A DNA stretch of 64,000 nucleotides, taken from assembly GCF_003315205.1 (NCBI RefSeq), contig NZ_QNRR01000003.1, positions 372,001 through 436,000 of the forward strand, given 5' to 3'. Under the pieces are notes generated by a model. The model ran no database searches. It saw nothing but the letters and a program-made list of their open reading frames with translations, and was not told the DNA's origin. Shown in pieces: positions 1 through 64,000 of the stretch (positions within the stretch are counted from its first letter, which is position 1; the number at the start of each line of letters is the position of its first letter). The position numbers and the translations under genes are program-made. The stretch is from Roseimicrobium gellanilyticum (GTDB taxonomy: Bacteria > Verrucomicrobiota > Verrucomicrobiia > Verrucomicrobiales > Verrucomicrobiaceae).

Positions 1-522
1 GTCTTCGACAACTCACCCTCCCAGCTTGCCCAGGATGATCTGGTGGCGAAACGCGAAGGGCTCACCCTCCGCACCGTGCAGGGCGACATGGCGGACCTTT
101 CGGTCTTCGAGAACGAAACCTTCGACCTCATTGTCCATCCCTGCTCGAACTGCTTTGTGCCAGACATCAAGCCCGTGTGGCGTGAAGCCTATCGCGTGTT
201 GAAGAAGGGCGGCGTGATGCTTTCCGGCTTCTGCAACCCCATCACCTGGATACTTGATCCGGAGCTGGAAGCCAAAGGCGTGCTCCAGATCAAGTACCGC
301 ACGCCGTACTCCGACCTGGAACTCACCGAAGAGGAGCGCAAACGCTACACGGATGCGGGTGAGCCGTTGGGATTCGGACACACATTGGAGGACCAAATCG
401 GCGGCCAGATCGCCGCCGGATTCTCGATCACCGGCTTCTATGAAGATGCCTGGGCGCCAGAGAAACACCCCCTATCCGCGAAGATGTCCTGCTACGCGGC
501 AACCCGGGCACTGAAGCTCTGA
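1..522 (+). CDS. class I SAM-dependent methyltransferase, 5' truncated by the window edge
   Basis: The reading frame is open from base 1, so the N-terminus, with the SAM-binding glycine loop, lies outside the window; about 173 residues are visible. What remains matches the second half of a Rossmann methyltransferase: a segment reading [11 protein letters not shown] (end of strand 3 and acidic residue), then [16 protein letters not shown] (strand 4), then [19 protein letters not shown] (the post-motif helix and strand 5 seen in ubiE/type 11 enzymes). The substrate cannot be told. A GTG at 43 could be read as a start but would remove conserved fold elements, so it is treated as internal. The gene ends 64 bases before the next start and runs in the same direction. 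Confidence 0.8.
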
Positions 523-586
523 GCTGTTGGGATTGCCAGCTCATTGGTGCTTGACCGGTGACCTTGGGACCGTTGACTCTTTCCTC

Positions 587-2365
587 ATGGCTCACCCCAC
601 CCCTCACGGTCTTCGCAGCGAACTCTGGCTCAACAATCCGGACAACCCCGGCATGACCGCGCTCTACGTGGAGCGGCTGGTGAACTATGGCATCACGCGC
701 AAGGAACTGCAGAGTGGCCGCCCGGTGATTGGCATCTCGCAGACCGGCGGCGACATCGCACCATGCAATCGCATCCACCTTGAAACGGTGGAACGTGCCA
801 AGGCTGGCGTGCGCGACGCGGGCGGCATTCCCTTTGTGTTCCCCGTGCATCCCATTCAGGAGACGGTACGCCGTCCCACGGCGGCTCTGGATCGCAATCT
901 CTCCTACCTGGGCATGGTGGAGGTGATTCACGGCAATCCTTTTGATGGCGTCATCTTCACCACGGGTTGTGACAAAACCACGCCCGCAGCGCTGATGACG
1001 GCTGCCACGGTGAATCTTCCCAGCATCATCCTCAGTGGCGGCCCCATGCTCGATGGCTGGCACAAGGGCAACCTCGCGGGTAGCGGCACCATTGTGTGGG
1101 AGTCGAGGAAACTCTACGCCGCCGGGAAGATCGACTACGAAGAGTTCATGGATCGCTCCTGTGCCAGTGTGCCCAGCGCAGGCCACTGCAACACGATGGG
1201 TACTGCGCTCTCCATGAACAGCCTCGCCGAGGCGCTCGGGATGAGCCTGCCCGGATGCGCGAGCATTCCTGCGCCCTATCGCGAGCGTGGTCAGATCGCT
1301 TATGAAACCGGCCTCCGGATTGTGCAGATGGTGCGCGAAGATCTCACTCCGCAGAAAGTGCTGACGCGCGAGGCGTTTGAGAATGCCATTGTCGTGAACT
1401 CCGCCATCGGCGGCAGCACGAATTGCCCGCCACACCTTGTCGCAATCGCCCGCCACATGGGTGTGGAGCTCGATACCACCGACTGGCAAAAGGTGGGCTA
1501 TGATGTGCCTCTGCTGGTGAACTGCATGCCTGCGGGCAAGTGGCTCGGAGAAGCCTTCCACCGCGCAGGCGGTGTGCCTGCAGTACTCGGCGAGCTCATC
1601 CGCGCAGGCCGCATCCACGAGGGTGCCATCACGGTGAACGGCAAGAGCATCGGTGAGAACTGTTCGAAGGTGGAAGTCGTGAATACCGATGTCATCCGCC
1701 CCTACGCCACCCCGTTGCGTGAGAAGGCAGGCTTTCTGGTGCTGAGTGGCAATCTCTTCGACTGTGCCCTCATCAAGACCAGCGTCATTGGCGAGGATTT
1801 CCGGCGTCGCTATCTCTCCAAGCCCGGCAGTGAGAATCGCTTCGAAGGCCGCGCGATTGTATTCGAAGGCACGGAGGACTATCACGAGCGCATCAATGAC
1901 CCGGCACTCGATATCGATGAGAACTGCTTTCTCGTCGTGCGTGGCAGCGGCAGCATCGGCTATCCCGGCGCTCCTGAAGTGGTGAACATGACGCCCCCCG
2001 ACTACCTCGTGAAGCGCGGTATCACCGAGCTGCCTTGCGTCGGCGATGGACGCCAGAGCGGCACCAGTGCCAGCCCCAGCGTGCTCAATGCGTCGCCAGA
2101 ATCCGCGATCGGTGGTGGGCTTGCTTTGCTACAGACGGGCGACCGTATGGTGATTGACCTGAACACGTGCCGCTGCGATGCGCTGGTGCCCGAGGAGGAA
2201 TGGAACGCCCGCCGCGCCGCCTGGAAGCCGCCTGTGCTGGAGAACCAGACCCCCTGGCAGGAAATCCACCGCAAATGCAGCGGCCAGCTCAGCACCGGCA
2301 TGTGTCTGGATTTTGCGACGTGCTACCGGAATGTGGGCGCGGCGGTGCCGAGGGACAATCATTGA
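587..2365 (+). CDS. IlvD/Edd family dehydratase, probably sugar-acid (aldonate) dehydratase
   Basis: 592 residues. The family removes water from 2,3-dihydroxy acids using an Fe-S cluster and Mg2+ in the cytoplasm. Cluster cysteines are visible as IAPCNRI (Cys60), TGCDKTTPA (Cys128) and GHCNTMGT (Cys201). The N-terminus (LRSELWLNNP, then RPVIGISQTGGDIAPCN) is more like the sugar-acid branch (arabinonate/xylonate-type) than biosynthetic IlvD. No other branched-chain amino acid genes are nearby, while SDRs, a sulfatase and a ketoglutarate-semialdehyde-type dehydrogenase are. The ATG at 587 is preferred over an upstream TTG at 527 because homology starts just after it. The exact substrate is inference; the family assignment is firm. 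Confidence 0.88.
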   Translation: MAHPTPHGLRSELWLNNPDNPGMTALYVERLVNYGITRKELQSGRPVIGISQTGGDIAPCNRIHLETVERAKAGVRDAGGIPFVFPVHPIQETVRRPTAALDRNLSYLGMVEVIHGNPFDGVIFTTGCDKTTPAALMTAATVNLPSIILSGGPMLDGWHKGNLAGSGTIVWESRKLYAAGKIDYEEFMDRSCASVPSAGHCNTMGTALSMNSLAEALGMSLPGCASIPAPYRERGQIAYETGLRIVQMVREDLTPQKVLTREAFENAIVVNSAIGGSTNCPPHLVAIARHMGVELDTTDWQKVGYDVPLLVNCMPAGKWLGEAFHRAGGVPAVLGELIRAGRIHEGAITVNGKSIGENCSKVEVVNTDVIRPYATPLREKAGFLVLSGNLFDCALIKTSVIGEDFRRRYLSKPGSENRFEGRAIVFEGTEDYHERINDPALDIDENCFLVVRGSGSIGYPGAPEVVNMTPPDYLVKRGITELPCVGDGRQSGTSASPSVLNASPESAIGGGLALLQTGDRMVIDLNTCRCDALVPEEEWNARRAAWKPPVLENQTPWQEIHRKCSGQLSTGMCLDFATCYRNVGAAVPRDNH

Positions 2366-2468
2366 GATGACTGGCTTCATGAGGCGCTTCACCTCGTCTC
2401 AAAAGTAGGAATGCAGGCAACCTGCGCATGCAAACCGCTGCCCGCTGCTCCGTTAGCTCGTTTCGCAC

Positions 2469-3221
2469 ATGAACAATCTCGACCTTACCAATCAAACTGC
2501 CGTCATCACCGGAGGCGCCCGTGGCATCGGGTACGCCATTGCCCAGCGACTGCTCCAGTCCGGAGCCTCTGTCTCTCTGTGGGACGTGGATGATGCTGCG
2601 CTGCAAAGCGCGAAGGCCAAGCTCACCTCCCTGGGTGATGTGCATACGGCGAAGGTCGATGTCACCTCGGAGAGTTCCACTCAAGCGGCGGCGGACGCCA
2701 CGGCAGCGCATTTTGGTTACATCTCGGTCGTCGTGAACAACGCTGGTATCGCGGGAACCAATGCCAAGACGTGGGAACTGGATGTCACGGACTGGCGGCG
2801 CGTCGTAGATATCGACCTCACCGGCGTCTTCCTTGTGTGCCGCGCCACCATTCCGTATCTTCTGAAGAATGGATATGGCCGGGTGGTGAACATCGCCAGC
2901 GTTGCCGGCAAGGAAGGCAATCCCAATGCGGCGCACTACAGTGCTGCGAAGGCAGGTGTGATTGGCCTGACCAAGTCGCTCGGCAAGGAGTTGGCGACCT
3001 CCAACATCTGTGTGAACTGCGTGACGCCGGCGGTGATTGAGACGGATATCCTCAAGCAGCTGACCCAGCAGCACATCGACTACATGCGCTCGAAGATTCC
3101 GATGAACCGCTTCGGGAAGGTGGAAGAGGCAGCGTCGCTCGTGGGCTGGCTGTGCTCGGCGGACTGCTCGTTTAGTACTGGAGCGGTGTTTGATTTGACT
3201 GGGGGCCGTGCCACATACTGA
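2469..3221 (+). CDS. SDR family oxidoreductase
   Basis: 250-aa classical short-chain dehydrogenase. It shows the cofactor loop TGGARGIG (residues 14-21), NNAG at 90-93, and a Ser144/Tyr157/Lys161 catalytic set (HYSAAKAG). It is FabG-like in length and pattern. It follows the dehydratase on the same strand after about 100 bases, so oxidation of a sugar or a deoxy-keto sugar acid is the likely role (inference). An anabolic 3-oxoacyl-ACP reductase role is less likely without fab neighbours. Its stop codon lies 4 bases before the left arm of the inverted-repeat element at 3226. Confidence 0.85.
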   Translation: MNNLDLTNQTAVITGGARGIGYAIAQRLLQSGASVSLWDVDDAALQSAKAKLTSLGDVHTAKVDVTSESSTQAAADATAAHFGYISVVVNNAGIAGTNAKTWELDVTDWRRVVDIDLTGVFLVCRATIPYLLKNGYGRVVNIASVAGKEGNPNAAHYSAAKAGVIGLTKSLGKELATSNICVNCVTPAVIETDILKQLTQQHIDYMRSKIPMNRFGKVEEAASLVGWLCSADCSFSTGAVFDLTGGRATY

Positions 3222-3225
3222 GACA

Positions 3226-3260
3226 AGGCACAAAGGCAACAGGCACAGAGGCACAAAGTG
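3226..3260 (+). repeat. 35-bp inverted repeat, left arm
   Basis: Purine-rich sequence built on GGCACAAAGGCA-like units. It is the exact reverse complement of 3662-3696; pairing stops at both ends of the 35 bases. It ends two bases before the ATG of the four-helix-bundle gene, so it also forms that gene's translation leader. Confidence 0.95.
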
Positions 3261-3262
3261 AT

Positions 3263-3631
3263 ATGAAGAGCTTCCGTGAGCTATTGGTGTGGCAGAAAGG
3301 AATCGAGGTCGTGACGTCCGTCTACGCCGCGACTGGTCAGTTTCCAAAGGCTGAAACTTATGGGCTTACAGACCAAGCTCGGCGAGCGGCAGTTTCCATT
3401 CCGGCGAACATTGCCGAGGGGTACGGGAGACAATCCACACAAGACTACATTCGATTCCTCCTAATCGCTCGCGGTTCGCTTTACGAACTTCAGACCCATA
3501 TGGAGATAGCAAGACGGCTTGGCTATCTTACGGACCTCGACAACGCCGATTCGGTCGACGCCCGCATCCTTGAGGTGGAACGAATGCTCTCGTCCCTGAT
3601 TGCCAAGCTGAAATCCAAGCCACGCTCATAG
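3263..3631 (+). CDS. four helix bundle protein (23S rRNA intervening-sequence protein family)
   Basis: 122 residues. The pattern is diagnostic: FRELLVWQKGIE at the N-terminus, FPKAETYGLTDQARRAAVSIPANIAEGYGR in the middle, then a helix with RFLLIARGSLYELQTHM and a C-terminal helix. The family folds as a pentameric four-helix bundle related to Avd of diversity-generating retroelements. It is found in 23S rRNA intervening sequences and as free-standing genes; its function is not established. Here it sits inside a perfect 35-bp inverted repeat with no reverse transcriptase nearby. The start directly after the left arm fits the family N-terminus. Confidence 0.92.
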   Translation: MKSFRELLVWQKGIEVVTSVYAATGQFPKAETYGLTDQARRAAVSIPANIAEGYGRQSTQDYIRFLLIARGSLYELQTHMEIARRLGYLTDLDNADSVDARILEVERMLSSLIAKLKSKPRS

Positions 3632-3661
3632 CCCAGGGACGGTGCGCGCACTGGATGCTCA

Positions 3662-3696
3662 CACTTTGTGCCTCTGTGCCTGTTGCCTTTGTGCCT
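3662..3696 (-). repeat. 35-bp inverted repeat, right arm
   Basis: Exact reverse complement of 3226-3260. It begins 30 bases after the stop of the four-helix-bundle gene and ends one base before the stop codon of the convergent SDR gene at 3698. Confidence 0.95.
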
Positions 3697-3697
3697 G

Positions 3698-4471
3698 CTA
3701 CCGAAGGTACAACGTGCCCCCATCCACCGGATAAGCCACGCCGGTGATAAAGCTTGCCTCGTCACTACATAGAAACACAGCCGCAGCAGCAACCTCCTCT
3801 GGTGTCCCCATGCGACCGATGGGCTGGGTCTTGGAGAGTTTTTCGAACATCTCGTCGACTCGATCCGGATAGTTCTTCTTGATGAACCCATCCACAAATG
3901 GTGTGTGGATGCGGCCGGGGCAGAGGGCGTTGCAGCGGATGTTCTGCTTCATGTAATCCTGCGCCACATTGTAGGTCATGGCGAGGACGGCGCCCTTGCT
4001 CATGCTGTAGGCAAAGCGATCGCCGATGCCCATGAGCGCGGCGATGGAACAGAGGTTCAGCACCACGCCGCCTCCGCTGGTCAGCATGCGCTGCACTCCG
4101 GCTTTCAGGCAGTGCGCCACGCCCTTCACATTCACGTTGTAGATGCGATCGAGATCGGCCTCGGAGGTGTTGAGTACATTCCCCACGTGGGCGATGCCAG
4201 CGTTGTTGACGAGGATATCGAGGTGCTGCTGGCGTTTCCAGGCGGCTTCGAACGCGGCCTCCACGGATGAAGCGTCTGCCACATCACAGGCACTGGCGGC
4301 GGCGCTGCCTCCGGTGCTCTTGATTTCAGAGACCACTTCAGCAGCTGTGGATTCATTGAGATCCAGCACCTCCACATGCGCACCCTGTTTTGCAAAGGCC
4401 ACCGCGATGGCCTTGCCAATGCCGCTGCCTGCACCCGTGATGATTGCTGTCTTGCCAGAAAGGGAGAACAT
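3698..4471 (-). CDS. SDR family oxidoreductase
   Basis: 257 residues from the ATG at 4471. That start places the cofactor strand at residue 8, as usual; an upstream in-frame start would add 16 non-conserved residues. Visible are TGAGSGIG (12-19), NNAGIAH (89-95), Ser142, Tyr155 and Lys159 (YSMSKG), and the C-terminal SFITGVAYPVDGGT typical of the family. Divergent from the sulfatase gene with about 80 bases between starts, so the two may share a control region. In context it may oxidise a sugar or deoxy-keto sugar acid (inference). Confidence 0.85.
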   Translation of the reverse strand: MFSLSGKTAIITGAGSGIGKAIAVAFAKQGAHVEVLDLNESTAAEVVSEIKSTGGSAAASACDVADASSVEAAFEAAWKRQQHLDILVNNAGIAHVGNVLNTSEADLDRIYNVNVKGVAHCLKAGVQRMLTSGGGVVLNLCSIAALMGIGDRFAYSMSKGAVLAMTYNVAQDYMKQNIRCNALCPGRIHTPFVDGFIKKNYPDRVDEMFEKLSKTQPIGRMGTPEEVAAAAVFLCSDEASFITGVAYPVDGGTLYLR

Positions 4472-4551
4472 AAGATGAGATGTGGGCACGAGCATGATGG
4501 GGACTTTCAGTTCATGCAAGCGTGCACCGCATCTTCACGTTTCCTCCCGCG

Positions 4552-6033
4552 ATGCTTTCCCGTTTCCTTCCCACGATTGTCGCTTGTCTCGCCACTTTTG
4601 TGGCGGCGCCATCCATGGCCGCCGAGCCACCGCCCAACATCGTGCTCATTGTGGCGGATGACATGGGTTATGCGGACCCGACGTGCTTCGGGCTCGCAGG
4701 AGAGGAGCGCACCTATCAGACTGCCCAGCTCGACAAACTCGCGAGCGAAGGCACACGCTTCACGAACTTCTACGTTTCACAAGCCGTCTGCACTGCCTCG
4801 CGTTCTTCCTTTCTGACGGGGTGTTACGCCAACCGTGTGGGGCTCCAGGGCGCGCTCAACCATACGAGCAAGAATGGCCTCAATCCGAGCGAGACCACTC
4901 TTGCCGAACTCTGCAAGGCACGCGGTTACGCCACGGGGTGCTACGGCAAATGGCATCTCGGCATGGGCAGTCTTGGCGCGGTGCATCACGGGTTCGACGA
5001 ATTCTTCGGCCTGCCCTACTCGAACGACAATGGTCCGTTTCACCCCACGATCAAGAACATGCCTCCTCTACCGCTGATCGAGGGAGAGCGGGTGATCGCC
5101 ACCGATCCCGACCAGTCGCAATTCACCCGGCAGTTTACGGATCGAGCGATCGGCTTCATCAAGAAGAACAAGGAGAAACCGTTCTTCCTCTACCTGCCCC
5201 ATGTCATGCCACACGTACCCATCTTCGCTTCGGACAGATTCAAGGGAAAGTCGGGCGGCGGACTCTACACCGACGTTCTACTGGAACTCGATGCCGGAAT
5301 CGGCGAAGTGCTCGCAACCCTGAAGGAACAGGGCCTGGAGGAGAACACGCTGGTGATCTTCTTCTCAGACAACGGTCCCTTTCTCAGCTACGGCTCCCAC
5401 GCGGGTAACGCACGGCCTTATCGCGAAGGGAAACTTACGGCGTTTGAGGGTGGCGTACGCACTCCCTGCATCTTGCGCTGGCCAGGCAAGATTCCCGCCG
5501 GGCGGGTGTGTGAGGACATGCTCTCTGCCATGGACCTTGTGCCGACCATCGCCACCCTTTTGGACCAGCCCCTGCCGTCTGTGAAGATTGACGGCAAGAA
5601 CATCCTGCCAGTTCTCACCAACCAACCTGGCGCCAAGTCACCCCACGAGGCTCTCTTCATCTACAGTGGGACGGAGTTGCACGCAGTGGTCAGTGGACCA
5701 TGGAAGCTGCACTTCCCCCACCCCTACCTCACCGTGGCCGCCGAGCCGGGGCGCAATGGCAAGCCTTCCAACTGGGCGAATCTCAAGCCGGACTCCATCA
5801 CCAAGTCCGGTGTGGAAGGCATTGCCTCACGCCATGGGTATCGCGTCGAGAAGCTTCCGTTGTCCCTGTACAATCTCTCTGAGGATCCCGGAGAGGTGAA
5901 GAACGTCGCTGAACAGAATCCCGAAGTCGTTGCCCGCCTGAGCGCACTCGCAGAAACGATGCGCGCAGACCTGGGAGACTCCTTGCAGGGACGCACGGGT
6001 ACGGGCGTGCGCCCTGCGGGGAAGGTGGAGTAG
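4552..6033 (+). CDS. secreted formylglycine-dependent sulfatase (S1 family)
   Basis: 493 residues. A Sec signal peptide (hydrophobic stretch after MLSRFLP, Ala-X-Ala type site near residue 23) implies periplasmic or extracellular action. Metal-binding Asp pair in VLIVADDMGY (36-37). The formylglycine site is CTASRSSFLTG with Cys80; Ala replaces the commoner Pro, a variant maturases still accept. GKWHLG and FFSDNGP are further family motifs. It hydrolyses sulfate esters, probably from a polysaccharide, and fits with the sugar-catabolic genes around it. The ATG at 4552 is chosen over GTG 4522 because it gives a clean signal peptide. The specific glycan is unknown; no anaerobic or FGE-type maturase is in the window. 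Confidence 0.9.
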   Translation: MLSRFLPTIVACLATFVAAPSMAAEPPPNIVLIVADDMGYADPTCFGLAGEERTYQTAQLDKLASEGTRFTNFYVSQAVCTASRSSFLTGCYANRVGLQGALNHTSKNGLNPSETTLAELCKARGYATGCYGKWHLGMGSLGAVHHGFDEFFGLPYSNDNGPFHPTIKNMPPLPLIEGERVIATDPDQSQFTRQFTDRAIGFIKKNKEKPFFLYLPHVMPHVPIFASDRFKGKSGGGLYTDVLLELDAGIGEVLATLKEQGLEENTLVIFFSDNGPFLSYGSHAGNARPYREGKLTAFEGGVRTPCILRWPGKIPAGRVCEDMLSAMDLVPTIATLLDQPLPSVKIDGKNILPVLTNQPGAKSPHEALFIYSGTELHAVVSGPWKLHFPHPYLTVAAEPGRNGKPSNWANLKPDSITKSGVEGIASRHGYRVEKLPLSLYNLSEDPGEVKNVAEQNPEVVARLSALAETMRADLGDSLQGRTGTGVRPAGKVE

Positions 6034-6040
6034 CGGAGTA

Positions 6041-6187
6041 ATCAGTAAGTCAGTATTCAGTGCACAGTAAGGAGTAAGTAGTGAGTGGTAAGTAGAGAGA
6101 AGCAATGAACACAGGCCTGGCTTGTGAGTTGCTCCCACCTGTAGTTACTGACTACTGACTACTGACTACTGACTACTGACTACTGAC
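6041..6187. repeat. 7-bp tandem repeats with a diverged inverted counterpart
   Basis: Six perfect head-to-tail copies of TACTGAC occupy 6146-6187. The stretch 6041-6095 is full of the complementary theme (CAGTAA, GTCAGTATTCAGT, GTAAGTAGTGAGT), so the two sides can pair imperfectly around a spacer of about 50 bases. It lies between the convergent sulfatase and aldehyde dehydrogenase genes. It could be a degenerate mobile-element remnant or a terminator-like stem; no gene is seen inside. Confidence 0.8.
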
Positions 6188-6199
6188 TCACAGCTCCCT

Positions 6200-7792
6200 T
6201 CAAGCATCCCCCTTCGTCATCTCCCCGTCTACCATGCGCCACGCACCGGTAACGTTCTTGTTCTGGATGGCAGCGGGCAGGCAATCATCCGGGAAGCCCT
6301 GGTAGCACACAGGGCGGACGAAGCGGTAGATGGCTGCGGTGCCGATGCTGGTAAAGTGGCTGTGCGTGGATGATGGATACGGACCGCCATGGTGCATGGA
6401 GGGACACACCTCGATGCCGGTGCCGAAGCCATTGAAGATGATGCGGCCTGCCTTGCGTTCGAGGATGCGCACGAGGCGGGCGTGCTCGCGCAGGTCGTCC
6501 TCCGTGCCATGGATGGAGGCGGTGAGCTGGCCATCGAAGCTCTCGGCGATGCGCTCCAACTCCTCCTTGCTGCCCACGTGAGTCACCACGCTGCTAGGGC
6601 CGAAGATTTCCTCACGCAGGGATGCCTGGCTCTCAAAACCCGCTGTGTCCGTGCTGAAGAGCGCGGCCGTGGCTTGGGAGGCCTCCTTGCTGGCGGGTGT
6701 CTGCGAGCGGGCCACGAGATCCACACCAGGGGTGGCAATCACGCGGGCCACGCCAGTATCGAAGGAGTTCGAGATGCCCGCATGCAGCATGGAGGCAGGC
6801 TGCCATCCCTTTATGAGGGAGGAGGTCTTCTCCATGAATTGCTTCAGTTCATCGCTTTGTACGCCGAAGACGAGACCGGGATTGGTGCAGAACTGTCCCA
6901 CACCCATGGTGAGTGAGGTGACAAACGCTTCCGCAATCTGTGGCGCGCGCTGCTGCAAGGCGCCAGGCAGAAGGAAGACGGGATTCACACTGCCGAGTTC
7001 ACCGTAGAAGGAAATGGGATTCGGGCGTGACGCCGCCGCATCAAAAAGTGCGCGGCCACCTTTGAGCGATCCGGTGAAGGCCACTGCCGCGGTCAGGGGG
7101 TGCTTCACGAGCGCCATGCCGATCTCGCTCCCTTTCCCCTGCACCATGGAGAACACACCTGCAGGCATGCCCGTTTTCTCCGCTGCTTCGGTGATGACGC
7201 GACCAATCATTTCACTGGTGCCCGGATGTCCGGGATGCGCCTTCACCACCACCGGGCAACCTGCGCCAAGAGCGCTCACCGTATCCGTACCAGCGACGGA
7301 AATGGCGAGGGGGAAATTGCTCGCGCCGAACACCACCACCGGACCCACCGGCACCATCATGCGGCGCACGTCCGGCTTCGGCAGAGGCGCGCGGTCGGGG
7401 ATGGCCTTGTCGATGCGAGCCTCCAGCCACGTGCCTTCACGGACGAGTTTGGCAAAAAGGCGGGCCTGACTGGTCGTGCGACCGCGCTCGCCCGTCACAC
7501 GCACCATGGGCAGGCCGGTCTCTTCATTGGCGCGCTTCAGCAGGGCATCACCCAGGGCATCAATGCCATCTGCGATGGCTTCCAGAAAACTGGCGCGCTC
7601 CTCGGGCGACTTCGCACGGAATTCGTCGAACGCCGCATCGGCCGCCTTCAGCGCGGCATCCGCCTGATCGACCGGAGACTCGTGGAACACCGGCTCCAGC
7701 GACTTGCCCGTGGCGGGGTTGGTGGCCGTAAAGGCCTCCCCTGTGGAATCGACCGTCTTGCCTGCGATGATGGACTGTCCGTGAAGCGTCAT
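6200..7792 (-). CDS. aldehyde dehydrogenase (NADP+), ketoglutarate-semialdehyde type
   Basis: 530 residues. Catalytic Cys302 in GQFCTNPG, general-base Glu265 in FYGELGSVNP, and cofactor-binding Lys184 in VVVKAHPGHP. The His-Pro-Gly-His-Pro stretch, GASNFPLAIS and the long C-terminus are typical of the branch that contains 2,5-dioxopentanoate (alpha-ketoglutarate semialdehyde) dehydrogenase and NADP fatty-aldehyde dehydrogenases, rather than betaine-type enzymes. With the IlvD/Edd dehydratase this suggests the last step of a Weimberg-like oxidative sugar pathway giving 2-oxoglutarate (inference). Convergent with the sulfatase. Confidence 0.87.
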   Translation of the reverse strand: MTLHGQSIIAGKTVDSTGEAFTATNPATGKSLEPVFHESPVDQADAALKAADAAFDEFRAKSPEERASFLEAIADGIDALGDALLKRANEETGLPMVRVTGERGRTTSQARLFAKLVREGTWLEARIDKAIPDRAPLPKPDVRRMMVPVGPVVVFGASNFPLAISVAGTDTVSALGAGCPVVVKAHPGHPGTSEMIGRVITEAAEKTGMPAGVFSMVQGKGSEIGMALVKHPLTAAVAFTGSLKGGRALFDAAASRPNPISFYGELGSVNPVFLLPGALQQRAPQIAEAFVTSLTMGVGQFCTNPGLVFGVQSDELKQFMEKTSSLIKGWQPASMLHAGISNSFDTGVARVIATPGVDLVARSQTPASKEASQATAALFSTDTAGFESQASLREEIFGPSSVVTHVGSKEELERIAESFDGQLTASIHGTEDDLREHARLVRILERKAGRIIFNGFGTGIEVCPSMHHGGPYPSSTHSHFTSIGTAAIYRFVRPVCYQGFPDDCLPAAIQNKNVTGAWRMVDGEMTKGDA

Positions 7793-7868
7793 AGTGCCCC
7801 AGTGTCACGATTCAGAGGGGCAAGTCAAACGCGAGGGTGAAGCGGAAAATACCCGCGCAGCCGCTGGA

Positions 7869-8471
7869 TCAGCCTTCCTCAGGGCGCAGTGCTCCAAAGG
7901 CAACCGCCAGTGCGATGGGCACCACCACAAACAAGATCCACCGTACCCACAGGTATGCGATCATCCCCATCCACCTGTCCCCATCCCAGATCACCAAAGG
8001 TGCCATGAAAACCTTGAGCAGCACCGCTACGGCAAGCGCTCCGACAGGCACCACCACCACCAGATACAACAGCATGTCCCGTGGTTCCAACTGTCCCGAT
8101 TCATAGTACCCGCCGTACCGCGATTGTCCCAACTCCTCCAGCATGGTGGCCAGAACCACTGCGATACCAAAGAACAAGAGCAATGCCGCACCTGTGACAG
8201 CCCAATCCAGAAACGTTGGATACTTGAGAAGCGGCGGTGGCACGTCTGCTCCGCCTTCCTCAGGCAGTTCTTCTGGCGTTGCATTCATCACCTCGATGGC
8301 TGCGTCCACTTCCTCCTCGGGAATCATTACTGAGCATGGTTGCCACCCCGGGGAATACAGGTGACAAGATTCCTCGTGCCAGACTTCCACAGGAATGCCG
8401 TGAGCCTCCAAGACACCGCGCACGAGATGGGCGCGGTGCGGATGATACGCAGAACCCAGCCGGACAAACAT
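7869..8471 (-). CDS. DUF2007-like N-domain membrane protein
   Basis: 200 residues. The first 65 or so (FVRLGSAYHPHRAHLVRGVLEAHGIPVEV, then a strand and PEEEVDAAIEVMN) follow the pattern of the small DUF2007 ferredoxin-like domain annotated as a putative signal-transducing domain. The rest has four hydrophobic segments, including ALLLFFGIAVVLATML and LYLVVVVPVGALAVAVLL, so it is an inner-membrane protein with the domain in the cytoplasm. Function unknown. It stands alone, 76 bases upstream of the aldehyde dehydrogenase start. Confidence 0.65.
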   Translation of the reverse strand: MFVRLGSAYHPHRAHLVRGVLEAHGIPVEVWHEESCHLYSPGWQPCSVMIPEEEVDAAIEVMNATPEELPEEGGADVPPPLLKYPTFLDWAVTGAALLLFFGIAVVLATMLEELGQSRYGGYYESGQLEPRDMLLYLVVVVPVGALAVAVLLKVFMAPLVIWDGDRWMGMIAYLWVRWILFVVVPIALAVAFGALRPEEG

Positions 8472-8554
8472 GCGGCCCAGCCTGCACGAACGGCGACACG
8501 GCGTCGAGAAAGTTTTTACTTAAACAGCACGTGGTTCAGCAACCAACGCACTTG

Positions 8555-9520
8555 TTACTTCTCCGCCTGGCTGAAGAGCCACTTGTGCACCTCGGGGTCA
8601 TCAAAGACTTTCCCGATGATTCCGTGACCTCCGGTGGGAAACTCGGTGTACTTGAAAGTCTTGTCCGCGCGTTCCAGCGCTTTCGCGAGTGCCTGTGAGC
8701 CCTCAACTTTCACCACCTCATCATCCTTGGCGTGGAAAAGCCAAAGGGGACGCTTCTTGAAAGTGTTTGCGGTATCCACGCCGGTGCAGCCTGCCACTGC
8801 CACTCCGGCCGTGAAGAGACGCGGTTCGGAATTCATCAAATGACAGGTGCCGAATCCTCCCATGGAGTAGCCGATGACATACACACGCTTTTCATCGATG
8901 GGCAGGGACTTCATGAGCTTCTTCACGAGGTCGATTGCCTCCGTGCCCGGCTTGTCATACCACCCGCCTCCGGTACCGCCGAAAGGTTGATAACATAGCG
9001 GCGCCACGATGATGCAGGGCCGCGCTGCGTAGTTTTCTGTCTTGGCGAAGGTCTTCATCCATCCACCCACCTGCTTGCCGTTTTCATCATTCTGGCTCTT
9101 GCCGTGCAGGGCCAGCACCAAGGGATATTTCTGGGCTGCGCTCAGCTCCTTGGAGGCATACAGGGCAAAGGGAAGGTCCTCATGCTTGGAGAGAGCCCAG
9201 TCGCCTGTGATGAGCGCTGCATAGGGCCCTTCAATCGGTTTGTGCGGTGCATTGGAAGTCGGGGATGCAGACGTGCCCGGACCTGGGGCCGCTCCCGGTT
9301 TTGCAGTGGAGTTGGACTGCACCCATTTCCGATCCTCCTCAGAGAGCCGCTCCAGGGGAATGGCGAAGGTCTGGCCTGCAGCGTTTTTCACGGTCACCGC
9401 TGTGGCAGTGGCGCTGACCAGGTCCGCTTCCAGCTTGCGGCCGTCAGTCGAGGTCCAGGTGCGGGCTCCGGCCACGATGGGCAAGGCGACGGTGGCAATG
9501 AGGGCAAGCAGCGGTTTCAT
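8555..9520 (-). CDS. secreted SHD1-domain alpha/beta hydrolase (prolyl-oligopeptidase-like esterase)
   Basis: 321 residues from the ATG at 9520, which opens a signal peptide (MKPLLALIATVALP, cleavage near AGA-R). Residues 20-70 form a SHD1-like domain (RTWTSTDGRKLEADLV and IPLERLSEEDRKWV), common in exported planctomycete and verrucomicrobial proteins. After a Pro/Ala linker comes an alpha/beta hydrolase: LVLALHGK (oxyanion region), GYSMGG nucleophile elbow, an Asp in HAKDDEVV and a His in GGHGI. It probably acts on esters or peptides outside the cytoplasm; feruloyl or acetyl esterase activity on plant or algal polymers is possible but not shown. Confidence 0.8.
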   Translation of the reverse strand: MKPLLALIATVALPIVAGARTWTSTDGRKLEADLVSATATAVTVKNAAGQTFAIPLERLSEEDRKWVQSNSTAKPGAAPGPGTSASPTSNAPHKPIEGPYAALITGDWALSKHEDLPFALYASKELSAAQKYPLVLALHGKSQNDENGKQVGGWMKTFAKTENYAARPCIIVAPLCYQPFGGTGGGWYDKPGTEAIDLVKKLMKSLPIDEKRVYVIGYSMGGFGTCHLMNSEPRLFTAGVAVAGCTGVDTANTFKKRPLWLFHAKDDEVVKVEGSQALAKALERADKTFKYTEFPTGGHGIIGKVFDDPEVHKWLFSQAEK

Positions 9521-9670
9521 GAGAACATGTGGCTCAACGTTCGGTTCCTGGACTCCATGGGCACAACGCACGAAAAGGCCGGGTCTTTGTGATTTCGAAC
9601 AAAGACCAGCCAAATCTCTACAGAAGCATCCGGGGTGAATTGTTACGAAATTACCGCCGAAACTTCCTGG

Positions 9671-10033
9671 CTAGGACTCCGACGGAATCGGCAGCCCATG
9701 CATTCGAAGAAACGACAGCTTGTCCCAATACCCACGCTGAAACTTGATGCGCTCCTCCACCACATGGAAAAAGCCGCACCCACGTAACCCCAGCGGATCC
9801 TTCCACTCCAGCACGGCCCACTCGCCATCGCACAAGATGTTGTCGGGTATGCACACCATCTTTGCCCGCGAGAACTCGCCACGAAACATTTCTCGAATCG
9901 CCTCCCTGCCTTCCACCGGAGCATTCGCCACCTGGTGGTTCACAGCATTTTCATGGTAGAGCGCCGCAAGTTGATCTGCGTAGGCTGCATTGAAGGCCTC
10001 GATCCATTGCTGAAGCACTTGTCTGGGAGTCAT
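9671..10033 (-). CDS. SnoaL/NTF2-like small protein
   Basis: 120 residues. The pattern QWIEAFNAAYADQLAALYHENAVNHQ, EGREAIREMF and LEWKDP...GCGFFHVV is that of the SnoaL-like cone-shaped alpha+beta barrel (nuclear transport factor 2 superfamily). Members bind small ligands or act as isomerases or cyclases; no specific reaction can be given. The ATG at 10033 is preferred over one five codons earlier because homology begins at TPRQVLQQW. It lies just downstream of the kinase gene (30 bases) and may be co-transcribed with it. Confidence 0.7.
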   Translation of the reverse strand: MTPRQVLQQWIEAFNAAYADQLAALYHENAVNHQVANAPVEGREAIREMFRGEFSRAKMVCIPDNILCDGEWAVLEWKDPLGLRGCGFFHVVEERIKFQRGYWDKLSFLRMHGLPIPSES

Positions 10034-10063
10034 GCGAGATGCTCGCACAGTCGCGTGTGGCTG

Positions 10064-13000
10064 TCACTTCGGAGCAGTTGGGAGGGGTGGAGTCCTCTTT
10101 CTTGGGTACCATTTCGAGACCTCTTCACGGAAAGGCTCCGGCATCACGCCACTGATCTCTCTGGGAATGTCATCTGGCACCACCCACCCCTTGTGATTGT
10201 CATCGATGTTATCCTTTAGCTCCTGCCATCCCAAATAGCTCGGTGACCCGAGCCACAGGCACTGGGTTTCGGCGTTCCAAAAGACCACGTACGGCTCACC
10301 TTCACTGGCGATGGGAGAGTAGCCACGATCCGCTTTCGTGCCGTTCGGATTCCTCAAGGAAACAGTCACCCCTCGCTGCCCCGGCTGACCTGCCACACTC
10401 TTGTCGAGCGGGCGAATGGTGAGCGTGAGCCGGTCATTGAGCGCATACTCACCCTCTTCCCGCAGAGTCTGATTTTTGCCGGCATCATGTTCATGGACGC
10501 CCGGGTCACTTCTGGTTCCCCCCTGAGCCTGTTCAGGTGAAACCGTCACCAACTCCATGGCGCCAATCTTGCGCAGCTCCTTCATCAAGGAATCCAGCGC
10601 CCCCTCAGGCAGGGCCTCCGAAGAACGCAACTTCACCTGCAGCCCCGGGGTGTCGCGACTGGACACCGCAACATTCCACACGCCTGCCTTCTTCATGACC
10701 TCCAGGATGTCAGTGATGAATTTCGAAGTCGTCTGAGGGCCCGCCGCTACCTCCACCTTCAACTGCGAGGCTGTCGCAGCATCCATGACACCCCGGGGCT
10801 TTTCGAGCCCTGGAATATTGTTCGCGGCAGGAGTGGTCACTCCAGGGGGCTTCGCAATCACTGTATCAGGGCCATCGAAACGGTCAGCGATTGTGAGCAC
10901 CACTGGCTGACCACCGAGACGGAAGAGTTGCGTCGCGCGCCCACGGCCAGGCCTTGCCGAGTCGATGGAGGTTGCGCGGAACTCCGCTGCCAGCTGGGTG
11001 AAATCCGCGTTCATACGGCTGCTGCCTCCGGCACCTCCCACCGTAATCGTGGCTTCCACCTGCTTCTCATTGACTCGTTTCAACCTGGCACTGACCTGGA
11101 TGTTCTGCTGACCGGGAACATCCGTATTGCGCTGCGTGGTTGCTTGGGACTGGTCTCCGCCCACCTGCAATCGGGCCACTCCAGTCTTCCCAACGAAGAC
11201 GTTCCATGTCGTCTCCAGGGAATCTGAGTCTGCTTTATTCAGATCACGATCGATCAAGACCCATCTCGGATCGCTTCCAGTGAGCAGCGGTGTGATGTAC
11301 AACGTTGCCGTGTACTCCACACCATCGGTAGCCTTCACGGAGAAGAGTCTGCATTCCGCACTGTTGATTTCCGGTCCCACTTCCACTCGCGGCGTGGGCA
11401 AGTTGCGCATCACCGCCTCGGCCACTTCGATCGACGGCAGGACAAAAGCCAACTCCATGGTTTGAGGACCACTGGAAAGGACATGGGTGGGATGATTTCC
11501 CGGTGTCACGCGTGGGAATACACGCAGCCCGTTGTATTTTCCGTGATAGAGCTCCGTGATCTGTCGCTCCGCAGAGCTCACCGCAGATCCTGTCACCTCT
11601 TGACCACTCAGAACCGCGCGGATCTCCAGTGGCTGGCGGATGGTATCCGTGCGCACCTGCATGAAAATAACATTCCCGGTCTGGCGAAGTGGCACCGGAT
11701 TCACCTCCACCAAGGTGGGAAATTGCGCATAGGTGCGAACGAGTCCAGTGAGTCCAAAAAAACAAACCACTACGACAACAGCCCAGGTCACGTAGCCAAG
11801 TATGCTCGTACGTTCTGCGGGCCCGGCGGAGGCTCGCATCTTGAGTCGCAGCAGCAGAACAATCACTCCTCCTGAAATCAGAGTAAGTGCCACTATGATC
11901 CCAGGGGCACCGTCCACAAAACTGCGGCCAAGGCCGTACCCCACAGGCTTGACATGGAAATCAATGTAGTACTTCACCAGGAAGAGCCACAACGCCGCAA
12001 ACGCCAGTGTGAGCAGGCCAGCCAGGACGGGCAGCAAAAGATCCAGCTTCCAGCTCCTGCGTGATTCTGTGATGGAGGCAGAGCCGGCTCCCGGTAGTGA
12101 GGGTGGCCGCACCGTGGGGGTTCCCGAATGCAACCACCGGTTGGTCGTGTGCAAGATCCACCACACGGTGGCAATCGACGCGGCCAAAGCCAACAGTAGC
12201 GTGCCAGCTCTTGTGCCAATCACAGCACCCACAAGAAGGGCTGCGAAGATGGCCACGACAGCGCCCATCAGACACGGCCACACGAGAGCGGCAAACTTGC
12301 CGGATACCATCCGCTCGAAGGGTGGGCCTCGCCGGCGTTGCACAGCAAGGTGAGACCACCCGAGCAATGTACCCGTGATGATGGAGCCCACTTCAAACAA
12401 GAAACCAACTCCCAAAAGCGGAAACATGAGAACAACCCAGGGCGCACTGGAGACCCGGTCGCCCATCCTTGCCTCTGGAGGCGTGACGTGGAAACCACTG
12501 TGGCTGTGGTCGGTGCTGCCACTGATGTGAAAGGTTGCCTCAGAAGACTGGAAGGAAACCGTGCGCACGGTAACGAGGCTTATCATCAGCAGAAACGGCA
12601 CTAACAAACTCGCGAGCACCAGGGCAGCACCGACACGCGGATACGTTGATCGCTGCAATGGCACAGTCTGCTGCTGCCGAGGCATCGGAGGGACAGTCGG
12701 CGGGATGGAAGCAACACCGGCTGCGACGGCGCCTGCCACGCCAGGAGCAGGCGCGGGCTGCGGGTTCCCCTTTCCCAAGGTCATGATTTGCGTGCGCAAA
12801 TCCTCTGCCGTCTGCCAGCGCAACTCCGGAGAGCGGTCCAGCGCGCGCAGCACGATCTCATCCAGTCGCACATCCACCTGCACCTTGCGCGAAGGCGGCT
12901 CAATCCCCCTGGATGGAAGCTCTCCCGTGAGCATCTCATACAGCACCACGCCCAAGGAATAGATATCCGCCCGATGGTCCGCACGCTGGGGCTGTTCCCG

Positions 13001-13720
13001 CTGCTCAGGAGACATGTACTGCGGTGTGCCCGCGGGCTGGGAGTCGCCCGGCAGCACTTCATCAGCAGGAGTATCAAGCATCTTGGCGATGCCGAAGTCC
13101 GCGATTTTCACGCGTCCGCTTTTATCCAGCAGGAGGTTCTCCGGCTTGATATCGCGGTGTACGATGCCGTGCTCATGCGCATATTGCAGAGCCTCGCAAA
13201 TGGGCGGCACGACTGCGAGAGCCTGCTCAGGAGTGAACTTCCCCCCACGCATGGCCTGTCGCAAATTCACGCCATCGACGTACTCCATCAGCAGGTAGAA
13301 AAATGTCCCCGCCTGTCCGAAATCATGCACTGTGACGATATGCGGATGGTTGAGTGCGGCCAATGCCTCAGCCTCCCGGGCGAAGCGCGCAGCGAAAGCA
13401 GGATCCTGCACCCTTTCAGGAGCCAGCAGCTTCAATGCGACAAAACGTTTGAGCGACTTTTGCCGTGCCTTGTACACCACCCCCATGCCTCCCCGACCCA
13501 AGCACTCCAGAATATCGAGCTGCGGAAAATGTGGCGCCAGTTCCTCCGGCGCAGGTGCTGCGGCCGGCGGCGCCACGGGTTGTGTTTCAGCCTCTCCCGT
13601 GAGCAACGTGGGCTCTTCCAGATTCAACGCCATCAAGCAGCGCGGGCACAGCCCTTCAGGAGCGGAGGCAGGCAAAGGAGCTCCGCATTTGGGACATGAG
13701 TGGGAGGGCGTATCGCTCAT
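10064..13720 (-). CDS. membrane serine/threonine protein kinase with N-terminal zinc ribbon
   Basis: 1218 residues. A zinc ribbon (two CxxC pairs, residues 9-28) precedes a kinase domain at about 68-315: GRGGMG loop (75-80), Lys97 in VALKLL, HRDIKPEN (188-195), DFG (208-210), and SPEQ in the activation segment. Several transmembrane helices follow (about 365-660), then an extracytoplasmic region of about 550 residues without a recognised domain; near its end is a short alpha/beta stretch (FITDILEVMKKAGVWNV). This layout suggests sensing outside and phosphorylation inside. The ECF sigma gene lies 70 bases upstream on the same strand, and both genes carry the same promoter-like motif. The ATG at 13720 starts the zinc ribbon and lies exactly 24 nt after the motif. 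Confidence 0.88.
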   Translation of the reverse strand: MSDTPSHSCPKCGAPLPASAPEGLCPRCLMALNLEEPTLLTGEAETQPVAPPAAAPAPEELAPHFPQLDILECLGRGGMGVVYKARQKSLKRFVALKLLAPERVQDPAFAARFAREAEALAALNHPHIVTVHDFGQAGTFFYLLMEYVDGVNLRQAMRGGKFTPEQALAVVPPICEALQYAHEHGIVHRDIKPENLLLDKSGRVKIADFGIAKMLDTPADEVLPGDSQPAGTPQYMSPEQREQPQRADHRADIYSLGVVLYEMLTGELPSRGIEPPSRKVQVDVRLDEIVLRALDRSPELRWQTAEDLRTQIMTLGKGNPQPAPAPGVAGAVAAGVASIPPTVPPMPRQQQTVPLQRSTYPRVGAALVLASLLVPFLLMISLVTVRTVSFQSSEATFHISGSTDHSHSGFHVTPPEARMGDRVSSAPWVVLMFPLLGVGFLFEVGSIITGTLLGWSHLAVQRRRGPPFERMVSGKFAALVWPCLMGAVVAIFAALLVGAVIGTRAGTLLLALAASIATVWWILHTTNRWLHSGTPTVRPPSLPGAGSASITESRRSWKLDLLLPVLAGLLTLAFAALWLFLVKYYIDFHVKPVGYGLGRSFVDGAPGIIVALTLISGGVIVLLLRLKMRASAGPAERTSILGYVTWAVVVVVCFFGLTGLVRTYAQFPTLVEVNPVPLRQTGNVIFMQVRTDTIRQPLEIRAVLSGQEVTGSAVSSAERQITELYHGKYNGLRVFPRVTPGNHPTHVLSSGPQTMELAFVLPSIEVAEAVMRNLPTPRVEVGPEINSAECRLFSVKATDGVEYTATLYITPLLTGSDPRWVLIDRDLNKADSDSLETTWNVFVGKTGVARLQVGGDQSQATTQRNTDVPGQQNIQVSARLKRVNEKQVEATITVGGAGGSSRMNADFTQLAAEFRATSIDSARPGRGRATQLFRLGGQPVVLTIADRFDGPDTVIAKPPGVTTPAANNIPGLEKPRGVMDAATASQLKVEVAAGPQTTSKFITDILEVMKKAGVWNVAVSSRDTPGLQVKLRSSEALPEGALDSLMKELRKIGAMELVTVSPEQAQGGTRSDPGVHEHDAGKNQTLREEGEYALNDRLTLTIRPLDKSVAGQPGQRGVTVSLRNPNGTKADRGYSPIASEGEPYVVFWNAETQCLWLGSPSYLGWQELKDNIDDNHKGWVVPDDIPREISGVMPEPFREEVSKWYPRKRTPPLPTAPK

Positions 13721-13730
13721 GTTCGTTTCC

Positions 13731-13755
13731 TAAGTGCCGACGTTCAAACGTTACA
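13731..13755 (-). promoter_or_regulatory. putative ECF promoter of the kinase gene
   Basis: On the minus strand, TGTAACGTTTG (13755-13745) is followed by 10 bases and CTTA (13734-13731); the motif end is 24 nt before the ATG. The same two blocks with the same spacing occur before the sigma factor gene. The AAC core of the first block resembles ECF -35 elements. Transcription would start close to the ATG, giving a nearly leaderless mRNA. Confidence 0.55.
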
Positions 13756-13790
13756 CGAATTGCGGGATGCAGCAGCTTTTTGCGAGCGCA

Positions 13791-14561
13791 TCATGAGGCG
13801 CTCGGTGTTCCTTGGGCGAGCACAGCTATCAAATGCCGGATTTCATCTTCCAAATCCGCCTCATTCGCCACGGTCTGCGCAATCTCCTCGCGGAAGATCT
13901 CGCGAAACCGCTTCCGCAGACGATGCACCGCCACGCGCGCAGCCCCCTCCGTGCAGTCCAGCTGTGAGGCCAGCGATGCATAGGACGCCTCTCCCCTGGA
14001 AGCCACGAGTTGCGGCTTCATCACAACAAAATCTTGCTCCCGCCCCGCACGCTCGTATTCCGCACGGAGCCTCCCCAAGGTCTGCTCCAGGAGGGTCAAT
14101 GCCCAGCGGCGGTCATATGCGTCATCCGCAGAAGCATGGGGTGGTGTCTCCTCACGGTAGAGCTTTTCCCCCAGGACGGTATCCAGCGGCACCGCATGCT
14201 GTCCGCCGCCACGCTTCAATCTACGCGAGCGGTCCCACTCATTTGCCAGGTGCCGCTGAAAGGCCATCAGCATGAACTGGCGGAATCGCCCCCTCTCTTG
14301 CTGCACTGATTGAAGGAATCCCTTCTCCAGCAGCCTGGCGAAAAAGCCCTGTGTGGCATCTTCGGCATCTTGAGCGGTGTGCCCACGCCTCCGGGCATAA
14401 ATATACAGGGGCTGCCAGTAGGTCCTGCACAGCACTTCCATGGCGTGCAGCGCCTGGTCGTTCTCCACCTCGCGCGCGGCCAGCACCACGGACCATCGCG
14501 TGGTTAGGAAGAGCGTTTCATGCCGGGGTGGTTTTTGTGCAGCGTCGTGATTCGAGGCCAT
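13791..14561 (-). CDS. ECF-type RNA polymerase sigma factor
   Basis: 256 residues. Region 2 is seen as CRTYWQPLYIYARRRGHTAQ, DAEDATQGFFARLLEKGFL and FRQFMLMAFQRHLANEWDR. Region 4 is YASLASQLDCTEGAARVAVHRLRKRFREIF, a helix-turn-helix for the -35 element. This longer form (insert between regions 2 and 4, TTRWSVVLAA near the N-terminus) is the type found in planctomycetes and verrucomicrobia next to Ser/Thr kinases. No anti-sigma gene is adjacent; the kinase downstream is the likely regulator. The ATG at 14561 is chosen over 14588 because homology starts shortly after and because it keeps the same 24-nt distance to the upstream motif as in the kinase gene. Confidence 0.9.
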   Translation of the reverse strand: MASNHDAAQKPPRHETLFLTTRWSVVLAAREVENDQALHAMEVLCRTYWQPLYIYARRRGHTAQDAEDATQGFFARLLEKGFLQSVQQERGRFRQFMLMAFQRHLANEWDRSRRLKRGGGQHAVPLDTVLGEKLYREETPPHASADDAYDRRWALTLLEQTLGRLRAEYERAGREQDFVVMKPQLVASRGEASYASLASQLDCTEGAARVAVHRLRKRFREIFREEIAQTVANEADLEDEIRHLIAVLAQGTPSAS

Positions 14562-14571
14562 TGCCAAATCA

Positions 14572-14596
14572 TAAGCTCTCTGGAGCAAACGTTACA
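14572..14596 (-). promoter_or_regulatory. putative autoregulated ECF promoter of the sigma factor gene
   Basis: Minus strand TGTAACGTTTG (14596-14586), 10 bases, CTTA (14575-14572), then 10 bases to the ATG. Identical in sequence and spacing to the site before the kinase gene. A sigma-70-like TTGTAA (14597-14592) and TATGAT (14573-14568), 18 bp apart, overlap it, so housekeeping recognition is an alternative. Confidence 0.55.
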
Positions 14597-14673
14597 AGGC
14601 CGCCACTTGCCCTTGCCTCATTCTTCTCCAGCCTTGCAGGGTCCACTCCCCCCACCATTTCCTCCTCCACGGC

Positions 14674-15018
14674 ATGAACTACGTCGACCTGCCCCACAAC
14701 AAGAAGCTGAACCTGCTGAACGAGCACGATGGCGACTGGGAGAATCTGGAGCAGAGCAAATGGTGCCTCCACTGCAGCCAGAGCTTCACGGGCCTCGCTA
14801 CACGTGTGTGGAAGGATGATGACGGACGGCTCTGGCTGGAGTGCGGCACGCCGGGATGCGACGGCTCGCCGATCGACTGGGCTCCCTATCCGTGGTGGGA
14901 TGACACCCATCCCGCCACGATTGAGTACCTAAAAAAGAATCCCCGGACCGAGAACGGACCGGGGTTTCTGGATGATGAATTTGATGAGGATGAAGGGGAG
15001 GACGGCAAGCGCGGCTGA
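14674..15018 (+). CDS. small acidic hypothetical protein with possible zinc site
   Basis: 114 residues; no family recognised. Four cysteines are arranged as CLHC (31-34) and CGTPGC further on, which could hold one zinc ion. The middle is Trp/Asp/Pro-rich (PIDWAPYPWWDDTHP) and the tail strongly acidic (DDEFDEDEGEDGKRG). Apparently cytoplasmic. It is convergent with sucD, and its last 30 codons contain the hairpin that looks like the sucD terminator, so its C-terminal sequence may be constrained by RNA structure as well as protein. Confidence 0.65.
   Translation: MNYVDLPHNKKLNLLNEHDGDWENLEQSKWCLHCSQSFTGLATRVWKDDDGRLWLECGTPGCDGSPIDWAPYPWWDDTHPATIEYLKKNPRTENGPGFLDDEFDEDEGEDGKRG
14931..14964 (-). 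terminator. rho-independent terminator of the sucCD operon, inside a convergent gene
   Basis: Read on the minus strand, a GC-rich hairpin (CCCCGG paired with CCGGGG, inner pairs after one mismatch, short loop; 14964-14941) is followed directly by ATTCTTTTTT (14940-14931). It starts about 77 bases after the sucD stop. The U-tract is only on the minus strand, so it should act on sucD transcripts. Confidence 0.75.
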
Positions 15019-15040
15019 ATGTCCGCGCTCGTCACCATCC

Positions 15041-15949
15041 TCAGGCCTTGCCCATGGCACGCAACAGGGTGAGCGCCATGTCCGCAGGCGTCTCGGAGAC
15101 GGCAATGCCGCACTCGGCGAGGATCCGCTTCTTGGCTTGGGCGGTGTCATCCGCGCCACCGACGATGGCACCGGCATGGCCCATGCGGCGTCCGGGAGGA
15201 GCCGTGGCGCCTGCAATGAATCCTGCGATGGGCTTCTTGCAGTTGTCCTTGGCCCAGCGGGCAGCTTCCGTTTCCGCGTTTCCGCCGATTTCGCCAATCA
15301 TGATGATCGCCTCGGTCTCAGGGTCCTCATTGAAGAGCTTCAGCACATCAAGGTGACTGGTGCCATTCACCGGGTCACCGCCGATGCCCACGCAGGTGCT
15401 CTGGCCGTAACCGCGCGTCGTGAGCTGCCACACCGCTTCATAGGTGAGGGTGCCAGAGCGGGACACCACACCGATGTTGCCACGCTTGTGGATGTAACCA
15501 GGGGCGATGCCGATGCGGCAGCCGCCGTGGGAATCCTTGCCCGTACCAGGAGTCACGAGGCCGGGGCAGTTGGGGCCAATAAGACGGGTCTTGGAGCCTG
15601 CCATGCCAGCTTTCACCTTCACCATGTCATTGATCGGAATGCCTTCCGTGATGGCCACCACGAGGTCGAGGCCCGCGTCCACACCTTCCAGGATGGCATC
15701 CGCCGCGAAGGGTGGCGGCACGAAGATCACACTCACGGTGGCCCCACTTTCCTTCACCGCCTCGGCAACCGTGTCGTACACGGGCACCTTGTGCGAGCCG
15801 TGGTCAAAGCTCTGGCCGCCCTTTCCGGGAGTAACACCAGCCACCAGCTTGGTGCCGTAGTCGAGGGATGCCTTGGCGTGGCGGGAGCCAAAGTCACCAG
15901 TGATGCCTTGGACGAGAATGCGCGTGTCTGAATCAACAAGAATGGCCAT
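15041..15949 (-). CDS. sucD: succinate-CoA ligase (ADP-forming) subunit alpha
   Basis: 302 residues, the usual length is near 290-300. It converts succinyl-CoA to succinate with substrate-level phosphorylation in the TCA cycle, as a complex with SucC. Visible are the CoA-binding start ([21 protein letters not shown]), [32 protein letters not shown] and the phospho-histidine loop [10 protein letters not shown] near the C-terminus. Last gene of the sucC-VOC-VOC-sucD run. A terminator-like hairpin lies 80 bases downstream inside the opposing gene. Confidence 0.97.
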
Positions 15950-15996
15950 GGGGAATGTCTGTGAGAGTGATGTCGTAGAAAATGCTTGTACTCAAA

Positions 15997-16371
15997 TCAA
16001 TGATGACCGGGTTTCCGCTTGTGGATGATGAGAGGATTGCCATCGGGATCCAAGACGATGGCCATGTGGCAGACCGGTGTCTCAATGACTTCCATTTTGA
16101 AGGGAACATTGGCACCCTTGAGTTCAGCGATGGTCTCATCCAGGTCCACTGCCTCGAGAGCCACACTGCAACCGTCGGCGCTCGGTTTCCATCCTGCCGT
16201 CCGGCCGATAGCCAGCGTGCCGGAACCGATGTCGTACTCGACCCAATGGTCGACGTCGCCCATGTCGGACTCCATCGTCACCTTCAGTCCGAGCACGCCT
16301 TCGTAGAAAGCGCGCGCCTTCGCGATGTCGCTGACGGCGTAGCAGGAGTAGGCGATTTCGGTGAACTTCAT
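15997..16371 (-). CDS. VOC family protein (glyoxalase/dioxygenase fold), copy 2 of a tandem pair
   Basis: 124 residues with the paired beta-alpha-beta-beta-beta modules of the vicinal oxygen chelate fold: AYSCYAVSDIAKARAFYEGVLGLK, HWVEYDIGSGTLAI, SVALEAVDLDETIAELK and CHMAIVLDPDGNPLIIHKRK. It is a clear paralogue of the gene 12 bases upstream; both end in KRKPGHH. Members isomerise, epimerise or cleave with a divalent metal, or bind antibiotics. The reaction here is unknown. It is placed between the two subunits of succinyl-CoA synthetase. Confidence 0.88.
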   Translation of the reverse strand: MKFTEIAYSCYAVSDIAKARAFYEGVLGLKVTMESDMGDVDHWVEYDIGSGTLAIGRTAGWKPSADGCSVALEAVDLDETIAELKGANVPFKMEVIETPVCHMAIVLDPDGNPLIIHKRKPGHH

Positions 16372-16383
16372 GGCTGGGCGAGG

Positions 16384-16761
16384 TTAGTGATGACCCGGCT
16401 TGCGCTTGTGAATGCAGATGGAGTTGCCGTCTGGATCGGAGATCAATGCCATGTGGCACACGGGCGACTCCGCGACATCAAAGAAGAAGGTCACGTTCTT
16501 TTCCTTCAGCCATTTGATGGCAGCATCAAAATCCTCGACCTCGAGAGCCACGCCACCACCCTCCGTGCCGGGCTTCCAATCCGGCGCCATATTGGAGAGG
16601 GCCAGCACATGCGGGCCCACTTCGTACTCCACCCAGCTTTTGCCATCGTGATCGAACACGGAAGCCGGGGTCAGATTCAGCACGCCCTCATAGAAAGCCC
16701 GCGAGCGCGCCATATCCGTGACAGGATAGCCAGTGAATGCGAACTCGGTGACCTTGAGCAT
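16384..16761 (-). CDS. VOC family protein, copy 1 of a tandem pair
   Basis: 125 residues, same fold and motifs as its downstream neighbour (FTGYPVTDMARSRAFYEGVL, SWVEYEVGPHVLAL, GVALEVEDFDAAIKWLK, CHMALISDPDGNSICIHKRK). The tail KRKPGHH is identical in the two copies, which points to tandem duplication followed by divergence. It begins 26 bases after the sucC stop, so co-transcription is very likely. It might serve the CoA-ester metabolism around succinyl-CoA, but the sequence does not look like classical methylmalonyl-CoA epimerase. Confidence 0.88.
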   Translation of the reverse strand: MLKVTEFAFTGYPVTDMARSRAFYEGVLNLTPASVFDHDGKSWVEYEVGPHVLALSNMAPDWKPGTEGGGVALEVEDFDAAIKWLKEKNVTFFFDVAESPVCHMALISDPDGNSICIHKRKPGHH

Positions 16762-16787
16762 GGCTGGAACCGGGTGGAAATTGGGAG

Positions 16788-17975
16788 TTAAGCTGCCGCA
16801 ACCGCCGCGACGATCTTCTTCGCGGCATCAGCGAGGTCATCCGCGCTCGTGATGGCAAGGCCGCTGTCTGCCAGCGTCTTCTTGCCGGCGACCACGTTGT
16901 TGCCTTCAAGGCGCACAACGAGCGGGATGGAAAGGCTGGTCTCCTGCGCAGCGGCGATGATGCCGGTGGCAATGATGTTGCAGTCCATGATGCCGCCGAA
17001 GATGTTCACGAGGATGCCCTTCACATTCGGGTCTCCGAGAATGATCTTGAAGGCAGCCGTCACCTGCTCCTTGGAAGCGCCGCCACCCACGTCGAGGAAG
17101 TTGGCAGGATCGCCACCGGAGAACTTGATGATATCCATGGTGGCCATGGCCAGACCTGCGCCGTTCACCAGGCAGGCGATGTTTCCATCCAGACCGATGT
17201 AGTTCAGGTTGTACTCGCTTGCGGCGACCTCACGGGGGTCTTCCTCCGTCTTGTCGCGCATGGCCACCACGTCCTTCTGACGGTAGAGCGCGTTGTCATC
17301 GAAGTTGAACTTCGCATCAAGGGCCACGAGCTGGTTGTCCGTGGTGATGGCCAGCGGGTTCACCTCGACCATGGAGCAGTCGACCTTGATGAAGAGATTG
17401 TAGAGCGCGGTGAAGAGCTTCACCGCCTGGTTCATGAGCGCACCACGCAATCCGAGAGCCGCTGCCACCTTCCGGCACTGGTAGGCCTGCAGGCCAAGGG
17501 TGGGGTGGATGCCCTCCTTGATGATCTTTTCAGGAGTCTTTTCGGCAACCTCTTCGATGTTCACGCCGCCTTCAGTGCTGGCGATGATGGAGTGGCGGCT
17601 GTTCGCGCGGTCCAGCAGGATGGCAAAGTAGTATTCCTTGGCAATATCCACGGACTTCGCCACGAGCACCTTGCTCACCAGCTTGCCGTCGGGGCCGGTC
17701 TGATGGGTCACGAGGGTCTGGCCCAGCATCTTGCCTGCAATGTCCTCCGCCTCCGCAGCGGTGTTGATGACATGCACGCCGCCCTTGAATCCATTCTTGA
17801 AAGTACCCTTGCCACGTCCACCGGCATGGATCTGTGCCTTCACCACAAGTCCCTCACCGCCAAGCTCGCGCGCAGCAGCACCCGCTTCCGCCGCCGTGCT
17901 GGCGACCTTTCCTTTGGGAGTGGCGACGCCGAATTTTTCAAAAAGCTCCTTGGCCTGGTATTCGTGGATGTTCAT
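16788..17975 (-). CDS. sucC: succinate-CoA ligase (ADP-forming) subunit beta
   Basis: 395 residues, within the normal range for SucC. It opens with [17 protein letters not shown], the standard start of the ATP-grasp domain. It continues with [20 protein letters not shown] (nucleotide-binding), VEVNPLAIT (metal-binding), [14 protein letters not shown], and the C-terminal ligase-CoA domain with NFLDVGGGA and ILVNIFGGI. It supplies the nucleotide-binding half of succinyl-CoA synthetase. First gene of its operon; a sigma-70-like promoter lies 50-75 bases upstream of the ATG. No Shine-Dalgarno sequence is evident. Confidence 0.97.
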
Positions 17976-18023
17976 GGAAGGGAAAGTGTCAGCGGAAAGG
18001 GAACGGAAAGAACGAGAGCCGCG

Positions 18024-18051
18024 AGCATAGGAGCAGGTCTCGCACCGTCAA
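18024..18051 (-). promoter_or_regulatory. sigma-70-like promoter candidate for sucC
   Basis: Minus strand TTGACG (18051-18046), a 16-base spacer, and TATGCT (18029-18024), about 48 bases upstream of the sucC ATG. The rest of the interval 17976-18260 shows no gene or clear repeat. Confidence 0.5.
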
Positions 18052-18260
18052 GGCGCAGAGTTGGGAGAGTTTTGGCAAGTCCGCGATTGGCTGTAGCGGA
18101 GGTCTTCAGCTTGGAGTAGCCCCCCCAAGTTTGCTTTCATTCGGCGGCAGCCGATTCATCGCTGAAATTGGCTTTCCGACAGCTCGCACTCGCCTTCAAG
18201 AACGAATACAGTCCGTTTGCTTCTATTCACAGTCTCGACAGACAGCAAGATGACCGACTG

Positions 18261-18809
18261 TCATTTCTCCTCCGCCACCAACGGAGCACTGCTCTTGATG
18301 GCCTTCGATTCCACATCACAAACCACCGTTGAAGTGGTCGCCCCATACTCGGCATTGATGGAGAACACCATCCCATTCCATCCGATGTAGTTCTGAACCG
18401 TCGAAGCGCGCTGTAACTTTGTTACGACCTGAAATCTCCAGTGAGGCTTGTCCTTCTCGATGGCCTCGAAAATCGACGAATCGAGCTTGTAAACTTCTAT
18501 GGGCTCAGCGTGACCACGCGGCATCACAATGAATTTGCCGTCTGGTGATATAAGGTCACCTAGATTCAGGAAGTTCTCTCCCACGTTTCTAGATTTGGTG
18601 GCCTCACCAAAGGGATCGAACAGTACAACCCGACGAATCTTGTCCTCGGTAACAAGCGCCACCACGAGGGTCGCATTGTCAGCGGCGCGAAGTTCCAGGA
18701 CGTCTCTTTCCCGCGGCGATTTGGCAGTGGCTTCCCCTTTGGGCAAGGCATCTGCCGCCTGGACATTTAGAGAACACACGACAGCAAGCAAAAGAAGACG
18801 GTAACTCAT
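18261..18809 (-). CDS. exported hypothetical protein, candidate immunity protein for the RHS tip
   Basis: 182 residues, no family recognised. The N-terminus (MSYRLLLLAVVCSLNVQA) is a Sec signal peptide with an Ala-type cleavage site near residue 18, predicting a periplasmic protein. The lipobox is imperfect (Val before Cys), so lipidation is unlikely. The rest alternates short beta strands (NATLVVALVTEDKIRRVVLF, SPDGKFIVMPRG), suggesting a small beta-rich domain. It starts 18 bases after the RHS stop on the same strand, the position in which RHS immunity genes usually lie. Immunity is inferred from position and compartment only. It may instead be an unrelated periplasmic protein. Confidence 0.6.
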   Translation of the reverse strand: MSYRLLLLAVVCSLNVQAADALPKGEATAKSPRERDVLELRAADNATLVVALVTEDKIRRVVLFDPFGEATKSRNVGENFLNLGDLISPDGKFIVMPRGHAEPIEVYKLDSSIFEAIEKDKPHWRFQVVTKLQRASTVQNYIGWNGMVFSINAEYGATTSTVVCDVESKAIKSSAPLVAEEK

Positions 18810-18827
18810 GACATGAACAGTTCGGGT

Positions 18828-21800
18828 TCATTTCCAAATACCATTGTCTGGCGGCACAAAGATCAACCCCTGCCGCCCGGAACCCGTCGGGTACCATGAT
18901 TCAAACGGCCCCTTGTCATAAACCTTGTCAGGATCGCCCTCACCGACATGTACTTCGTACACTGTGCCTCTCGAAACCATGGCATTGTGATGCGTAAACG
19001 CGGTCATGATGAAGCCAAACTCAAGTCCTGCAAGCTTTGCGAGCCCACTCCCATCTCGAGGCGTGGGTCCGGGATTCCAATTACTGTATCGTTTTGACCA
19101 ATTGTCCTTCAAGGGCGCGTAGATCGCCTCGGGCACCGGATCGTAATTGATAATCCAATTGTTCTTATTCACGGTGAACTTCTTTTGCCCTTCCAGATAG
19201 TAATTGCCATTCATGACGTTGTCCACGTTGTCAATAATGGTTCGACGTCGCCCGCGATCATACGCCTCCCTTTGGTCGAGGGGCACGTCGGAACCCGTCA
19301 ATGTAGGATGATTGATGTCCCGATTGTAATACACTGCAATCCAATCCTGTTCCTTGAGAACTTTGGCAATTTCGCCACCGTTTCCTCGAGCTTTCCACAC
19401 AGCCGCGGCCACTTTGCTGTCCGCACCGTTTTCCCTCTTGTAGGTGCAAGCAATGACGTCCGCAACGAAACCACAACACGACGTGTTGGGCTTTTTGGGA
19501 TCGAGCGAAGCTTCTGTGCTCCACTCCCCGATCCTCCTCTCGGTGTTTTTCATGAATTCCTCAATGCACTTCACGGCTGTAGCGCTGCTCCACTTTTCCT
19601 TTTCAACCAGGCCGAACAAGTCAATCCGGTTGAGAGCATCGTTGGACACCATCGCATAGAGGTTTGCACCGCCGCCCTCACCGATCGGGTCGCGGCTGAT
19701 CCACGACGCGAGCGCTGGTGCATAGTACCGGTAGCCGTAGTATATCAACTGGGTTTCTACGTCCGTGTACTTCGTCGAAAATCCAAACGGACAAGTCAAC
19801 CCGTTGCCACGGCCCAGATCGCCCACTATCTCGTTTCCGAACGGGTCGTAGTCACGATGCTCGGCAATGTGCCCCGAAACAGCATCCACATATGCTGCCA
19901 CATTCCCGTTTCCATCATAGCAGGGGAACCACACTGCGCCCTGGATGCCTTCACTTGGCACCTGTTCCACCATGAGCAGGCCTCCCACACCGCCAGCCTG
20001 CTGCCCGCTGCCGCTCACGTCAACGCCCCATGCATAACAGCGCATGGAACCGGATCCGGCTGACATATTGATCTCCGCCACCAAGTTCCAGCCATCATAC
20101 AAATATCTCCAGTCGGCCTGCTCCACCCAACTCGCCGTCTGCAAGCCAAGCACGCGCTTGCGGATGCGGCGCCCCTCTGCGTCATACGCAAACTCCAGAC
20201 GTTGGGAAGGCACTCCTGCGGCTGCCGCCTCAGGGATAGTCTCCATCACCGCCAGACGATTCTCAGCGTCCCACTCATAGCGCCAGCGTCCATCCCTGGC
20301 CAAGTTGCCATCTGCGTCATATATGTAGGCTTCAGGAGTCGCAGCAAACCACAGGTGCCCTTGGCGTTTCTGTTTCAGATCACTTCCATTTCTTCCGGCA
20401 CCCCCAAGTACCGCCTCCACCTCTATGGGAATGAAAGCCGCAGAGGGGGCTGTCTCTGCCGTGATTCCGGCGTGGAAGTCCCCGGTACTGGTATTCTGGT
20501 CAGCGAGTAAGCCATTGACTTTCACGGAGGCTTGAGGATTTGTTCTGCCAAGCACCCACTTGCTCGCTGGATGCTCTCGGTTTACCAGAGCGTTGCTGGC
20601 GTCCGAGTTCCAAACGAGGCTGACCACCCCGGCAGGGGTGTCTTCTGTCACCACCGTACGGCCACCAATTCCGTTGTAGCTATAGCCAAAGACATATCCG
20701 GGTTTGGGTGTTCCATTGACGGCTTTTGAACTTCCCGTAACTTCTCCCCGGGAGTTATAGACGTAACCCCAAACCTCCCCGGTTTCTCGAGCCGCCGCAC
20801 TCCGCCTGCCGGAGCTGTCATGACTATATGAATGCTGGCTCACCACGGGTCCTGCAGTTCCCCACCTCCATATGATGGATTCAAGCCGTTCCTCATCGTC
20901 ATAGAGGGTCATGCCGTTCAAGGAACTGCTCCCGTAGGAGACTGTCGTAGGGTGTCCTGTTACTGAGTCGATGGCATATGTCACCTCCCGCCCAAAGGCT
21001 CCCACTGTCTCCGCCTGTCCAGAGGCATTGTAACCGTAGGCAATCTGTCTGTTTCTACCGCTAAAACTCCAGGAAAAAGCCCGGCGGCGGCTCAAGCCAT
21101 CAAACTGTTGACTCAATACCGCTCCGTCCAGCAGCCCACCACTGATGCTTTCGCCACTGGCAATGCCTCCGGGTCCCGCATATGCAAAGGTCCGCAATCC
21201 GCTCGCATCAGTAAGTGAGCGCAACTGACCGTCTGAGTAATATGCCTTTAGCGTTGAGGGCGTGCCGTCATTGTAGCTGGTCTGCGTCAGTCGCCCGGCG
21301 GCATCATAAGCATAGGTGGTCTTGACTCTCTGCCCTGGCGAGATCTCGCGGGCCCAAAGGCGCTCCTGTAGACGGCCACCAACGCCATAAGTGTAGTTTA
21401 CCGACTTATTCTTCGCATCAACTCTCCCAGTCAGCACGCCAGTCGCAGAGTCACGCTGCCAAGTCGTTACATCTGGGACTCCCTGAGGATCACCACCCCG
21501 GTAGGTGCGCATCTTCCACAAATCCCCGAACTGGTCATACTCGAAGCGGATGGGATATGTTGCGTTGCCCGCCTGTAGCAACACTCTGCCTGCTTGATCA
21601 TACTCGTAGGTCGTTGTACTTCCACCACGATCAGTGACTTGCTTCAGGCGACGTGCATTGGCATGGCCATCTGGATAATACTCGTAGGCTTCGACTGTCG
21701 TATATCCAGAAGCACCTGAAGGCTGAATTCTCACCGCCTTCACTCGGTCACGAGCCGTGCCATCCACCAGATTATCGAATTCGCGCGTAACTTTGACGCC

Positions 21801-24800
21801 TGCAGGCTCGACAACTTCAATAAGGCGCTCAAGACCGTCATACTTGTAGGTAGTGGCACCTGTACCTTCCATGGACGTACTGGACACTAGCAACCCATTC
21901 ACCGTGGTGCTCAAGGCAGTCCGGTTTGAGCGGTTCGTAGAAACAGCCGTGGTCTGTATTTTGCTGTCCGGAATAACTACAGTGGCTGTAGCTGTGACCG
22001 TTCCGTCGGAGGAGATTTCCTGCAACATCGTCGAAGTAGCACCCGTGATCTTTCTTCGCAGAACTCGTGAAACAAAGTTGCTTCGGTTTGCCTCGTTCAG
22101 CGTCTGTATGGTGGTAGTGACCTCCCACCACGTCCCTTGCTCCTCCTCATAGGTTACTTGTGTCGCAGTGATCGGCTCGGCGAGATTAGCTTCCAAAACA
22201 CCATTGCCGTTGAAGTCCATACCATTGGCCGACAACCTCCCGAAAGCGTCATAAACAAAAAGCTGCGGCGCTTGCCCGGATATTTCGGTGCGTATCCGCT
22301 GTCCCTTCGTGTTGTAGTGGTGAGTGGTAAGCAGGATCGCGCCTCCGCCTGCAGGGCTGGGCCGTCGCTCATTCAGCAACCAACCCAAGCCATTGCTGGT
22401 AGCACTTCTCCATCTCGGGCTGTCCACAGAACCGTAGCGAATGGTTTCCGTGACCGATCCATCTCCATTGATCGCAAAGGCGTGGTATTCCGCCACTCCT
22501 GATGAACCCGTAATGCTCTTCACTCGTCCGTCCAGATACTTCTCAGTGATTCGTGAGCTGCCATCCGGATAGGTTTCAATGATTCGACGCCCGCCCAATT
22601 CGTATGATATTGTCGAAGTTGGCGCTCCATCGTTCATCATTGACACGAGGCGTCCGGCAAGGTCAGAAACCGAGGTGCGAATACGCTTTAGAGGGCCTGC
22701 CGTCACGGTGCTCGTATGCGTTAACCCACTCTCTACCTCAGTCTGTAGAATGTCGGGAGCTCCGTTGTGTCCCAGTTTTGCGGTACTCAACACTTCACCC
22801 GTCACTGCATCTGACACCGTGCGAGTAGTGATCCCCATCTCATCCGTCTCATCCAAGGTCGTCGCATCGACTTGTGTGGCCCGATAAATCGCGACCCCAT
22901 CTTGCATGCTGCTCAGCCTGTCCCGGCTTTCTGAATGATAGTCATGCACGGTCGTGGAGATTGGAGTGGCCCCGTGCATGACGCGCTCATTTCGGATTAG
23001 TCCCTGGTAGTCCATCTCTGTTACCCGCACAGTTGGGGACGTATCCAAGAGTTCAAACGAAACCGGGTCCGCTGCGTAGTGCCGTTCAGTTATCCGACGG
23101 GCATTCCCTGGAAGATGGCCTGCAGCAGGAGGACTCCAATCGAACGTTTTGGCCGTTTCATCCCAAGTGCCCCGGTCATAGCTGTAGGCGGTAACTTTTC
23201 CCGTGGCATCCACCGTGCGACGCAGATCTCCCAGACCAAAATGAGCCTGGCTGGCATCATGCAGGTTCATGGTTCCATCCCACCTGCTGTAATCCGCCGT
23301 GAACCGTTGATTCATGGTGATTTTGAAGACACCATTGAACAGGTCGAGGTTCGGCGGAGTGTGAGGGGGATCGTTCGGTGAAGGCGGGGTGGAGTTGGGC
23401 ACGTCGCTCCATGTCCCGGTAGCGATTGTCTCCCAAGTGCCTTCCACGAAGTCAGAACCTTGGCTTTGGGAGTTGAGGCTGAAGGAAATACCCGTGTACG
23501 AGACATCAATCGCCTGATTAACTCCCGTCGCAGCCGTGTACAAAACCACCTGGGTGCCTGACGGGTATGCATAAAGCACGCCTGTATTAGTATAGGGACT
23601 GTTGGGATCCGTCACGAGAGCGTCACACACCGCCGTTGCCAAGTCCGCTGGATAAAGGCCGGCTCCGGTCTGGATCCCAACGGTGATGGTATAGGCAGTG
23701 CCATTTACCGCCAAGGTCAGAGTGTCCCCCTCTCCCGCCTGACCGCACTCGATATGTACGCGTGCTGGCTGGCCCGGTATGTCCGAACGATACTCCACAT
23801 TGAATCCTGGGGGCATTTGATGGCTGCGCATACGCCACGTATTGCTGGAATAATCAAGGTGGGCACCGCCGGCGGCACCCATGAGCGCAGCGAGCGCCTG
23901 GCCAAAGCTCCCGCCAAAAGAGGTCAAAGATTGCTTGTATGTATTTTCTGGATTTTCCGGATCCACATAACTTACGGCCATTTCGCATCCCGGCGGAGCT
24001 TGATCACCAGTTAGGAATGGGATCTGCTGGCTGAGTGTTGCCTGTCGCCAAGGTCCAAGGTTGTATAGATCAAATATTTCGTACACATAGGTGTCGGGAT
24101 TAGCGGAACGTCTCCGGTCAGAAGCCCATCGCGTAGCGTGCGCAAGGGGATCAATCTGGTCGTTCCATTCGCGCCTCCATTGGCGTGAAACGACAATCGC
24201 CTTGATACTTTCCATCTCCCAAGCCTCCGTGGCACTGATACGCTGATAAGTTACCGCTCGGCTGTTCCCGTAGTTTGCTTCTGATGGGTGGAGAACTTCA
24301 TTCATCCAAGGGTGCAAAGTCCGAAGGAGATTCCCGGTTTCAGGATGATACTCGTAGGCAATCCAAGACCCATCTGCCTGAATTCTCCACTTCACCTTCC
24401 CAATAGTGGTCGGGCTACCCGTGTCGAAGTATTCGGTGGAACTGGTCAGTGTTGTTTGCGCATCTGCTTTGACCGAAGTCTGGATCAGACCTTGGCCCCA
24501 AGAATACATGCGGTAGGTCAGCGTTTCGCTAGACAGCAGCACTTCCTCATTCTCCTCACGCTTGAGTTTTTCGCGTTGCACACTGCGAATGCCGCCGTCC
24601 CATGGACTTTCCACTCCGGTGGAGATGGTTCCATCCGGAGCAACTTCCCGCCAAACGCGACTTCCATCGCCACCTGCTTTTCCGTAAAACTCCCACGTCC
24701 TCGTGACACCATTGTATGTTTGGGTATAGATGATGCCCGGCGGCATTGTTCCGGTCTCCGCCACCTGCTGCAGCACATGCACACCTAAGGGTGGATCTCC

Positions 24801-26069
24801 AGCTAACCCTGTAGAGCTCTTGACAGTGATGATCACCTGACTACCGCCACTGCGCTGCTCTTCCACCACAATGCCATTCCCGGAAATGCGTCGCGAAATG
24901 CCTGGCACGGGATTTGCCATGTCCGTGAAGGAGGGAGGCTGTCCGAACACGTCAAACGGCATGCTCAACACGAAATTGCCCGAGGCGAGCAAATTTGGAT
25001 CATCCAAGCGACCCGAAAACGAGAACATCCCCTTGGCGTAGCCCGTCTCATTGCGCCCTACGCCAAACGCAATATTCACCGGGACTTCGGGAGGACCACC
25101 GCCGCCACCGCCGCCACCGCCGCCACCACCACCACTGTCGCCAGGCCCTGACGGCGATCCATTGCCCGGATCATGGTCGTCTGACGCATCAGGAATCCAA
25201 ACCACCATCTCCAGGGAATCACTTCGCGGCGACGCACTACTGGAATGAGGCTGGGGATCGGTGGGGGGATAGCCTGGGCTGGTCATTACATCTTCCTCAT
25301 GCTGTTGGCCCCAGCGACTAAATCGTGGATCAAGCTCAGGACCCGGGGGATCGTGTGGCTCGCGAGTGTCATATGCCACCGCTTCTTCAACATTGCGGTC
25401 GATCAGATGAAATGTATGGCTGTCGCCCGACGGAATATCCTCCCCCAAGTAGTCCTGAGATGCGCGCAATTCGTCAGCCTGACTCTGGTAGTTCTCTTCT
25501 GTGACATTCAAGGTCACCTGGCGGATCCCGAAACGGTAGTACTCAAGGTAGTAATACCGCTTCTCATAAGTGGGTTCCTGCCCAGGGTCCCCGGGAGTGT
25601 CTGGACAAGCCTCCGAGTTGTAGTCGGAGTTTGCCCAAGCACTTAGAGAAACACCTGGTTGCCAGAACTGATCTGTGCTGCGCTTGCTCAACAGCAATAC
25701 GTTCGGGCATGAATGCAGACTCACGCTGGCACTGGTTCCTTCACAAGGGCCGCTACCACTGCCATCCGAGACACTCAGGGAAAGAGAGTATTTCCCGCGC
25801 TTCACCTGATAAGCCTCGTATCGAGTTCCAGGCGTCTCACTAGGGGGCATCTCTACGCCAGAAGCGATGGTGAGCCCACCGAAGTTGGCTTGGCCTGAAC
25901 CCTCGAATATCGTCCCTTGGATGAGAATACTCTCGCAAGTGCACTGCGCTGCCAGGTTGTGCGCACTGCACACAAAGACAGAGAACACAACGAGACACCA
26001 CAGCAGAAGCCGCGGTGCGCCTATTTTTTTGGATCCGATTGTTTGGAATTTACCCATCTCGTTTTTCAT
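18828..26069 (-). CDS. Sec-exported RHS/YD-repeat protein with variable C-terminal tip
   Basis: About 2413 residues. A signal peptide (APRLLLWCLVVFSVFVCSAH region, residues 18-40) sends it out of the cytoplasm. About 270 residues of unknown fold precede a 13-glycine linker (313-325), then a long field of YD repeats (motifs such as YEYDQAGRVL, YTYGVGGRL, FAYDAEGRRIRKR). The RHS core ends near residue 2154 with YYGYRYYAPALASWISRDPI and RIDLFGL. The last 259 residues are a tip unrelated to the repeats: TSCCGFVADVIA at about 2200 and FTHHNAMVSRGTVYEVH at about 2358, spaced as a possible Cys/His (papain/NlpC-like) site. The start is uncertain (26069 or 26087). It follows the calcium-repeat gene by 25-45 bases. 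Confidence 0.88.
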   Translation of the reverse strand: MKNEMGKFQTIGSKKIGAPRLLLWCLVVFSVFVCSAHNLAAQCTCESILIQGTIFEGSGQANFGGLTIASGVEMPPSETPGTRYEAYQVKRGKYSLSLSVSDGSGSGPCEGTSASVSLHSCPNVLLLSKRSTDQFWQPGVSLSAWANSDYNSEACPDTPGDPGQEPTYEKRYYYLEYYRFGIRQVTLNVTEENYQSQADELRASQDYLGEDIPSGDSHTFHLIDRNVEEAVAYDTREPHDPPGPELDPRFSRWGQQHEEDVMTSPGYPPTDPQPHSSSASPRSDSLEMVVWIPDASDDHDPGNGSPSGPGDSGGGGGGGGGGGGGPPEVPVNIAFGVGRNETGYAKGMFSFSGRLDDPNLLASGNFVLSMPFDVFGQPPSFTDMANPVPGISRRISGNGIVVEEQRSGGSQVIITVKSSTGLAGDPPLGVHVLQQVAETGTMPPGIIYTQTYNGVTRTWEFYGKAGGDGSRVWREVAPDGTISTGVESPWDGGIRSVQREKLKREENEEVLLSSETLTYRMYSWGQGLIQTSVKADAQTTLTSSTEYFDTGSPTTIGKVKWRIQADGSWIAYEYHPETGNLLRTLHPWMNEVLHPSEANYGNSRAVTYQRISATEAWEMESIKAIVVSRQWRREWNDQIDPLAHATRWASDRRRSANPDTYVYEIFDLYNLGPWRQATLSQQIPFLTGDQAPPGCEMAVSYVDPENPENTYKQSLTSFGGSFGQALAALMGAAGGAHLDYSSNTWRMRSHQMPPGFNVEYRSDIPGQPARVHIECGQAGEGDTLTLAVNGTAYTITVGIQTGAGLYPADLATAVCDALVTDPNSPYTNTGVLYAYPSGTQVVLYTAATGVNQAIDVSYTGISFSLNSQSQGSDFVEGTWETIATGTWSDVPNSTPPSPNDPPHTPPNLDLFNGVFKITMNQRFTADYSRWDGTMNLHDASQAHFGLGDLRRTVDATGKVTAYSYDRGTWDETAKTFDWSPPAAGHLPGNARRITERHYAADPVSFELLDTSPTVRVTEMDYQGLIRNERVMHGATPISTTVHDYHSESRDRLSSMQDGVAIYRATQVDATTLDETDEMGITTRTVSDAVTGEVLSTAKLGHNGAPDILQTEVESGLTHTSTVTAGPLKRIRTSVSDLAGRLVSMMNDGAPTSTISYELGGRRIIETYPDGSSRITEKYLDGRVKSITGSSGVAEYHAFAINGDGSVTETIRYGSVDSPRWRSATSNGLGWLLNERRPSPAGGGAILLTTHHYNTKGQRIRTEISGQAPQLFVYDAFGRLSANGMDFNGNGVLEANLAEPITATQVTYEEEQGTWWEVTTTIQTLNEANRSNFVSRVLRRKITGATSTMLQEISSDGTVTATATVVIPDSKIQTTAVSTNRSNRTALSTTVNGLLVSSTSMEGTGATTYKYDGLERLIEVVEPAGVKVTREFDNLVDGTARDRVKAVRIQPSGASGYTTVEAYEYYPDGHANARRLKQVTDRGGSTTTYEYDQAGRVLLQAGNATYPIRFEYDQFGDLWKMRTYRGGDPQGVPDVTTWQRDSATGVLTGRVDAKNKSVNYTYGVGGRLQERLWAREISPGQRVKTTYAYDAAGRLTQTSYNDGTPSTLKAYYSDGQLRSLTDASGLRTFAYAGPGGIASGESISGGLLDGAVLSQQFDGLSRRRAFSWSFSGRNRQIAYGYNASGQAETVGAFGREVTYAIDSVTGHPTTVSYGSSSLNGMTLYDDEERLESIIWRWGTAGPVVSQHSYSHDSSGRRSAAARETGEVWGYVYNSRGEVTGSSKAVNGTPKPGYVFGYSYNGIGGRTVVTEDTPAGVVSLVWNSDASNALVNREHPASKWVLGRTNPQASVKVNGLLADQNTSTGDFHAGITAETAPSAAFIPIEVEAVLGGAGRNGSDLKQKRQGHLWFAATPEAYIYDADGNLARDGRWRYEWDAENRLAVMETIPEAAAAGVPSQRLEFAYDAEGRRIRKRVLGLQTASWVEQADWRYLYDGWNLVAEINMSAGSGSMRCYAWGVDVSGSGQQAGGVGGLLMVEQVPSEGIQGAVWFPCYDGNGNVAAYVDAVSGHIAEHRDYDPFGNEIVGDLGRGNGLTCPFGFSTKYTDVETQLIYYGYRYYAPALASWISRDPIGEGGGANLYAMVSNDALNRIDLFGLVEKEKWSSATAVKCIEEFMKNTERRIGEWSTEASLDPKKPNTSCCGFVADVIACTYKRENGADSKVAAAVWKARGNGGEIAKVLKEQDWIAVYYNRDINHPTLTGSDVPLDQREAYDRGRRRTIIDNVDNVMNGNYYLEGQKKFTVNKNNWIINYDPVPEAIYAPLKDNWSKRYSNWNPGPTPRDGSGLAKLAGLEFGFIMTAFTHHNAMVSRGTVYEVHVGEGDPDKVYDKGPFESWYPTGSGRQGLIFVPPDNGIWK
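25095..25133 (-). repeat. GGN triplet tract encoding 13 glycines
   Basis: Thirteen consecutive Gly codons (mixed GGT/GGC, with the nine-base pattern GGTGGCGGC recurring) in the RHS gene, followed by two Pro codons. It marks a flexible hinge between the N-terminal part and the YD-repeat shell, and is a likely site of replication slippage. Confidence 0.95.
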
Positions 26070-26112
26070 GGTGGTGTTCCAGGTCATGGCATTCGCCCAT
26101 TTAGCATGGGCG

Positions 26113-28515
26113 TTATTCAAGACGCGTGTAGATACGAAGCCCCAAGAGGCGGTTGTTGGATTCAGCGTCAGTCGGATCAGAGCCCTCTTCGATCTCTTGA
26201 ATGTCCGAGATTCCGTCGCCATCGGTGTCCGCGAGGTGCGGGTTGGTTCCGTGCTGGGATTCCTCGCTGTTTGTCAGACCGTCGCCATCAGCATCCTCAT
26301 CGCCATCGCTCACTCCATCCAGATCGCTGTCCGCAATCAAGGGATGGGTTCCGAGCTGATACTCCGCCAGGTTGTTCACATCATCCTCATCCGGGTCAGC
26401 TGTAGCATCATCATGCCGGACGTACAGGCCCACCGAGGGATACCTCCAGCGTCCGTACTGATGTTCCCACGTATCAGGCATGCCATCTCCGTCCAGATCT
26501 GCGACCGCCACGCGCGTGAACCTCGGGCTCGCCCCCACCAGAGCCGCGTCCATCCAGTCATAGATGCCATTGCTGTTGGCATCGGTCGTGGGTGCCCCTC
26601 CCTCCGGGTAGAGCATGGCCTCCATCAGGATGGCCAGATCCCCAAGACTGTGGCCGCCGTTGAAGGTATCTGCATCTTGAGGCGAAAGAAGCAGTTTGCA
26701 CTCCTCAAAGTTCAATACTCCGTCGCCGTCGGCATCTTCGACGGCATCAGCGAAGTTGTTTTTAGCCAGCCAGTAGTAGTCTTCGAAAATGTCAGTCATT
26801 CCATCACCATCAGCGTCGTACAGTGCCATGTCGACGTTCAGTGCCAGGCCTGCGTTATACTGCGCAAGGTTGGTGACGCCGTTGCCGTCAAGGTCGCCGG
26901 CTGCGTCAGCAGCGTCGTACGGCAGCATGCCATAGTGGACCTCAATGCGATCAGGGATGCCGTCCGCATCTGAGTCCGTGGCATCGACAAGTTGATAGTC
27001 ATTGTAGAGGTCCCCCCAACCTCGTCCCTGACTGATGGAATAGGCATTGGTGGGACCGGTCGAGTAGACGATCAATTCCTCGTAGTCCGTCAACCCGTCA
27101 TCATCACAGTCGGTGTCGTGGTCATACGTGCCGTAGAAGCTCTCCTGGCTCAACGTCAGACCATCGCCATCGCTGTCTGGATCAGGAGGCACCCCGTTGT
27201 ATGGGTCGGAGGGCCAGGAATCACTCCAGTTTACAATGCCGTCGGAGTCCCAGTCATCGAGAACGTATCCGTACCAGGAAGTCCAGTTCACCCAACTGTA
27301 GTTCGTTGAATCGTACGGGAAGGGGTCAACCGAATCGAGCAATCCGTCACCATCATAGTCGTAGTTATATACTACCGAGTAAGGTTCCGGGTCGGACCAG
27401 TTTGGTATTCCGTCATTGTCCGAATCACCCAACACAGAGCCGTACCAGTAGACCCCATTATATATGCTGTAGTTACCGTAGTCGTTTGGATAGGGGTCCT
27501 GGCTATTGAGGATCCCATCCCCGTCCACATCGGGGCCATAGGGCTCGGGATCCTGCCAGTTGTAAGTCCCGTCATAGTCAGCATCCTGAAGAATGCTGCC
27601 ATACCAACTGATGCTGTTGATATAGCTGTAGTTGGAGCTGTCATTGGGAAACGGATCGTTGCTGTCACTAAATCCGTCTCCGTCGGAATCAGGACCAGGC
27701 CCCCCGTTGTACGGATCCGTCGGGTAGTAGTCCTGCCAGTTCTGTATGCCATCCACATCAGAGTCATTCAGAACGTCGCCGTACCAATACGTGCTGTTGT
27801 ACCAGCTGTAATTGCTGCTGTCCGATGGAAATGGATCAAAGGAGTCAGCAATGCCGTCACTGTCAGCATCTGGAAAATTGCTGGAGTTATATGGATAGTA
27901 ATCCTCCCAGTTCGGGATGATATCTCCGTCCGCATCGCCGAAGACATCTCCGTACCAGTAAACCCCATTGTTTGGTGAGTAGTTGGCAGGGTCTGTCGGA
28001 TAGGGATCCACGGGATTTTTGAATCCATCACCATCATAGTCTGAATAGCTGGCACCGGGATGACTAGGAAGCTGCCCACCCGGATAGGTGACTCCTGAGA
28101 AACTGTACCACTCGTCGTAGTCGCTGATGGTGTCCCCGTCGCTGTCCCAGTTGGTCAGGGATACGCCCAGAATGGGCTTTACGAGGTGGAGCTCATCACC
28201 ATCCGTGATGCCATCATAGTCCGTGTCGATGTTGAAGGGATCTGTGCCTTCAGTCGCTTCTTCATTATTCGTGGCGCCATCGTTGTCGGCGTCGGTGCCC
28301 TGATTATTCAGGTCTGCCAAGTAGGTGTATTGGTTGGTGTTTGGGTCGACCCAGAGGTCATTGTAGCCATCCGTGTCCGTATCCGACCAACTGGCCAGTG
28401 TGGAAGGAAGCGGGGCGAGCACCAGGAAGGTCCAGGCTACCAGTTGGAGCCAACCCGTCCACGGGTGGCGACAGGCGGCCAAGAGAGGACGGGAGCGAGG
28501 GGTATGGCTCGTCAT
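26113..28515 (-). CDS. exported thrombospondin type-3-like calcium-repeat protein
   Basis: 800 residues from the ATG at 28515. The next 42 residues hold a basic stretch and a hydrophobic segment (LVAWTFLVLAPLPSTLA), a Sec signal. The mature protein is very acidic and consists almost wholly of DxDxDG calcium loops of the thrombospondin-3/EF-hand type. In the middle are five tandem units of about 58 residues containing a conserved WYG. The C-terminal part has spaced loops such as DSDLDGVSDGDEDADGDG and GDGISDIQEIEEGSDP. The last residues (NNRLLGLRIYTRLE) are not a known sorting signal. Probably surface-located and structured by calcium. The RHS gene follows within 45 bases, suggesting a joint operon and joint role. 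Confidence 0.85.
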   Translation of the reverse strand: MTSHTPRSRPLLAACRHPWTGWLQLVAWTFLVLAPLPSTLASWSDTDTDGYNDLWVDPNTNQYTYLADLNNQGTDADNDGATNNEEATEGTDPFNIDTDYDGITDGDELHLVKPILGVSLTNWDSDGDTISDYDEWYSFSGVTYPGGQLPSHPGASYSDYDGDGFKNPVDPYPTDPANYSPNNGVYWYGDVFGDADGDIIPNWEDYYPYNSSNFPDADSDGIADSFDPFPSDSSNYSWYNSTYWYGDVLNDSDVDGIQNWQDYYPTDPYNGGPGPDSDGDGFSDSNDPFPNDSSNYSYINSISWYGSILQDADYDGTYNWQDPEPYGPDVDGDGILNSQDPYPNDYGNYSIYNGVYWYGSVLGDSDNDGIPNWSDPEPYSVVYNYDYDGDGLLDSVDPFPYDSTNYSWVNWTSWYGYVLDDWDSDGIVNWSDSWPSDPYNGVPPDPDSDGDGLTLSQESFYGTYDHDTDCDDDGLTDYEELIVYSTGPTNAYSISQGRGWGDLYNDYQLVDATDSDADGIPDRIEVHYGMLPYDAADAAGDLDGNGVTNLAQYNAGLALNVDMALYDADGDGMTDIFEDYYWLAKNNFADAVEDADGDGVLNFEECKLLLSPQDADTFNGGHSLGDLAILMEAMLYPEGGAPTTDANSNGIYDWMDAALVGASPRFTRVAVADLDGDGMPDTWEHQYGRWRYPSVGLYVRHDDATADPDEDDVNNLAEYQLGTHPLIADSDLDGVSDGDEDADGDGLTNSEESQHGTNPHLADTDGDGISDIQEIEEGSDPTDAESNNRLLGLRIYTRLE
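27178..28041 (-). repeat. five tandem WYG/calcium-loop repeats of about 58 residues
   Basis: Each unit runs DxDxDG, then DP[FY]PxD, NYS, a W[YF]G-type block (SWYGxV or YWYGxV), then a second DxDxDG followed by NWxD. Five units fill 288 codons. DNA identity between units is moderate, so the array is not a recent duplication. Serine/asparagine-rich linkers separate the two calcium loops. Confidence 0.85.
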
Positions 28516-28799
28516 ATGGGCTAGATGTGACTGAGTTCTGGATAAGCGCCCGCCGAGGCGAAGGAACACTTCAGCAAGGTCCGATTCCCAATTTTTCGAT
28601 GGCAATTTTACGGTGCTATCAGGAAACCCGAATTCCGACAAGGAAGTTTGGCGTTCACCGTTGTAAATATTTGCTCAACCCATATTCGAATTCCCAGTCG
28701 GCCGAAAGGCATTCAAGGCTGAGGGCAATTCTGAGCAATTCTTCCCGCCAAAAAACAGAGGCTTGCGCGAATCATTCAACGGGAGTTTATTACTTGTCC

Positions 28800-29222
28800 A
28801 TGCGTCCCGGAAATCTCAGCACCCGGCTCAATGTGAACCTTGGCGAGACTGTCCTCGTCGGGAAGATTGTGCGTGAGTTTGGCCAGTGGCATGGCATTCC
28901 GGAAGATGCGCTCTTTGTGGTGAATCTTTCGCTGGACGAACTGGTCACGAACATTGTGACCCACTCCCAAAAGCAGCCCCCTCCCCCCAAGGAAATCGTG
29001 CTGCGCCTCAGCACCGTGAAGGACGAGGTGCGCGCCGAGGTGGAGGATGACGGATGCGCCTTCAACCCTCTGACCATGCCTGTCCCGGATGTGGATGCGC
29101 CGCTCCATGAACGCGACCCCGGGGGGCTCGGCATTCACCTGGTCCGGAGTCTGATGGACTCTGTGAACTACCAGCGCGTTGGCACACGCAATCGCCTGAC
29201 GATCTCAAAAAAAGTCGCCTGA
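28800..29222 (+). CDS. RsbW-like anti-sigma factor / HATPase serine kinase
   Basis: 140 residues of GHKL ATPase fold: N-box LSLDELVTNIVTH, then VEDDGCAFNP (G1 box, Asp) and PGGLGIHLVRSLMD (G2 box). This is the pattern of RsbW/SpoIIAB-type switch kinases, which bind a sigma factor or phosphorylate a STAS antagonist. The ATG at 28800 precedes the domain directly; the frame is open for a further 150 codons upstream but that part is not conserved. First gene of a three-gene partner-switching run (kinase, STAS, SpoIIE phosphatase). The 284 bases upstream are AT-rich and shared with the divergent calcium-repeat gene. Confidence 0.85.
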   Translation: MRPGNLSTRLNVNLGETVLVGKIVREFGQWHGIPEDALFVVNLSLDELVTNIVTHSQKQPPPPKEIVLRLSTVKDEVRAEVEDDGCAFNPLTMPVPDVDAPLHERDPGGLGIHLVRSLMDSVNYQRVGTRNRLTISKKVA

Positions 29223-29243
29223 ATTCTCCCACCCGCTCCTGCC

Positions 29244-29600
29244 ATGACCTTCAACATTGAAACCCAGCCTGGACTTTCCATCGCCTGCCTTGGTGGCCAT
29301 GTGGACACGCTGAACGCCGGAGAATTGGAGAACACTCTCGTGGCTCTTGCGGACACGGGCGAAAACCAACTCCTCGTGGACTGCACCACACTGGAGTACA
29401 TCAACAGCGCCGGCCTGCGCGTGTTCCTCCTTGTTGCGAAGCGCAAGGAAGCCACTGGTGGCAAGTGTGCTTTTTGTGGACTGACGACCAATGTGCGTCT
29501 GGTTTTCGAGACCATCGGCTTTGATCGCATCCTCACGGTGTATGAGTCACGAGCCGCTGCTCTTGCCCAGATGCAGCCGCTCTCACAAGCGGCTGCCTAA
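29244..29600 (+). CDS. STAS-domain anti-sigma factor antagonist
   Basis: 118 residues, one STAS domain (IETQPGLSIACLGGHVDTLNAGELENTL, LLVDCTTLEYINSAGLRVFLLVAKR, FETIGFDRILTVY). The serine in YINSAGLR is at the position phosphorylated by RsbW/SpoIIAB kinases. It begins 21 bases after the kinase gene and ends 15 bases before the phosphatase gene, as expected for a module in which the two neighbours set its phosphorylation state. The final target (sigma factor or another output) is not in the cluster. Confidence 0.9.
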   Translation: MTFNIETQPGLSIACLGGHVDTLNAGELENTLVALADTGENQLLVDCTTLEYINSAGLRVFLLVAKRKEATGGKCAFCGLTTNVRLVFETIGFDRILTVYESRAAALAQMQPLSQAAA

Positions 29601-29615
29601 TCCTCCCTCGCGACG

Positions 29616-31562
29616 GTGTTTGCCAATCTGCTCAAAGGCTCGCTGAGGTCGCGGTTCACCCGCCTGATTGGCATTCCAGCTGCGGCATTCCTCGTCCTTG
29701 CCTTCGGGCTGGTGACGTACCTGACCTTCAGCAATTCGATCCAGTCCACGACGGCAGAGGCGCTGGGCATGGCGCGCATTCATGCCGCGAAGCTGGACCA
29801 GGTACTGGCCACGGCCGCCCAAGTGCCTCACATGCACGCGCGCCTCTTCGAAAGCGGTGCCATGAAGGATCAGGCGACCGTTCAGAAATACATCACCGAG
29901 TCTCTGGCCAAGACGCCGGGCATCTACGGAAGCTGCCTGGCCTTTGAACCCAACACGTTCATCCCCGGTGTCACGAACTACTGTCCCTACGCCTACTGGA
30001 AGGATGGGCAGGCCACATTCGAGAATCTGATCCCGCCTGGCTACAATCACTTCGACTGGCCCTGGTACAATGATCCCAAACGCCTCGGGCATGCGATCTG
30101 GACAGAGCCCTACTTCGATACGGGTGGCGGCAATGTCATCATGACCACGCGCAGTGTCCCCTTTCGCAAGCCAAGCGCGGATGGCGCATCCGGCGAGTTC
30201 TGGGGTGTGGCCACGATCGACATTTCCCTGGAGGCTCTGCTCGGAGATTTGAATGCTTTGACGGTCGCGGAGACCGGCTACGCCATTCTGCTCAGTCCCG
30301 AGGGCCGCATTCTTGGCTGTCCGGACCGGGCCAAGATCATGAACACCAAGCTGGAGCAGCTCAATCCTGAGCTCGCAGCCGCGCTCATGCCTGGCAGTGA
30401 GGGATTCATCGCCGCCACCGATCCTTTGCAGAAGCGGCCTGTACGCGTGGCCTACTCTCCGGTGCCCGCAGCCAACTTCATGCTGGCCCTAGTCTACCCC
30501 GAGCGCGAGGTTTTTGCGAATGCGCACCGGCTGCTGAACTACCTGCTCATCATCGGTGTGCTGGGTCTGCTGTTCCTCTTCACCGTGCTCTGGCTCGTGG
30601 CCCGCTCGGTGAGCGAGCCTGTGGCGGAGCTGGCCAGTGCTGCCCGCAAAATTGCCGATGGCGACCTGGTCCAGCGTCTTGAGGCGCGCTCCAACATCGA
30701 CGAAGTACGGGAGCTGGCCTCAGCTTTCGACAAGATGACGCGGGACCTCCGCATGCGCATGGAGGAGCTGCGCTACACCACCACGCTGAAGGAACGCATG
30801 GCAGGGGAACTCAATGCCGCCCGCAGCATCCAGATGAGCATGCTGCCGCGTGAGTGGCGGGACAAAGCAGGGTGGGAAGGTCACGCACGAGTGGCCTTGC
30901 ACGCCATCATCCAGCCGGCTCGCGAGGTCGGTGGCGACTTCTACGACTACCGGTTTCTGGATGACCGGAGGCTCTCCATTTTGATCGGCGACGTCTCGGG
31001 CAAGGGTGTGCCTGCTGCGCTCTTCATGGCGATGACGCAGACGCTCTTCCAGGCGCATGCGGATGCCACACGCACGGTGACCGATGTGATGGCACGGGTG
31101 AACAACGCACTCTGTGCGGAAACGCACACCGGCATGTTCGTCACGCTGCTGTACGCCATGCTCGATGTGCAGACCGGCACGTTGGAAATGTGCAATGCGG
31201 GCCACCTGCCTCCTTTCCGACTCGCTCATGGGAAGCCGCCGACGCAGATCGAAAGCGCACGCAATCCGGCACTGGGCCTGGTGAAAGACATCCAATTCAA
31301 AACCGCCACCACACAGCTCGACCCCGAAGACCGCGTTTTCTTCTACACGGACGGAGTGACTGAAGCCTTCAATCAGAAGAACGAGCTCTACAGCACGGCC
31401 CGTCTGGAAGCGCTGCTGGAAAGAAGCATGGATGTCCCCGTGGAGATGCTCACGCAAACCGTCATCGCGGACGTGCAACATCATGCCATGGGCCACGAGG
31501 CCTCGGATGACCTCACCGTCCTGGCCGTGGGCTACAATCCAAAAGAAGCGCCCCGGGGATAG
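29616..31562 (+). CDS. membrane sensor PP2C/SpoIIE phosphatase with Cache and HAMP domains
   Basis: 648 residues. A transmembrane helix at about 19-38, then a periplasmic double-Cache-like sensor (to about 300; WYNDPKRLGHAIWTEPYFDTG is typical). A second helix lies at about 305-330, HAMP at 332-384, and a PP2C-type SpoIIE phosphatase from about 405 to the end with REVGGDFYDY, LIGDVSGKGVPAAL, YTDGVTEAFN and ASDDLTVLAV supplying metal-binding aspartates. An external ligand should control dephosphorylation of the STAS partner encoded upstream. The start is GTG at 29616, 15 bases after the STAS stop. Confidence 0.9.
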   Translation: MFANLLKGSLRSRFTRLIGIPAAAFLVLAFGLVTYLTFSNSIQSTTAEALGMARIHAAKLDQVLATAAQVPHMHARLFESGAMKDQATVQKYITESLAKTPGIYGSCLAFEPNTFIPGVTNYCPYAYWKDGQATFENLIPPGYNHFDWPWYNDPKRLGHAIWTEPYFDTGGGNVIMTTRSVPFRKPSADGASGEFWGVATIDISLEALLGDLNALTVAETGYAILLSPEGRILGCPDRAKIMNTKLEQLNPELAAALMPGSEGFIAATDPLQKRPVRVAYSPVPAANFMLALVYPEREVFANAHRLLNYLLIIGVLGLLFLFTVLWLVARSVSEPVAELASAARKIADGDLVQRLEARSNIDEVRELASAFDKMTRDLRMRMEELRYTTTLKERMAGELNAARSIQMSMLPREWRDKAGWEGHARVALHAIIQPAREVGGDFYDYRFLDDRRLSILIGDVSGKGVPAALFMAMTQTLFQAHADATRTVTDVMARVNNALCAETHTGMFVTLLYAMLDVQTGTLEMCNAGHLPPFRLAHGKPPTQIESARNPALGLVKDIQFKTATTQLDPEDRVFFYTDGVTEAFNQKNELYSTARLEALLERSMDVPVEMLTQTVIADVQHHAMGHEASDDLTVLAVGYNPKEAPRG

Positions 31563-31623
31563 TCTTGCGTTGCGTTCAGACACCTTCTCCTGAATCTTGC
31601 GCAACTACCTTCATCCCCACTTC

Positions 31624-31827
31624 ATGCAAGTTACCGTCAACGGCACTCCCACGGATTTCCCCAGCCCCACGCCCACCGTGGCTACACTGCTGGATCAGCT
31701 AGGGATGACCGGGAAGCCGGTGGTGGTGGAACTCAATCAACGCGCACTTTTCCCACGTGAGCTGGCCTCCACGCCAGTAGCAGAAGGCGACGTGCTCGAG
31801 CTGGTGCAGATCACCGCGGGCGGCTGA
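31624..31827 (+). CDS. thiS: sulfur carrier protein ThiS
   Basis: 67 residues with the ubiquitin-like ThiS/MoaD fold: MQVTVNGTPTDFP, TVATLLDQLGM, VVVELNQ, and LELVQITAGG with the C-terminal Gly-Gly that is thiocarboxylated. It donates sulfur for the thiazole of thiamine. The ATG at 31624 gives the normal N-terminus; the frame is open for nine further codons upstream. No thiG, thiF or thiH is adjacent and no TPP riboswitch was recognised, so it is an orphan copy here, 61 bases after the phosphatase gene. Confidence 0.88.
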   Translation: MQVTVNGTPTDFPSPTPTVATLLDQLGMTGKPVVVELNQRALFPRELASTPVAEGDVLELVQITAGG

Positions 31828-31865
31828 ACAGTGCTTCTCAAGAGAATACTGGAACTGCACCGAGT

Positions 31866-32852
31866 TCAGGGCTCGGTTGGGGCAGCGGGCGCATATCGCT
31901 TGGCATGATCTTCATGCACAGGATCGATCTTCTGCAGCACCAGAACGACCTCAATACCCTGCTTGCCGAAAAACTCGATTTCCAAGGGCCATCCCAGCCT
32001 GCGTCTCGCTTCCGTGAAGAACTCCAGCACTTCCGCCTGAGTCCACACGTGGTGATGGATGTCCGCCCTGGTCCGCAAGGCCTTGTCCACATCGAACGAC
32101 GCATCCACGAAGTCGCGATACTCTTCATACATTTCGCGTTCCTCCACCTCACGGTTGATGCGGTAGTCACGTAGCACATGTTCAAACGGAGTGATGGGAC
32201 GCTTCACATCAAAGGTGAATCGCTTGTCGGGAAGGGCGATGAAGAGTCGCCCGCCTGTCCTGAGAACACGAAGGAAGTGCTCCAGCGTCTTCAGCGGGTT
32301 CACGCAGTGCTCCAGCATGTGGTTCGCGATGACGAAATCCTGGCTTTCATCCGCCATGCCTTCGAGCCACTGGCCATCGCCAACCCAGTCGGTCTCCACG
32401 ATGCCCTTTGCCGCGAGTTCAGGGAACGTCGCCTCGTTTTCAGCCTTCGTGCGCTTGTCCACATAGCGGACCTTCACTCCAGGAGGCACCTGCAAAGGGA
32501 AATGCAGCGCGCCGATCTCGATGCCTTCTCCGGAAAGCTTGAGTGCAAGCAGGGAGCGCAAATCCACGTGCCCCTGCACCTGCGCGACAATCTCGGACCG
32601 CGCGCGTTCGGCAGCCTGCAATCGCTCCTTCAAGAATTGCTGCTCCGCGAGCAGGTCTGAAATCCGCTGCTCCAGCGGCGGCACTTGCGCCCTTGCAAGC
32701 TCGGCGGCGGCCTTGGCATCCCCAGCCATCCTCTTGGCACGTTCCGCCACTTTCTTGGAATGCTCGCCGGCTTCCCTGGCTTTCACACGACGGGCCTTTT
32801 CATGGAGCAGTGCGGCCTCGTGCTTCTTCCTTCGGACAAACGGAAACTTCAT
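31866..32852 (-). CDS. class I methyltransferase with N-terminal coiled coil
   Basis: 328 residues from the ATG at 32852. Residues 1-90 are Lys/Glu/Ala-rich and predicted helical coiled coil (RRKKHEAALLHEKARRVKAR). Then comes a Rossmann methyltransferase: GIEIGALHFPL, VRYVDKR, DFVIANHMLEHCVNPLKTL and LRVLRTGGRLFIALPD. The start overlaps the end of the glycosyltransferase gene by four bases (ATGA), so the two are translationally coupled. It may modify the glycan made by its neighbour, with the coiled coil as a dimerisation or tethering arm (inference). Confidence 0.82.
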   Translation of the reverse strand: MKFPFVRRKKHEAALLHEKARRVKAREAGEHSKKVAERAKRMAGDAKAAAELARAQVPPLEQRISDLLAEQQFLKERLQAAERARSEIVAQVQGHVDLRSLLALKLSGEGIEIGALHFPLQVPPGVKVRYVDKRTKAENEATFPELAAKGIVETDWVGDGQWLEGMADESQDFVIANHMLEHCVNPLKTLEHFLRVLRTGGRLFIALPDKRFTFDVKRPITPFEHVLRDYRINREVEEREMYEEYRDFVDASFDVDKALRTRADIHHHVWTQAEVLEFFTEARRRLGWPLEIEFFGKQGIEVVLVLQKIDPVHEDHAKRYAPAAPTEP

Positions 32853-35110
32853 AGACTTCGGGATGGAGACTGGGATTGGAACGCCGTGCACGGCCCCTGG
32901 GCTTGCAGCCAGGGCCACTCACGCCGGGGCCTTGCCATGATGGGAAGCTCGGCATCCAGGGACAGATTGATGTTGTAGCACGGGTCGCGATGGACCAGCA
33001 GCGGCCACCGGCGCATCAGTTCGTGCGCTTCAAGGGCGATCGCAGCCTTGCGTTCAGAGGTGGCTTCTAGCGTCCGGCGGCTTTGGGATTCATGGTGCAC
33101 CAGGGTGGCGAATGGAGTGTAGATGTTGGTCAACCCCATGTCCCGAAGACGCAGGCAAAACTCCACGTCGTTGTAGGCGATGGGGAACGTCACTTCATCA
33201 AATCTGCCTGCCCGCTCGAAGACATCACGACGCACCGCCAGACAAGCGCCGGTAACTGCAGAAACTTCCCGCACGAGATCCGGTGGCCCACCTATCGACG
33301 GAGCATCTGGTGGCGAATTACGGAATACATGTCCGGCAATTCCCACCATGCTGAGCACCACACCGGCATGCTGGATGAGGCCCCGCTCGTACAGAAGGCG
33401 GGCACCCACGGCTCCCACTTCCTTGCGACAGGCCTGGCGCACCAGTTCGCAGAGCCAGTCCGGATTGGTGATGCGCACGTCGTTGTTCAGGAAGACGAGC
33501 ACCGAGCCTGTAGCCACACTGGCGCCCAAATTATTAAGAGCCGACCAGTTGAAGGCTCCGGTGTGCCGGATGACTTTGGCATTGAGACCAGCCGCCTCCA
33601 GCTTCCGCAAATAGCCGAGCGTTTCCACACAGGTGGAATCGTTGTCTACGACAATCAATTCCACATCCGGGTATTCAGTGATGCTCGCATGGGACTCCAT
33701 GGCATCACGAAGGAGCGCATGCCGATCCCTGGTGGGGATGATGATGGAGACGCGAGGCGGTGGGTCGGGCAGAGGCCAGATCACCTGCCACTTTCCTCCG
33801 TCCAGCGGCTGCAATACGGCACCAGTCCCCGTGACACGCAGGTGGTCCTCCACCGCACGGTACCCTGCGGACGCCGCATAGGGTTTGGCATCATTCGTGG
33901 AGGCAGTCGAAGTAGGAAGAGTGCGCCAGTGATAGAGCACCCGGGGAATGTGCCGCACCTTGTCTCGCCCGCAGTGGGTCAGGGCACGCAGCGTGATATC
34001 CCAATCCTGGCTGCCTTCGTAGCCAGGCCGGAATCCTCCCACCTCGCGAAGCAGGCTGGTGCGAAAAGATCCGAGATGGCTCACACAATTCTGCCCGAGC
34101 AGCAGATCGTAATTCCAACCGGGCTTGAAATAGGGGCCGGTTCGCACGCCGCTGGCATCGATCTTGTCTTCATCACTGAAGATGATGCCCGCCTCAGGGT
34201 GATGAGCCGCCTCCCAAGCGATGTGGAACAGCGCATGTGGCGGGAGTTCATCGTCATGATCCAGCAGCACGGTGAACTCGCCCGTGCACAACTCAAGCGC
34301 CGAGTTCGAGGCTTTGCAGATGTGGCCATTTTCCGAACGCAGGCACAGCTTGATGCGAGGATCCAGCGCTGCCTGCTTCTGTAGAAACTCACGGGTCTGG
34401 GGAGATGGAGAGCAATCATCCGCGATGCACAACTCCCAATTGGGATACACCTGGTGCTGCACGGATTGGATGGCACGGAGCAGCCAGCGTTCCGGCGAAT
34501 CATAGACCGGCATCAATACGGACAACAGCGGCTGGCCGGGCATGCGCCCTAGGGCATTCCGCATGGCTTCCAATTCCATCGCATCCGGATCGCCGTGGCT
34601 CCGCAGCCAGCGTTCATAGCTGTTGGCAGCCGCGCGACGGACGAAGCGCTTCATGAGCCTCCAGGCCCAGGGCAGACGCACATCACACTTTGCAAACGGC
34701 ACCCACTTCCGCTGCTCAGACTTGTACTGCAGCTCAAAGCGGGTCCACCCGGATTGCAACTTCAACTCGATCGAGAAACCAGAATAGAGCGCCTCCGGTC
34801 TGCCAGGATGCTGCATCAGGGCCTCAGGACGAAACTGTTTGCGCTTGGCCACCAAAATGGACTGCCCATGGACCGCGCGGATCCCAAAGATCTCCGTATC
34901 CCGGGGGGGCACGAACCATCCCTGCAGGTTGCAGGAATCAGACAGGACCGTCACGCAAAGGTCGACTTCGCGAAGCTTCGCCCGGCGTGCCAAAACGCCA
35001 GCAGACTCCTCACGGGCCGGAGTTACTGAGAAGGCAAATGTATGCCCCGATGCCGCCGTGCCCATCACGAACCCGGGTGGATCACGATGGCTGAAGGCTG
35101 CAGAGTTCAT
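32849..35110 (-). CDS. glycosyltransferase with two GT2 domains
   Basis: 753 residues. About 180 N-terminal residues of unknown fold (beta-rich, LREVDLCVTVLSDSCNLQGWF) come before a first GT-A domain (LLSVLMPVYDSPERWLLRAI, IADDCSPSP, LLDHDDELPPHALFHI) and a second one (RVSIIIPTRDRHALLRDAM, LIVVDNDST, FLNNDVRITNPDWLCELV, GRFDEVTFPIAYNDVEFCLRL). Tandem GT2 enzymes of this kind build O-antigen or exopolysaccharide chains with alternating sugars. Its start codon shares a base with the dxr stop (TGATG) and its end overlaps the methyltransferase gene. Cytoplasmic, probably membrane-associated. Confidence 0.88.
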   Translation of the reverse strand: MNSAAFSHRDPPGFVMGTAASGHTFAFSVTPAREESAGVLARRAKLREVDLCVTVLSDSCNLQGWFVPPRDTEIFGIRAVHGQSILVAKRKQFRPEALMQHPGRPEALYSGFSIELKLQSGWTRFELQYKSEQRKWVPFAKCDVRLPWAWRLMKRFVRRAAANSYERWLRSHGDPDAMELEAMRNALGRMPGQPLLSVLMPVYDSPERWLLRAIQSVQHQVYPNWELCIADDCSPSPQTREFLQKQAALDPRIKLCLRSENGHICKASNSALELCTGEFTVLLDHDDELPPHALFHIAWEAAHHPEAGIIFSDEDKIDASGVRTGPYFKPGWNYDLLLGQNCVSHLGSFRTSLLREVGGFRPGYEGSQDWDITLRALTHCGRDKVRHIPRVLYHWRTLPTSTASTNDAKPYAASAGYRAVEDHLRVTGTGAVLQPLDGGKWQVIWPLPDPPPRVSIIIPTRDRHALLRDAMESHASITEYPDVELIVVDNDSTCVETLGYLRKLEAAGLNAKVIRHTGAFNWSALNNLGASVATGSVLVFLNNDVRITNPDWLCELVRQACRKEVGAVGARLLYERGLIQHAGVVLSMVGIAGHVFRNSPPDAPSIGGPPDLVREVSAVTGACLAVRRDVFERAGRFDEVTFPIAYNDVEFCLRLRDMGLTNIYTPFATLVHHESQSRRTLEATSERKAAIALEAHELMRRWPLLVHRDPCYNINLSLDAELPIMARPRREWPWLQAQGPCTAFQSQSPSRSL

Positions 35111-36336
35111 CACGCAAGATGACGGGTGGTGGCACGACGCGCCCATGCGTCCGCTTCCACGAGTTGGTCCAAGACCGGGTGTGCCACATTGGTGTGCTCC
35201 TGCATCACACGCTCCACGGTTTCCCAGATGGCCGTGAATTTGATGCGGCTGGCCAGGAAGGCCTCCACCGCGACTTCATTCGCAGCGTTCATCACTGCAG
35301 GCAGGGTACCGCCGGCATCCCCCGCCTCACGTGCGAGCCGCAGTGCGGGGAAGACGTCTTCACGCGGCGCTTCAAAATGCAGCGTCGCAAGCTTTGCAAA
35401 ATCCAGCGGCGGGAGATTGTTCGGCACGCGAGCCGGCCAGGTGACGGCATACTGGATAGGAAAACACATGTCACTATGACTGAGCTGGGCGAGCACGGAA
35501 TTGTCCACGAACTCGACCATGCTGTGCACAATGCTCTGGGGATGCACCACCACATCCACACGACTCATGGGCACGCCAAAGAGCCAGTGTGCCTCGATCA
35601 TCTCCAGCCCCTTGTTGAACAAGGTGGCGGAGTCGATGGTGATCTTCCGTCCCATATTCCAGGTAGGATGCTTCAGTGCCTGGGCCACCGTCACGTGCTC
35701 CAGATCCGCGGCCGCCGCCTTGCGAAACGGTCCACCGCTCGCCGTGAGCAGGAGTCGGCGGGTGTGCGAAGGATCGCGTTGCTCCAGGCATTGGAAGATC
35801 GCGTTGTGCTCACTGTCCACGGGGAGCACGCTCACCTTTTTCCGTGCCGCGGAAGACATCACCGCTTCGCCAGCCATGACGAGAATCTCCTTGCTGGCCA
35901 CCGCGAGATCCATGCCCCGCTCGATGGCCTCCAAAGAAGGTGCAAGACCTGCCACACCGACGATGGCCACCAGCACCATGTCTGCATCAGATTCCCGCAC
36001 AATTTCCACGAGGCCGCCATTTCCTGCGAAGACCCGCACGTCCTGCGGCAGCAATTCCCGCGCGCGCCTGGCGGCGTCTTCGTCGGTCACACAGACCTGC
36101 TTCACTCCGGTCTCCGCAACCTGGGCCACGAGGGTATCTACACTGCGTTGCGCAGCGAGGCCGACGATCTCCATGCGATCCGGAATATCGCGCGCCACCT
36201 TCATGGCGCTGGTGCCAATCGAACCGGTGGACCCCAGCACCAGGACCTTGCGCCGACGAACCGGTGCACTTGAGGATGCATTCTTATCCCACGCCTGCTG
36301 GGGCTGGGAGGTCATTCGGTGTGAGATGTCTGCCAT
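35110..36336 (-). CDS. dxr: 1-deoxy-D-xylulose-5-phosphate reductoisomerase
   Basis: About 408 residues, close to the normal 390-400. It converts DXP to MEP in the non-mevalonate isoprenoid pathway. Visible are VLVLGSTGSIGTSAMKV (NADPH loop), LAVASKEILVMAGE, LPVDSEHNAIFQCL, LTASGGPF, HPTWNMGRKITIDSATL and a C-terminal FDNS-like segment. The start is uncertain between 36336 and 36315; upstream residues are Arg-rich and not conserved. The cdsA gene lies upstream on the same strand with about 180 bases between, matching the common cdsA-dxr order, but the third member here is a glycosyltransferase rather than the rseP protease. Confidence 0.95.
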   Translation of the reverse strand: MADISHRMTSQPQQAWDKNASSSAPVRRRKVLVLGSTGSIGTSAMKVARDIPDRMEIVGLAAQRSVDTLVAQVAETGVKQVCVTDEDAARRARELLPQDVRVFAGNGGLVEIVRESDADMVLVAIVGVAGLAPSLEAIERGMDLAVASKEILVMAGEAVMSSAARKKVSVLPVDSEHNAIFQCLEQRDPSHTRRLLLTASGGPFRKAAAADLEHVTVAQALKHPTWNMGRKITIDSATLFNKGLEMIEAHWLFGVPMSRVDVVVHPQSIVHSMVEFVDNSVLAQLSHSDMCFPIQYAVTWPARVPNNLPPLDFAKLATLHFEAPREDVFPALRLAREAGDAGGTLPAVMNAANEVAVEAFLASRIKFTAIWETVERVMQEHTNVAHPVLDQLVEADAWARRATTRHLA

Positions 36337-36513
36337 GCGGTTTGAAGCAGTGGCAACCCTTCGATTGCGACGGCACGCCCGCAAGCGGAAAGCGCTGCGC
36401 GTGCCGGATTCCAAGGCGATGGCACCTGGGGTGGAAATTGACCCGCGAAGCGTCCCCTGCCCACGCCACGAGGCACGGCCATGGCCCCGACCTGTGCCAG
36501 CCCAGCCGGCAGA

Positions 36514-37407
36514 CTACGCCTGGCCAATCACGCGCAGGTAGAAGTAGCAAACAGGCGCGGTGAAGAGCAGGCTGTCCGTGAGGTCGAGGATCCCCCCAAT
36601 ACCGGGCAGCTTGTGACCAGAGTCCTTGATGCTGTGGCAGCGCTTCAGCACGGACTCCGCAAGGTCACCAATCACGGCCGCAATGCAGAGAATGGGCGCC
36701 AGGATGAGCGCCGAGGTCCAGTTGAGCGGTGCGAGCTTGTCCGGCACAATGAACATCATGCTGCACATGGCGACGTAGGCCCCCGTGAAGGCACCACTCA
36801 GTCCCTCCCAAGTCTTTGCCGGACTGATGTGGGGGATCATCTTGTGCTTCCCAAACCAGGAACCAAAAGCATATGCGCCCATGTCACTGAACTTCGTGAC
36901 CATGATGGCCATGAGGAGCAGGTGGGACCCGCTCGCGGCCTGCTCCATGAAGAGAATGCGCGCCAGGAATCCCATCATGAGCGCCGTGTAAATGACGCCG
37001 AAGATGGTGAAATAGATGCGCACCAGCGTATCACGGCCCTCCAACGAATGAGCCAATGCCGGCAGGAAGGCCGCCTGAACGGTCGCGGCGAGGAAGGCCG
37101 CCTCCAGCCACCAGGGGGGCTCCACGCTTTGCGGAATGGATTGCCAGGCCATGACTGCCCAAAAGACGACGCACAGGCCGAAACCGACCCAGCGGTAGGC
37201 TCTGGCCTTCGTGTCCCGGGCCTCCAGGCGGAAGTACTCCGCGGAAGTGCCGATGCCTGCCAGCGCAATCATCAGCAGCAACAGCCAGTCCAGCCCCGTG
37301 AGCAAGCCCACCGTGATGAACGCCCAGAGTGCGAGCGTGCTGCCCAATCGAATGACAAACACCTTCCCCTTGCTGGGAGGCTGAGAAGTGCTCTGGGGCG
37401 CGGACAT
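36514..37407 (-). CDS. cdsA: phosphatidate cytidylyltransferase
   Basis: 297 residues with seven or eight transmembrane helices. The C-terminal signature is recognisable (SVLKRCHSIKDSGHKLPGIGG, then DLTDSLLF), as are KFSDMGAYAFGSWFGKH and SPAKTWEGLSGAFTG, typical of CdsA. It makes CDP-diacylglycerol for phospholipids in the inner membrane. The usual HGG-D-R of the signature reads IGG-D-L here; the substitutions lie at less critical positions. Upstream of dxr. Confidence 0.9.
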   Translation of the reverse strand: MSAPQSTSQPPSKGKVFVIRLGSTLALWAFITVGLLTGLDWLLLLMIALAGIGTSAEYFRLEARDTKARAYRWVGFGLCVVFWAVMAWQSIPQSVEPPWWLEAAFLAATVQAAFLPALAHSLEGRDTLVRIYFTIFGVIYTALMMGFLARILFMEQAASGSHLLLMAIMVTKFSDMGAYAFGSWFGKHKMIPHISPAKTWEGLSGAFTGAYVAMCSMMFIVPDKLAPLNWTSALILAPILCIAAVIGDLAESVLKRCHSIKDSGHKLPGIGGILDLTDSLLFTAPVCYFYLRVIGQA

Positions 37408-37503
37408 GCTGTGGTCGGAAAACGGCCATCAAAGCAAATTGCGCCCATCAGGCAAACAAGACTTTAAGGCGATGTTGAATCCGAATCGTCCCGCTGCACT
37501 CCA

Positions 37504-37524
37504 CTGGTCTGCTCGCCAGACCAG
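37504..37524. promoter_or_regulatory. perfect palindrome, possible operator
   Basis: CTGGTCTG and its exact reverse complement CAGACCAG, separated by five bases, lie in the divergent gap between cdsA and the N-acetylneuraminate-lyase-like gene, 69 bases upstream of the latter. It has no U-tract, so a protein-binding site (GntR-type half sites contain TGGT) is more likely than a terminator. Confidence 0.4.
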
Positions 37525-37592
37525 CATTCTCCCCGCGACGATGCTTCTTCCTTGCCTAGGCTGGCCGCTTTCGCCTCCCCGTTCCAGCCTTC

Positions 37593-38522
37593 ATGAACCT
37601 GCCCGAGTCCCAGCGCCTCATTGGCCTCACCCCTGCCACCCACACGCCGTTCCATCCTGATGGTGCACTCCACCTGGACGCTGTCGCCCCCCTCGCGGCC
37701 CATTTGTTGAAGTGGAAGATCGGTTCCGTCTTCATCGGCGGCAGCACCGGTGAAAGCCACTCTCTCACCCTTCGCGAGCGCCTTGCCCTTACGGAGCGCT
37801 GGATGAGCGTCGTGAAAGGCACGCCCATGCGGGTGATTGTCCACGTCGGTTCCAACTGCCTTGAAGACGCCGCAGCTCTCGCCTCTCACGCCCAGGAACA
37901 CGGTGCGGCAGCCATCTCCGCCCTCGCGCCTTCGTATTTCAAGCCACGCAATTTGGACGCGCTCATCTCCTGCGCAGCCCAGATCGCGGCCGCAGCGCCG
38001 GACACACCCTTCTACCACTACGACATCCCGTCTATGACAGGGGTGTCCTTTTCGATGCCCGAGTTCCTCTCAAAGGCTGCAGAACACATCCCGACCCTGG
38101 CGGGACTGAAGTTCACCAATCCCGATCTCATGGCCTACCTGCAGTGTCTGCAAATGGATCCTGGCTACTGGGACATACCCTGGGGCATGGACGAGTGGAT
38201 GCTTGGTGCTCTGGCCACTGGAGCACGTGGCGCAGTGGGCAGCAGCTTCAACTTTGCGGCCCCAGTGTATCAGCGGCTGATGGCGGCGTTTGCGAAGAAT
38301 GATCTGGACACCGCCCGCCGCGAGCAGCTTCGCAGCACCCAAATCATCAGCACGCTTGCCCGGCACGGATACATGGCCGCCGCAAAGGCGACCATGGAAA
38401 TGCTCAACGTGCCCGTGGGGCCGCCCCGTCTGCCCAACACCGCCCTCGATCACTCCCAGAAGAAGGTGCTCCAGAGCGAGCTGGAATCACTGGGGTTCTT
38501 TGACTGGCTGATGGAGCAATAG
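37593..38522 (+). CDS. dihydrodipicolinate synthase / N-acetylneuraminate lyase family aldolase
   Basis: 309 residues, class I aldolase barrel. Schiff-base Lys173 in LAGLKFTNPD, Tyr143 in FYHYDIPSMTG, and the carboxylate-binding GSTGE (50-54). YHYDIPSMTG and GLKFTN are closer to N-acetylneuraminate lyase than to DapA, so cleavage or formation of a keto-sugar acid such as sialic acid or a 2-keto-3-deoxy acid is likely (inference). Convergent with the nitrilase-family gene, stops six bases apart. The upstream palindrome at 37504 may regulate it. Confidence 0.85.
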   Translation: MNLPESQRLIGLTPATHTPFHPDGALHLDAVAPLAAHLLKWKIGSVFIGGSTGESHSLTLRERLALTERWMSVVKGTPMRVIVHVGSNCLEDAAALASHAQEHGAAAISALAPSYFKPRNLDALISCAAQIAAAAPDTPFYHYDIPSMTGVSFSMPEFLSKAAEHIPTLAGLKFTNPDLMAYLQCLQMDPGYWDIPWGMDEWMLGALATGARGAVGSSFNFAAPVYQRLMAAFAKNDLDTARREQLRSTQIISTLARHGYMAAAKATMEMLNVPVGPPRLPNTALDHSQKKVLQSELESLGFFDWLMEQ

Positions 38523-38528
38523 CGCCGG

Positions 38529-39878
38529 CTATCTGGCATTTACCACCCAAGGAGGACGGTGGCTGGGGATCTGGGCCTTGAAGTCGCCCAGGCTGTGCCA
38601 ATGCTCGCGCTTCTCCAGATCCACCTCCTGCACCACCACGGTGCTCCACTCTTTGGCATAGCTCAGCACCGTGCCGTCGTGTCCGTAGATGGCGGAGAGC
38701 ATCCAGCCGGTCTCAGGCTTTTCGTACGTGCTACTCACCACATACACATGGTTTTCGCACGCGCGGGCTTGGGCGAGCATCGGATTGCACCCCCAAACGG
38801 GCCATGCAATCACCTCGGCGCCATTGATGGTGAGCTGGCGCGCCACCTCGGGGAAGAATCCGTCATAACACACCATCATGCCCACCTTGCCAAAGCGGGT
38901 GGTAAAGACTGGGTACTCGTGCCCCGGAGTCACGCCCGCCTCGACTTCGCTACGCGGCAGGGAACACTTGCGATACTTGCCCGCCACTTTCCCGTCCGGC
39001 CCAATCAGCACCGCCACGTTGTACACCAGGGCGCCATCACGCTCAATGAGACCGGCGACGATGTAGTTGTTGTGCTGTTTCGCCAGTGTGCCGAAGTAAT
39101 CCGTCACACTGCCCGGCACTGTCTCTGCACACTCGACCATGGGTTTGCCACTGCCGTAATAGGTGAGCGTCTCCGGCAGCACCACAAAGTCGGCTTTCTG
39201 CTTCGCAGCCTCGGCGAGCAGGGGTTCAAAGAGGCGGGCTTTTTCCAGCAGCGTCTTTCCCTCGCGAGGCTGGAAGTGAACCGTTGCCAGACGCACCTTG
39301 CGTGAGGGCATCTCAGCCACCTCGGCAAGACCAGCACCGCTCCACTCCACGCGGGCACCTGGCTGCCACTGTAGATACAGTTCCACCATGCCCTTCGTCG
39401 CTCCCGGTGGCACGAGGTAGGTGTCGCTCATTTCCGTCCAGCCATTCTTGGCCACTGCTTTCCGCCTCGGGTACTCGGGCTCTGACTTGGGCGGCTCGCC
39501 TTTGCGATAGGCGGTGAAGGTGGGCTCAGCGTGCTTCACCGGCTTGTCCTGCGCATCGCGCCAGAGGATGCGGGTGATGATGCTGTGGTCGGCATTTTCT
39601 ACGCCGGTCGCCTTGTACCAGACTGAGAAGCGATGCGGCCTGCCTCCCTGCACGGGAAACTCGCCCTTCCATGCCCCCTGCTGTCCCTCACGCTTGTCAG
39701 ACTCAATGACAAACGATCCTTTGCCATCGATGCCCCCTTTCTCTTGATGGGCGAAGTGCGGCGAGATCTCTTCACGTGGCGCCCACGATTGCCAGTTCGA
39801 CGGCGGAGGCGCCCCCTGCAACAGAGAACCGGTGAGCGCGGAGACAAGAAGGGCAGCGCGAAGGATGCTTGCGGTCAT
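38529..39878 (-). CDS. exported carbon-nitrogen hydrolase (nitrilase superfamily)
   Basis: 449 residues from the ATG at 39878, with a signal peptide ([16 protein letters not shown]). Residues 25-190 form a beta-rich module resembling a carbohydrate-binding or jelly-roll domain ([21 protein letters not shown]). The rest is a nitrilase domain with Glu236 ([10 protein letters not shown]), Lys304 (GKYRKCSLP) and Cys337 ([11 protein letters not shown]), the complete catalytic triad. It hydrolyses amide or nitrile bonds of an extracytoplasmic substrate that is not known. Such signal peptide plus binding-module fusions are uncommon in this mostly cytoplasmic family. Confidence 0.87.
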
Positions 39879-39953
39879 GCAGCCCATACGGCGCGGAATG
39901 TGGCGATTTTCCAGCAAAGAGCCGGTTGCACAGGCCCCCTCCACAGGCGATGC

Positions 39954-40289
39954 ATGGGCAGCACCGCACTCATGCCCTGCACGCTAGCCAAACTGCCCTG
40001 CGGCGTCATCTACACTGAGGTCTTTGCCGAGTACCTCGCCGGAGTGTACCTGAAGCACGCCGAGGCCCATCCCCGCCGGGTCATGACGCTGGACTACATC
40101 CGCTGCGCGTCTGGTCCCATGAAGGGGCGTGCCTGGTGGCAGGTGCTGTGGGTGCCTCAGGAAACCGTCCCAGAGTACCGCTGCTACCGCATGGGCCGCA
40201 TCATCGTCCACATTCCCAAGAATGTGCAGCACGGGCTCCGCGAACGTTGCCTGGACTTCGAAAATGGCCGCGTCGTAGTGAAGCCTTGA
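39954..40289 (+). CDS. small hypothetical protein
   Basis: About 111 residues from the ATG at 39954 (39972 also possible). No family recognised. The sequence is basic and beta-rich ([54 protein letters not shown]), with no signal or membrane segment. It starts about 75 bases upstream of the divergent nitrilase gene's start. Codon use looks normal, and the antisense strand has no competing gene, so it is probably real. Confidence 0.5.
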
Positions 40290-40475
40290 TCAAGGGCTCT
40301 GTACGTGAGCACAATGACACGAGTTTTGTCTTTCAAATGAATGCGGCGCAGTGTTTAGTCTGGGCCGCTCATGCGTAAAGCCTTGAGCCTCAACGATAAT
40401 CGCCATTTCTCGGGTCGTCGACCAATGGCGGCAGCGTGCCCGAGTAAGGGCAAAATTCCTGTTTCCTACTAAATT

Positions 40476-42236
40476 GTGGCTCTAGTCTTAGGAATCAACG
40501 CCTGGCACGGCGACTCGTCCGCCGCCATCATCAAGGATGGGAAATTGATCGCCGCTGTCGAAGAGGAGCGTTTCCTGCGCATCAAGCACTGGGCAGGTCT
40601 GCCGGTCGAGTCCATGAAGTACTGCCTGAAGGAGGCGGGCGCGCAGTTTGGCGATCTCGAACACATCGCCATCAATCTCAACCCGCGCGTCAACAACCTC
40701 CGCCGGTTGCTTCACCTCATCCGGCATCGGCCCGACCTCGGGCTGGTGATGGAGCGCCTGCGGAAGCGCAGCAAGGCGAAAAGCGTGGGCGAGAAGATCG
40801 CGGACGCCTTTCCTCAGGAGAAGATGCGCGCCGAGGTGCACCACATCGAGCACCATCTGGCCCACCTGGCGTCCTCCTACCTGTGCAGCCCCTTCGACGA
40901 AGCCGTGAACCTTTCCGTGGACGGCATGGGCGACTTTGCCAGCGCCGCCTGGGGCATGGGCAGAGGCCAGTCTCTCAGCGTGGAGGGGCGCGTATACTTC
41001 CCGCACTCGCTGGGTATCTTCTACTCCGTCATGACCCAGTGGCTGGGCTTCCCCCACTACGGTGACGAGTACAAGATCATGGGCCTGGCCCCCTACGGCA
41101 AGCCCGAACACCTGGATCTGATGCGCCAGATTGTGCGCGTACAGGCGGACGGGACCTTCGAGCTCGACCTGCGGTACTTCCGCCATCATCGCGAGGCAGT
41201 GCCGTACACCTGGGACAAAGGCTCCCCTGAGGTGGGAACGCTCTACACTCCTGCCCTTGAGGAACTGCTCGGTCCGGCGCGCAAGAAGGAGGAACCCCTG
41301 GACCAGCGGCACAAGGACATCGCACGCAGTGTGCAGGCGATGTACGAAGAGGCGTTCTTCGCCATGCTGGCGTCGCTCCACAAGAAGTACCAGTGTGATG
41401 CCCTGACGCTCAGCGGTGGCTGCGCAATGAACTCCGTCGCGAACGGCAAGGTCTTTTCCCGCAGCCCCTTCAAGAAGCTCTACATCCAGAGTGCCGCGGG
41501 TGATGCCGGAGGCGCCATCGGTGCGGGAATGGTCGTGGCGCAGCAACTCGGGGGCGCCAGCGTTCCGCGCCATCACTGCCTGCACGCGTACTGGGGTCCG
41601 CAATTCAGCGAGGAAGACTACAGGTCGCTCCTGAACGCCGAGCAGGCCCGCATTCGCGATGCCGGCTGCGAGGTGACTGCCTACACAGCAGATGAGACAG
41701 AAAAGCTCTGCGCCTCCACTGCGCAGGCCATCAGCGAAGGCAAAGTCATTGGCTGGTTTCAAGGACGCCTGGAGTGGGGTCCGCGTGCGCTGGGAAATCG
41801 CAGCATCCTCGGCGATCCCCGTCGCGCGGACATGAAGGACATTCTGAACGCGAAGATCAAGCGCCGCGAATCTTTCCGTCCCTTTGCGCCGAGTGTGCTG
41901 CGTGAGGCCGTCGGAGAGTGGTTCGAGACAGACGACGACGTGCCCTTCATGATGCAGGTGTACCAGGTCCGCGAAGAGCGTCGCTCAAAAATCCCGGCAG
42001 TGACGCACGTGGATGGCAGCGGCCGCTTGCAGACGGTGTATCGCGAGACCAACCCAATGTATCATCGGGTCATTGAGCACTTCCGCGATCTCACCGGGGT
42101 GCCCATGGTGCTGAACACGAGTTTCAACGAAAACGAACCTGTCGTGTGCCATCCCAAGGAAGCCCTCGATTGCTTTCTCCGCACGAAGATGGATGTGCTG
42201 GTGCTGGGAAACCAGATGCTGCAGCGACGTGGATAG
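40476..42236 (+). CDS. NodU/CmcH-type carbamoyltransferase
   Basis: 586 residues. It transfers a carbamoyl group from carbamoyl phosphate, via an adenylate, to a sugar hydroxyl. N-terminal Kae1-like part: LGINAWHGDSSAAII, EEERFLR, and the metal-binding HHIEHHLAHLASSY, with SVDGMGD, LTLSGGCAMNSVANGK and GDAGGAIGAG. The C-terminal YrdC-like part has GWFQGRLEWGPRALGNRSIL, FRPFAPSVL and PMVLNTSFNENEPVVC. The start is GTG at 40476. First gene of the polysaccharide cluster, so it probably decorates the exported glycan. A decayed second tail of the same family lies at 43397. Confidence 0.93.
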   Translation: MALVLGINAWHGDSSAAIIKDGKLIAAVEEERFLRIKHWAGLPVESMKYCLKEAGAQFGDLEHIAINLNPRVNNLRRLLHLIRHRPDLGLVMERLRKRSKAKSVGEKIADAFPQEKMRAEVHHIEHHLAHLASSYLCSPFDEAVNLSVDGMGDFASAAWGMGRGQSLSVEGRVYFPHSLGIFYSVMTQWLGFPHYGDEYKIMGLAPYGKPEHLDLMRQIVRVQADGTFELDLRYFRHHREAVPYTWDKGSPEVGTLYTPALEELLGPARKKEEPLDQRHKDIARSVQAMYEEAFFAMLASLHKKYQCDALTLSGGCAMNSVANGKVFSRSPFKKLYIQSAAGDAGGAIGAGMVVAQQLGGASVPRHHCLHAYWGPQFSEEDYRSLLNAEQARIRDAGCEVTAYTADETEKLCASTAQAISEGKVIGWFQGRLEWGPRALGNRSILGDPRRADMKDILNAKIKRRESFRPFAPSVLREAVGEWFETDDDVPFMMQVYQVREERRSKIPAVTHVDGSGRLQTVYRETNPMYHRVIEHFRDLTGVPMVLNTSFNENEPVVCHPKEALDCFLRTKMDVLVLGNQMLQRRG

Positions 42237-42240
42237 GACC

Positions 42241-43395
42241 ATGCACGAAGCTTCGGAGTTTGATCCGCATGTGCCCCCTCCCCGTGGCGAGGGACGTGTG
42301 GTCATCTTTTCGAGAAGGAGGTTCTCCCAGAAGGTCTACCGGTCAGCATTTTACGAATTTGAGAATGTCATTGGGACTGTTGACGACGTGGACTATCACG
42401 CTCCAGCGATGCTACGAGCAAGGTCTGCATCCTACCTGGCATCGAGAATGGCGGATAAGATCAAGTTCCGACTCGGGCTGCCCTCTCCGCCAACGACCCA
42501 GGTCGAAGAGAGCCATCTTCCGGGCACCTATGAGCTCGGGTTCGCCATCTTTGAGTACGCCTCTGAAATTCCCACCATCCGATCCATCGCGAACTGGAAA
42601 AAGAATTGCCGCAAGACTGTCTGCTACCTGGGTGAGCACTGGCCGCATGAGTTTTCAAAACCGCAGAAACGAGCGTGTTTTGAGTTGCTTGGCCAGTTCG
42701 ACTTCATCATCTGCCATTGCCCCCAGGTGGGGCAGCTCGAATCGCTGACCGGGCGTCCGTGCCATCACCTTCCAGTGGGCATTGACGCGCTGCGCTTTTG
42801 TCCTCGCTCCCTCAATGCGCCGAGACCCATTGAAGTTTTCAGCATGGGTCGCCGTTCCCCCGCAATTCACCAGGCACTCATGCGCGATGCAGAAGCCGGC
42901 AGAGTATTCTATCTCTATGACACAGCGGCGGGCTTCGATGTGATGAACTGGCGGGAACACCGCGAATTGATCGCAAACAACATCAAGCGCAGCGAATTCT
43001 TCGTCAGCTTCAAGCACAACGTTTCACTTGAGTCCCTCACAGGAGGAGTTGAAGCGGTGGGCGCCCGGTTGTTCGAAGGAGCCGCAGGGGGGGCGATCCA
43101 AATCGGCATGGCGCCAGATTGCGATACCTTTCGGGAGTATTTCGACTGGGAAGATGCCGTGATTCCCATGCCCTACGATTGCACCCACCCGCTGGAGTTC
43201 ATCAAAGATCTCCGCTGGCAGCCGGAACGCCTCGCGGCTGCGCGGCGGAACAGCATTTCGAACACGTTGCGCCGTCATGACTGGAGCCAGCGCTGGAAAC
43301 GGATTCTCCAACTGGTTGACATGCCCCCCATGGAGTCCCTCACGCAACGCGAAAAGGAACTGGCCCGCGCGGAATGCAATCTGCAAGGAAATTGA
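42241..43395 (+). CDS. GT1/GT4-like glycosyltransferase
   Basis: 384 residues from the ATG at 42241, five bases after the carbamoyltransferase stop. GT-B-like: an N-terminal half with FAIFEYASEIPTIRSI, FDFIICHCP and HHLPVGIDALRF; a C-terminal half with IEVFSMGRRSPAIHQAL, SLESLTGGVEAVGARLFEGAAGGA (the acceptor/donor glutamate region) and PMPYD. The donor cannot be read. It is probably a cytoplasmic enzyme of the glycan assembly line. The flanking duplicated carbamoyltransferase tails suggest that this gene arrived or was bracketed by duplication. Confidence 0.75.
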   Translation: MHEASEFDPHVPPPRGEGRVVIFSRRRFSQKVYRSAFYEFENVIGTVDDVDYHAPAMLRARSASYLASRMADKIKFRLGLPSPPTTQVEESHLPGTYELGFAIFEYASEIPTIRSIANWKKNCRKTVCYLGEHWPHEFSKPQKRACFELLGQFDFIICHCPQVGQLESLTGRPCHHLPVGIDALRFCPRSLNAPRPIEVFSMGRRSPAIHQALMRDAEAGRVFYLYDTAAGFDVMNWREHRELIANNIKRSEFFVSFKHNVSLESLTGGVEAVGARLFEGAAGGAIQIGMAPDCDTFREYFDWEDAVIPMPYDCTHPLEFIKDLRWQPERLAAARRNSISNTLRRHDWSQRWKRILQLVDMPPMESLTQREKELARAECNLQGN

Positions 43396-43396
43396 A

Positions 43397-43466
43397 ACCC
43401 ACGATGTTTCATCCAAAAAAGCACCCGCTTGTTTTCTCCGCATAAAGATGGATGTACTGGTGCTGA
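43397..43466 (+). pseudogene. remnant of a second carbamoyltransferase 3' end
   Basis: Bases 43427-43466 match 42168-42207, the tail of the carbamoyltransferase gene, at 34 of 40 positions. Both encode CFLR-KMDVLVL. Upstream, 43410-43426 aligns with 42150-42167 after a one-base deletion (HPK motif), so the copy is frameshifted. No start or body of the gene remains. Confidence 0.75.
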
Positions 43467-43514
43467 GTTGTATACAACCACCCCACCAGCAACCAAGTAC
43501 TCCGCAAGCAATTC

Positions 43515-44708
43515 ATGAAGCGACGTATCCTCGTTCTCCTCGGCACCCGTCCTGAAGCCATCAAGCTGGCCCCGGTCATCATGGCCCTGCGCAAGCGCGA
43601 AGCGGACTTCGAAACGGTGGTGTGCTCGACGGGACAGCACCGCGAGATGCTCGACCAGGCCATGAATGCCTTCGGCCTGAAAACAGATATTGATCTGGGA
43701 TTGATGACACCGGGGCAAACGCTGGCAGGCATCAGCAGTCTCGCATTTGCTGCGATTGACCGCGTGCTCGAGGAGGTCAAACCTGATGCCATCCTCGTGC
43801 AAGGCGACACCACCACTGCCATGTGCGGCGCCATGTGCGGGTTCTACCGCCGCATCGTGGTCGGCCATGTGGAAGCCGGCCTGCGCACGGGGCAAATCTA
43901 TTCGCCGTTCCCCGAAGAGGTGAACCGCAGCATCATTACCAAAGTAGCTTCCCTGCACTTCGTGCCCACCGAGAGGTCCGCGGAAAATCTCCGCCGTGAA
44001 GGTGTGTCAGAGAGTCAGATTCATCTCACGGGAAATACTGTCGTGGACGCGCTGCAGTGGGTGCGAGCCGGACTTCCCAAGGAGGCTCCTGCGGAGGTGC
44101 CCGCGCACGTGGCAGCGGATCTCCAGGTGAAACGCCTGTTGCTGGTCACGGGACATCGTCGCGAATCGTTCGGAGAAGGCATGGCCTCCATGTGCCGTGC
44201 CCTGCGTGCCCTGGCGGATCGGCATGAGGACGCGGTGATTGTCTATCCGGTGCACCTCAATCCCAATGTGCGGCAGCAGGTCTTCACCATCCTAAAGGAC
44301 CACCCCCGCGTCCATCTGCTGGAACCGGTGAGCTACCCCACCCTGCTGTGGTTGATGGAACACTCCACGCTCATCTTGAGTGACAGCGGCGGCATTCAGG
44401 AAGAGGCACCCAGCTTCGGCAAACCATTGCTCGTCCTGCGCGACACCACGGAACGCCCCGAAGTGATCGATGCCGGGTGCGCGATGCTCGTGGGCACGGA
44501 CGAGGCACGCATCGTCGCTGAGGCAAACCGACTCCTTGAAGACGCCGATGCCTACGCCACCATGGCCAATCGCAAGAACCCCTTCGGTGACGGCACGGCG
44601 TCAGAAAAGATTGCCACCGCACTCCAGCGCATGGTCTGGAGCATCGCCCCACTGGCGGCATTGACCCAAAAGTTCATTCTCCAGGCATGCGCCACGAATC
44701 ACTGGTAA
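43515..44708 (+). CDS. wecB: non-hydrolysing UDP-N-acetylglucosamine 2-epimerase
   Basis: 397 residues. It interconverts UDP-GlcNAc and UDP-ManNAc in the cytoplasm, feeding ManNAc-type sugars to the glycan. Motifs: LLGTRPEAIKLAPVI, GDTTTAMCGA, GHVEAGLRTGQIYSPFPEEVNR, LVTGHRRESFGEG, VYPVHLNPNV, SDSGGIQEEAPSFGKP and LRDTTERPEV, all family hallmarks. Length is usual (about 370-400). The last 22 bases overlap the ABC permease gene. No wecC-type dehydrogenase is in the window, so the direct product or a different processing enzyme must be used. Confidence 0.95.
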   Translation: MKRRILVLLGTRPEAIKLAPVIMALRKREADFETVVCSTGQHREMLDQAMNAFGLKTDIDLGLMTPGQTLAGISSLAFAAIDRVLEEVKPDAILVQGDTTTAMCGAMCGFYRRIVVGHVEAGLRTGQIYSPFPEEVNRSIITKVASLHFVPTERSAENLRREGVSESQIHLTGNTVVDALQWVRAGLPKEAPAEVPAHVAADLQVKRLLLVTGHRRESFGEGMASMCRALRALADRHEDAVIVYPVHLNPNVRQQVFTILKDHPRVHLLEPVSYPTLLWLMEHSTLILSDSGGIQEEAPSFGKPLLVLRDTTERPEVIDAGCAMLVGTDEARIVAEANRLLEDADAYATMANRKNPFGDGTASEKIATALQRMVWSIAPLAALTQKFILQACATNHW

Positions 44709-45520
44709 TAGAAGCCGGCCGCACGGAAGCCCACTACTGGCGCGACCTGTGGCGCTATCGCGAACTCTTTGGTTTCCTGGCGTGGCGCGATGTGCTGGTG
44801 CGCTACAAGCAGACCGTCGTGGGCATCGCCTGGGCGGTGCTGCGCCCCCTGCTCACCACGCTGATTCTGGTCTTCGCCTTCGGGAAGATTGCCGGGCTCC
44901 CCTCCAATGGTGTGCCCTATCCCATCCTCGTGCTCGCTGGAAATATCCCCTGGGTTTTCTTTGCCAGCTCGCTGGGGGAGTCGAGCCAGAGCCTGATTGG
45001 AAATTCGAATCTCATCTCGAAGATCTACTTTCCACGCATGATCCTGCCTGCGAGCGCGGTGATCGTAGCGCTCATCGACTGCCTCATTTGCCTCGGCATT
45101 CTGCCAGTCTTCATGGCGGCGTACGGATACTGGCCCACGTGGCGGCTCATCACCCTTCCCATCTTCATTCTTCTGGCACTGATCGCAGCTCTGGGACCGG
45201 GCCTGCTGGTGACTGCGTTGAATGTGAAGTACCGCGATTTCAGGTACGTCATTCCCTTCGTCATGCAATTCGGCCTCTATGTGTCGCCTGTAGGTTTCTC
45301 AAGCTCTGTCATCGGCGAGAAGTTCGGGGCCGGATGGCAGATGGTCTATTCGCTGAATCCGATGGTAGGTGTCATCGATGGTTTCCGCTGGGCAGTGTGC
45401 CAGTCTGCGCCAGTGCATCTGCCCAGTTTCTGCATCTCCACCGCTTTGAGCTTCATCATGCTTGTGTGGGGCGTCAGCTATTTTCGAAAGACAGAACGCA
45501 CCTTTGCTGATGTCATTTAA
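44687..45520 (+). CDS. polysaccharide ABC transporter permease (Wzm-like)
   Basis: 277 residues with six transmembrane helices. N-terminal amphipathic part YRELFGFLAWRDVLVRYKQTVVGIAWAVLRPLL is typical of ABC-2 O-antigen or teichoic acid permeases. PRMILPASAVIVALIDCLICL and VKYRDFRYVIPFVMQFGLYVSPVGFS complete the match. It forms the membrane channel of an exporter with the ATPase encoded two genes downstream. The start overlaps wecB by 22 bases. Confidence 0.93.
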   Translation: MRHESLVIEAGRTEAHYWRDLWRYRELFGFLAWRDVLVRYKQTVVGIAWAVLRPLLTTLILVFAFGKIAGLPSNGVPYPILVLAGNIPWVFFASSLGESSQSLIGNSNLISKIYFPRMILPASAVIVALIDCLICLGILPVFMAAYGYWPTWRLITLPIFILLALIAALGPGLLVTALNVKYRDFRYVIPFVMQFGLYVSPVGFSSSVIGEKFGAGWQMVYSLNPMVGVIDGFRWAVCQSAPVHLPSFCISTALSFIMLVWGVSYFRKTERTFADVI

Positions 45521-45534
45521 TCGTCCCGCTCCGC

Positions 45535-46866
45535 TTGCAGCACACACCCTCCAGTGAGGCTTCAAATGCCGGACAGACAACATCGACCAAAGAACAGGCC
45601 CTCTCGCGATGGAAGCGGTTCGGACTGCTGACCCTTCTGCAAGGAGGGATTCAGGCCATCAGCATTGGAACCGGGTTCCTTCTAGTCCGGTGGCTCACCA
45701 AAACAGAGTTCGCGTGGTACACTTTGGGCAACTCGAGCACGGCGGTCTTCACCACCTTGGTGGACCCGGGCACCGGGCTTGGCATGCAGTCCGTAGGCGG
45801 GAGGGCAGTTGGGGAGACTGCGCGGTTCCGGCAGGCTCTCGCATCAGTGCTGAGCCTGCGCTGGCGGCTGGGCTGGGTGTCGGCACTGCTGGCGCTGCCA
45901 ATTCCCTTCTGGTTGCTGCTGGAGAACGAAGCACCGCTCTCCATCGCTGTTGCCATTCTGGGAGCGAACATTCTTGGGTTCTTCGCCGTTCTCACCAACA
46001 GTTCGCTCAGTGCCGCACTCAAGCTACAAGGCCGCTTTCGGCAGGCGCTGCTTTCAGACTTCGTCGGCGTCATCGCAAGGTTGCTCCTGGTGGGAGCTGC
46101 AGCCTTGTTCTGGCTGGATGCCATCACGGCAACGCTGGCAGCCGTCGTCGGCGTGACGTGGCAGTATCTGATTCTAAGGCATGCTTCCACAGAATGGCGC
46201 GAGGGACAGCCTCAACCTTCACCCGACGATCAGGCGCTGCTTCTCCAGCAGGTGGGCGCCATGCGATTCTACAACCTGTTCCAGTTCATCCAGGGGCAGG
46301 TGGGTGTGTGGCTGCTGAGCATCACGGCCAACGTCGCGGCCGTGGCCGACTTCGGCGCGCTGAGCCGGCTCGGCTCGGTGTTCGCTGCATTGGCACTGTT
46401 GTATTACCAGTTGGTCATCCCTACTCTCTCGCGCAGCCAGACTCCTCGCATTCTCGCTGGCAGATTGGCACTCTCCGCCGCGGCGTATGTTGCAGCCCTC
46501 GCCGCCTTCACGGTGATAGGGTGGCTTGCCGCCGATTGGATACTCTGGCTTTTTGGCTCAGCGTATACGCATCTCGCAAAGGAAGTACCCTGGATGATCG
46601 CTCATCTGGGACTCTATTCTTTCACCGTCATTCTGTGGTGGTTCAATACATCCCGCGGATGGGTGCATCTCGCGCGGCTCAATCCTCCTTTCACCGTTCT
46701 GGCTCAAGCAGGAGCCTATTTCGCTTTGCGGCCGGACAGCGTACTGGAGATCATCTGGTTTTCCATGGCAGCTCTTGTGCCGTCTCTCGTCCTTGGTTTG
46801 GCAGCGGGGATGTCTGGATTCAGAAAGATGGCGGGCATTCCCAAAGCTTCCCCTAAAGATGTCTGA
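45535..46866 (+). CDS. Wzx-like polysaccharide flippase / MATE-fold membrane protein
   Basis: 443 residues, about 12 hydrophobic segments (GLLTLLQGGIQAISIGTGFLLVRWL at the N-terminus, FGALSRLGSVFAALALLYYQLVIPTLS in the middle). TKTEFAWYTLGNSS and the paired helices fit the MOP/Wzx superfamily that flips lipid-linked oligosaccharides. The start is TTG at 45535. It lies between the permease and ATPase genes of an ABC exporter and overlaps the latter by eight bases, a mixture of two normally alternative export systems. It might act on a different intermediate. Confidence 0.78.
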   Translation: MQHTPSSEASNAGQTTSTKEQALSRWKRFGLLTLLQGGIQAISIGTGFLLVRWLTKTEFAWYTLGNSSTAVFTTLVDPGTGLGMQSVGGRAVGETARFRQALASVLSLRWRLGWVSALLALPIPFWLLLENEAPLSIAVAILGANILGFFAVLTNSSLSAALKLQGRFRQALLSDFVGVIARLLLVGAAALFWLDAITATLAAVVGVTWQYLILRHASTEWREGQPQPSPDDQALLLQQVGAMRFYNLFQFIQGQVGVWLLSITANVAAVADFGALSRLGSVFAALALLYYQLVIPTLSRSQTPRILAGRLALSAAAYVAALAAFTVIGWLAADWILWLFGSAYTHLAKEVPWMIAHLGLYSFTVILWWFNTSRGWVHLARLNPPFTVLAQAGAYFALRPDSVLEIIWFSMAALVPSLVLGLAAGMSGFRKMAGIPKASPKDV

Positions 46867-48106
46867 ACCCATTATCCAGGTAGAAAATCTCAGCAAGAGA
46901 TACCAAATCAAACACCAGTCTGGTGAGCGATATACGGCGTTGAGAGATGTGCTGGCAAGAAAGGTGAAGAACCTTTTTTCAAGCGCAACCAGTGGACACC
47001 AGAACTCCACAAGCGAAGATTTTTGGGCACTCAAGGATGTTTCTTTCCAGGTAAACCAGGGAGATGTTGTCGGGATCATTGGAAGGAACGGAGCGGGCAA
47101 GTCCACCCTCCTCAAGATTCTGAGCCGGATCACTGCGCCCACCGAAGGACGCATCACACTCGGTGGCCGCGTGGCGAGCTTGCTGGAAGTAGGAACTGGG
47201 TTTCATCCTGAGTTGACCGGCCGGGAAAACATCTTTCTCAATGGTGCGATACTGGGCATGACCAAGGCGGAGATACGCAGCAAGTTTGATGAAATCGTCG
47301 AGTTCGCTGCCGTGGAGAAGTTTCTCGACACGCCAGTCAAGCGATACAGCAGTGGCATGTACGTGCGTCTGGCGTTTGCCGTGGCCGCGCATCTGGAGCC
47401 GGAAATTCTGGTCGTGGACGAAGTTCTGGCCGTTGGAGACGCCCAGTTTCAGAAAAAATGCCTCGGGAGGATGTCGGCCGTGGCGCAGGGAGGAAAGACC
47501 GTGCTGTTCGTGAGCCACAATATGGCGGCAATCCAATCCCTATGCACGAGAGCCATTTATCTGGACAGAGGAGTCATCAGGCAGACCGGACCCATCGGAG
47601 ACGTGCTCAAGGTCTACATGGCCAACATTCAGAATAACGGGGCTGGATCCAGCGGCGACAGCATGAACTTGGGTCCGGGGCTGAAAATTCGGGACCTCAC
47701 GATCGCTGAAGGAGGTGTTGTTTCCGGAGAAGGCACTTCGTTCCGGATTGTTCTGCAGGTTCTGCGTCCGATGACGATTCAGCAATCCGCATTGCTCATT
47801 TTTTGTGAAGCCGGGACTCGTGTCGCCATGCTCGATTTGCGATCCGTCGGAGTAGAGAACCTGCCAGTCACCGAAGGAACCCTCGCGGTTGAAGGCAGCA
47901 TCGCCACGGTACCCCTGATAGAGGGTGACTATCGTGTCGGCATGTGGCTCGCCACTGACCAATACTATGGAAACTATCTGGATTTGACCTCTTTCCATGT
48001 GTCAGGGAGATCTCTGAGCAGCGACTTCATCCCACTTCCTGCATCGGAGCGGGGCTACGTGGAAATGCCTTTCCAAGCCATGCTCACTCAAACCGGCAAT
48101 CCCTGA
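46859..48106 (+). CDS. polysaccharide ABC transporter ATP-binding protein (Wzt-like)
   Basis: 415 residues from the ATG at 46859. Residues 1-250 are a nucleotide-binding domain: Walker A GRNGAGKST, signature YSSGMYVRLAFA, Walker B ILVVDEVLAVGD, and switch His in FVSHN. Residues 255-415 form a beta-sandwich tail (LKIRDLTIAEGGVVSGEG, YRVGMWLATDQY) like the Wzt C-domain, which recognises the finished end of the glycan. It powers export with the permease at 44687. The start overlaps the flippase gene by eight bases. Confidence 0.94.
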   Translation: MSEPIIQVENLSKRYQIKHQSGERYTALRDVLARKVKNLFSSATSGHQNSTSEDFWALKDVSFQVNQGDVVGIIGRNGAGKSTLLKILSRITAPTEGRITLGGRVASLLEVGTGFHPELTGRENIFLNGAILGMTKAEIRSKFDEIVEFAAVEKFLDTPVKRYSSGMYVRLAFAVAAHLEPEILVVDEVLAVGDAQFQKKCLGRMSAVAQGGKTVLFVSHNMAAIQSLCTRAIYLDRGVIRQTGPIGDVLKVYMANIQNNGAGSSGDSMNLGPGLKIRDLTIAEGGVVSGEGTSFRIVLQVLRPMTIQQSALLIFCEAGTRVAMLDLRSVGVENLPVTEGTLAVEGSIATVPLIEGDYRVGMWLATDQYYGNYLDLTSFHVSGRSLSSDFIPLPASERGYVEMPFQAMLTQTGNP

Positions 48107-48289
48107 AGCCTTGAATCACAATGCGGCGTGGACAAATCAAGTGCTGGCTATACGGATGCGGCCCCGGGATCTCAGGATCCTACATCTACTTCGGAACGAG
48201 GTTCCACTTTCCCAAGCACAGCTAGGATGCCGCACACCGAAATACACACTGCCATCTTGCCGGCACTGAGGCAGGGAACACTCCAGGGG

Positions 48290-49504
48290 ATGAGCTCCCA
48301 ATTTCCCAAGCTTCTGTATTTTGGTGATGTGCCTGTGGAGTCTTCCTATCATGGATCGGCATTGCTATATCGACTCCTTGAGGACTACCCTCGCGACCGG
48401 CTGATGCTTCTGGAATGCGCCCCCGCACCATCAGTTCCCGGGCGCAGGCTCCCTGACGCCACTTATGAACATCTCCCAGCGGGACCCCTCGTCACCCGAT
48501 TGAGGCACAGCCGACTGCATCGCTGGGCTGGGATGTACTTGATTTACACACAGGGTCGGCTCGTCAGAAGGGCAACATCCCAACTTGGGAGTTTCAAGCC
48601 AGATGCCGTCCTTACCGTGGCTCACGACTACGCGTGGTTGGCAGCGGCCCACTTTGCCCGACAGCGCGGCCTCCATCTGCATTTGATCGTCCATGACGAC
48701 TGGCCCTCCGCGACGCCAGTACTTCCCGCCATTCGCCCCATGCTTCATCGCCGCTTTGGCCAGATCTATGGTCAGGCGGCATCAAGACTCTGCGTCTCCC
48801 CGACCATGGAGTCAGAATACATGCGTCGCTATGGAGTACCAGGAGCTGTGCTCTATCCATCGCGGGCTTCGGACCTCATTTCGTTCGATTCGCCTCCACC
48901 ACCGCCACCACCAGGCAAACGCCCCTTTTGTGTCGGCTACGCGGGTTCACTTGTATCCCCGTCGTATGTGAAGACACTCCGACTCCTGGCGGGCGCGCTG
49001 GAGGAAATCGGAGGACGACTGCATCTCTATGGCCCTTTCTCCACTGAAGACGCAACCCTGATGGGGCTCAATCGTGCCAACGTTGCCATTCGCGGGCTCA
49101 TTCCATCAAAAGCAATCGTGCACATGTTGCGTGAAGAATGCGACGCTCTGGTGGTTCCCATGTCTTTCGACCCGGAAGAATTGGAACCCATGCGTCTGAA
49201 TTTCCCCAGCAAACTGACAGACTGCTCGGCAACCGGTCTGCCAATCCTCGTCGTGGGACCGCCAGCCACCTCCGCTGTGCAGTGGGCGGACGAACATCCT
49301 GGGGTGGCGCTGACAGTGACTCGCAACGTGCCAGAGTTAATCCTGGAAGCAGTGAAAACGCTCGCAAGCGATCCGGAGCTACGCATGAAGCTGGGACGCA
49401 CCGCGGCCGAGGTTGGAGCGAGGCAATTTTCCGCAGCAGCTGCGCAGCACAAGTTTCAAGATGCCTTGCTTGGCGCACACAATGGATCAACCCATGTCAA
49501 TTGA
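48290..49504 (+). CDS. GT-B glycosyltransferase
   Basis: 404 residues from the ATG at 48290. GT4-like: LLYFGDVPVESSYHGSAL at the N-terminus, DAVLTVAHDYAWLAAAHFARQRG, LCVSPTMESEYMRRYG, then a linker with seven prolines before the second Rossmann domain (FCVGYAGSLVSPSY, LHLYGPFS, RGLIPSKAIVHML, and a NFPSKLTDCSATGLPILVVGPP nucleotide-sugar end). An in-frame ATG at 48227 and a GTG at 48128 could extend it, but the added residues are not conserved. Donor unknown. Confidence 0.8.
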   Translation: MSSQFPKLLYFGDVPVESSYHGSALLYRLLEDYPRDRLMLLECAPAPSVPGRRLPDATYEHLPAGPLVTRLRHSRLHRWAGMYLIYTQGRLVRRATSQLGSFKPDAVLTVAHDYAWLAAAHFARQRGLHLHLIVHDDWPSATPVLPAIRPMLHRRFGQIYGQAASRLCVSPTMESEYMRRYGVPGAVLYPSRASDLISFDSPPPPPPPGKRPFCVGYAGSLVSPSYVKTLRLLAGALEEIGGRLHLYGPFSTEDATLMGLNRANVAIRGLIPSKAIVHMLREECDALVVPMSFDPEELEPMRLNFPSKLTDCSATGLPILVVGPPATSAVQWADEHPGVALTVTRNVPELILEAVKTLASDPELRMKLGRTAAEVGARQFSAAAAQHKFQDALLGAHNGSTHVN

Positions 49505-49827
49505 ACGCCATGCGAGCTGAACTTTTCTACAACCCTCTGCTTCAGCTGGAGCGCCTTGGACAGCAGGCAACAAGATGGCGACGCGTACGCAGGATGTGCA
49601 GGGATATGAGCTTCATGCACTGCGAGGTGCGCCTGACTGTCTGAAGCATGCACACGCGGCGCGCGCAGAAGTGAGCTTTGGTGATTTCCATTCGGGTCAG
49701 TGCCGGTTTGAATAGTAGTCCGCTTTTCTCACAGAGCATGGATACCGCCTCCATGCTTTGGACCATGGCACGCACATCGTACAAGCGCTGGTGCAAACGG
49801 ATGCACCTTTTTGCGACAACCGTCCCA
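49505..49827 (+). other. 323-base gap without an assigned gene
   Basis: Only a 46-codon open frame (ATG 49575 to TAG 49715) is seen; its product has no recognised similarity. Another frame is open into the downstream gene from 49678 but its added 50 residues look non-coding. The gap may be the remnant of a lost gene or a promoter region. No clear hairpin or repeat was found. Confidence 0.4.
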
Positions 49828-51054
49828 ATGAGAATTTATTCCGCAGTCCGCCATTCCTCGGATCCAAGCTTGTTCTATGGCTCACTCTGGACCGGCAACT
49901 TCCACCCCGCTCTCCGACAGCTCGGTCATGAAGTCATTGAATCCTCCGTGGATCTGCTTCCTGCCAGCCAATTCATGGGCGCCTCTCGCAAGCTGGACCG
50001 CGAGGAGACCGAAATCCGTGCGAACATCACGCAACAGATTCTCGATGATCTGCGCCGCGCACATGCTGCAGCGCCCATCGATCTTTTTCTGAGTTATTTT
50101 TACAACTCGCACTTCGACCCTGCAGGCTTTGCGGAGATCCGTCGCATGGGAATTCCTTCGGTGAATTTCTACTGCAATAGCATCTGTCAATTCGATCTTG
50201 TAGCAGATGTCGCAGCAAAGGCAGACTTTGCCTGGCACGCAGAAAAGAACGCAAAAGCATTGTATCAGCGGGTCGGTGCCACCCCCATCTGGGTGCAGAT
50301 GGGTGCAGATCCTGAAGTCTACCGCCCCGTCACCGACGTCTCCCGCAAGGCGGACGCATGTTTCGTAGGGATGCGATACGCTGACCGTCACCGATGGATG
50401 GCCGCCCTGATACGCGCGGAAATTCCGGTGGAGATATATGGCCCTGGGTGGGGCGCCCCCGTTGCACAGCAATCGCCACCACCCCCTCAGGACGGTGAAG
50501 CCCCAAAAAAACGGCACCACGTCAAACCACGGCAGCTCTCCAGTTATCTGACATTAGTGACGAAGCACATGCAGCGCTACGGCATCGTCGGGGGGCTGAG
50601 CAGAATCTGGAAACAGTACGCACAACGCGAGGAAGACCGGCAGGTGCTTCCTCTCTTCACGCCGTATGCGAAAGGAAGCATCCCGTTTGATAAAGTTTGC
50701 GAGGTATTCTCCGAGCACGAGGTCATCTTGAATTTCAGCAATGTATGGGCAGATGACCAGCCAGGTTCCGAGCTCATCCCTCACGTTCGACTTCGCGACT
50801 TCGAGGCCCCGATGTGTCGCACCTGCTACCTCACCGGATACACAGATGAAATCACCGAATTCTACGAGGTAGGCAGGGAAATTGATACTTATTCCTCCGA
50901 AGCCGAGCTGGTGGAGAAAACAAGGTACTACTTGGAAAATCCAGAGGCAGCCGAACGCCTGCGGGAGGCCGGCTGGCAACGCGCCAGGCGGGACCACACG
51001 TGGGCGCGACGCTTTGAGGAACTGTTTCGAAAGACAGGCTTGGGAATATCCTGA
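49828..51054 (+). CDS. CgeB-like glycosyltransferase
   Basis: 408 residues from the ATG at 49828. The N-terminal half has MRIYSAVRHSSDPSLFYGSLW, IDLFLSYFYNSHFDPAGF, and FAWHAEKNAKALYQRVGA plus WVQMGADPEVYRP. The C-terminal half has ACFVGMRYADRHRWMAALI, IPVEIYGPGWG, VILNFSN and RDFEAPMCRTCYLTGY, the CgeB/glycosyltransferase-group-1 pattern in which the chain's glutamate binds the nucleotide sugar. A Pro/Lys/His insert of about 70 residues splits the second domain. Cytoplasmic; sugar unknown. It follows a 323-base gap, so it may have its own promoter. Confidence 0.8.
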   Translation: MRIYSAVRHSSDPSLFYGSLWTGNFHPALRQLGHEVIESSVDLLPASQFMGASRKLDREETEIRANITQQILDDLRRAHAAAPIDLFLSYFYNSHFDPAGFAEIRRMGIPSVNFYCNSICQFDLVADVAAKADFAWHAEKNAKALYQRVGATPIWVQMGADPEVYRPVTDVSRKADACFVGMRYADRHRWMAALIRAEIPVEIYGPGWGAPVAQQSPPPPQDGEAPKKRHHVKPRQLSSYLTLVTKHMQRYGIVGGLSRIWKQYAQREEDRQVLPLFTPYAKGSIPFDKVCEVFSEHEVILNFSNVWADDQPGSELIPHVRLRDFEAPMCRTCYLTGYTDEITEFYEVGREIDTYSSEAELVEKTRYYLENPEAAERLREAGWQRARRDHTWARRFEELFRKTGLGIS

Positions 51055-51095
51055 GCCTCTCCGTGCACGAAACGGCCACAGTTCCAACGCAGTTC

Positions 51096-52016
51096 ATGCT
51101 CTTCTCGGTCATCATACCCACTTACAACCGGGAACAATATCTCCGGGATACTCTGGCCTCCGTCCTGCAGCAGACATTCAATGACTTCGAAATCATCGTC
51201 GTCGATGATGGATCCACGGATGGCACGGTCGCCTATCTCTCTTCATTAAAGGGGAAGCTCACCCTGATCCAGCAGTCAAATGCAGGCCCCGGGGCCGCGC
51301 GCAATCTGGGAATGCAGCATGCCACAGGCGAATATCTGGCGTTTCTCGACAGCGACGATCTCTGGTTCCCCTGGACCCTTGAGACCTATGCTGAAGTCAT
51401 CCGGACAGCATCCAAGCCTGCGTTCATCGCAGGTAAACCACTGCTCTTTCGCTCCGAGGCAGAGCTGGCCCAAGCGTCGGCGCAGCCCACGACGATCCTC
51501 CAATTTAGGGACTATCTTGCCACGAACCATGAGTGGCGCTGGTTGGGTGCTTCTGCTTTCGTGGTGAGGCGGGATGCGGCTCTCGGCTGCGGCGGCTTTG
51601 CCCAAAAGAACATGAACGCTGAAGATGCCGACCTGGCCCTCAAACTCGGCACGGCGCCGGGATTCGTGCAAGTCGGAGGACCTGCGACACTCGCTTATCG
51701 CGAACATGCTGCCAATATCACCATGGTCTTGGAAAAGACCCTCACCGGTCTTTGGTACATCATCAACACTGAAAATGCAGGTGGTTATCCAGGCGGCGCA
51801 GAACGTGCCAGGGAGCGCTGGCGCATCATCAGCTACCATGTGCGTCCCATCCTGCTGACCTGCCTGCAGACTGGAGACAAGCGAGCCGAGGCGTGGCGGA
51901 TGTATCGGGCCACGCTACGATGGCACTTGGCCACCAGCAGATGGAAATTTTTGCTCGGCTTCCCACTGAAAGCCGTCCGCAGCGCGCGAAGGTCCTCTGC
52001 ACCGGCTCTTGTATGA
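51096..52016 (+). CDS. family 2 glycosyltransferase
   Basis: 306 residues with a GT-A fold: FSVIIPTYNREQYLRDTLASV, IIVVDDGSTDGTVAYL, NAGPGAARNLGMQHATGEY, FLDSDDLW (the DxD-type metal site). WLGASAFVVRRDAALGCGGF and NAEDADLALKLG hold the acceptor-side acidic residues. The ATG at 51096 starts the first beta strand; GTG 51063 would add 11 residues. It is probably membrane-associated and adds one sugar to the growing lipid-linked chain. Confidence 0.88.
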   Translation: MLFSVIIPTYNREQYLRDTLASVLQQTFNDFEIIVVDDGSTDGTVAYLSSLKGKLTLIQQSNAGPGAARNLGMQHATGEYLAFLDSDDLWFPWTLETYAEVIRTASKPAFIAGKPLLFRSEAELAQASAQPTTILQFRDYLATNHEWRWLGASAFVVRRDAALGCGGFAQKNMNAEDADLALKLGTAPGFVQVGGPATLAYREHAANITMVLEKTLTGLWYIINTENAGGYPGGAERARERWRIISYHVRPILLTCLQTGDKRAEAWRMYRATLRWHLATSRWKFLLGFPLKAVRSARRSSAPALV

Positions 52017-52107
52017 AAGGGCACAGAATCTCGCGTTGGAGTGAACCTCCCGCCAGACACGACATCTCGACACTTCGTTCACGACTCCTCCTCCAAGCAC
52101 GTCAAGT

Positions 52108-52854
52108 ATGATCAAAGAACGGCTTAGAACACTGGTTAGAGAGCATCCAGCCCTTCGCTCACCTGCCCTGGCCTTTTTGGATTTGGTATACTTGTGCAGG
52201 ACACTGATATCCAAAATAACCCGTCGCGCTGTCATCAATCGCTATCTGGAGAGCCATCAAAAACGGGGCCTGCACTTGGGCTGTGGAGCGAATGTGATTC
52301 CAGAGTGGCTCAATACCGAGCTGACTGTTGCGCATTCGGGCTCGGTGTTTCTCGATGCCACCAAGCCATTCCCGCTGCCGGACAGCTCACTGGACTATGT
52401 ATTCAGCGAACATATGATTGAGCATGTACCTCATGCTCAAGGCATGCACCTGTTGCGGGAGAGTTTTCGCGTGCTCAAACCGGGCGCGCATATCCGCATC
52501 GCAACTCCCGATCTGCAGGTCATCCTGGGCCTCCACTCAGTGGAGCCAAACTCGGAAGGCGGAGAATATGTGCAATGGTTCACTGGGCGGCATCTCCATG
52601 AATTTGGCGGCAAGGGATCGGCCGCTGTCATCAATTGTTTCTTCTACAGTTGGGGACACCGTTTCATTTATGATCGGGCCAACCTCGAATCATCATTCCG
52701 CGAAGCAGGGTTTGAAGCCCTGGAATGGTGCACGGTCGGACAAAGTAGTCACGAGGGACTTCGCAACTTGGAACATCATGGCGACGCTTCCGGAAGCGCG
52801 CGTTGGAACATTTTCGAGACCATGATCCTGGAGGGCCGGAAACCCCTAAAATGA
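52108..52854 (+). CDS. class I SAM-dependent methyltransferase
   Basis: 248 residues. GLHLGCGANVIPEWLNTE (SAM loop), FLDATKPFPLPDSSLDYVFSEHMIEHVPH (strand 4 and post helix), LLRESFRVLKPGAHIRIATPD. The C-terminal part contains VINCFFYSWGHRFIYD and FREAGFEAL, typical of small methyltransferases in glycan clusters. It could O-methylate a sugar of the exported polymer or its end. About 90 bases follow the previous glycosyltransferase. Confidence 0.85.
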   Translation: MIKERLRTLVREHPALRSPALAFLDLVYLCRTLISKITRRAVINRYLESHQKRGLHLGCGANVIPEWLNTELTVAHSGSVFLDATKPFPLPDSSLDYVFSEHMIEHVPHAQGMHLLRESFRVLKPGAHIRIATPDLQVILGLHSVEPNSEGGEYVQWFTGRHLHEFGGKGSAAVINCFFYSWGHRFIYDRANLESSFREAGFEALEWCTVGQSSHEGLRNLEHHGDASGSARWNIFETMILEGRKPLK

Positions 52855-52899
52855 TGCCAACGCGTTTCCCGCTGCCTATCGCGAGACTTTTTACGACTT

Positions 52900-53904
52900 A
52901 TGGCCGGACAAACGCCTAGTGTAACGATTCTGTTCATCACGCGAAATCGGATGGACGATCTCCGTCGGGCAGTGCAATCCGCCCTGAGCCAGGATATCGA
53001 GTGCGAAATCCTGGTCCTGGACGATGCCTCTACCGACGCCACGGTGGCCATGATGCGGAGCGAGTTTCCCTCGGTGTCGTTAGTTGAAGCGCAGCAACCT
53101 CTTGGAGTGTGTGCGCAACGCAATCGAGGTGCCCTCCTCGCCAAGGGTGAAATCATCGTGTCGATTGATGATGACGCAGAATTTTCCACCCCGCACATTG
53201 TAAGGCAGACCCTGGCTGACTTCAGACACCCGCGTGTTGCGGCCGTGTGGATTCCCTACAAGGACATCCGAATCAGCCCTGAGTTAAAGTCTCCCACGCC
53301 ACCCGAGCCGGGGGATTGGGTGGTCGCGTCGTTCGTGGGCACGGCATGTGCTTTTCGGCGCGATCTGTTTCTCCGAATGGGCGGATATCAAGAACTGCTC
53401 TTCCGCGAAACTGAAGAACGCGAACTTTGCGTACACTTCCTGAACTTCGGATATGTCACGCTGCTCGGCTCGGCAGATGTCATCTTGCACTACATGTCAC
53501 CTGTCCGCGATGCCGGACGGAATCGGATGTGGCAGCGGCGAAACGATGTGTGTCATGCAATATGGAACGTCCCCTTTCCCGACCTGCTCTACCATCTGCC
53601 GGGGACCATCCTCAATGGATTGCGGTTTGGTCTGACGCACGACTGTCTCCCCCAGACTATCAGTGGGTACTTCCGCGCCATCCCCCTCGTATGGCGGACA
53701 AGGCACCTGCGGCATCCAATTTCCAGCAAGATTTATCGTCTCGCTCGGCGCTTGAACCGTAACAAAGTTCTGTCCCTTAACGAGGTATGCCAGGAACTTG
53801 GCCCCATGGGAGAGTGGCAGGGCTCAGGCAGCGGCCCTCAACCAAAACAATTCCCGGATACCGATTTAAGCGGTAATATATCTGCCAGAGGCTCGAATCC
53901 ATGA
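52900..53904 (+). CDS. family 2 glycosyltransferase
   Basis: 334 residues. GT-A motifs: VTILFITRNRMDDLRRAVQSA, ILVLDDASTDATVAMM, PLGVCAQRNRGALLAKGE, IVSIDDDAEFSTP (DDD metal site), GTACAFRRDLFLRMGGY and FRETEERELCVHFL. A C-terminal tail of about 100 residues is basic with amphipathic helices. The stop overlaps the start of the radical SAM gene by four bases (ATGA), so the two proteins should be made in equal amounts. The rhamnosyl- or galactosyltransferase specificity cannot be judged. Confidence 0.87.
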   Translation: MAGQTPSVTILFITRNRMDDLRRAVQSALSQDIECEILVLDDASTDATVAMMRSEFPSVSLVEAQQPLGVCAQRNRGALLAKGEIIVSIDDDAEFSTPHIVRQTLADFRHPRVAAVWIPYKDIRISPELKSPTPPEPGDWVVASFVGTACAFRRDLFLRMGGYQELLFRETEERELCVHFLNFGYVTLLGSADVILHYMSPVRDAGRNRMWQRRNDVCHAIWNVPFPDLLYHLPGTILNGLRFGLTHDCLPQTISGYFRAIPLVWRTRHLRHPISSKIYRLARRLNRNKVLSLNEVCQELGPMGEWQGSGSGPQPKQFPDTDLSGNISARGSNP

Positions 53905-55001
53905 ATCTCTCCAATCTGGTCACACTGCTCACTCGAAAAGCCAAGTTCGAGCTGGCAGGTCTGCGTGCGGCGCTCGTCTACCCCTTCCGAAAGAAGGAGC
54001 TGATAGACCGCCTTTCGCAGGCGATGTGCAATGTCAACATTGAGACGACCAACATCTGCAACGCCAAGTGTGTTTTTTGCGCCTACCAGTACCAGACGCG
54101 GGCCACAGGGGTTATGGACATGGGCCTTTTCCGCAAGATCATCAAGGAGTTCGTGGAATGCGGTGGCGGGAATCTGGGCTTCACGCCTACCGTGGGCGAA
54201 CCGCTCGTGGATAAACACATCATTGAGCGCATTCGCTACGCGCGCCGCCATCCCGAGATCAAGAGCATCTCGATGTTTTCGAACATGCTCAGCCTTCACA
54301 AGCTGGGAGCCGAAGCGCTGGCTACTTCAGGGCTGAGTGCACTCACAGTCTCAACCTCGGGCTTCGACCGGGAGATGTACCTTCGGGTGTACCGCACGAC
54401 CATGTATGAGCGGATGCTTGAGAACGTCATTGAATTCGCCGAGGTGAACAATCGGCTCGGCAGGCCGGTGAACTTTACGGTGGACATGCGAGTGGATCGC
54501 CCCCTTCACGAAGTGCTTTCCTATCCCGACTACCACAAGGTGGCAGCAGTCGTAGGGGTTGAGAATATTGGTGTGAAATTCCGCTACGATTCTTGGGGCG
54601 GGAAGATCACGCAGGAAGAACTGACGGGCAATATGAAGCTCCGCCGGAATCTACGGCCTCGTTGGAGCCCCTGCACTGAACTGTTCATGGGGCCGATGGT
54701 TTACTGGGACGGCAAGGTGGGAGGATGCAACTGCCGCGACGTGGACGCGAGCGAATTGGTCGTCGGAAACGTGCGCAACCAGCACCTCGCGGATATCTGG
54801 TTCGGACCGGAACTCAAACGCCTGCGCGAGGAATTCACCACGTCCAAGATCAAGAATCTGTGCAAGTCCTGCACGCACTACAATCACCTCTCCCTCTACT
54901 TGAGAAAGGACAATGCTGCCGTGCTGGAGGCATTCAAGCCCTGCCAGCGCCCCATTTCAAAAGACGCTGAGAAGGAGAATGAGCAGGCTGCTGTCACTTG
55001 A
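53901..55001 (+). CDS. radical SAM protein with SPASM domain
   Basis: 366 residues. The [4Fe-4S] motif CNAKCVFC is at Cys53, Cys57 and Cys60, followed by the barrel with FTPTVGEPLVD and the strand pattern of radical SAM enzymes. The C-terminus has several more cysteines (CTELFMGPMVYWDGKVGGCNC and NLCKSC), a SPASM-type auxiliary-cluster domain. Such enzymes carry out difficult modifications on peptides or sugars. In a polysaccharide cluster it may act on a sugar, nucleotide sugar or a lipid/peptide anchor; the substrate is unknown. Translationally coupled to the preceding GT2 gene. Confidence 0.88.
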   Translation: MNLSNLVTLLTRKAKFELAGLRAALVYPFRKKELIDRLSQAMCNVNIETTNICNAKCVFCAYQYQTRATGVMDMGLFRKIIKEFVECGGGNLGFTPTVGEPLVDKHIIERIRYARRHPEIKSISMFSNMLSLHKLGAEALATSGLSALTVSTSGFDREMYLRVYRTTMYERMLENVIEFAEVNNRLGRPVNFTVDMRVDRPLHEVLSYPDYHKVAAVVGVENIGVKFRYDSWGGKITQEELTGNMKLRRNLRPRWSPCTELFMGPMVYWDGKVGGCNCRDVDASELVVGNVRNQHLADIWFGPELKRLREEFTTSKIKNLCKSCTHYNHLSLYLRKDNAAVLEAFKPCQRPISKDAEKENEQAAVT

Positions 55002-55121
55002 AGCTGGGTCAAGCCGGTGTGGGGACCGAGCGCTGACTGATTAAATCTCATGTCGGCCACGTTTCGCTCCAGCCAACCTGGTTGATGTGTCCCAGAGTCC
55101 TTTCTACGAAAGAGCGGCAAA

Positions 55122-56453
55122 ATGACAGCGTGTGCAAAAACTGTGCTGGATGATCGTGGTCATGTGAGCGCAGGCTCACCCCCCTCCCCTTCCAGGGAAA
55201 GTTGGGTGGTGTGCCAGCTTGGAGCCCGCATGCACTATGCAGTGCCAAGGATGCTGGCCCAAGCCGGCAAACTGGAGCGCTTCTATACGGACTTGTATGG
55301 TGGAATGGATTGGGGCAGCGTTTTTCGAAGGCTTCCGAAGGCATGGCAGAGCTCAGGCATACGTCGGCTCACGGGACGCATAGCTTCTGGCCTGCCCCAG
55401 AAACAGGTCTATCCGCAATCGGTCTTTGGTGCACTGTACTACCTTCGGCGACGGACCGCGCGCGATACGAACAAGATGAGTGCTGTCCACCTGTGGGCAG
55501 GCAGGGCCTTTGGTGATCGCGTCGTCAGCCAGGGCTTCGGCAATGCCACCGCCATCTATACCTTCAACACTGCCGGATTCGAAATCTTGAAAGCTGCACG
55601 CTCTCAGGGACTCTTCACTGTCGTGGAACAAACCATCGTGCCCCGCGCGGTGGAGGACACCCTTCTGAAAACAGAGCATGCACGCCACCCTGGGTGGGAA
55701 CCAGATAAGAAGTTCGGCTCCGCCGCCGAGATGACGGCGCGTCGTGAGGCTGAAGAATGGGCTCTCGCAGACCTCATTGTATGTGGCAGTGAATTCGTTC
55801 GTGATGGAATCGCTCAGTGCGGCGGCCCGGTGGATCGATGCGCGGTTGTTCCCTACGGTGTAGATGCACACTTTGCCGCCTCACCCGCACACCACGAATC
55901 TGGGCCGCTAAGAGTCCTCACGGTGGGGGAACTCGGATTGCGCAAGGGTGCGTCCACCTGCTTGGAAGTGGCCCGCGCACTTGGCAGCGATGCCGAGTTT
56001 CGATGGGTGGGGCCCACCTCCCTTTCTGCAAAGGCCATGGCAGAGGTATCACAGGCAGTGCATCTGACCGGTGCCGTGCCCCGAACAGATGTGCGAGCTC
56101 ACTATGAATGGGCCGACGTGTTTTTTCTCCCGTCCATCTGCGAAGGGTCCGCAACAGTGACATATGAGGCCCTCACCTGCGGACTTCCCGTAGTCACCAC
56201 CCCGAATGCGGGCAGTACCGTCGTGGATGGCAAAACAGGATACATAGCCCCCGTAAGGGATGTCGAAATCATGGCGGCACGTTTGCGCCAACTCCACAAG
56301 GATCGCTTACTCTTGAAACAGATGAGTGCCGCAGCGAGTGAGCACTCGCAAGGCCTCTCACTTGACGCCTATCAGCAACGTCTTCTGAGCCTTCTTGAGC
56401 ACAAGTTTCAGGAGTTCCGTGCACGGTGCAACCATGAGGCAATGCCTGGCTGA
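55122..56453 (+). CDS. family 4 glycosyltransferase
   Basis: 443 residues, GT-B fold. N-terminal half: SWVVCQLGARMHYAVPRMLAQAGKL and ATAIYTFNTAGFEILKAARSQG. Second half: ALADLIVCGSEFVRDGI, VPYGVDAHF, LRVLTVGELGLRKGA, FRWVGPTS, VHLTGAVPR, then FFLPSICEGSATVTYEALTC and GLPVVTTPNAGSTVVDG, the EX7E-type donor site. Retaining enzyme, cytoplasmic. It lies 120 bases after the radical SAM gene. Confidence 0.88.
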   Translation: MTACAKTVLDDRGHVSAGSPPSPSRESWVVCQLGARMHYAVPRMLAQAGKLERFYTDLYGGMDWGSVFRRLPKAWQSSGIRRLTGRIASGLPQKQVYPQSVFGALYYLRRRTARDTNKMSAVHLWAGRAFGDRVVSQGFGNATAIYTFNTAGFEILKAARSQGLFTVVEQTIVPRAVEDTLLKTEHARHPGWEPDKKFGSAAEMTARREAEEWALADLIVCGSEFVRDGIAQCGGPVDRCAVVPYGVDAHFAASPAHHESGPLRVLTVGELGLRKGASTCLEVARALGSDAEFRWVGPTSLSAKAMAEVSQAVHLTGAVPRTDVRAHYEWADVFFLPSICEGSATVTYEALTCGLPVVTTPNAGSTVVDGKTGYIAPVRDVEIMAARLRQLHKDRLLLKQMSAAASEHSQGLSLDAYQQRLLSLLEHKFQEFRARCNHEAMPG

Positions 56454-56516
56454 CGGCGGTGCACCCAGGTGCTTACCACACGTCAAAAAAATCAACACCC
56501 CGTTGAGCTCCAAAGA

Positions 56517-57674
56517 ATGATCGGACTCTGCAGCTGGCAGCGCGAATTCCGGCACGGAACCTTCAACGCTGGACTTGCCCATGTTGTGTCTCATGCGTTT
56601 CCGACCCATCCGGCTACTTTCCATGTGGAGCAGTCCCATGTGCCATTTCTCAGAGATGCGCTATCACTCAGCCGTTCGAAGCCAGGAAACTCCATCGAAG
56701 TCGTGGGTCATGACCTCGGAGCTCCTCGCACAGCACACGGCTCCCTCCAGCGCTTCAAGCTCCTGTTCAAAATGGTCCAAGCCATGCGCCGGCCGGACGT
56801 GGCATGCTGGGTATTCGCGGATATGGGAGGCTCTGCGCTCACCTTCCTGAGATACCTGATGCGTTTGGGACGTGTGACCACGCCAGTGGTTGTCATTGCC
56901 CACGCACTCTTTGAGCCCTTGGGGTGGAATTCAAGGCCGTTACCAGAGAGACTGCCGGGGCTCCGTGGTCCACACCTCCCCAATCTGCGCCTCGTCGTTC
57001 TCGAAGAACACATCACCACAGCACTGGCGCGGAATTTTCCATCCCTCTTGCGCCAGCACGACATCCGACTTTTGCCCATCCCCCTGCTGGACGTGGAATA
57101 TGCCTGCACGCAACCTGTGGACGCCCACCACTTTGTGTTTCCTGGTGTGCCGGACAAGGGACTGGCAACGTTCGCAGAATTGGCCCGGGAAGTTCACGCT
57201 GTTCAGCCTCAAGCCAACTTCTCGGTTGCAGGCTTTGTCTCAGGGAATGAGGACGCCTCTGCCACAGCTCATTTGACGGACACACCCGGCTCGCCGCTTT
57301 CCATTCCTGAATACTTTCGGCGCCTCGCCGCAGCGTCATATACCATGTGGTTTTCCGTACACGATCCCAATCCCTATCAATACCGTACGAGCGGTACGAT
57401 TCCGGACCTGATTGCCTGCGGCAAGCCGACACTTTTTGTTCGCAACTCGATGGTGGACTGCTACTTCCGGCGCTACGGAGCAATCGGATATAATTGCGAC
57501 TCATGGCCAGCTCTGGTTCAGCGCGTCAAAGAGATGTGCATGGTGAATCCGCCAGTCATCCCTGCAGAACAGCACGCCGCAGTTGAGCGTGCACGTGAAG
57601 CACTCTTACCCCGTACCTTGGGGCCCGTTTTCCGGGATATTGTGCTTGGTCAGAAACGGGCCTCCTCCGATTGA
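56517..57674 (+). CDS. GT-B-like glycosyltransferase, unusual
   Basis: 385 residues from the ATG at 56517. No strong family motif, but the two-domain layout fits a GT-B enzyme: CSWQREFRHGTFNAGLAHVVSHAF, VACWVFADMGGSALTFLRYLMRLG, VVVIAHALFEPLGWN, then FVFPGVPDKGLATFAEL, ANFSVAGFVSG and YQYRTSGTIPDLIACGKPTLFVRN, which resembles a donor-binding loop. Functional call rests on this pattern and on lying between two glycosyltransferase genes. It may be a variant that uses an uncommon donor. Confidence 0.55.
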   Translation: MIGLCSWQREFRHGTFNAGLAHVVSHAFPTHPATFHVEQSHVPFLRDALSLSRSKPGNSIEVVGHDLGAPRTAHGSLQRFKLLFKMVQAMRRPDVACWVFADMGGSALTFLRYLMRLGRVTTPVVVIAHALFEPLGWNSRPLPERLPGLRGPHLPNLRLVVLEEHITTALARNFPSLLRQHDIRLLPIPLLDVEYACTQPVDAHHFVFPGVPDKGLATFAELAREVHAVQPQANFSVAGFVSGNEDASATAHLTDTPGSPLSIPEYFRRLAAASYTMWFSVHDPNPYQYRTSGTIPDLIACGKPTLFVRNSMVDCYFRRYGAIGYNCDSWPALVQRVKEMCMVNPPVIPAEQHAAVERAREALLPRTLGPVFRDIVLGQKRASSD

Positions 57675-57710
57675 ACCCGGCGTTTTTCACCGGGTGGAGT
57701 TCACCAGCCT

Positions 57711-58928
57711 GTGACCGACTGCACTTCGTCGATAACGCTGCAGGCTCGAGTGATTCCACGAACAATCAGCCGCCTCAATAATGTGAAGTCCGAAGACTTC
57801 AATATCCAGCTCCCTCGTGTGACCGTGGTGACCCACTCGCCGTCACCCTATCAGGTGGAGTTATTCGATGAGGCCGCGAGAATGGGAAGTCTCCAATTGA
57901 GCGTCATTTATCTCCATGCCAGGGACAAGCAGCGTCTCTGGCAGACGACCAAACCTTTCCACGACAGCATTCTCCTGACGGACCCAAACGTGGACGTCAA
58001 TGCCGTCGCACGCAGCACTGATGAAGCAGACCTTCTGGTGTTGAACTATTACAAACATCCTTTCGTAAAGCACGTACTCCAGCGTCGGAAGCGCATTCGA
58101 AAGCCCATGTGTTTCTGGGGAGAACGTCCTTTACTCCATTCTCTCTCGCCACTCAGCGGACTCTTCCGCATGTGGCGCCTTCGTGCGATTCACCTGACAC
58201 ACGCTCCCATCTGGGGCATTGGCTCCATGGCAGTCACTGCCTATCGCCGCGAGTTTGGCTCAGGTCATGAGTATGTGAATATTCCCTATTTTTCAAACCT
58301 GGAGAAGTTTGGAAGTGTCCCCCGGAGCCCCCTGTCGAAGGAGCGTGTGTTCTTGTTTTCTGGGATGCTTTGTCATCGGAAGGGCACGGACCTTCTTGCC
58401 CATGCGTTTGCCCGGCTGGCTGCAGAGTTCAACCATGTGCGCCTGCGAGTGGTCGGCTACGGCCCCATGGAGGCCGAGATGAAAGAGCAACTTTCCTCGT
58501 TGTCAGATCGCGTTGATTTCACCGGGTTCTGCCCTTGGGATCGTCTCCATCTGGAGTATGCGAAAGGTGACATTCTGTGTGTCCCCTCACGCCATGACGG
58601 CTGGGGCCTGGTGGTGCCGGAAGGACTTGCTGCAGGGCTGCCAGTCGTCAGCACGATTCAAACAGGCGCGGCCGTGGAGTTCATCAAACCCGGTCACAAT
58701 GGCTGGCTTCATCCTCCGGGCGAAGGCGAAGGTCTGTACCGGTCCATGCGTTTGGCCGCTACTCTCACGGATGAGCAGTGGCACGACATGTCTCATAGAG
58801 CCCGTATTTCAGTGGCGCAGCACTCCCTTCAGCGTGGCGCCGCAAAGTTGATTGAATCTGCAATCGCTGCGATGCCAGGCAGGACCATTCAACCCAAAGG
58901 AAGCCCGGTCGAGAATTTCCCAATGTAG
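57711..58928 (+). CDS. family 4 glycosyltransferase
   Basis: 405 residues, start GTG 57711. N-terminal domain: VTVVTHSPSPYQVELFDEAARMG, LLVLNYYKHPFVKHVLQ. Second domain: RVFLFSGMLCHRKGTDLLAHAF, VRLRVVGYGPMEAEMKEQL, VDFTGFCPWDRLHLEY, ILCVPSRHDGWGLVVPEGLAAGLPVV (the EX7E-type pattern) and KPGHNGWL. Retaining GT-B enzyme. The first 30 residues are not conserved and a later start is possible. Confidence 0.88.
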   Translation: MTDCTSSITLQARVIPRTISRLNNVKSEDFNIQLPRVTVVTHSPSPYQVELFDEAARMGSLQLSVIYLHARDKQRLWQTTKPFHDSILLTDPNVDVNAVARSTDEADLLVLNYYKHPFVKHVLQRRKRIRKPMCFWGERPLLHSLSPLSGLFRMWRLRAIHLTHAPIWGIGSMAVTAYRREFGSGHEYVNIPYFSNLEKFGSVPRSPLSKERVFLFSGMLCHRKGTDLLAHAFARLAAEFNHVRLRVVGYGPMEAEMKEQLSSLSDRVDFTGFCPWDRLHLEYAKGDILCVPSRHDGWGLVVPEGLAAGLPVVSTIQTGAAVEFIKPGHNGWLHPPGEGEGLYRSMRLAATLTDEQWHDMSHRARISVAQHSLQRGAAKLIESAIAAMPGRTIQPKGSPVENFPM

Positions 58929-59039
58929 CCAAACAAGGCCGGACCCAGAGGAGTTGTCCCATTGGAAGTTTCAACACCGACGGTCCGGCTGCTAGCGCAT
59001 CTGCATCCGACCAAATCAATCACGCAATCATAGACTTCC

Positions 59040-60233
59040 TTGCGGATACTTCACGTCACTCCTTCACTGGATACCGAAGATGGCGGACCAACCATCGCCC
59101 TTGCTCAGATGGCTGCGTCAGTCGCTGCTGAGGGCGTGGAGGTCTCAGTAGCTACCACCATCGATCGGGACGAGGCCGCCAGGCGGAACATACAGTTTGG
59201 CACCCCAGTCCACCTCGATGCGTGGACTTGCTACTTCTTCCCGCGCCACGGACGCTTTTACAAGCCTTCCCTGAGCTTGCTGAAGTGGCTTTGGCAACAC
59301 ATGGCGGAGTACGATCTGGTACACATCCACGCAGTATTTTCTTTTGCTCCCATTGCTGCCTGGAAAGCCGCTTTGCATGCAGGAAGGCCGTACATCGTTT
59401 CCCCACACGGGCTCCTGAACCAATGGGGAATGATTCACCGGCGCAAGCACATCAAAGCCCTCTCCTTTCGCCTGATCGAACGGCCTCTGCTTAATGCAGC
59501 TTCGGCCATTCACTACACCAGTGACGCTGAACAGCAAGAGGCCTCATTGCTCAATCTCACGGCCAGACCCTTGGTAATCCCCCTGGGTATTGACATGTCG
59601 GCATACGTGAACCTTCCCGACCGCCAGCTTTTTGAGGCGCGGTTTCCCGAGGCACAAAACCGCCAGATTGTCTTGTTCCTGTCGCGCATTGACCCCAAGA
59701 AGGGCATCGAGGTACTGCTTCAAGCGTGGAGACAACTGGCGCCTTCACATCCAAATGCGCTTTTGGTGATCGCCGGCTCCGGCACAGTGGAATATACCTC
59801 CTCTTTGAAAGCCAAAGCAGAAGAACTGGGAATAGCATCAAAGATTCTATGGACTGGGTTTCTGGGTCATGAGGAAAAGCGGATTGCCCTCGGCTCAGCA
59901 GAGATCTTCGTGCTCCCTTCGAAATCCGAGAGCTTTGGGATCGCTCTGCTTGAGGCCATGGCTGCGGGTGTGCCCTGTGTCACAACCCTGGGCGTAGCCT
60001 TGGGAGCAGAGGCCTCCGCCGTCGGCGCTGTTCAACCAGCCGATTATGAAGCTGACTCTCTTGCAGCGGCCGTTGGCAGGTTACTCGACTCCGCAGAGTT
60101 GCGCGGCAGACTGGGAATGGCAGGCAGAGAATTTGCGACCGGGAAATATTCCCTTGAAGCGATGGGGCACGCGCTCAAGGCTGCGTACCTCACTCTTGCG
60201 GTCCAGTCTGTGGCTACCACGCCATCGGTTTAG
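59040..60233 (+). CDS. family 4 glycosyltransferase
   Basis: 397 residues, start TTG 59040, opening with RILHVTPSLDTEDGGPTIAL, the classic GT4 N-terminus. LVHIHAVFSFAPIAAWKAA, YIVSPHGLLNQWGM, VIPLGID, IVLFLSRIDPKKGIEVLLQAW, LVIAGSGT, WTGFLG, and ILVFPSKSESFGIALLEAMAAGVP-like donor site (here IFVLPSKSESFGIALLEAM). A retaining enzyme; related ones transfer mannose or galactose, but the donor is not readable. Confidence 0.92.
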   Translation: MRILHVTPSLDTEDGGPTIALAQMAASVAAEGVEVSVATTIDRDEAARRNIQFGTPVHLDAWTCYFFPRHGRFYKPSLSLLKWLWQHMAEYDLVHIHAVFSFAPIAAWKAALHAGRPYIVSPHGLLNQWGMIHRRKHIKALSFRLIERPLLNAASAIHYTSDAEQQEASLLNLTARPLVIPLGIDMSAYVNLPDRQLFEARFPEAQNRQIVLFLSRIDPKKGIEVLLQAWRQLAPSHPNALLVIAGSGTVEYTSSLKAKAEELGIASKILWTGFLGHEEKRIALGSAEIFVLPSKSESFGIALLEAMAAGVPCVTTLGVALGAEASAVGAVQPADYEADSLAAAVGRLLDSAELRGRLGMAGREFATGKYSLEAMGHALKAAYLTLAVQSVATTPSV

Positions 60234-60256
60234 GCATCCGCATATTTACACATTAC

Positions 60257-61516
60257 ATGATACTGCTGATAAAGCTCATCGTCTCCTTGGTTTGCATCGT
60301 GCTGGCATGGAGACTGAAGCCCCTTTGGGAACATTCTGCCGCTGCCACCCCTTCATTTCGCCGGTATTGCCTGGCGGGATTTATCCTGACGAGAGTCGGC
60401 ACTTTCGTCATGGTCTTTTTCGTGTTGAGAATGGGAGCGCAATCAGACATCAACTGGTACTACAACGATGCCAAAGCTGTGGAAGGCGGATTGCTTCCTC
60501 TCCGGGACTTCATGCCCATTTACGGCCCCTGGTTTTCCGTGGCCTGCGCCCTGCTCATCAAGATTTTCGACTCACCTGTTTGGCTGGTCTTCATCGCGAT
60601 TGTTTTTGAATTCATCTCACTGCCTCTTTGGCTGAAGGTTGGAGACCGTTTGTTCAATCCGCGAATCTCCAATCTGGGACTGTTGTTGTATGTTTGTTCG
60701 CCCTTGAGTCTGCTCAATGTGCCCATCACCGGGCAAAACCACATCTGGTTCGCACCTTTCATCGCAGGGGGCATGCTCCTGCTCATCCGGCATCAGAGCT
60801 TTCTGTGCGGCGCGACCGTGGGAGCCTCCATCCTTGCCGTTAAGCTTCTATCCCTCATTTTCATCCCCCCATTCACGTGGGCATCGAAGAATCGCTGGGC
60901 TTGTGCAGCAGGCTTCTTTTGCGTGGTGATTCCGGGATACGGGTGGTACTTCCTGCAAGGGGCGGACATCACCAAGCTGATGAGCTTTCACTCACAGCAC
61001 GGATCCTCTGGCAACCTTCCATTTCTGCTTGGGATGGCCGGGCTGGACTTTTCGCTTCCGCACTTGCGTTCGGCGGCCAACTATATTGGACTCGGGCTTT
61101 TGAGTGGTCTCTTTCTCACCGCCATGTGGAAGAAGAGAGTCGTAACCCCCTACCAGGCGCTCATCTTTCTGCCACTCCTGATGATCATCGTTCTCATCAT
61201 CAGCAAGAAGTCGTTCGCATCCTATCTCGAGTGTGCCCTCTTTCCCCTGTGCCTGATTGGCGCCACATTCCCATCGAACGGCGAACGTGTCGCTCTCACC
61301 GCCATTGGCGGCCTGGCCGCTTGCGAGCCGAGCATCTGGTACCGGCTGCTCTCGAATCAGGAACTTGCTGCCTTCTGGGACAAAGACGCCGCGATCCCAC
61401 TTCCCTCATGGGCATACTTTAGCGTGGCTTTCGTGGATGTGATTCTCCTCGGATCTTATGTCTACCTGGCCATCCGACTCTGGCGTCTGACTGCGAAGGA
61501 CAGATTCTGTGCATGA
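60257..61516 (+). CDS. GT-C-like multi-pass membrane protein
   Basis: 419 residues, about ten transmembrane helices (MILLIKLIVSLVCIVLAW first). A periplasmic acidic site follows helix 2: MGAQSDINWYYNDAKAVEGG, and a loop RDFMPIYGPWFSVACALL, as in DUF2029/ArnT-like GT-C mannosyltransferases that use polyprenyl-phosphate sugars. The next gene encodes a polyprenyl-phosphate sugar synthase and overlaps this one by eight bases, so the pair probably makes and uses a lipid-linked sugar on the periplasmic side. Confidence 0.7.
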   Translation: MILLIKLIVSLVCIVLAWRLKPLWEHSAAATPSFRRYCLAGFILTRVGTFVMVFFVLRMGAQSDINWYYNDAKAVEGGLLPLRDFMPIYGPWFSVACALLIKIFDSPVWLVFIAIVFEFISLPLWLKVGDRLFNPRISNLGLLLYVCSPLSLLNVPITGQNHIWFAPFIAGGMLLLIRHQSFLCGATVGASILAVKLLSLIFIPPFTWASKNRWACAAGFFCVVIPGYGWYFLQGADITKLMSFHSQHGSSGNLPFLLGMAGLDFSLPHLRSAANYIGLGLLSGLFLTAMWKKRVVTPYQALIFLPLLMIIVLIISKKSFASYLECALFPLCLIGATFPSNGERVALTAIGGLAACEPSIWYRLLSNQELAAFWDKDAAIPLPSWAYFSVAFVDVILLGSYVYLAIRLWRLTAKDRFCA

Positions 61517-62642
61517 GCCCCCTCCTGTGATCCCAGAAAATCAGACTCCAGAAATATCCATCGTGATTCCCACGCTCAATGAAGCGGGGAATCTGCCCAG
61601 GCTTGTGCCTGCAATCGCAACCGTGCTCACCGGCCGGCGGTTTGAGATCATCATTGTGGATGACAAAAGCTCCGACGGCACGCCACAGACGGCCTTGGAA
61701 CTGGCCAATCGATATCCTTTACGGCTGATTGAGCGCATGCAGCCCGACGGCCTGAGCGGTGCGGTATTGAAAGGTCTGGCTGCAGCAAGGGGCGATATTG
61801 CAGTCGTGATGGATGCTGACTTCCAGCATCCCCCCGAGGCCTTGCCTCACCTGATAGAGTCTCTGGAGAAAGACGAGGCCGATTTTGTAGTCGGCTCACG
61901 GCATGTTACAGGAGCTTCCACGGATGTTACCTGGGGCACGTTCAGAAAACTCAACTCAGCCGTGGCACGGCTGCTTGCCAGACCACTTTGTGGAGATGTC
62001 AAGGATACCATGAGTGGGTTTTTCGGATTGAAGCGCCATGTCTGGAATAGCTCTGCCCAACTCGCTCCACTTGGGTACAAGATAGGTCTTGAGTTTCTCT
62101 GCAAATGCCCGGGCCTTCGCGTGCGCGAGATCCCGATTCACTTCGGCCTGCGGGAGGAGGGACAGTCCAAGCTTTCGCTCAAGCAGCAGTTTCGCTATCT
62201 TGAGCACCTCAGTCGCTTGTATGACTTCAAGTTTCCGCGATTCTCTCCAATTGCCAAATTCGTGGCCGCATTTGCGTTGACGTGGTCGATGGCCCTGCCC
62301 CTCTTCCTGGGCCTAACGGCTTTGGGGTGGCCTCCGCACATATCCTTTTCCATCGCGTTGCTCTTTAGTCACGGAGTACATGCTCTCCTGCACTGGCGGT
62401 ATCTCAACACGGAAGGCGTGCCTGAGACTGTGACCCATCCCTGGGTGGGTTTCATAGGCATGATCTTCGCAGAGCTTCTCGTAGGGAATCTCACGTTGTG
62501 GTGGCTGCTGGCTGAACTCCGTGCTCCGACGCCCATAAAGATCTTCACCATAGCAACCATCGTGACGGCGGTCTGCCGGTATATGCTCCGTAAAGAGCTT
62601 CGCCACGATCTCCGTTCCCTGAAGGCGGCGCTGTCGCGATAG
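61509..62642 (+). CDS. polyprenyl-phosphate sugar synthase: GT2 domain fused to GtrA-like membrane domain
   Basis: 377 residues, start GTG 61509. Residues 15-240 are dolichol-phosphate-mannose-synthase-like: ISIVIPTLNEAGNLPRLVP, IIIVDDKSSDGT, SGAVLKGLAAARGDIAVVMDADFQHPPEALP (DxD), FGLREEGQSKLSLKQQ. After that come four helices (VAAFALTWSMALPLFLGLTAL and so on), the GtrA/flippase-like module. It makes polyprenyl-P-sugar in the inner membrane for a GT-C enzyme such as the preceding gene. Confidence 0.88.
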   Translation: MHEPPPVIPENQTPEISIVIPTLNEAGNLPRLVPAIATVLTGRRFEIIIVDDKSSDGTPQTALELANRYPLRLIERMQPDGLSGAVLKGLAAARGDIAVVMDADFQHPPEALPHLIESLEKDEADFVVGSRHVTGASTDVTWGTFRKLNSAVARLLARPLCGDVKDTMSGFFGLKRHVWNSSAQLAPLGYKIGLEFLCKCPGLRVREIPIHFGLREEGQSKLSLKQQFRYLEHLSRLYDFKFPRFSPIAKFVAAFALTWSMALPLFLGLTALGWPPHISFSIALLFSHGVHALLHWRYLNTEGVPETVTHPWVGFIGMIFAELLVGNLTLWWLLAELRAPTPIKIFTIATIVTAVCRYMLRKELRHDLRSLKAALSR

Positions 62643-62663
62643 CCCTTCATCCTCTTTGCACTC

Positions 62664-63551
62664 ATGACTTTCGCGGAATTCGTCTACACCGTGATTCTGG
62701 CTCCGCGCCCCCTGAAGCAGGCAGCGAATTGGTTGCTGCTGAAAATCATCCCCAAGCGGGTCAAAATCGGTTCCGCGGAGATCTGTCTGGATCCCGCGGA
62801 TCCTGTCATCTCGGGAGCCGTGACTTTTGGGGTCTATGAAAGGGATGAGTTGAAGTTTTTTCAAGAACACTGCCTGCCAGGGATGGTAGTCGTGGATATC
62901 GGTGCCAATGTTGGCATCTACACGGCGCTGGCCCTCCAGCTTACCTCCCCCGCAGGCACAGTAGTCAGCATCGAGCCCAATCCACACAGCCGTGCATTTC
63001 TCGAGCAGACCATCGCCTGCAATGTGGACGGGACAGATACCAGCAGAAAAAGGAGTCACATCTGCTCATGCGCTGCGTCTGACCGCGAAGGCAGTGCCAG
63101 TTTGCACCTCAACCTTGGAAACAAAGGAGACAACAGGCTCTACGCCTCCTCCCTTTCCTCCACGGAAATTCCAATCACGGTCAGACCGCTGGACTCTATT
63201 CTCAGTGATTTGGGAATCCATGAGGTGAACCTGGTGAAAATAGACGTGCAAGGTTGCGAGCCCATGGTCATCGCGGGTGGCCTTGAAACGATCCGTCGTT
63301 CTCCGGACGTGCTGATTGTCTCGGAGTTCTGGCCCGAAGGGATCAAGTCGGCAGGCCGGGATGCCCTGGAGTATTTGCACCAACTCTCCTCACTTGGCCT
63401 CGCACTATTCACTCTGGCAAGCCGTGGCCTGTCCCCGCTTCCTGTCGAGGGTTTTTCGAAGCTCATTGCCAACCTTCCCAGCAGGCAGTACACGAACATC
63501 GTCGCAGCCAAGGGAGAACCGCTCGTCCGAATTTCAAACGCCGTATCCTGA
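62664..63551 (+). CDS. FkbM family methyltransferase
   Basis: 295 residues. MVVVDIGANVGIYTALALQL (SAM loop), VVSIEPNPHSRAFLEQTI, CAASDREGSASLHL, then LVKIDVQGCEPMVIAGG (the FkbM signature with the acidic residue and Gly) and VLIVSEFWPEG. FkbM enzymes O-methylate sugars and other small molecules. In this cluster it probably methylates a sugar of the polymer. It follows the preceding gene by 21 bases. Confidence 0.93.
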   Translation: MTFAEFVYTVILAPRPLKQAANWLLLKIIPKRVKIGSAEICLDPADPVISGAVTFGVYERDELKFFQEHCLPGMVVVDIGANVGIYTALALQLTSPAGTVVSIEPNPHSRAFLEQTIACNVDGTDTSRKRSHICSCAASDREGSASLHLNLGNKGDNRLYASSLSSTEIPITVRPLDSILSDLGIHEVNLVKIDVQGCEPMVIAGGLETIRRSPDVLIVSEFWPEGIKSAGRDALEYLHQLSSLGLALFTLASRGLSPLPVEGFSKLIANLPSRQYTNIVAAKGEPLVRISNAVS

Positions 63552-63608
63552 GAGAGGAACACGTACGAAACTTCCTCCAGTCACGTTGCTGCACACCAGC
63601 GGAGAAAC

Positions 63609-64000
63609 ATGGACCTTTCCCAAATCACCCCGCTCATCATCACTTACAATGAGGAAGCCAATATAGGCCGGGTACTGGCGAAGCTCACGTGGGCCAAAGA
63701 CATCGTCATTATCGACAGCGGCAGCACGGACAAAACTCTGGAGTTGGTGGCAGGGCACCCTCAAGCGCGCGTCCTCACCCGGAAGTTCGACTCATTTGCA
63801 TCGCAATGTAACTTCGGCCTGACCCAAATCAGGACCCCATGGGTCCTTTCCCTGGACGCCGACTATCTCGTCGGAGATGGCTTCGAAGCTGAAGTCGACC
63901 AGCTTGATGAAAATGTGTCCGGCTACCGGGCCAATTTCTGCTACTGCATTTATGGCAAGGCCCTTCGCGGCACGTTGTATCCGCCTAGAGTGGTATTGTA
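63609..64000 (+). CDS. family 2 glycosyltransferase (WaaE/KdtX-like), 3' truncated by the window edge
   Basis: Open from the ATG at 63609 to the last base, 130 codons visible. ITPLIITYNEEANIGRVLAKL, IVIIDSGSTDKTLELV, FDSFASQCNFGL, and TPWVLSLDADYLVG contain the donor and DxD motifs of the GT2 subgroup that includes LPS core beta-glucosyltransferases (NEE-N at the start is characteristic). The remainder, with the acceptor site, lies outside. It begins 57 bases after the FkbM gene and continues the cluster. Confidence 0.88.
   Translation, partial: MDLSQITPLIITYNEEANIGRVLAKLTWAKDIVIIDSGSTDKTLELVAGHPQARVLTRKFDSFASQCNFGLTQIRTPWVLSLDADYLVGDGFEAEVDQLDENVSGYRANFCYCIYGKALRGTLYPPRVVL

Follow-up and report, generated by a model that had tools for sequence, protein, structure and literature searches.

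A candidate two-box promoter signal shared by an ECF-type sigma factor gene and its neighboring Ser/Thr kinase gene in Roseimicrobium gellanilyticum

The window analyzed here, a 64,000-nucleotide stretch of contig NZ_QNRR01000003.1 from Roseimicrobium gellanilyticum (assembly GCF_003315205.1, positions 372,001 to 436,000), carries a gene for an ECF-type sigma factor and, downstream on the same strand, a gene for a membrane Ser/Thr protein kinase. Each is preceded by a copy of the same predicted promoter (Table 1).

Table 1. Features of the sigma factor–kinase locus and a further reading frame, in window coordinates.
Feature	Coordinates	Strand	Details
ECF-type sigma factor gene, 256 aa	13791..14561	-	ATG at 14561; DAED motif; EGAARV (residues 205-210) in the C-terminal helix-turn-helix segment
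Predicted sigma-gene promoter	14572..14596	-	-35 TGTAAC 14596-14591, GTTTG, N10, -10 core CTTA 14575-14572; exact match
Membrane Ser/Thr protein kinase gene, 1218 aa	10064..13720	-	ATG at 13720; PF00069, 179.3 bits, residues 71-279
Predicted kinase-gene promoter	13731..13755	-	-35 TGTAAC 13755-13750, GTTTG, N10, -10 core CTTA 13734-13731; exact match
SnoaL-like gene	9671..10048	-	starts 15 nt past the kinase stop
Esterase-like gene	8555..9613	-	next after the SnoaL-like gene
Reading frame of 2464 aa	18828..26222		RHS/YD-like repeats (name by reading)

The sigma factor scored just below the cut-offs of NCBIfam TIGR02937 (38.8 bits; cut-off 42.9) and Pfam PF07638 (18.9 bits; cut-off 21.1), and a Pfam scan of the single sequence at E ≤ 0.001 returned no family. 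When 12 aligned sequences, that of the window included, were scanned at E ≤ 0.01, Sigma70_ECF was matched by 11, Sigma70_r2 by eight, and Sigma70_r4_2 by six of them. A profile of the same 12 sequences matched solved chains named "ECF RNA polymerase sigma factor SigE" (E = 0.00026) through two individually weak stretches, one close to the N-terminus and the other covering the C-terminal helix-turn-helix segment with residues 205-210; we take the two stretches to be region 2 and region 4.2. A search of the PDB with the window sequence by itself found no sigma factor, and a peptide scan for close homologs yielded only three distant loci. Judged by these matches, the window protein is a predicted divergent ECF sigma factor lying just under the curated cut-offs. 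Its acidic motif reads AQDAEDATQ, that of most other aligned rows shown DAQDLTQ.

The kinase combines a Hanks-type domain (with HRDIKPEN and DFG), an N-terminal CPxCG/CPRC segment that resembles a zinc ribbon by reading, seven hydrophobic stretches within residues 365-658 (hydropathy scan), and a soluble C-terminal part. Over its first 317 residues, it shares 90% identity with its counterpart in the genome of a second member of the genus (L148); past residue 317, the sole match in that genome was to residues 964-1212, at 31% identity. The membrane and sensor part of the kinase has diverged or been replaced between the two species, with the promoters and the sigma factor kept. In the same-genus genome, the kinase gene is again followed by the SnoaL-like gene (84% identity) and the esterase-like gene (82%), and both may be outputs cotranscribed with it in this genus. 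Sigma factor and kinase genes were present in all 12 longer neighborhoods compared. As a general output gene adjoining the module, each of five neighboring window genes was rejected: the SnoaL-like gene, the esterase-like gene, the genes at 7869-8471 and 14674-15018, and a sucD-like gene were each found in one of the 12 neighborhoods, namely that of the same-genus genome.

An earlier, sequence-only reading of this DNA had proposed that one motif, TGTAACGTTTG-N10-CTTA, precedes both genes and that its 11-mer ends 24 nt before each start codon. Both sites lie on the minus strand where they had been placed, and the distance of 24 nt is correct for both genes, with 10 nt between the end of CTTA and the ATG in either case. 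Two exact matches were observed in the window, compared with 0.00 expected from 100 shuffles, which bears out the contention that chance is an improbable source of the pair. Beyond the boxes, the two copies show no resemblance to each other. The sigma factor reading frame could alternatively start at a TTG inside the motif (14588), but the same-genus genome lacks the TTG and retains the ATG.

The rarity of the motif was assessed across the whole genome (7,930,206 bases on 32 contigs), allowing up to three mismatches over the 15 fixed bases. Of the 25 matches obtained, two were exact, one had two mismatches, and 22 had three, whereas no match had a single mismatch; the reversed-pattern control at the same tolerance gave 106. 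The match with two mismatches (L003/L164) falls where an opposite-strand reading frame begins. The shorter pattern TGTAAC-N15-CTTA occurred three times in the window's genome (two being the module sites; reversed control, two) and twice in the same-genus genome (both being module sites; reversed control, five). In total, this pattern is therefore no more frequent than background, and the weight rests on the location of the matches. The checks carried out among those suggested by the sequence-only reading favored it; in the genome-wide search, the full motif with at most one mismatch was confined to the two module sites.

Reduced to the core GTAAC-N15-CTTA, the signal had five matches in the window's genome and seven in the same-genus genome, compared with 41 and 27, respectively, for the reversed pattern, which lacks TA steps and is thus an unequal yardstick. 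At a spacer of 15 nt, no core match other than those of the two module promoters was common to both genomes. The gene context was inspected for all eight core matches outside the four promoter sites, and the two nearest to a downstream start were followed. One of these (L160, before a gene reading as cytochrome oxidase subunit I) was not accepted as a regulon member: it seems to overlap the upstream gene's stop codon and has a spacing of 16 in the other same-genus genome, so that membership is unsupported, if not strictly excluded. The other (L169) was set aside for having no counterpart in the window's genome. As a regulon motif, the core marks just the two module promoters in both genomes; the sigma factor–kinase module either stands mostly on its own or has further targets with weaker sites. 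As a separate observation, a distant sigma factor paralog (L023) has an 11-bp inverted repeat upstream, GTGACGTTTTG...CAAAACGTCAC, which is unlike the two-box signal.

Across 68 genomes of the family, the full motif with at most one mismatch was matched five times in three genomes: the window's genome and the same-genus genome had two matches each, and G067 had one. For the reversed pattern, the total was likewise five, spread over five genomes. Both sites are present at both orthologous positions of the same-genus genome (G061), which encodes a sigma factor 87% identical to that of the window. There, the sigma-gene site reads TGTAACGTTTC-N10-CTTA, with one fixed base changed, the final base of the 11-mer being C instead of G, and with N10 unchanged. 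The kinase site retains 15 of 15 fixed bases; its upstream flank and four positions of its 10-nt spacer differ, as does one of the 10 bases between CTTA and the kinase start, which is a GTG at the same place. Conservation within the genus covers the boxes and is not confined to them. The two genomes of the genus have the identical 24-nt distance at both sites; other relatives do not, and the distance was hence abandoned as a general rule. What is general is a -35 box ending in AC, exactly 15 nt, and then a -10 box (CTTA here); GTTTG is an extension at the genus level.

To follow the signal beyond the genus, 136 loci with a sigma factor homolog were collected from among the matches listed. They were searched with a broad expression, [GC][TCA][AC]AC followed by 15 nt and one of nine -10 variants, the variants having been picked after the data had been seen. 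The clade that contains the window has 45 members (FastTree, midpoint root, support 0.79); in it, the signal at spacer 15 preceded 33 of 45 sigma factor genes and 26 of 35 kinase genes, with both genes carrying it in 24 of 35 cases; dinucleotide shuffles gave means of 1.98 (maximum 7) and 0.56 (maximum 4), respectively. The signal was missing from 12 sigma factor genes and nine kinase genes of this clade; six of these nine kinase genes start no more than 18 nt from the sigma factor stop, in an operon-like arrangement, and three do not. Among the remaining 70 loci, only two of 70 sigma factor genes and two of 39 kinase genes matched, inside the range of the shuffles (means 3.09 and 0.70, maxima 9 and 3).

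A neighboring clade of 21 loci behaved differently at its two genes, as the signal at spacer 15 was present before 14 of 16 kinase genes but none of 21 sigma factor genes (shuffle means 0.62 and 0.93, respectively; maxima 4 and 4). Autoregulation is therefore not universal; the sigma factor of this clade would drive the kinase gene but not its own. The kinase genes carry GTAAC (or CGTAAC)-N15-[CT]TTC, mostly followed by AGGAAG, which is absent before the sigma factor genes (examples are L018, L041, L042, L044, L074-L076, L081, L087, L039, L011, L137, and L070). A second peak, at spacer 11, was seen for 14 of 45 sigma factor genes in the window clade and seven of 16 kinase genes in the neighboring clade; from reading the rows, it probably arises from the TTTC option of the expression catching a TTTC just before the -10 box.

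A downstream kinase gene on the same strand with a matched N-terminus was present at 90 of the 136 listed loci; the other 46 lack one, in some cases since the locus ends or the kinase gene lies elsewhere. A pairing test free of preset boxes (6-mer, N16, 5-mer) could be applied to 71 loci, the 46 without a downstream kinase N-terminus and 19 with a gap below 28 nt being left out. True partners agreed at 9.01 of 11 positions, mismatched ones at 8.57, a value for true partners reached by none of 10,000 permutations, which ignore kinship. A G[TC][AC]AC box preceded both genes in 26 of the 35 window-clade pairs. In these 26, the 4-mer match between partners peaked at offset 15 (3.42 of 4), compared with 1.0-1.6 at offsets 6-11 and 19-30. 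Identity of the -10 5-mers was 4.08 of 5 in true pairs and 3.09 on average after permutation, with none of 20,000 permutations (kinship again ignored) reaching the true value. The -10 4-mers were identical in 17 of the 26 paired rows, one letter apart in six, and unlike in three (L057, L056, and L131).

The boxes fall into several types: CTTA with GTAAC (window, L025, L054, and L055), CTTA with GCCAC (L034, L035, L067-L069, and the kinase gene of L026), CTGA/TTGA with GTAAC (L027-L033, L071, and L140), GGTA (L058 and L135), and CCGA/GCGA (L147). L026 is mixed, with GTAAC before the sigma factor gene and GCCAC before the kinase gene. L017 and its same-genus counterpart L073 have divergent genes, the sigma factor gene with CCAAC-N15-CTTA and the kinase gene with CCAAC-N15-TTTA, a -35 box unseen in the other typed modules. 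Modules that coexist in the window's genome thus differ in their boxes (L015, GTAAC/CTTA; L017, CCAAC/CTTA; L018 kinase gene, GTAAC/CTTC). Overall, the boxes vary by lineage and usually match between a sigma factor gene and its own kinase gene.

Sigma factor residues were compared with promoter classes for 46 loci, the classes being assigned by hand from the DNA. The -35 class GTAAC agreed best with A207 and V210 (45 of 46 each), followed by positions 40 and 206 (44 of 46 each). The -10 class CTTA agreed best with D110, an aspartate being present in 15 of 15 CTTA rows and the agreement amounting to 44 of 46 overall. By normalized mutual information, residue 223 ranked first and 110 second for the -10 types, and for the -35 types third place went to residue 40, which lies outside the DNA-reading helix. 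When residues 103-122 and 200-216 were left out of tree building, the promoter classes tracked the phylogeny, with three switches between CTTA and other and two between GTAAC and other, too few to give a test on independent pairs any power. The tracking of the boxes with sigma factor residues 205-210 (-35) and 110 (-10) is suggestive.

The two sites in the window are very probably promoters of a single ECF sigma factor–kinase module that is read by its own sigma factor. This had been the main proposal of the sequence-only reading, and it is supported by the rarity of the motif, its retention within the genus, and the lineage-specific box pairs of related modules. That the boxes are genuine promoter elements read by another sigma factor, be it one of nine paralogs or an unrelated one, which would place the module under a cascade instead of under its own control, seems unlikely. 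In the window's genome, 10 sigma factor matches, counting that of the window, do occur at E ≤ 0.001, the sigma factor genes of the neighboring clade need another promoter (0 of 21, compared with 14 of 16 kinase genes), and the available part of PMC3817407 describes ECF factors that do not autoregulate and whose promoter could be read by a co-occurring ECF factor. Against this stand the -35 and -10 classes, which follow residues of the linked sigma factor, and the different boxes of modules coexisting in one genome (L015, L017, and the L018 kinase gene).

It is less probable still that the repeat serves a DNA-binding regulator as operator and is not a promoter. A short palindrome, AACGTT, does lie within the 11-mer common to both window sites; it is present, however, only in L015 and L025 among the 26 paired rows, and a second box that is kept at exactly 15 nt and covaries is the layout of a promoter recognized by a sigma factor. 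The poorest candidate, one that may practically be discounted, is that the similarity arose by chance or because an intergenic segment was recently duplicated locally. Just two copies within one mismatch do exist genome-wide, yet shuffles predict none, the flanks of the copies are dissimilar, both copies are kept in a genome whose sigma factor has diverged to 87% identity, and equivalent pairs occur in 23 of 26 paired rows and in one divergent arrangement.

With the two sites taken as promoters read by the module's own sigma factor, region 4 of that protein would bind TGTAAC and region 2 would open the DNA at CTTA. ECF promoters, as a rule of thumb, start transcription 6-8 nt past the -10 box, and CTTA lies 10 nt before the ATG, so that leaders of ∼3-5 nt would be expected on both transcripts, with starts a few bases downstream of the boxes at ∼14566-14564 (sigma factor gene) and ∼13725-13723 (kinase gene). 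In that case, the AGGA preceding the kinase ATG would be part of the promoter rather than of the transcript. Once active, the sigma factor would increase the amounts of both itself and the kinase, creating a positive-feedback switch; the membrane kinase would sense a signal and control sigma factor activity by phosphorylation, either directly or via a partner. A separate promoter would allow the kinase to rise without read-through from the sigma factor gene; within the genus, the SnoaL-like and esterase-like genes may be transcribed from it as well.

Such a circuit has known counterparts. According to the available part of PMC3817407, ECF factors usually autoregulate their own and the anti-sigma factor genes, and their promoters were mined earlier from upstream conservation. 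The module described here resembles these operons in that the sigma factor is predicted to transcribe its own gene and that of a regulator from two-box promoters, the same signal being found before the sigma factor gene and its partner; it differs in that the partner is a membrane Ser/Thr kinase, often with its own copy of the promoter. Classic ECF promoters, as given in the accessible text of PMC8103513, have AAC in the -35 and CGT in the -10 box. The -35 boxes before both genes, and in G061, likewise end in AAC (TGTAAC in the window), whereas no CGT is found in the -10 boxes, which read CTTA at both window sites, CTTA, CTGA, TTGA, or GGTA in paired relatives, and CTTC in others; the spacer from AC to the -10 core is 15 nt.

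Six ECF groups are thought to be regulated by kinases (PMC8999054, available in part). The same source lists ECF59, ECF61, ECF62, ECF217, and ECF283 as linked to Ser/Thr kinases, with a DAED-like motif kept outside ECF43. Like these five groups, the window sigma factor retains the acidic motif, and its gene adjoins a Ser/Thr kinase gene that is conserved beside it; in the literature searched (PMC8999054, in its available part), no promoter was found for any of the five. In ECF43, represented by EcfP/PknT of V. parahaemolyticus and EcfK/PknS of X. citri, the kinase controls the sigma factor (PMC8999054 and PMC13147305, both available in part). The window shares with ECF43 a sigma factor gene beside a Hanks-type kinase gene. 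Unlike ECF43, in which uncharged residues and a phosphorylatable threonine replace DAED, the window sigma factor has QDAED, so that the charge-restoring activation of ECF43 is not expected, as far as these sources describe it. A description of the present promoter was not found in the portions of the literature searched, PMC11032199 included; the ECF reclassification may already list a related motif. The sigma factor–kinase pair would be a new example of a feedback-circuit type that is already known.

Speculatively, and with rather less than an even chance of being right, such modules may be private, insulated feedback units, the strong promoters of each sigma factor being only its own and that of its kinase, with the genes that follow the kinase gene. 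New modules would then arise by joint change of both promoters together with residues 205-210 and 110, so that several modules could coexist in one genome without cross talk, and in one neighboring clade sigma factor autoregulation would be missing, by loss or from the outset, with the kinase promoter kept. The analysis yields a specific promoter signal, open to experimental test, for kinase-linked ECF sigma factors whose targets were not found in the portions of the literature searched. Lineages in which promoters and sigma factor residues change jointly form a natural set for deriving rules of how residues read bases and are a possible source of insulated sigma factor–promoter parts. In these modules, a kinase would occupy the place in the feedback loop that is usually held by an anti-sigma factor.
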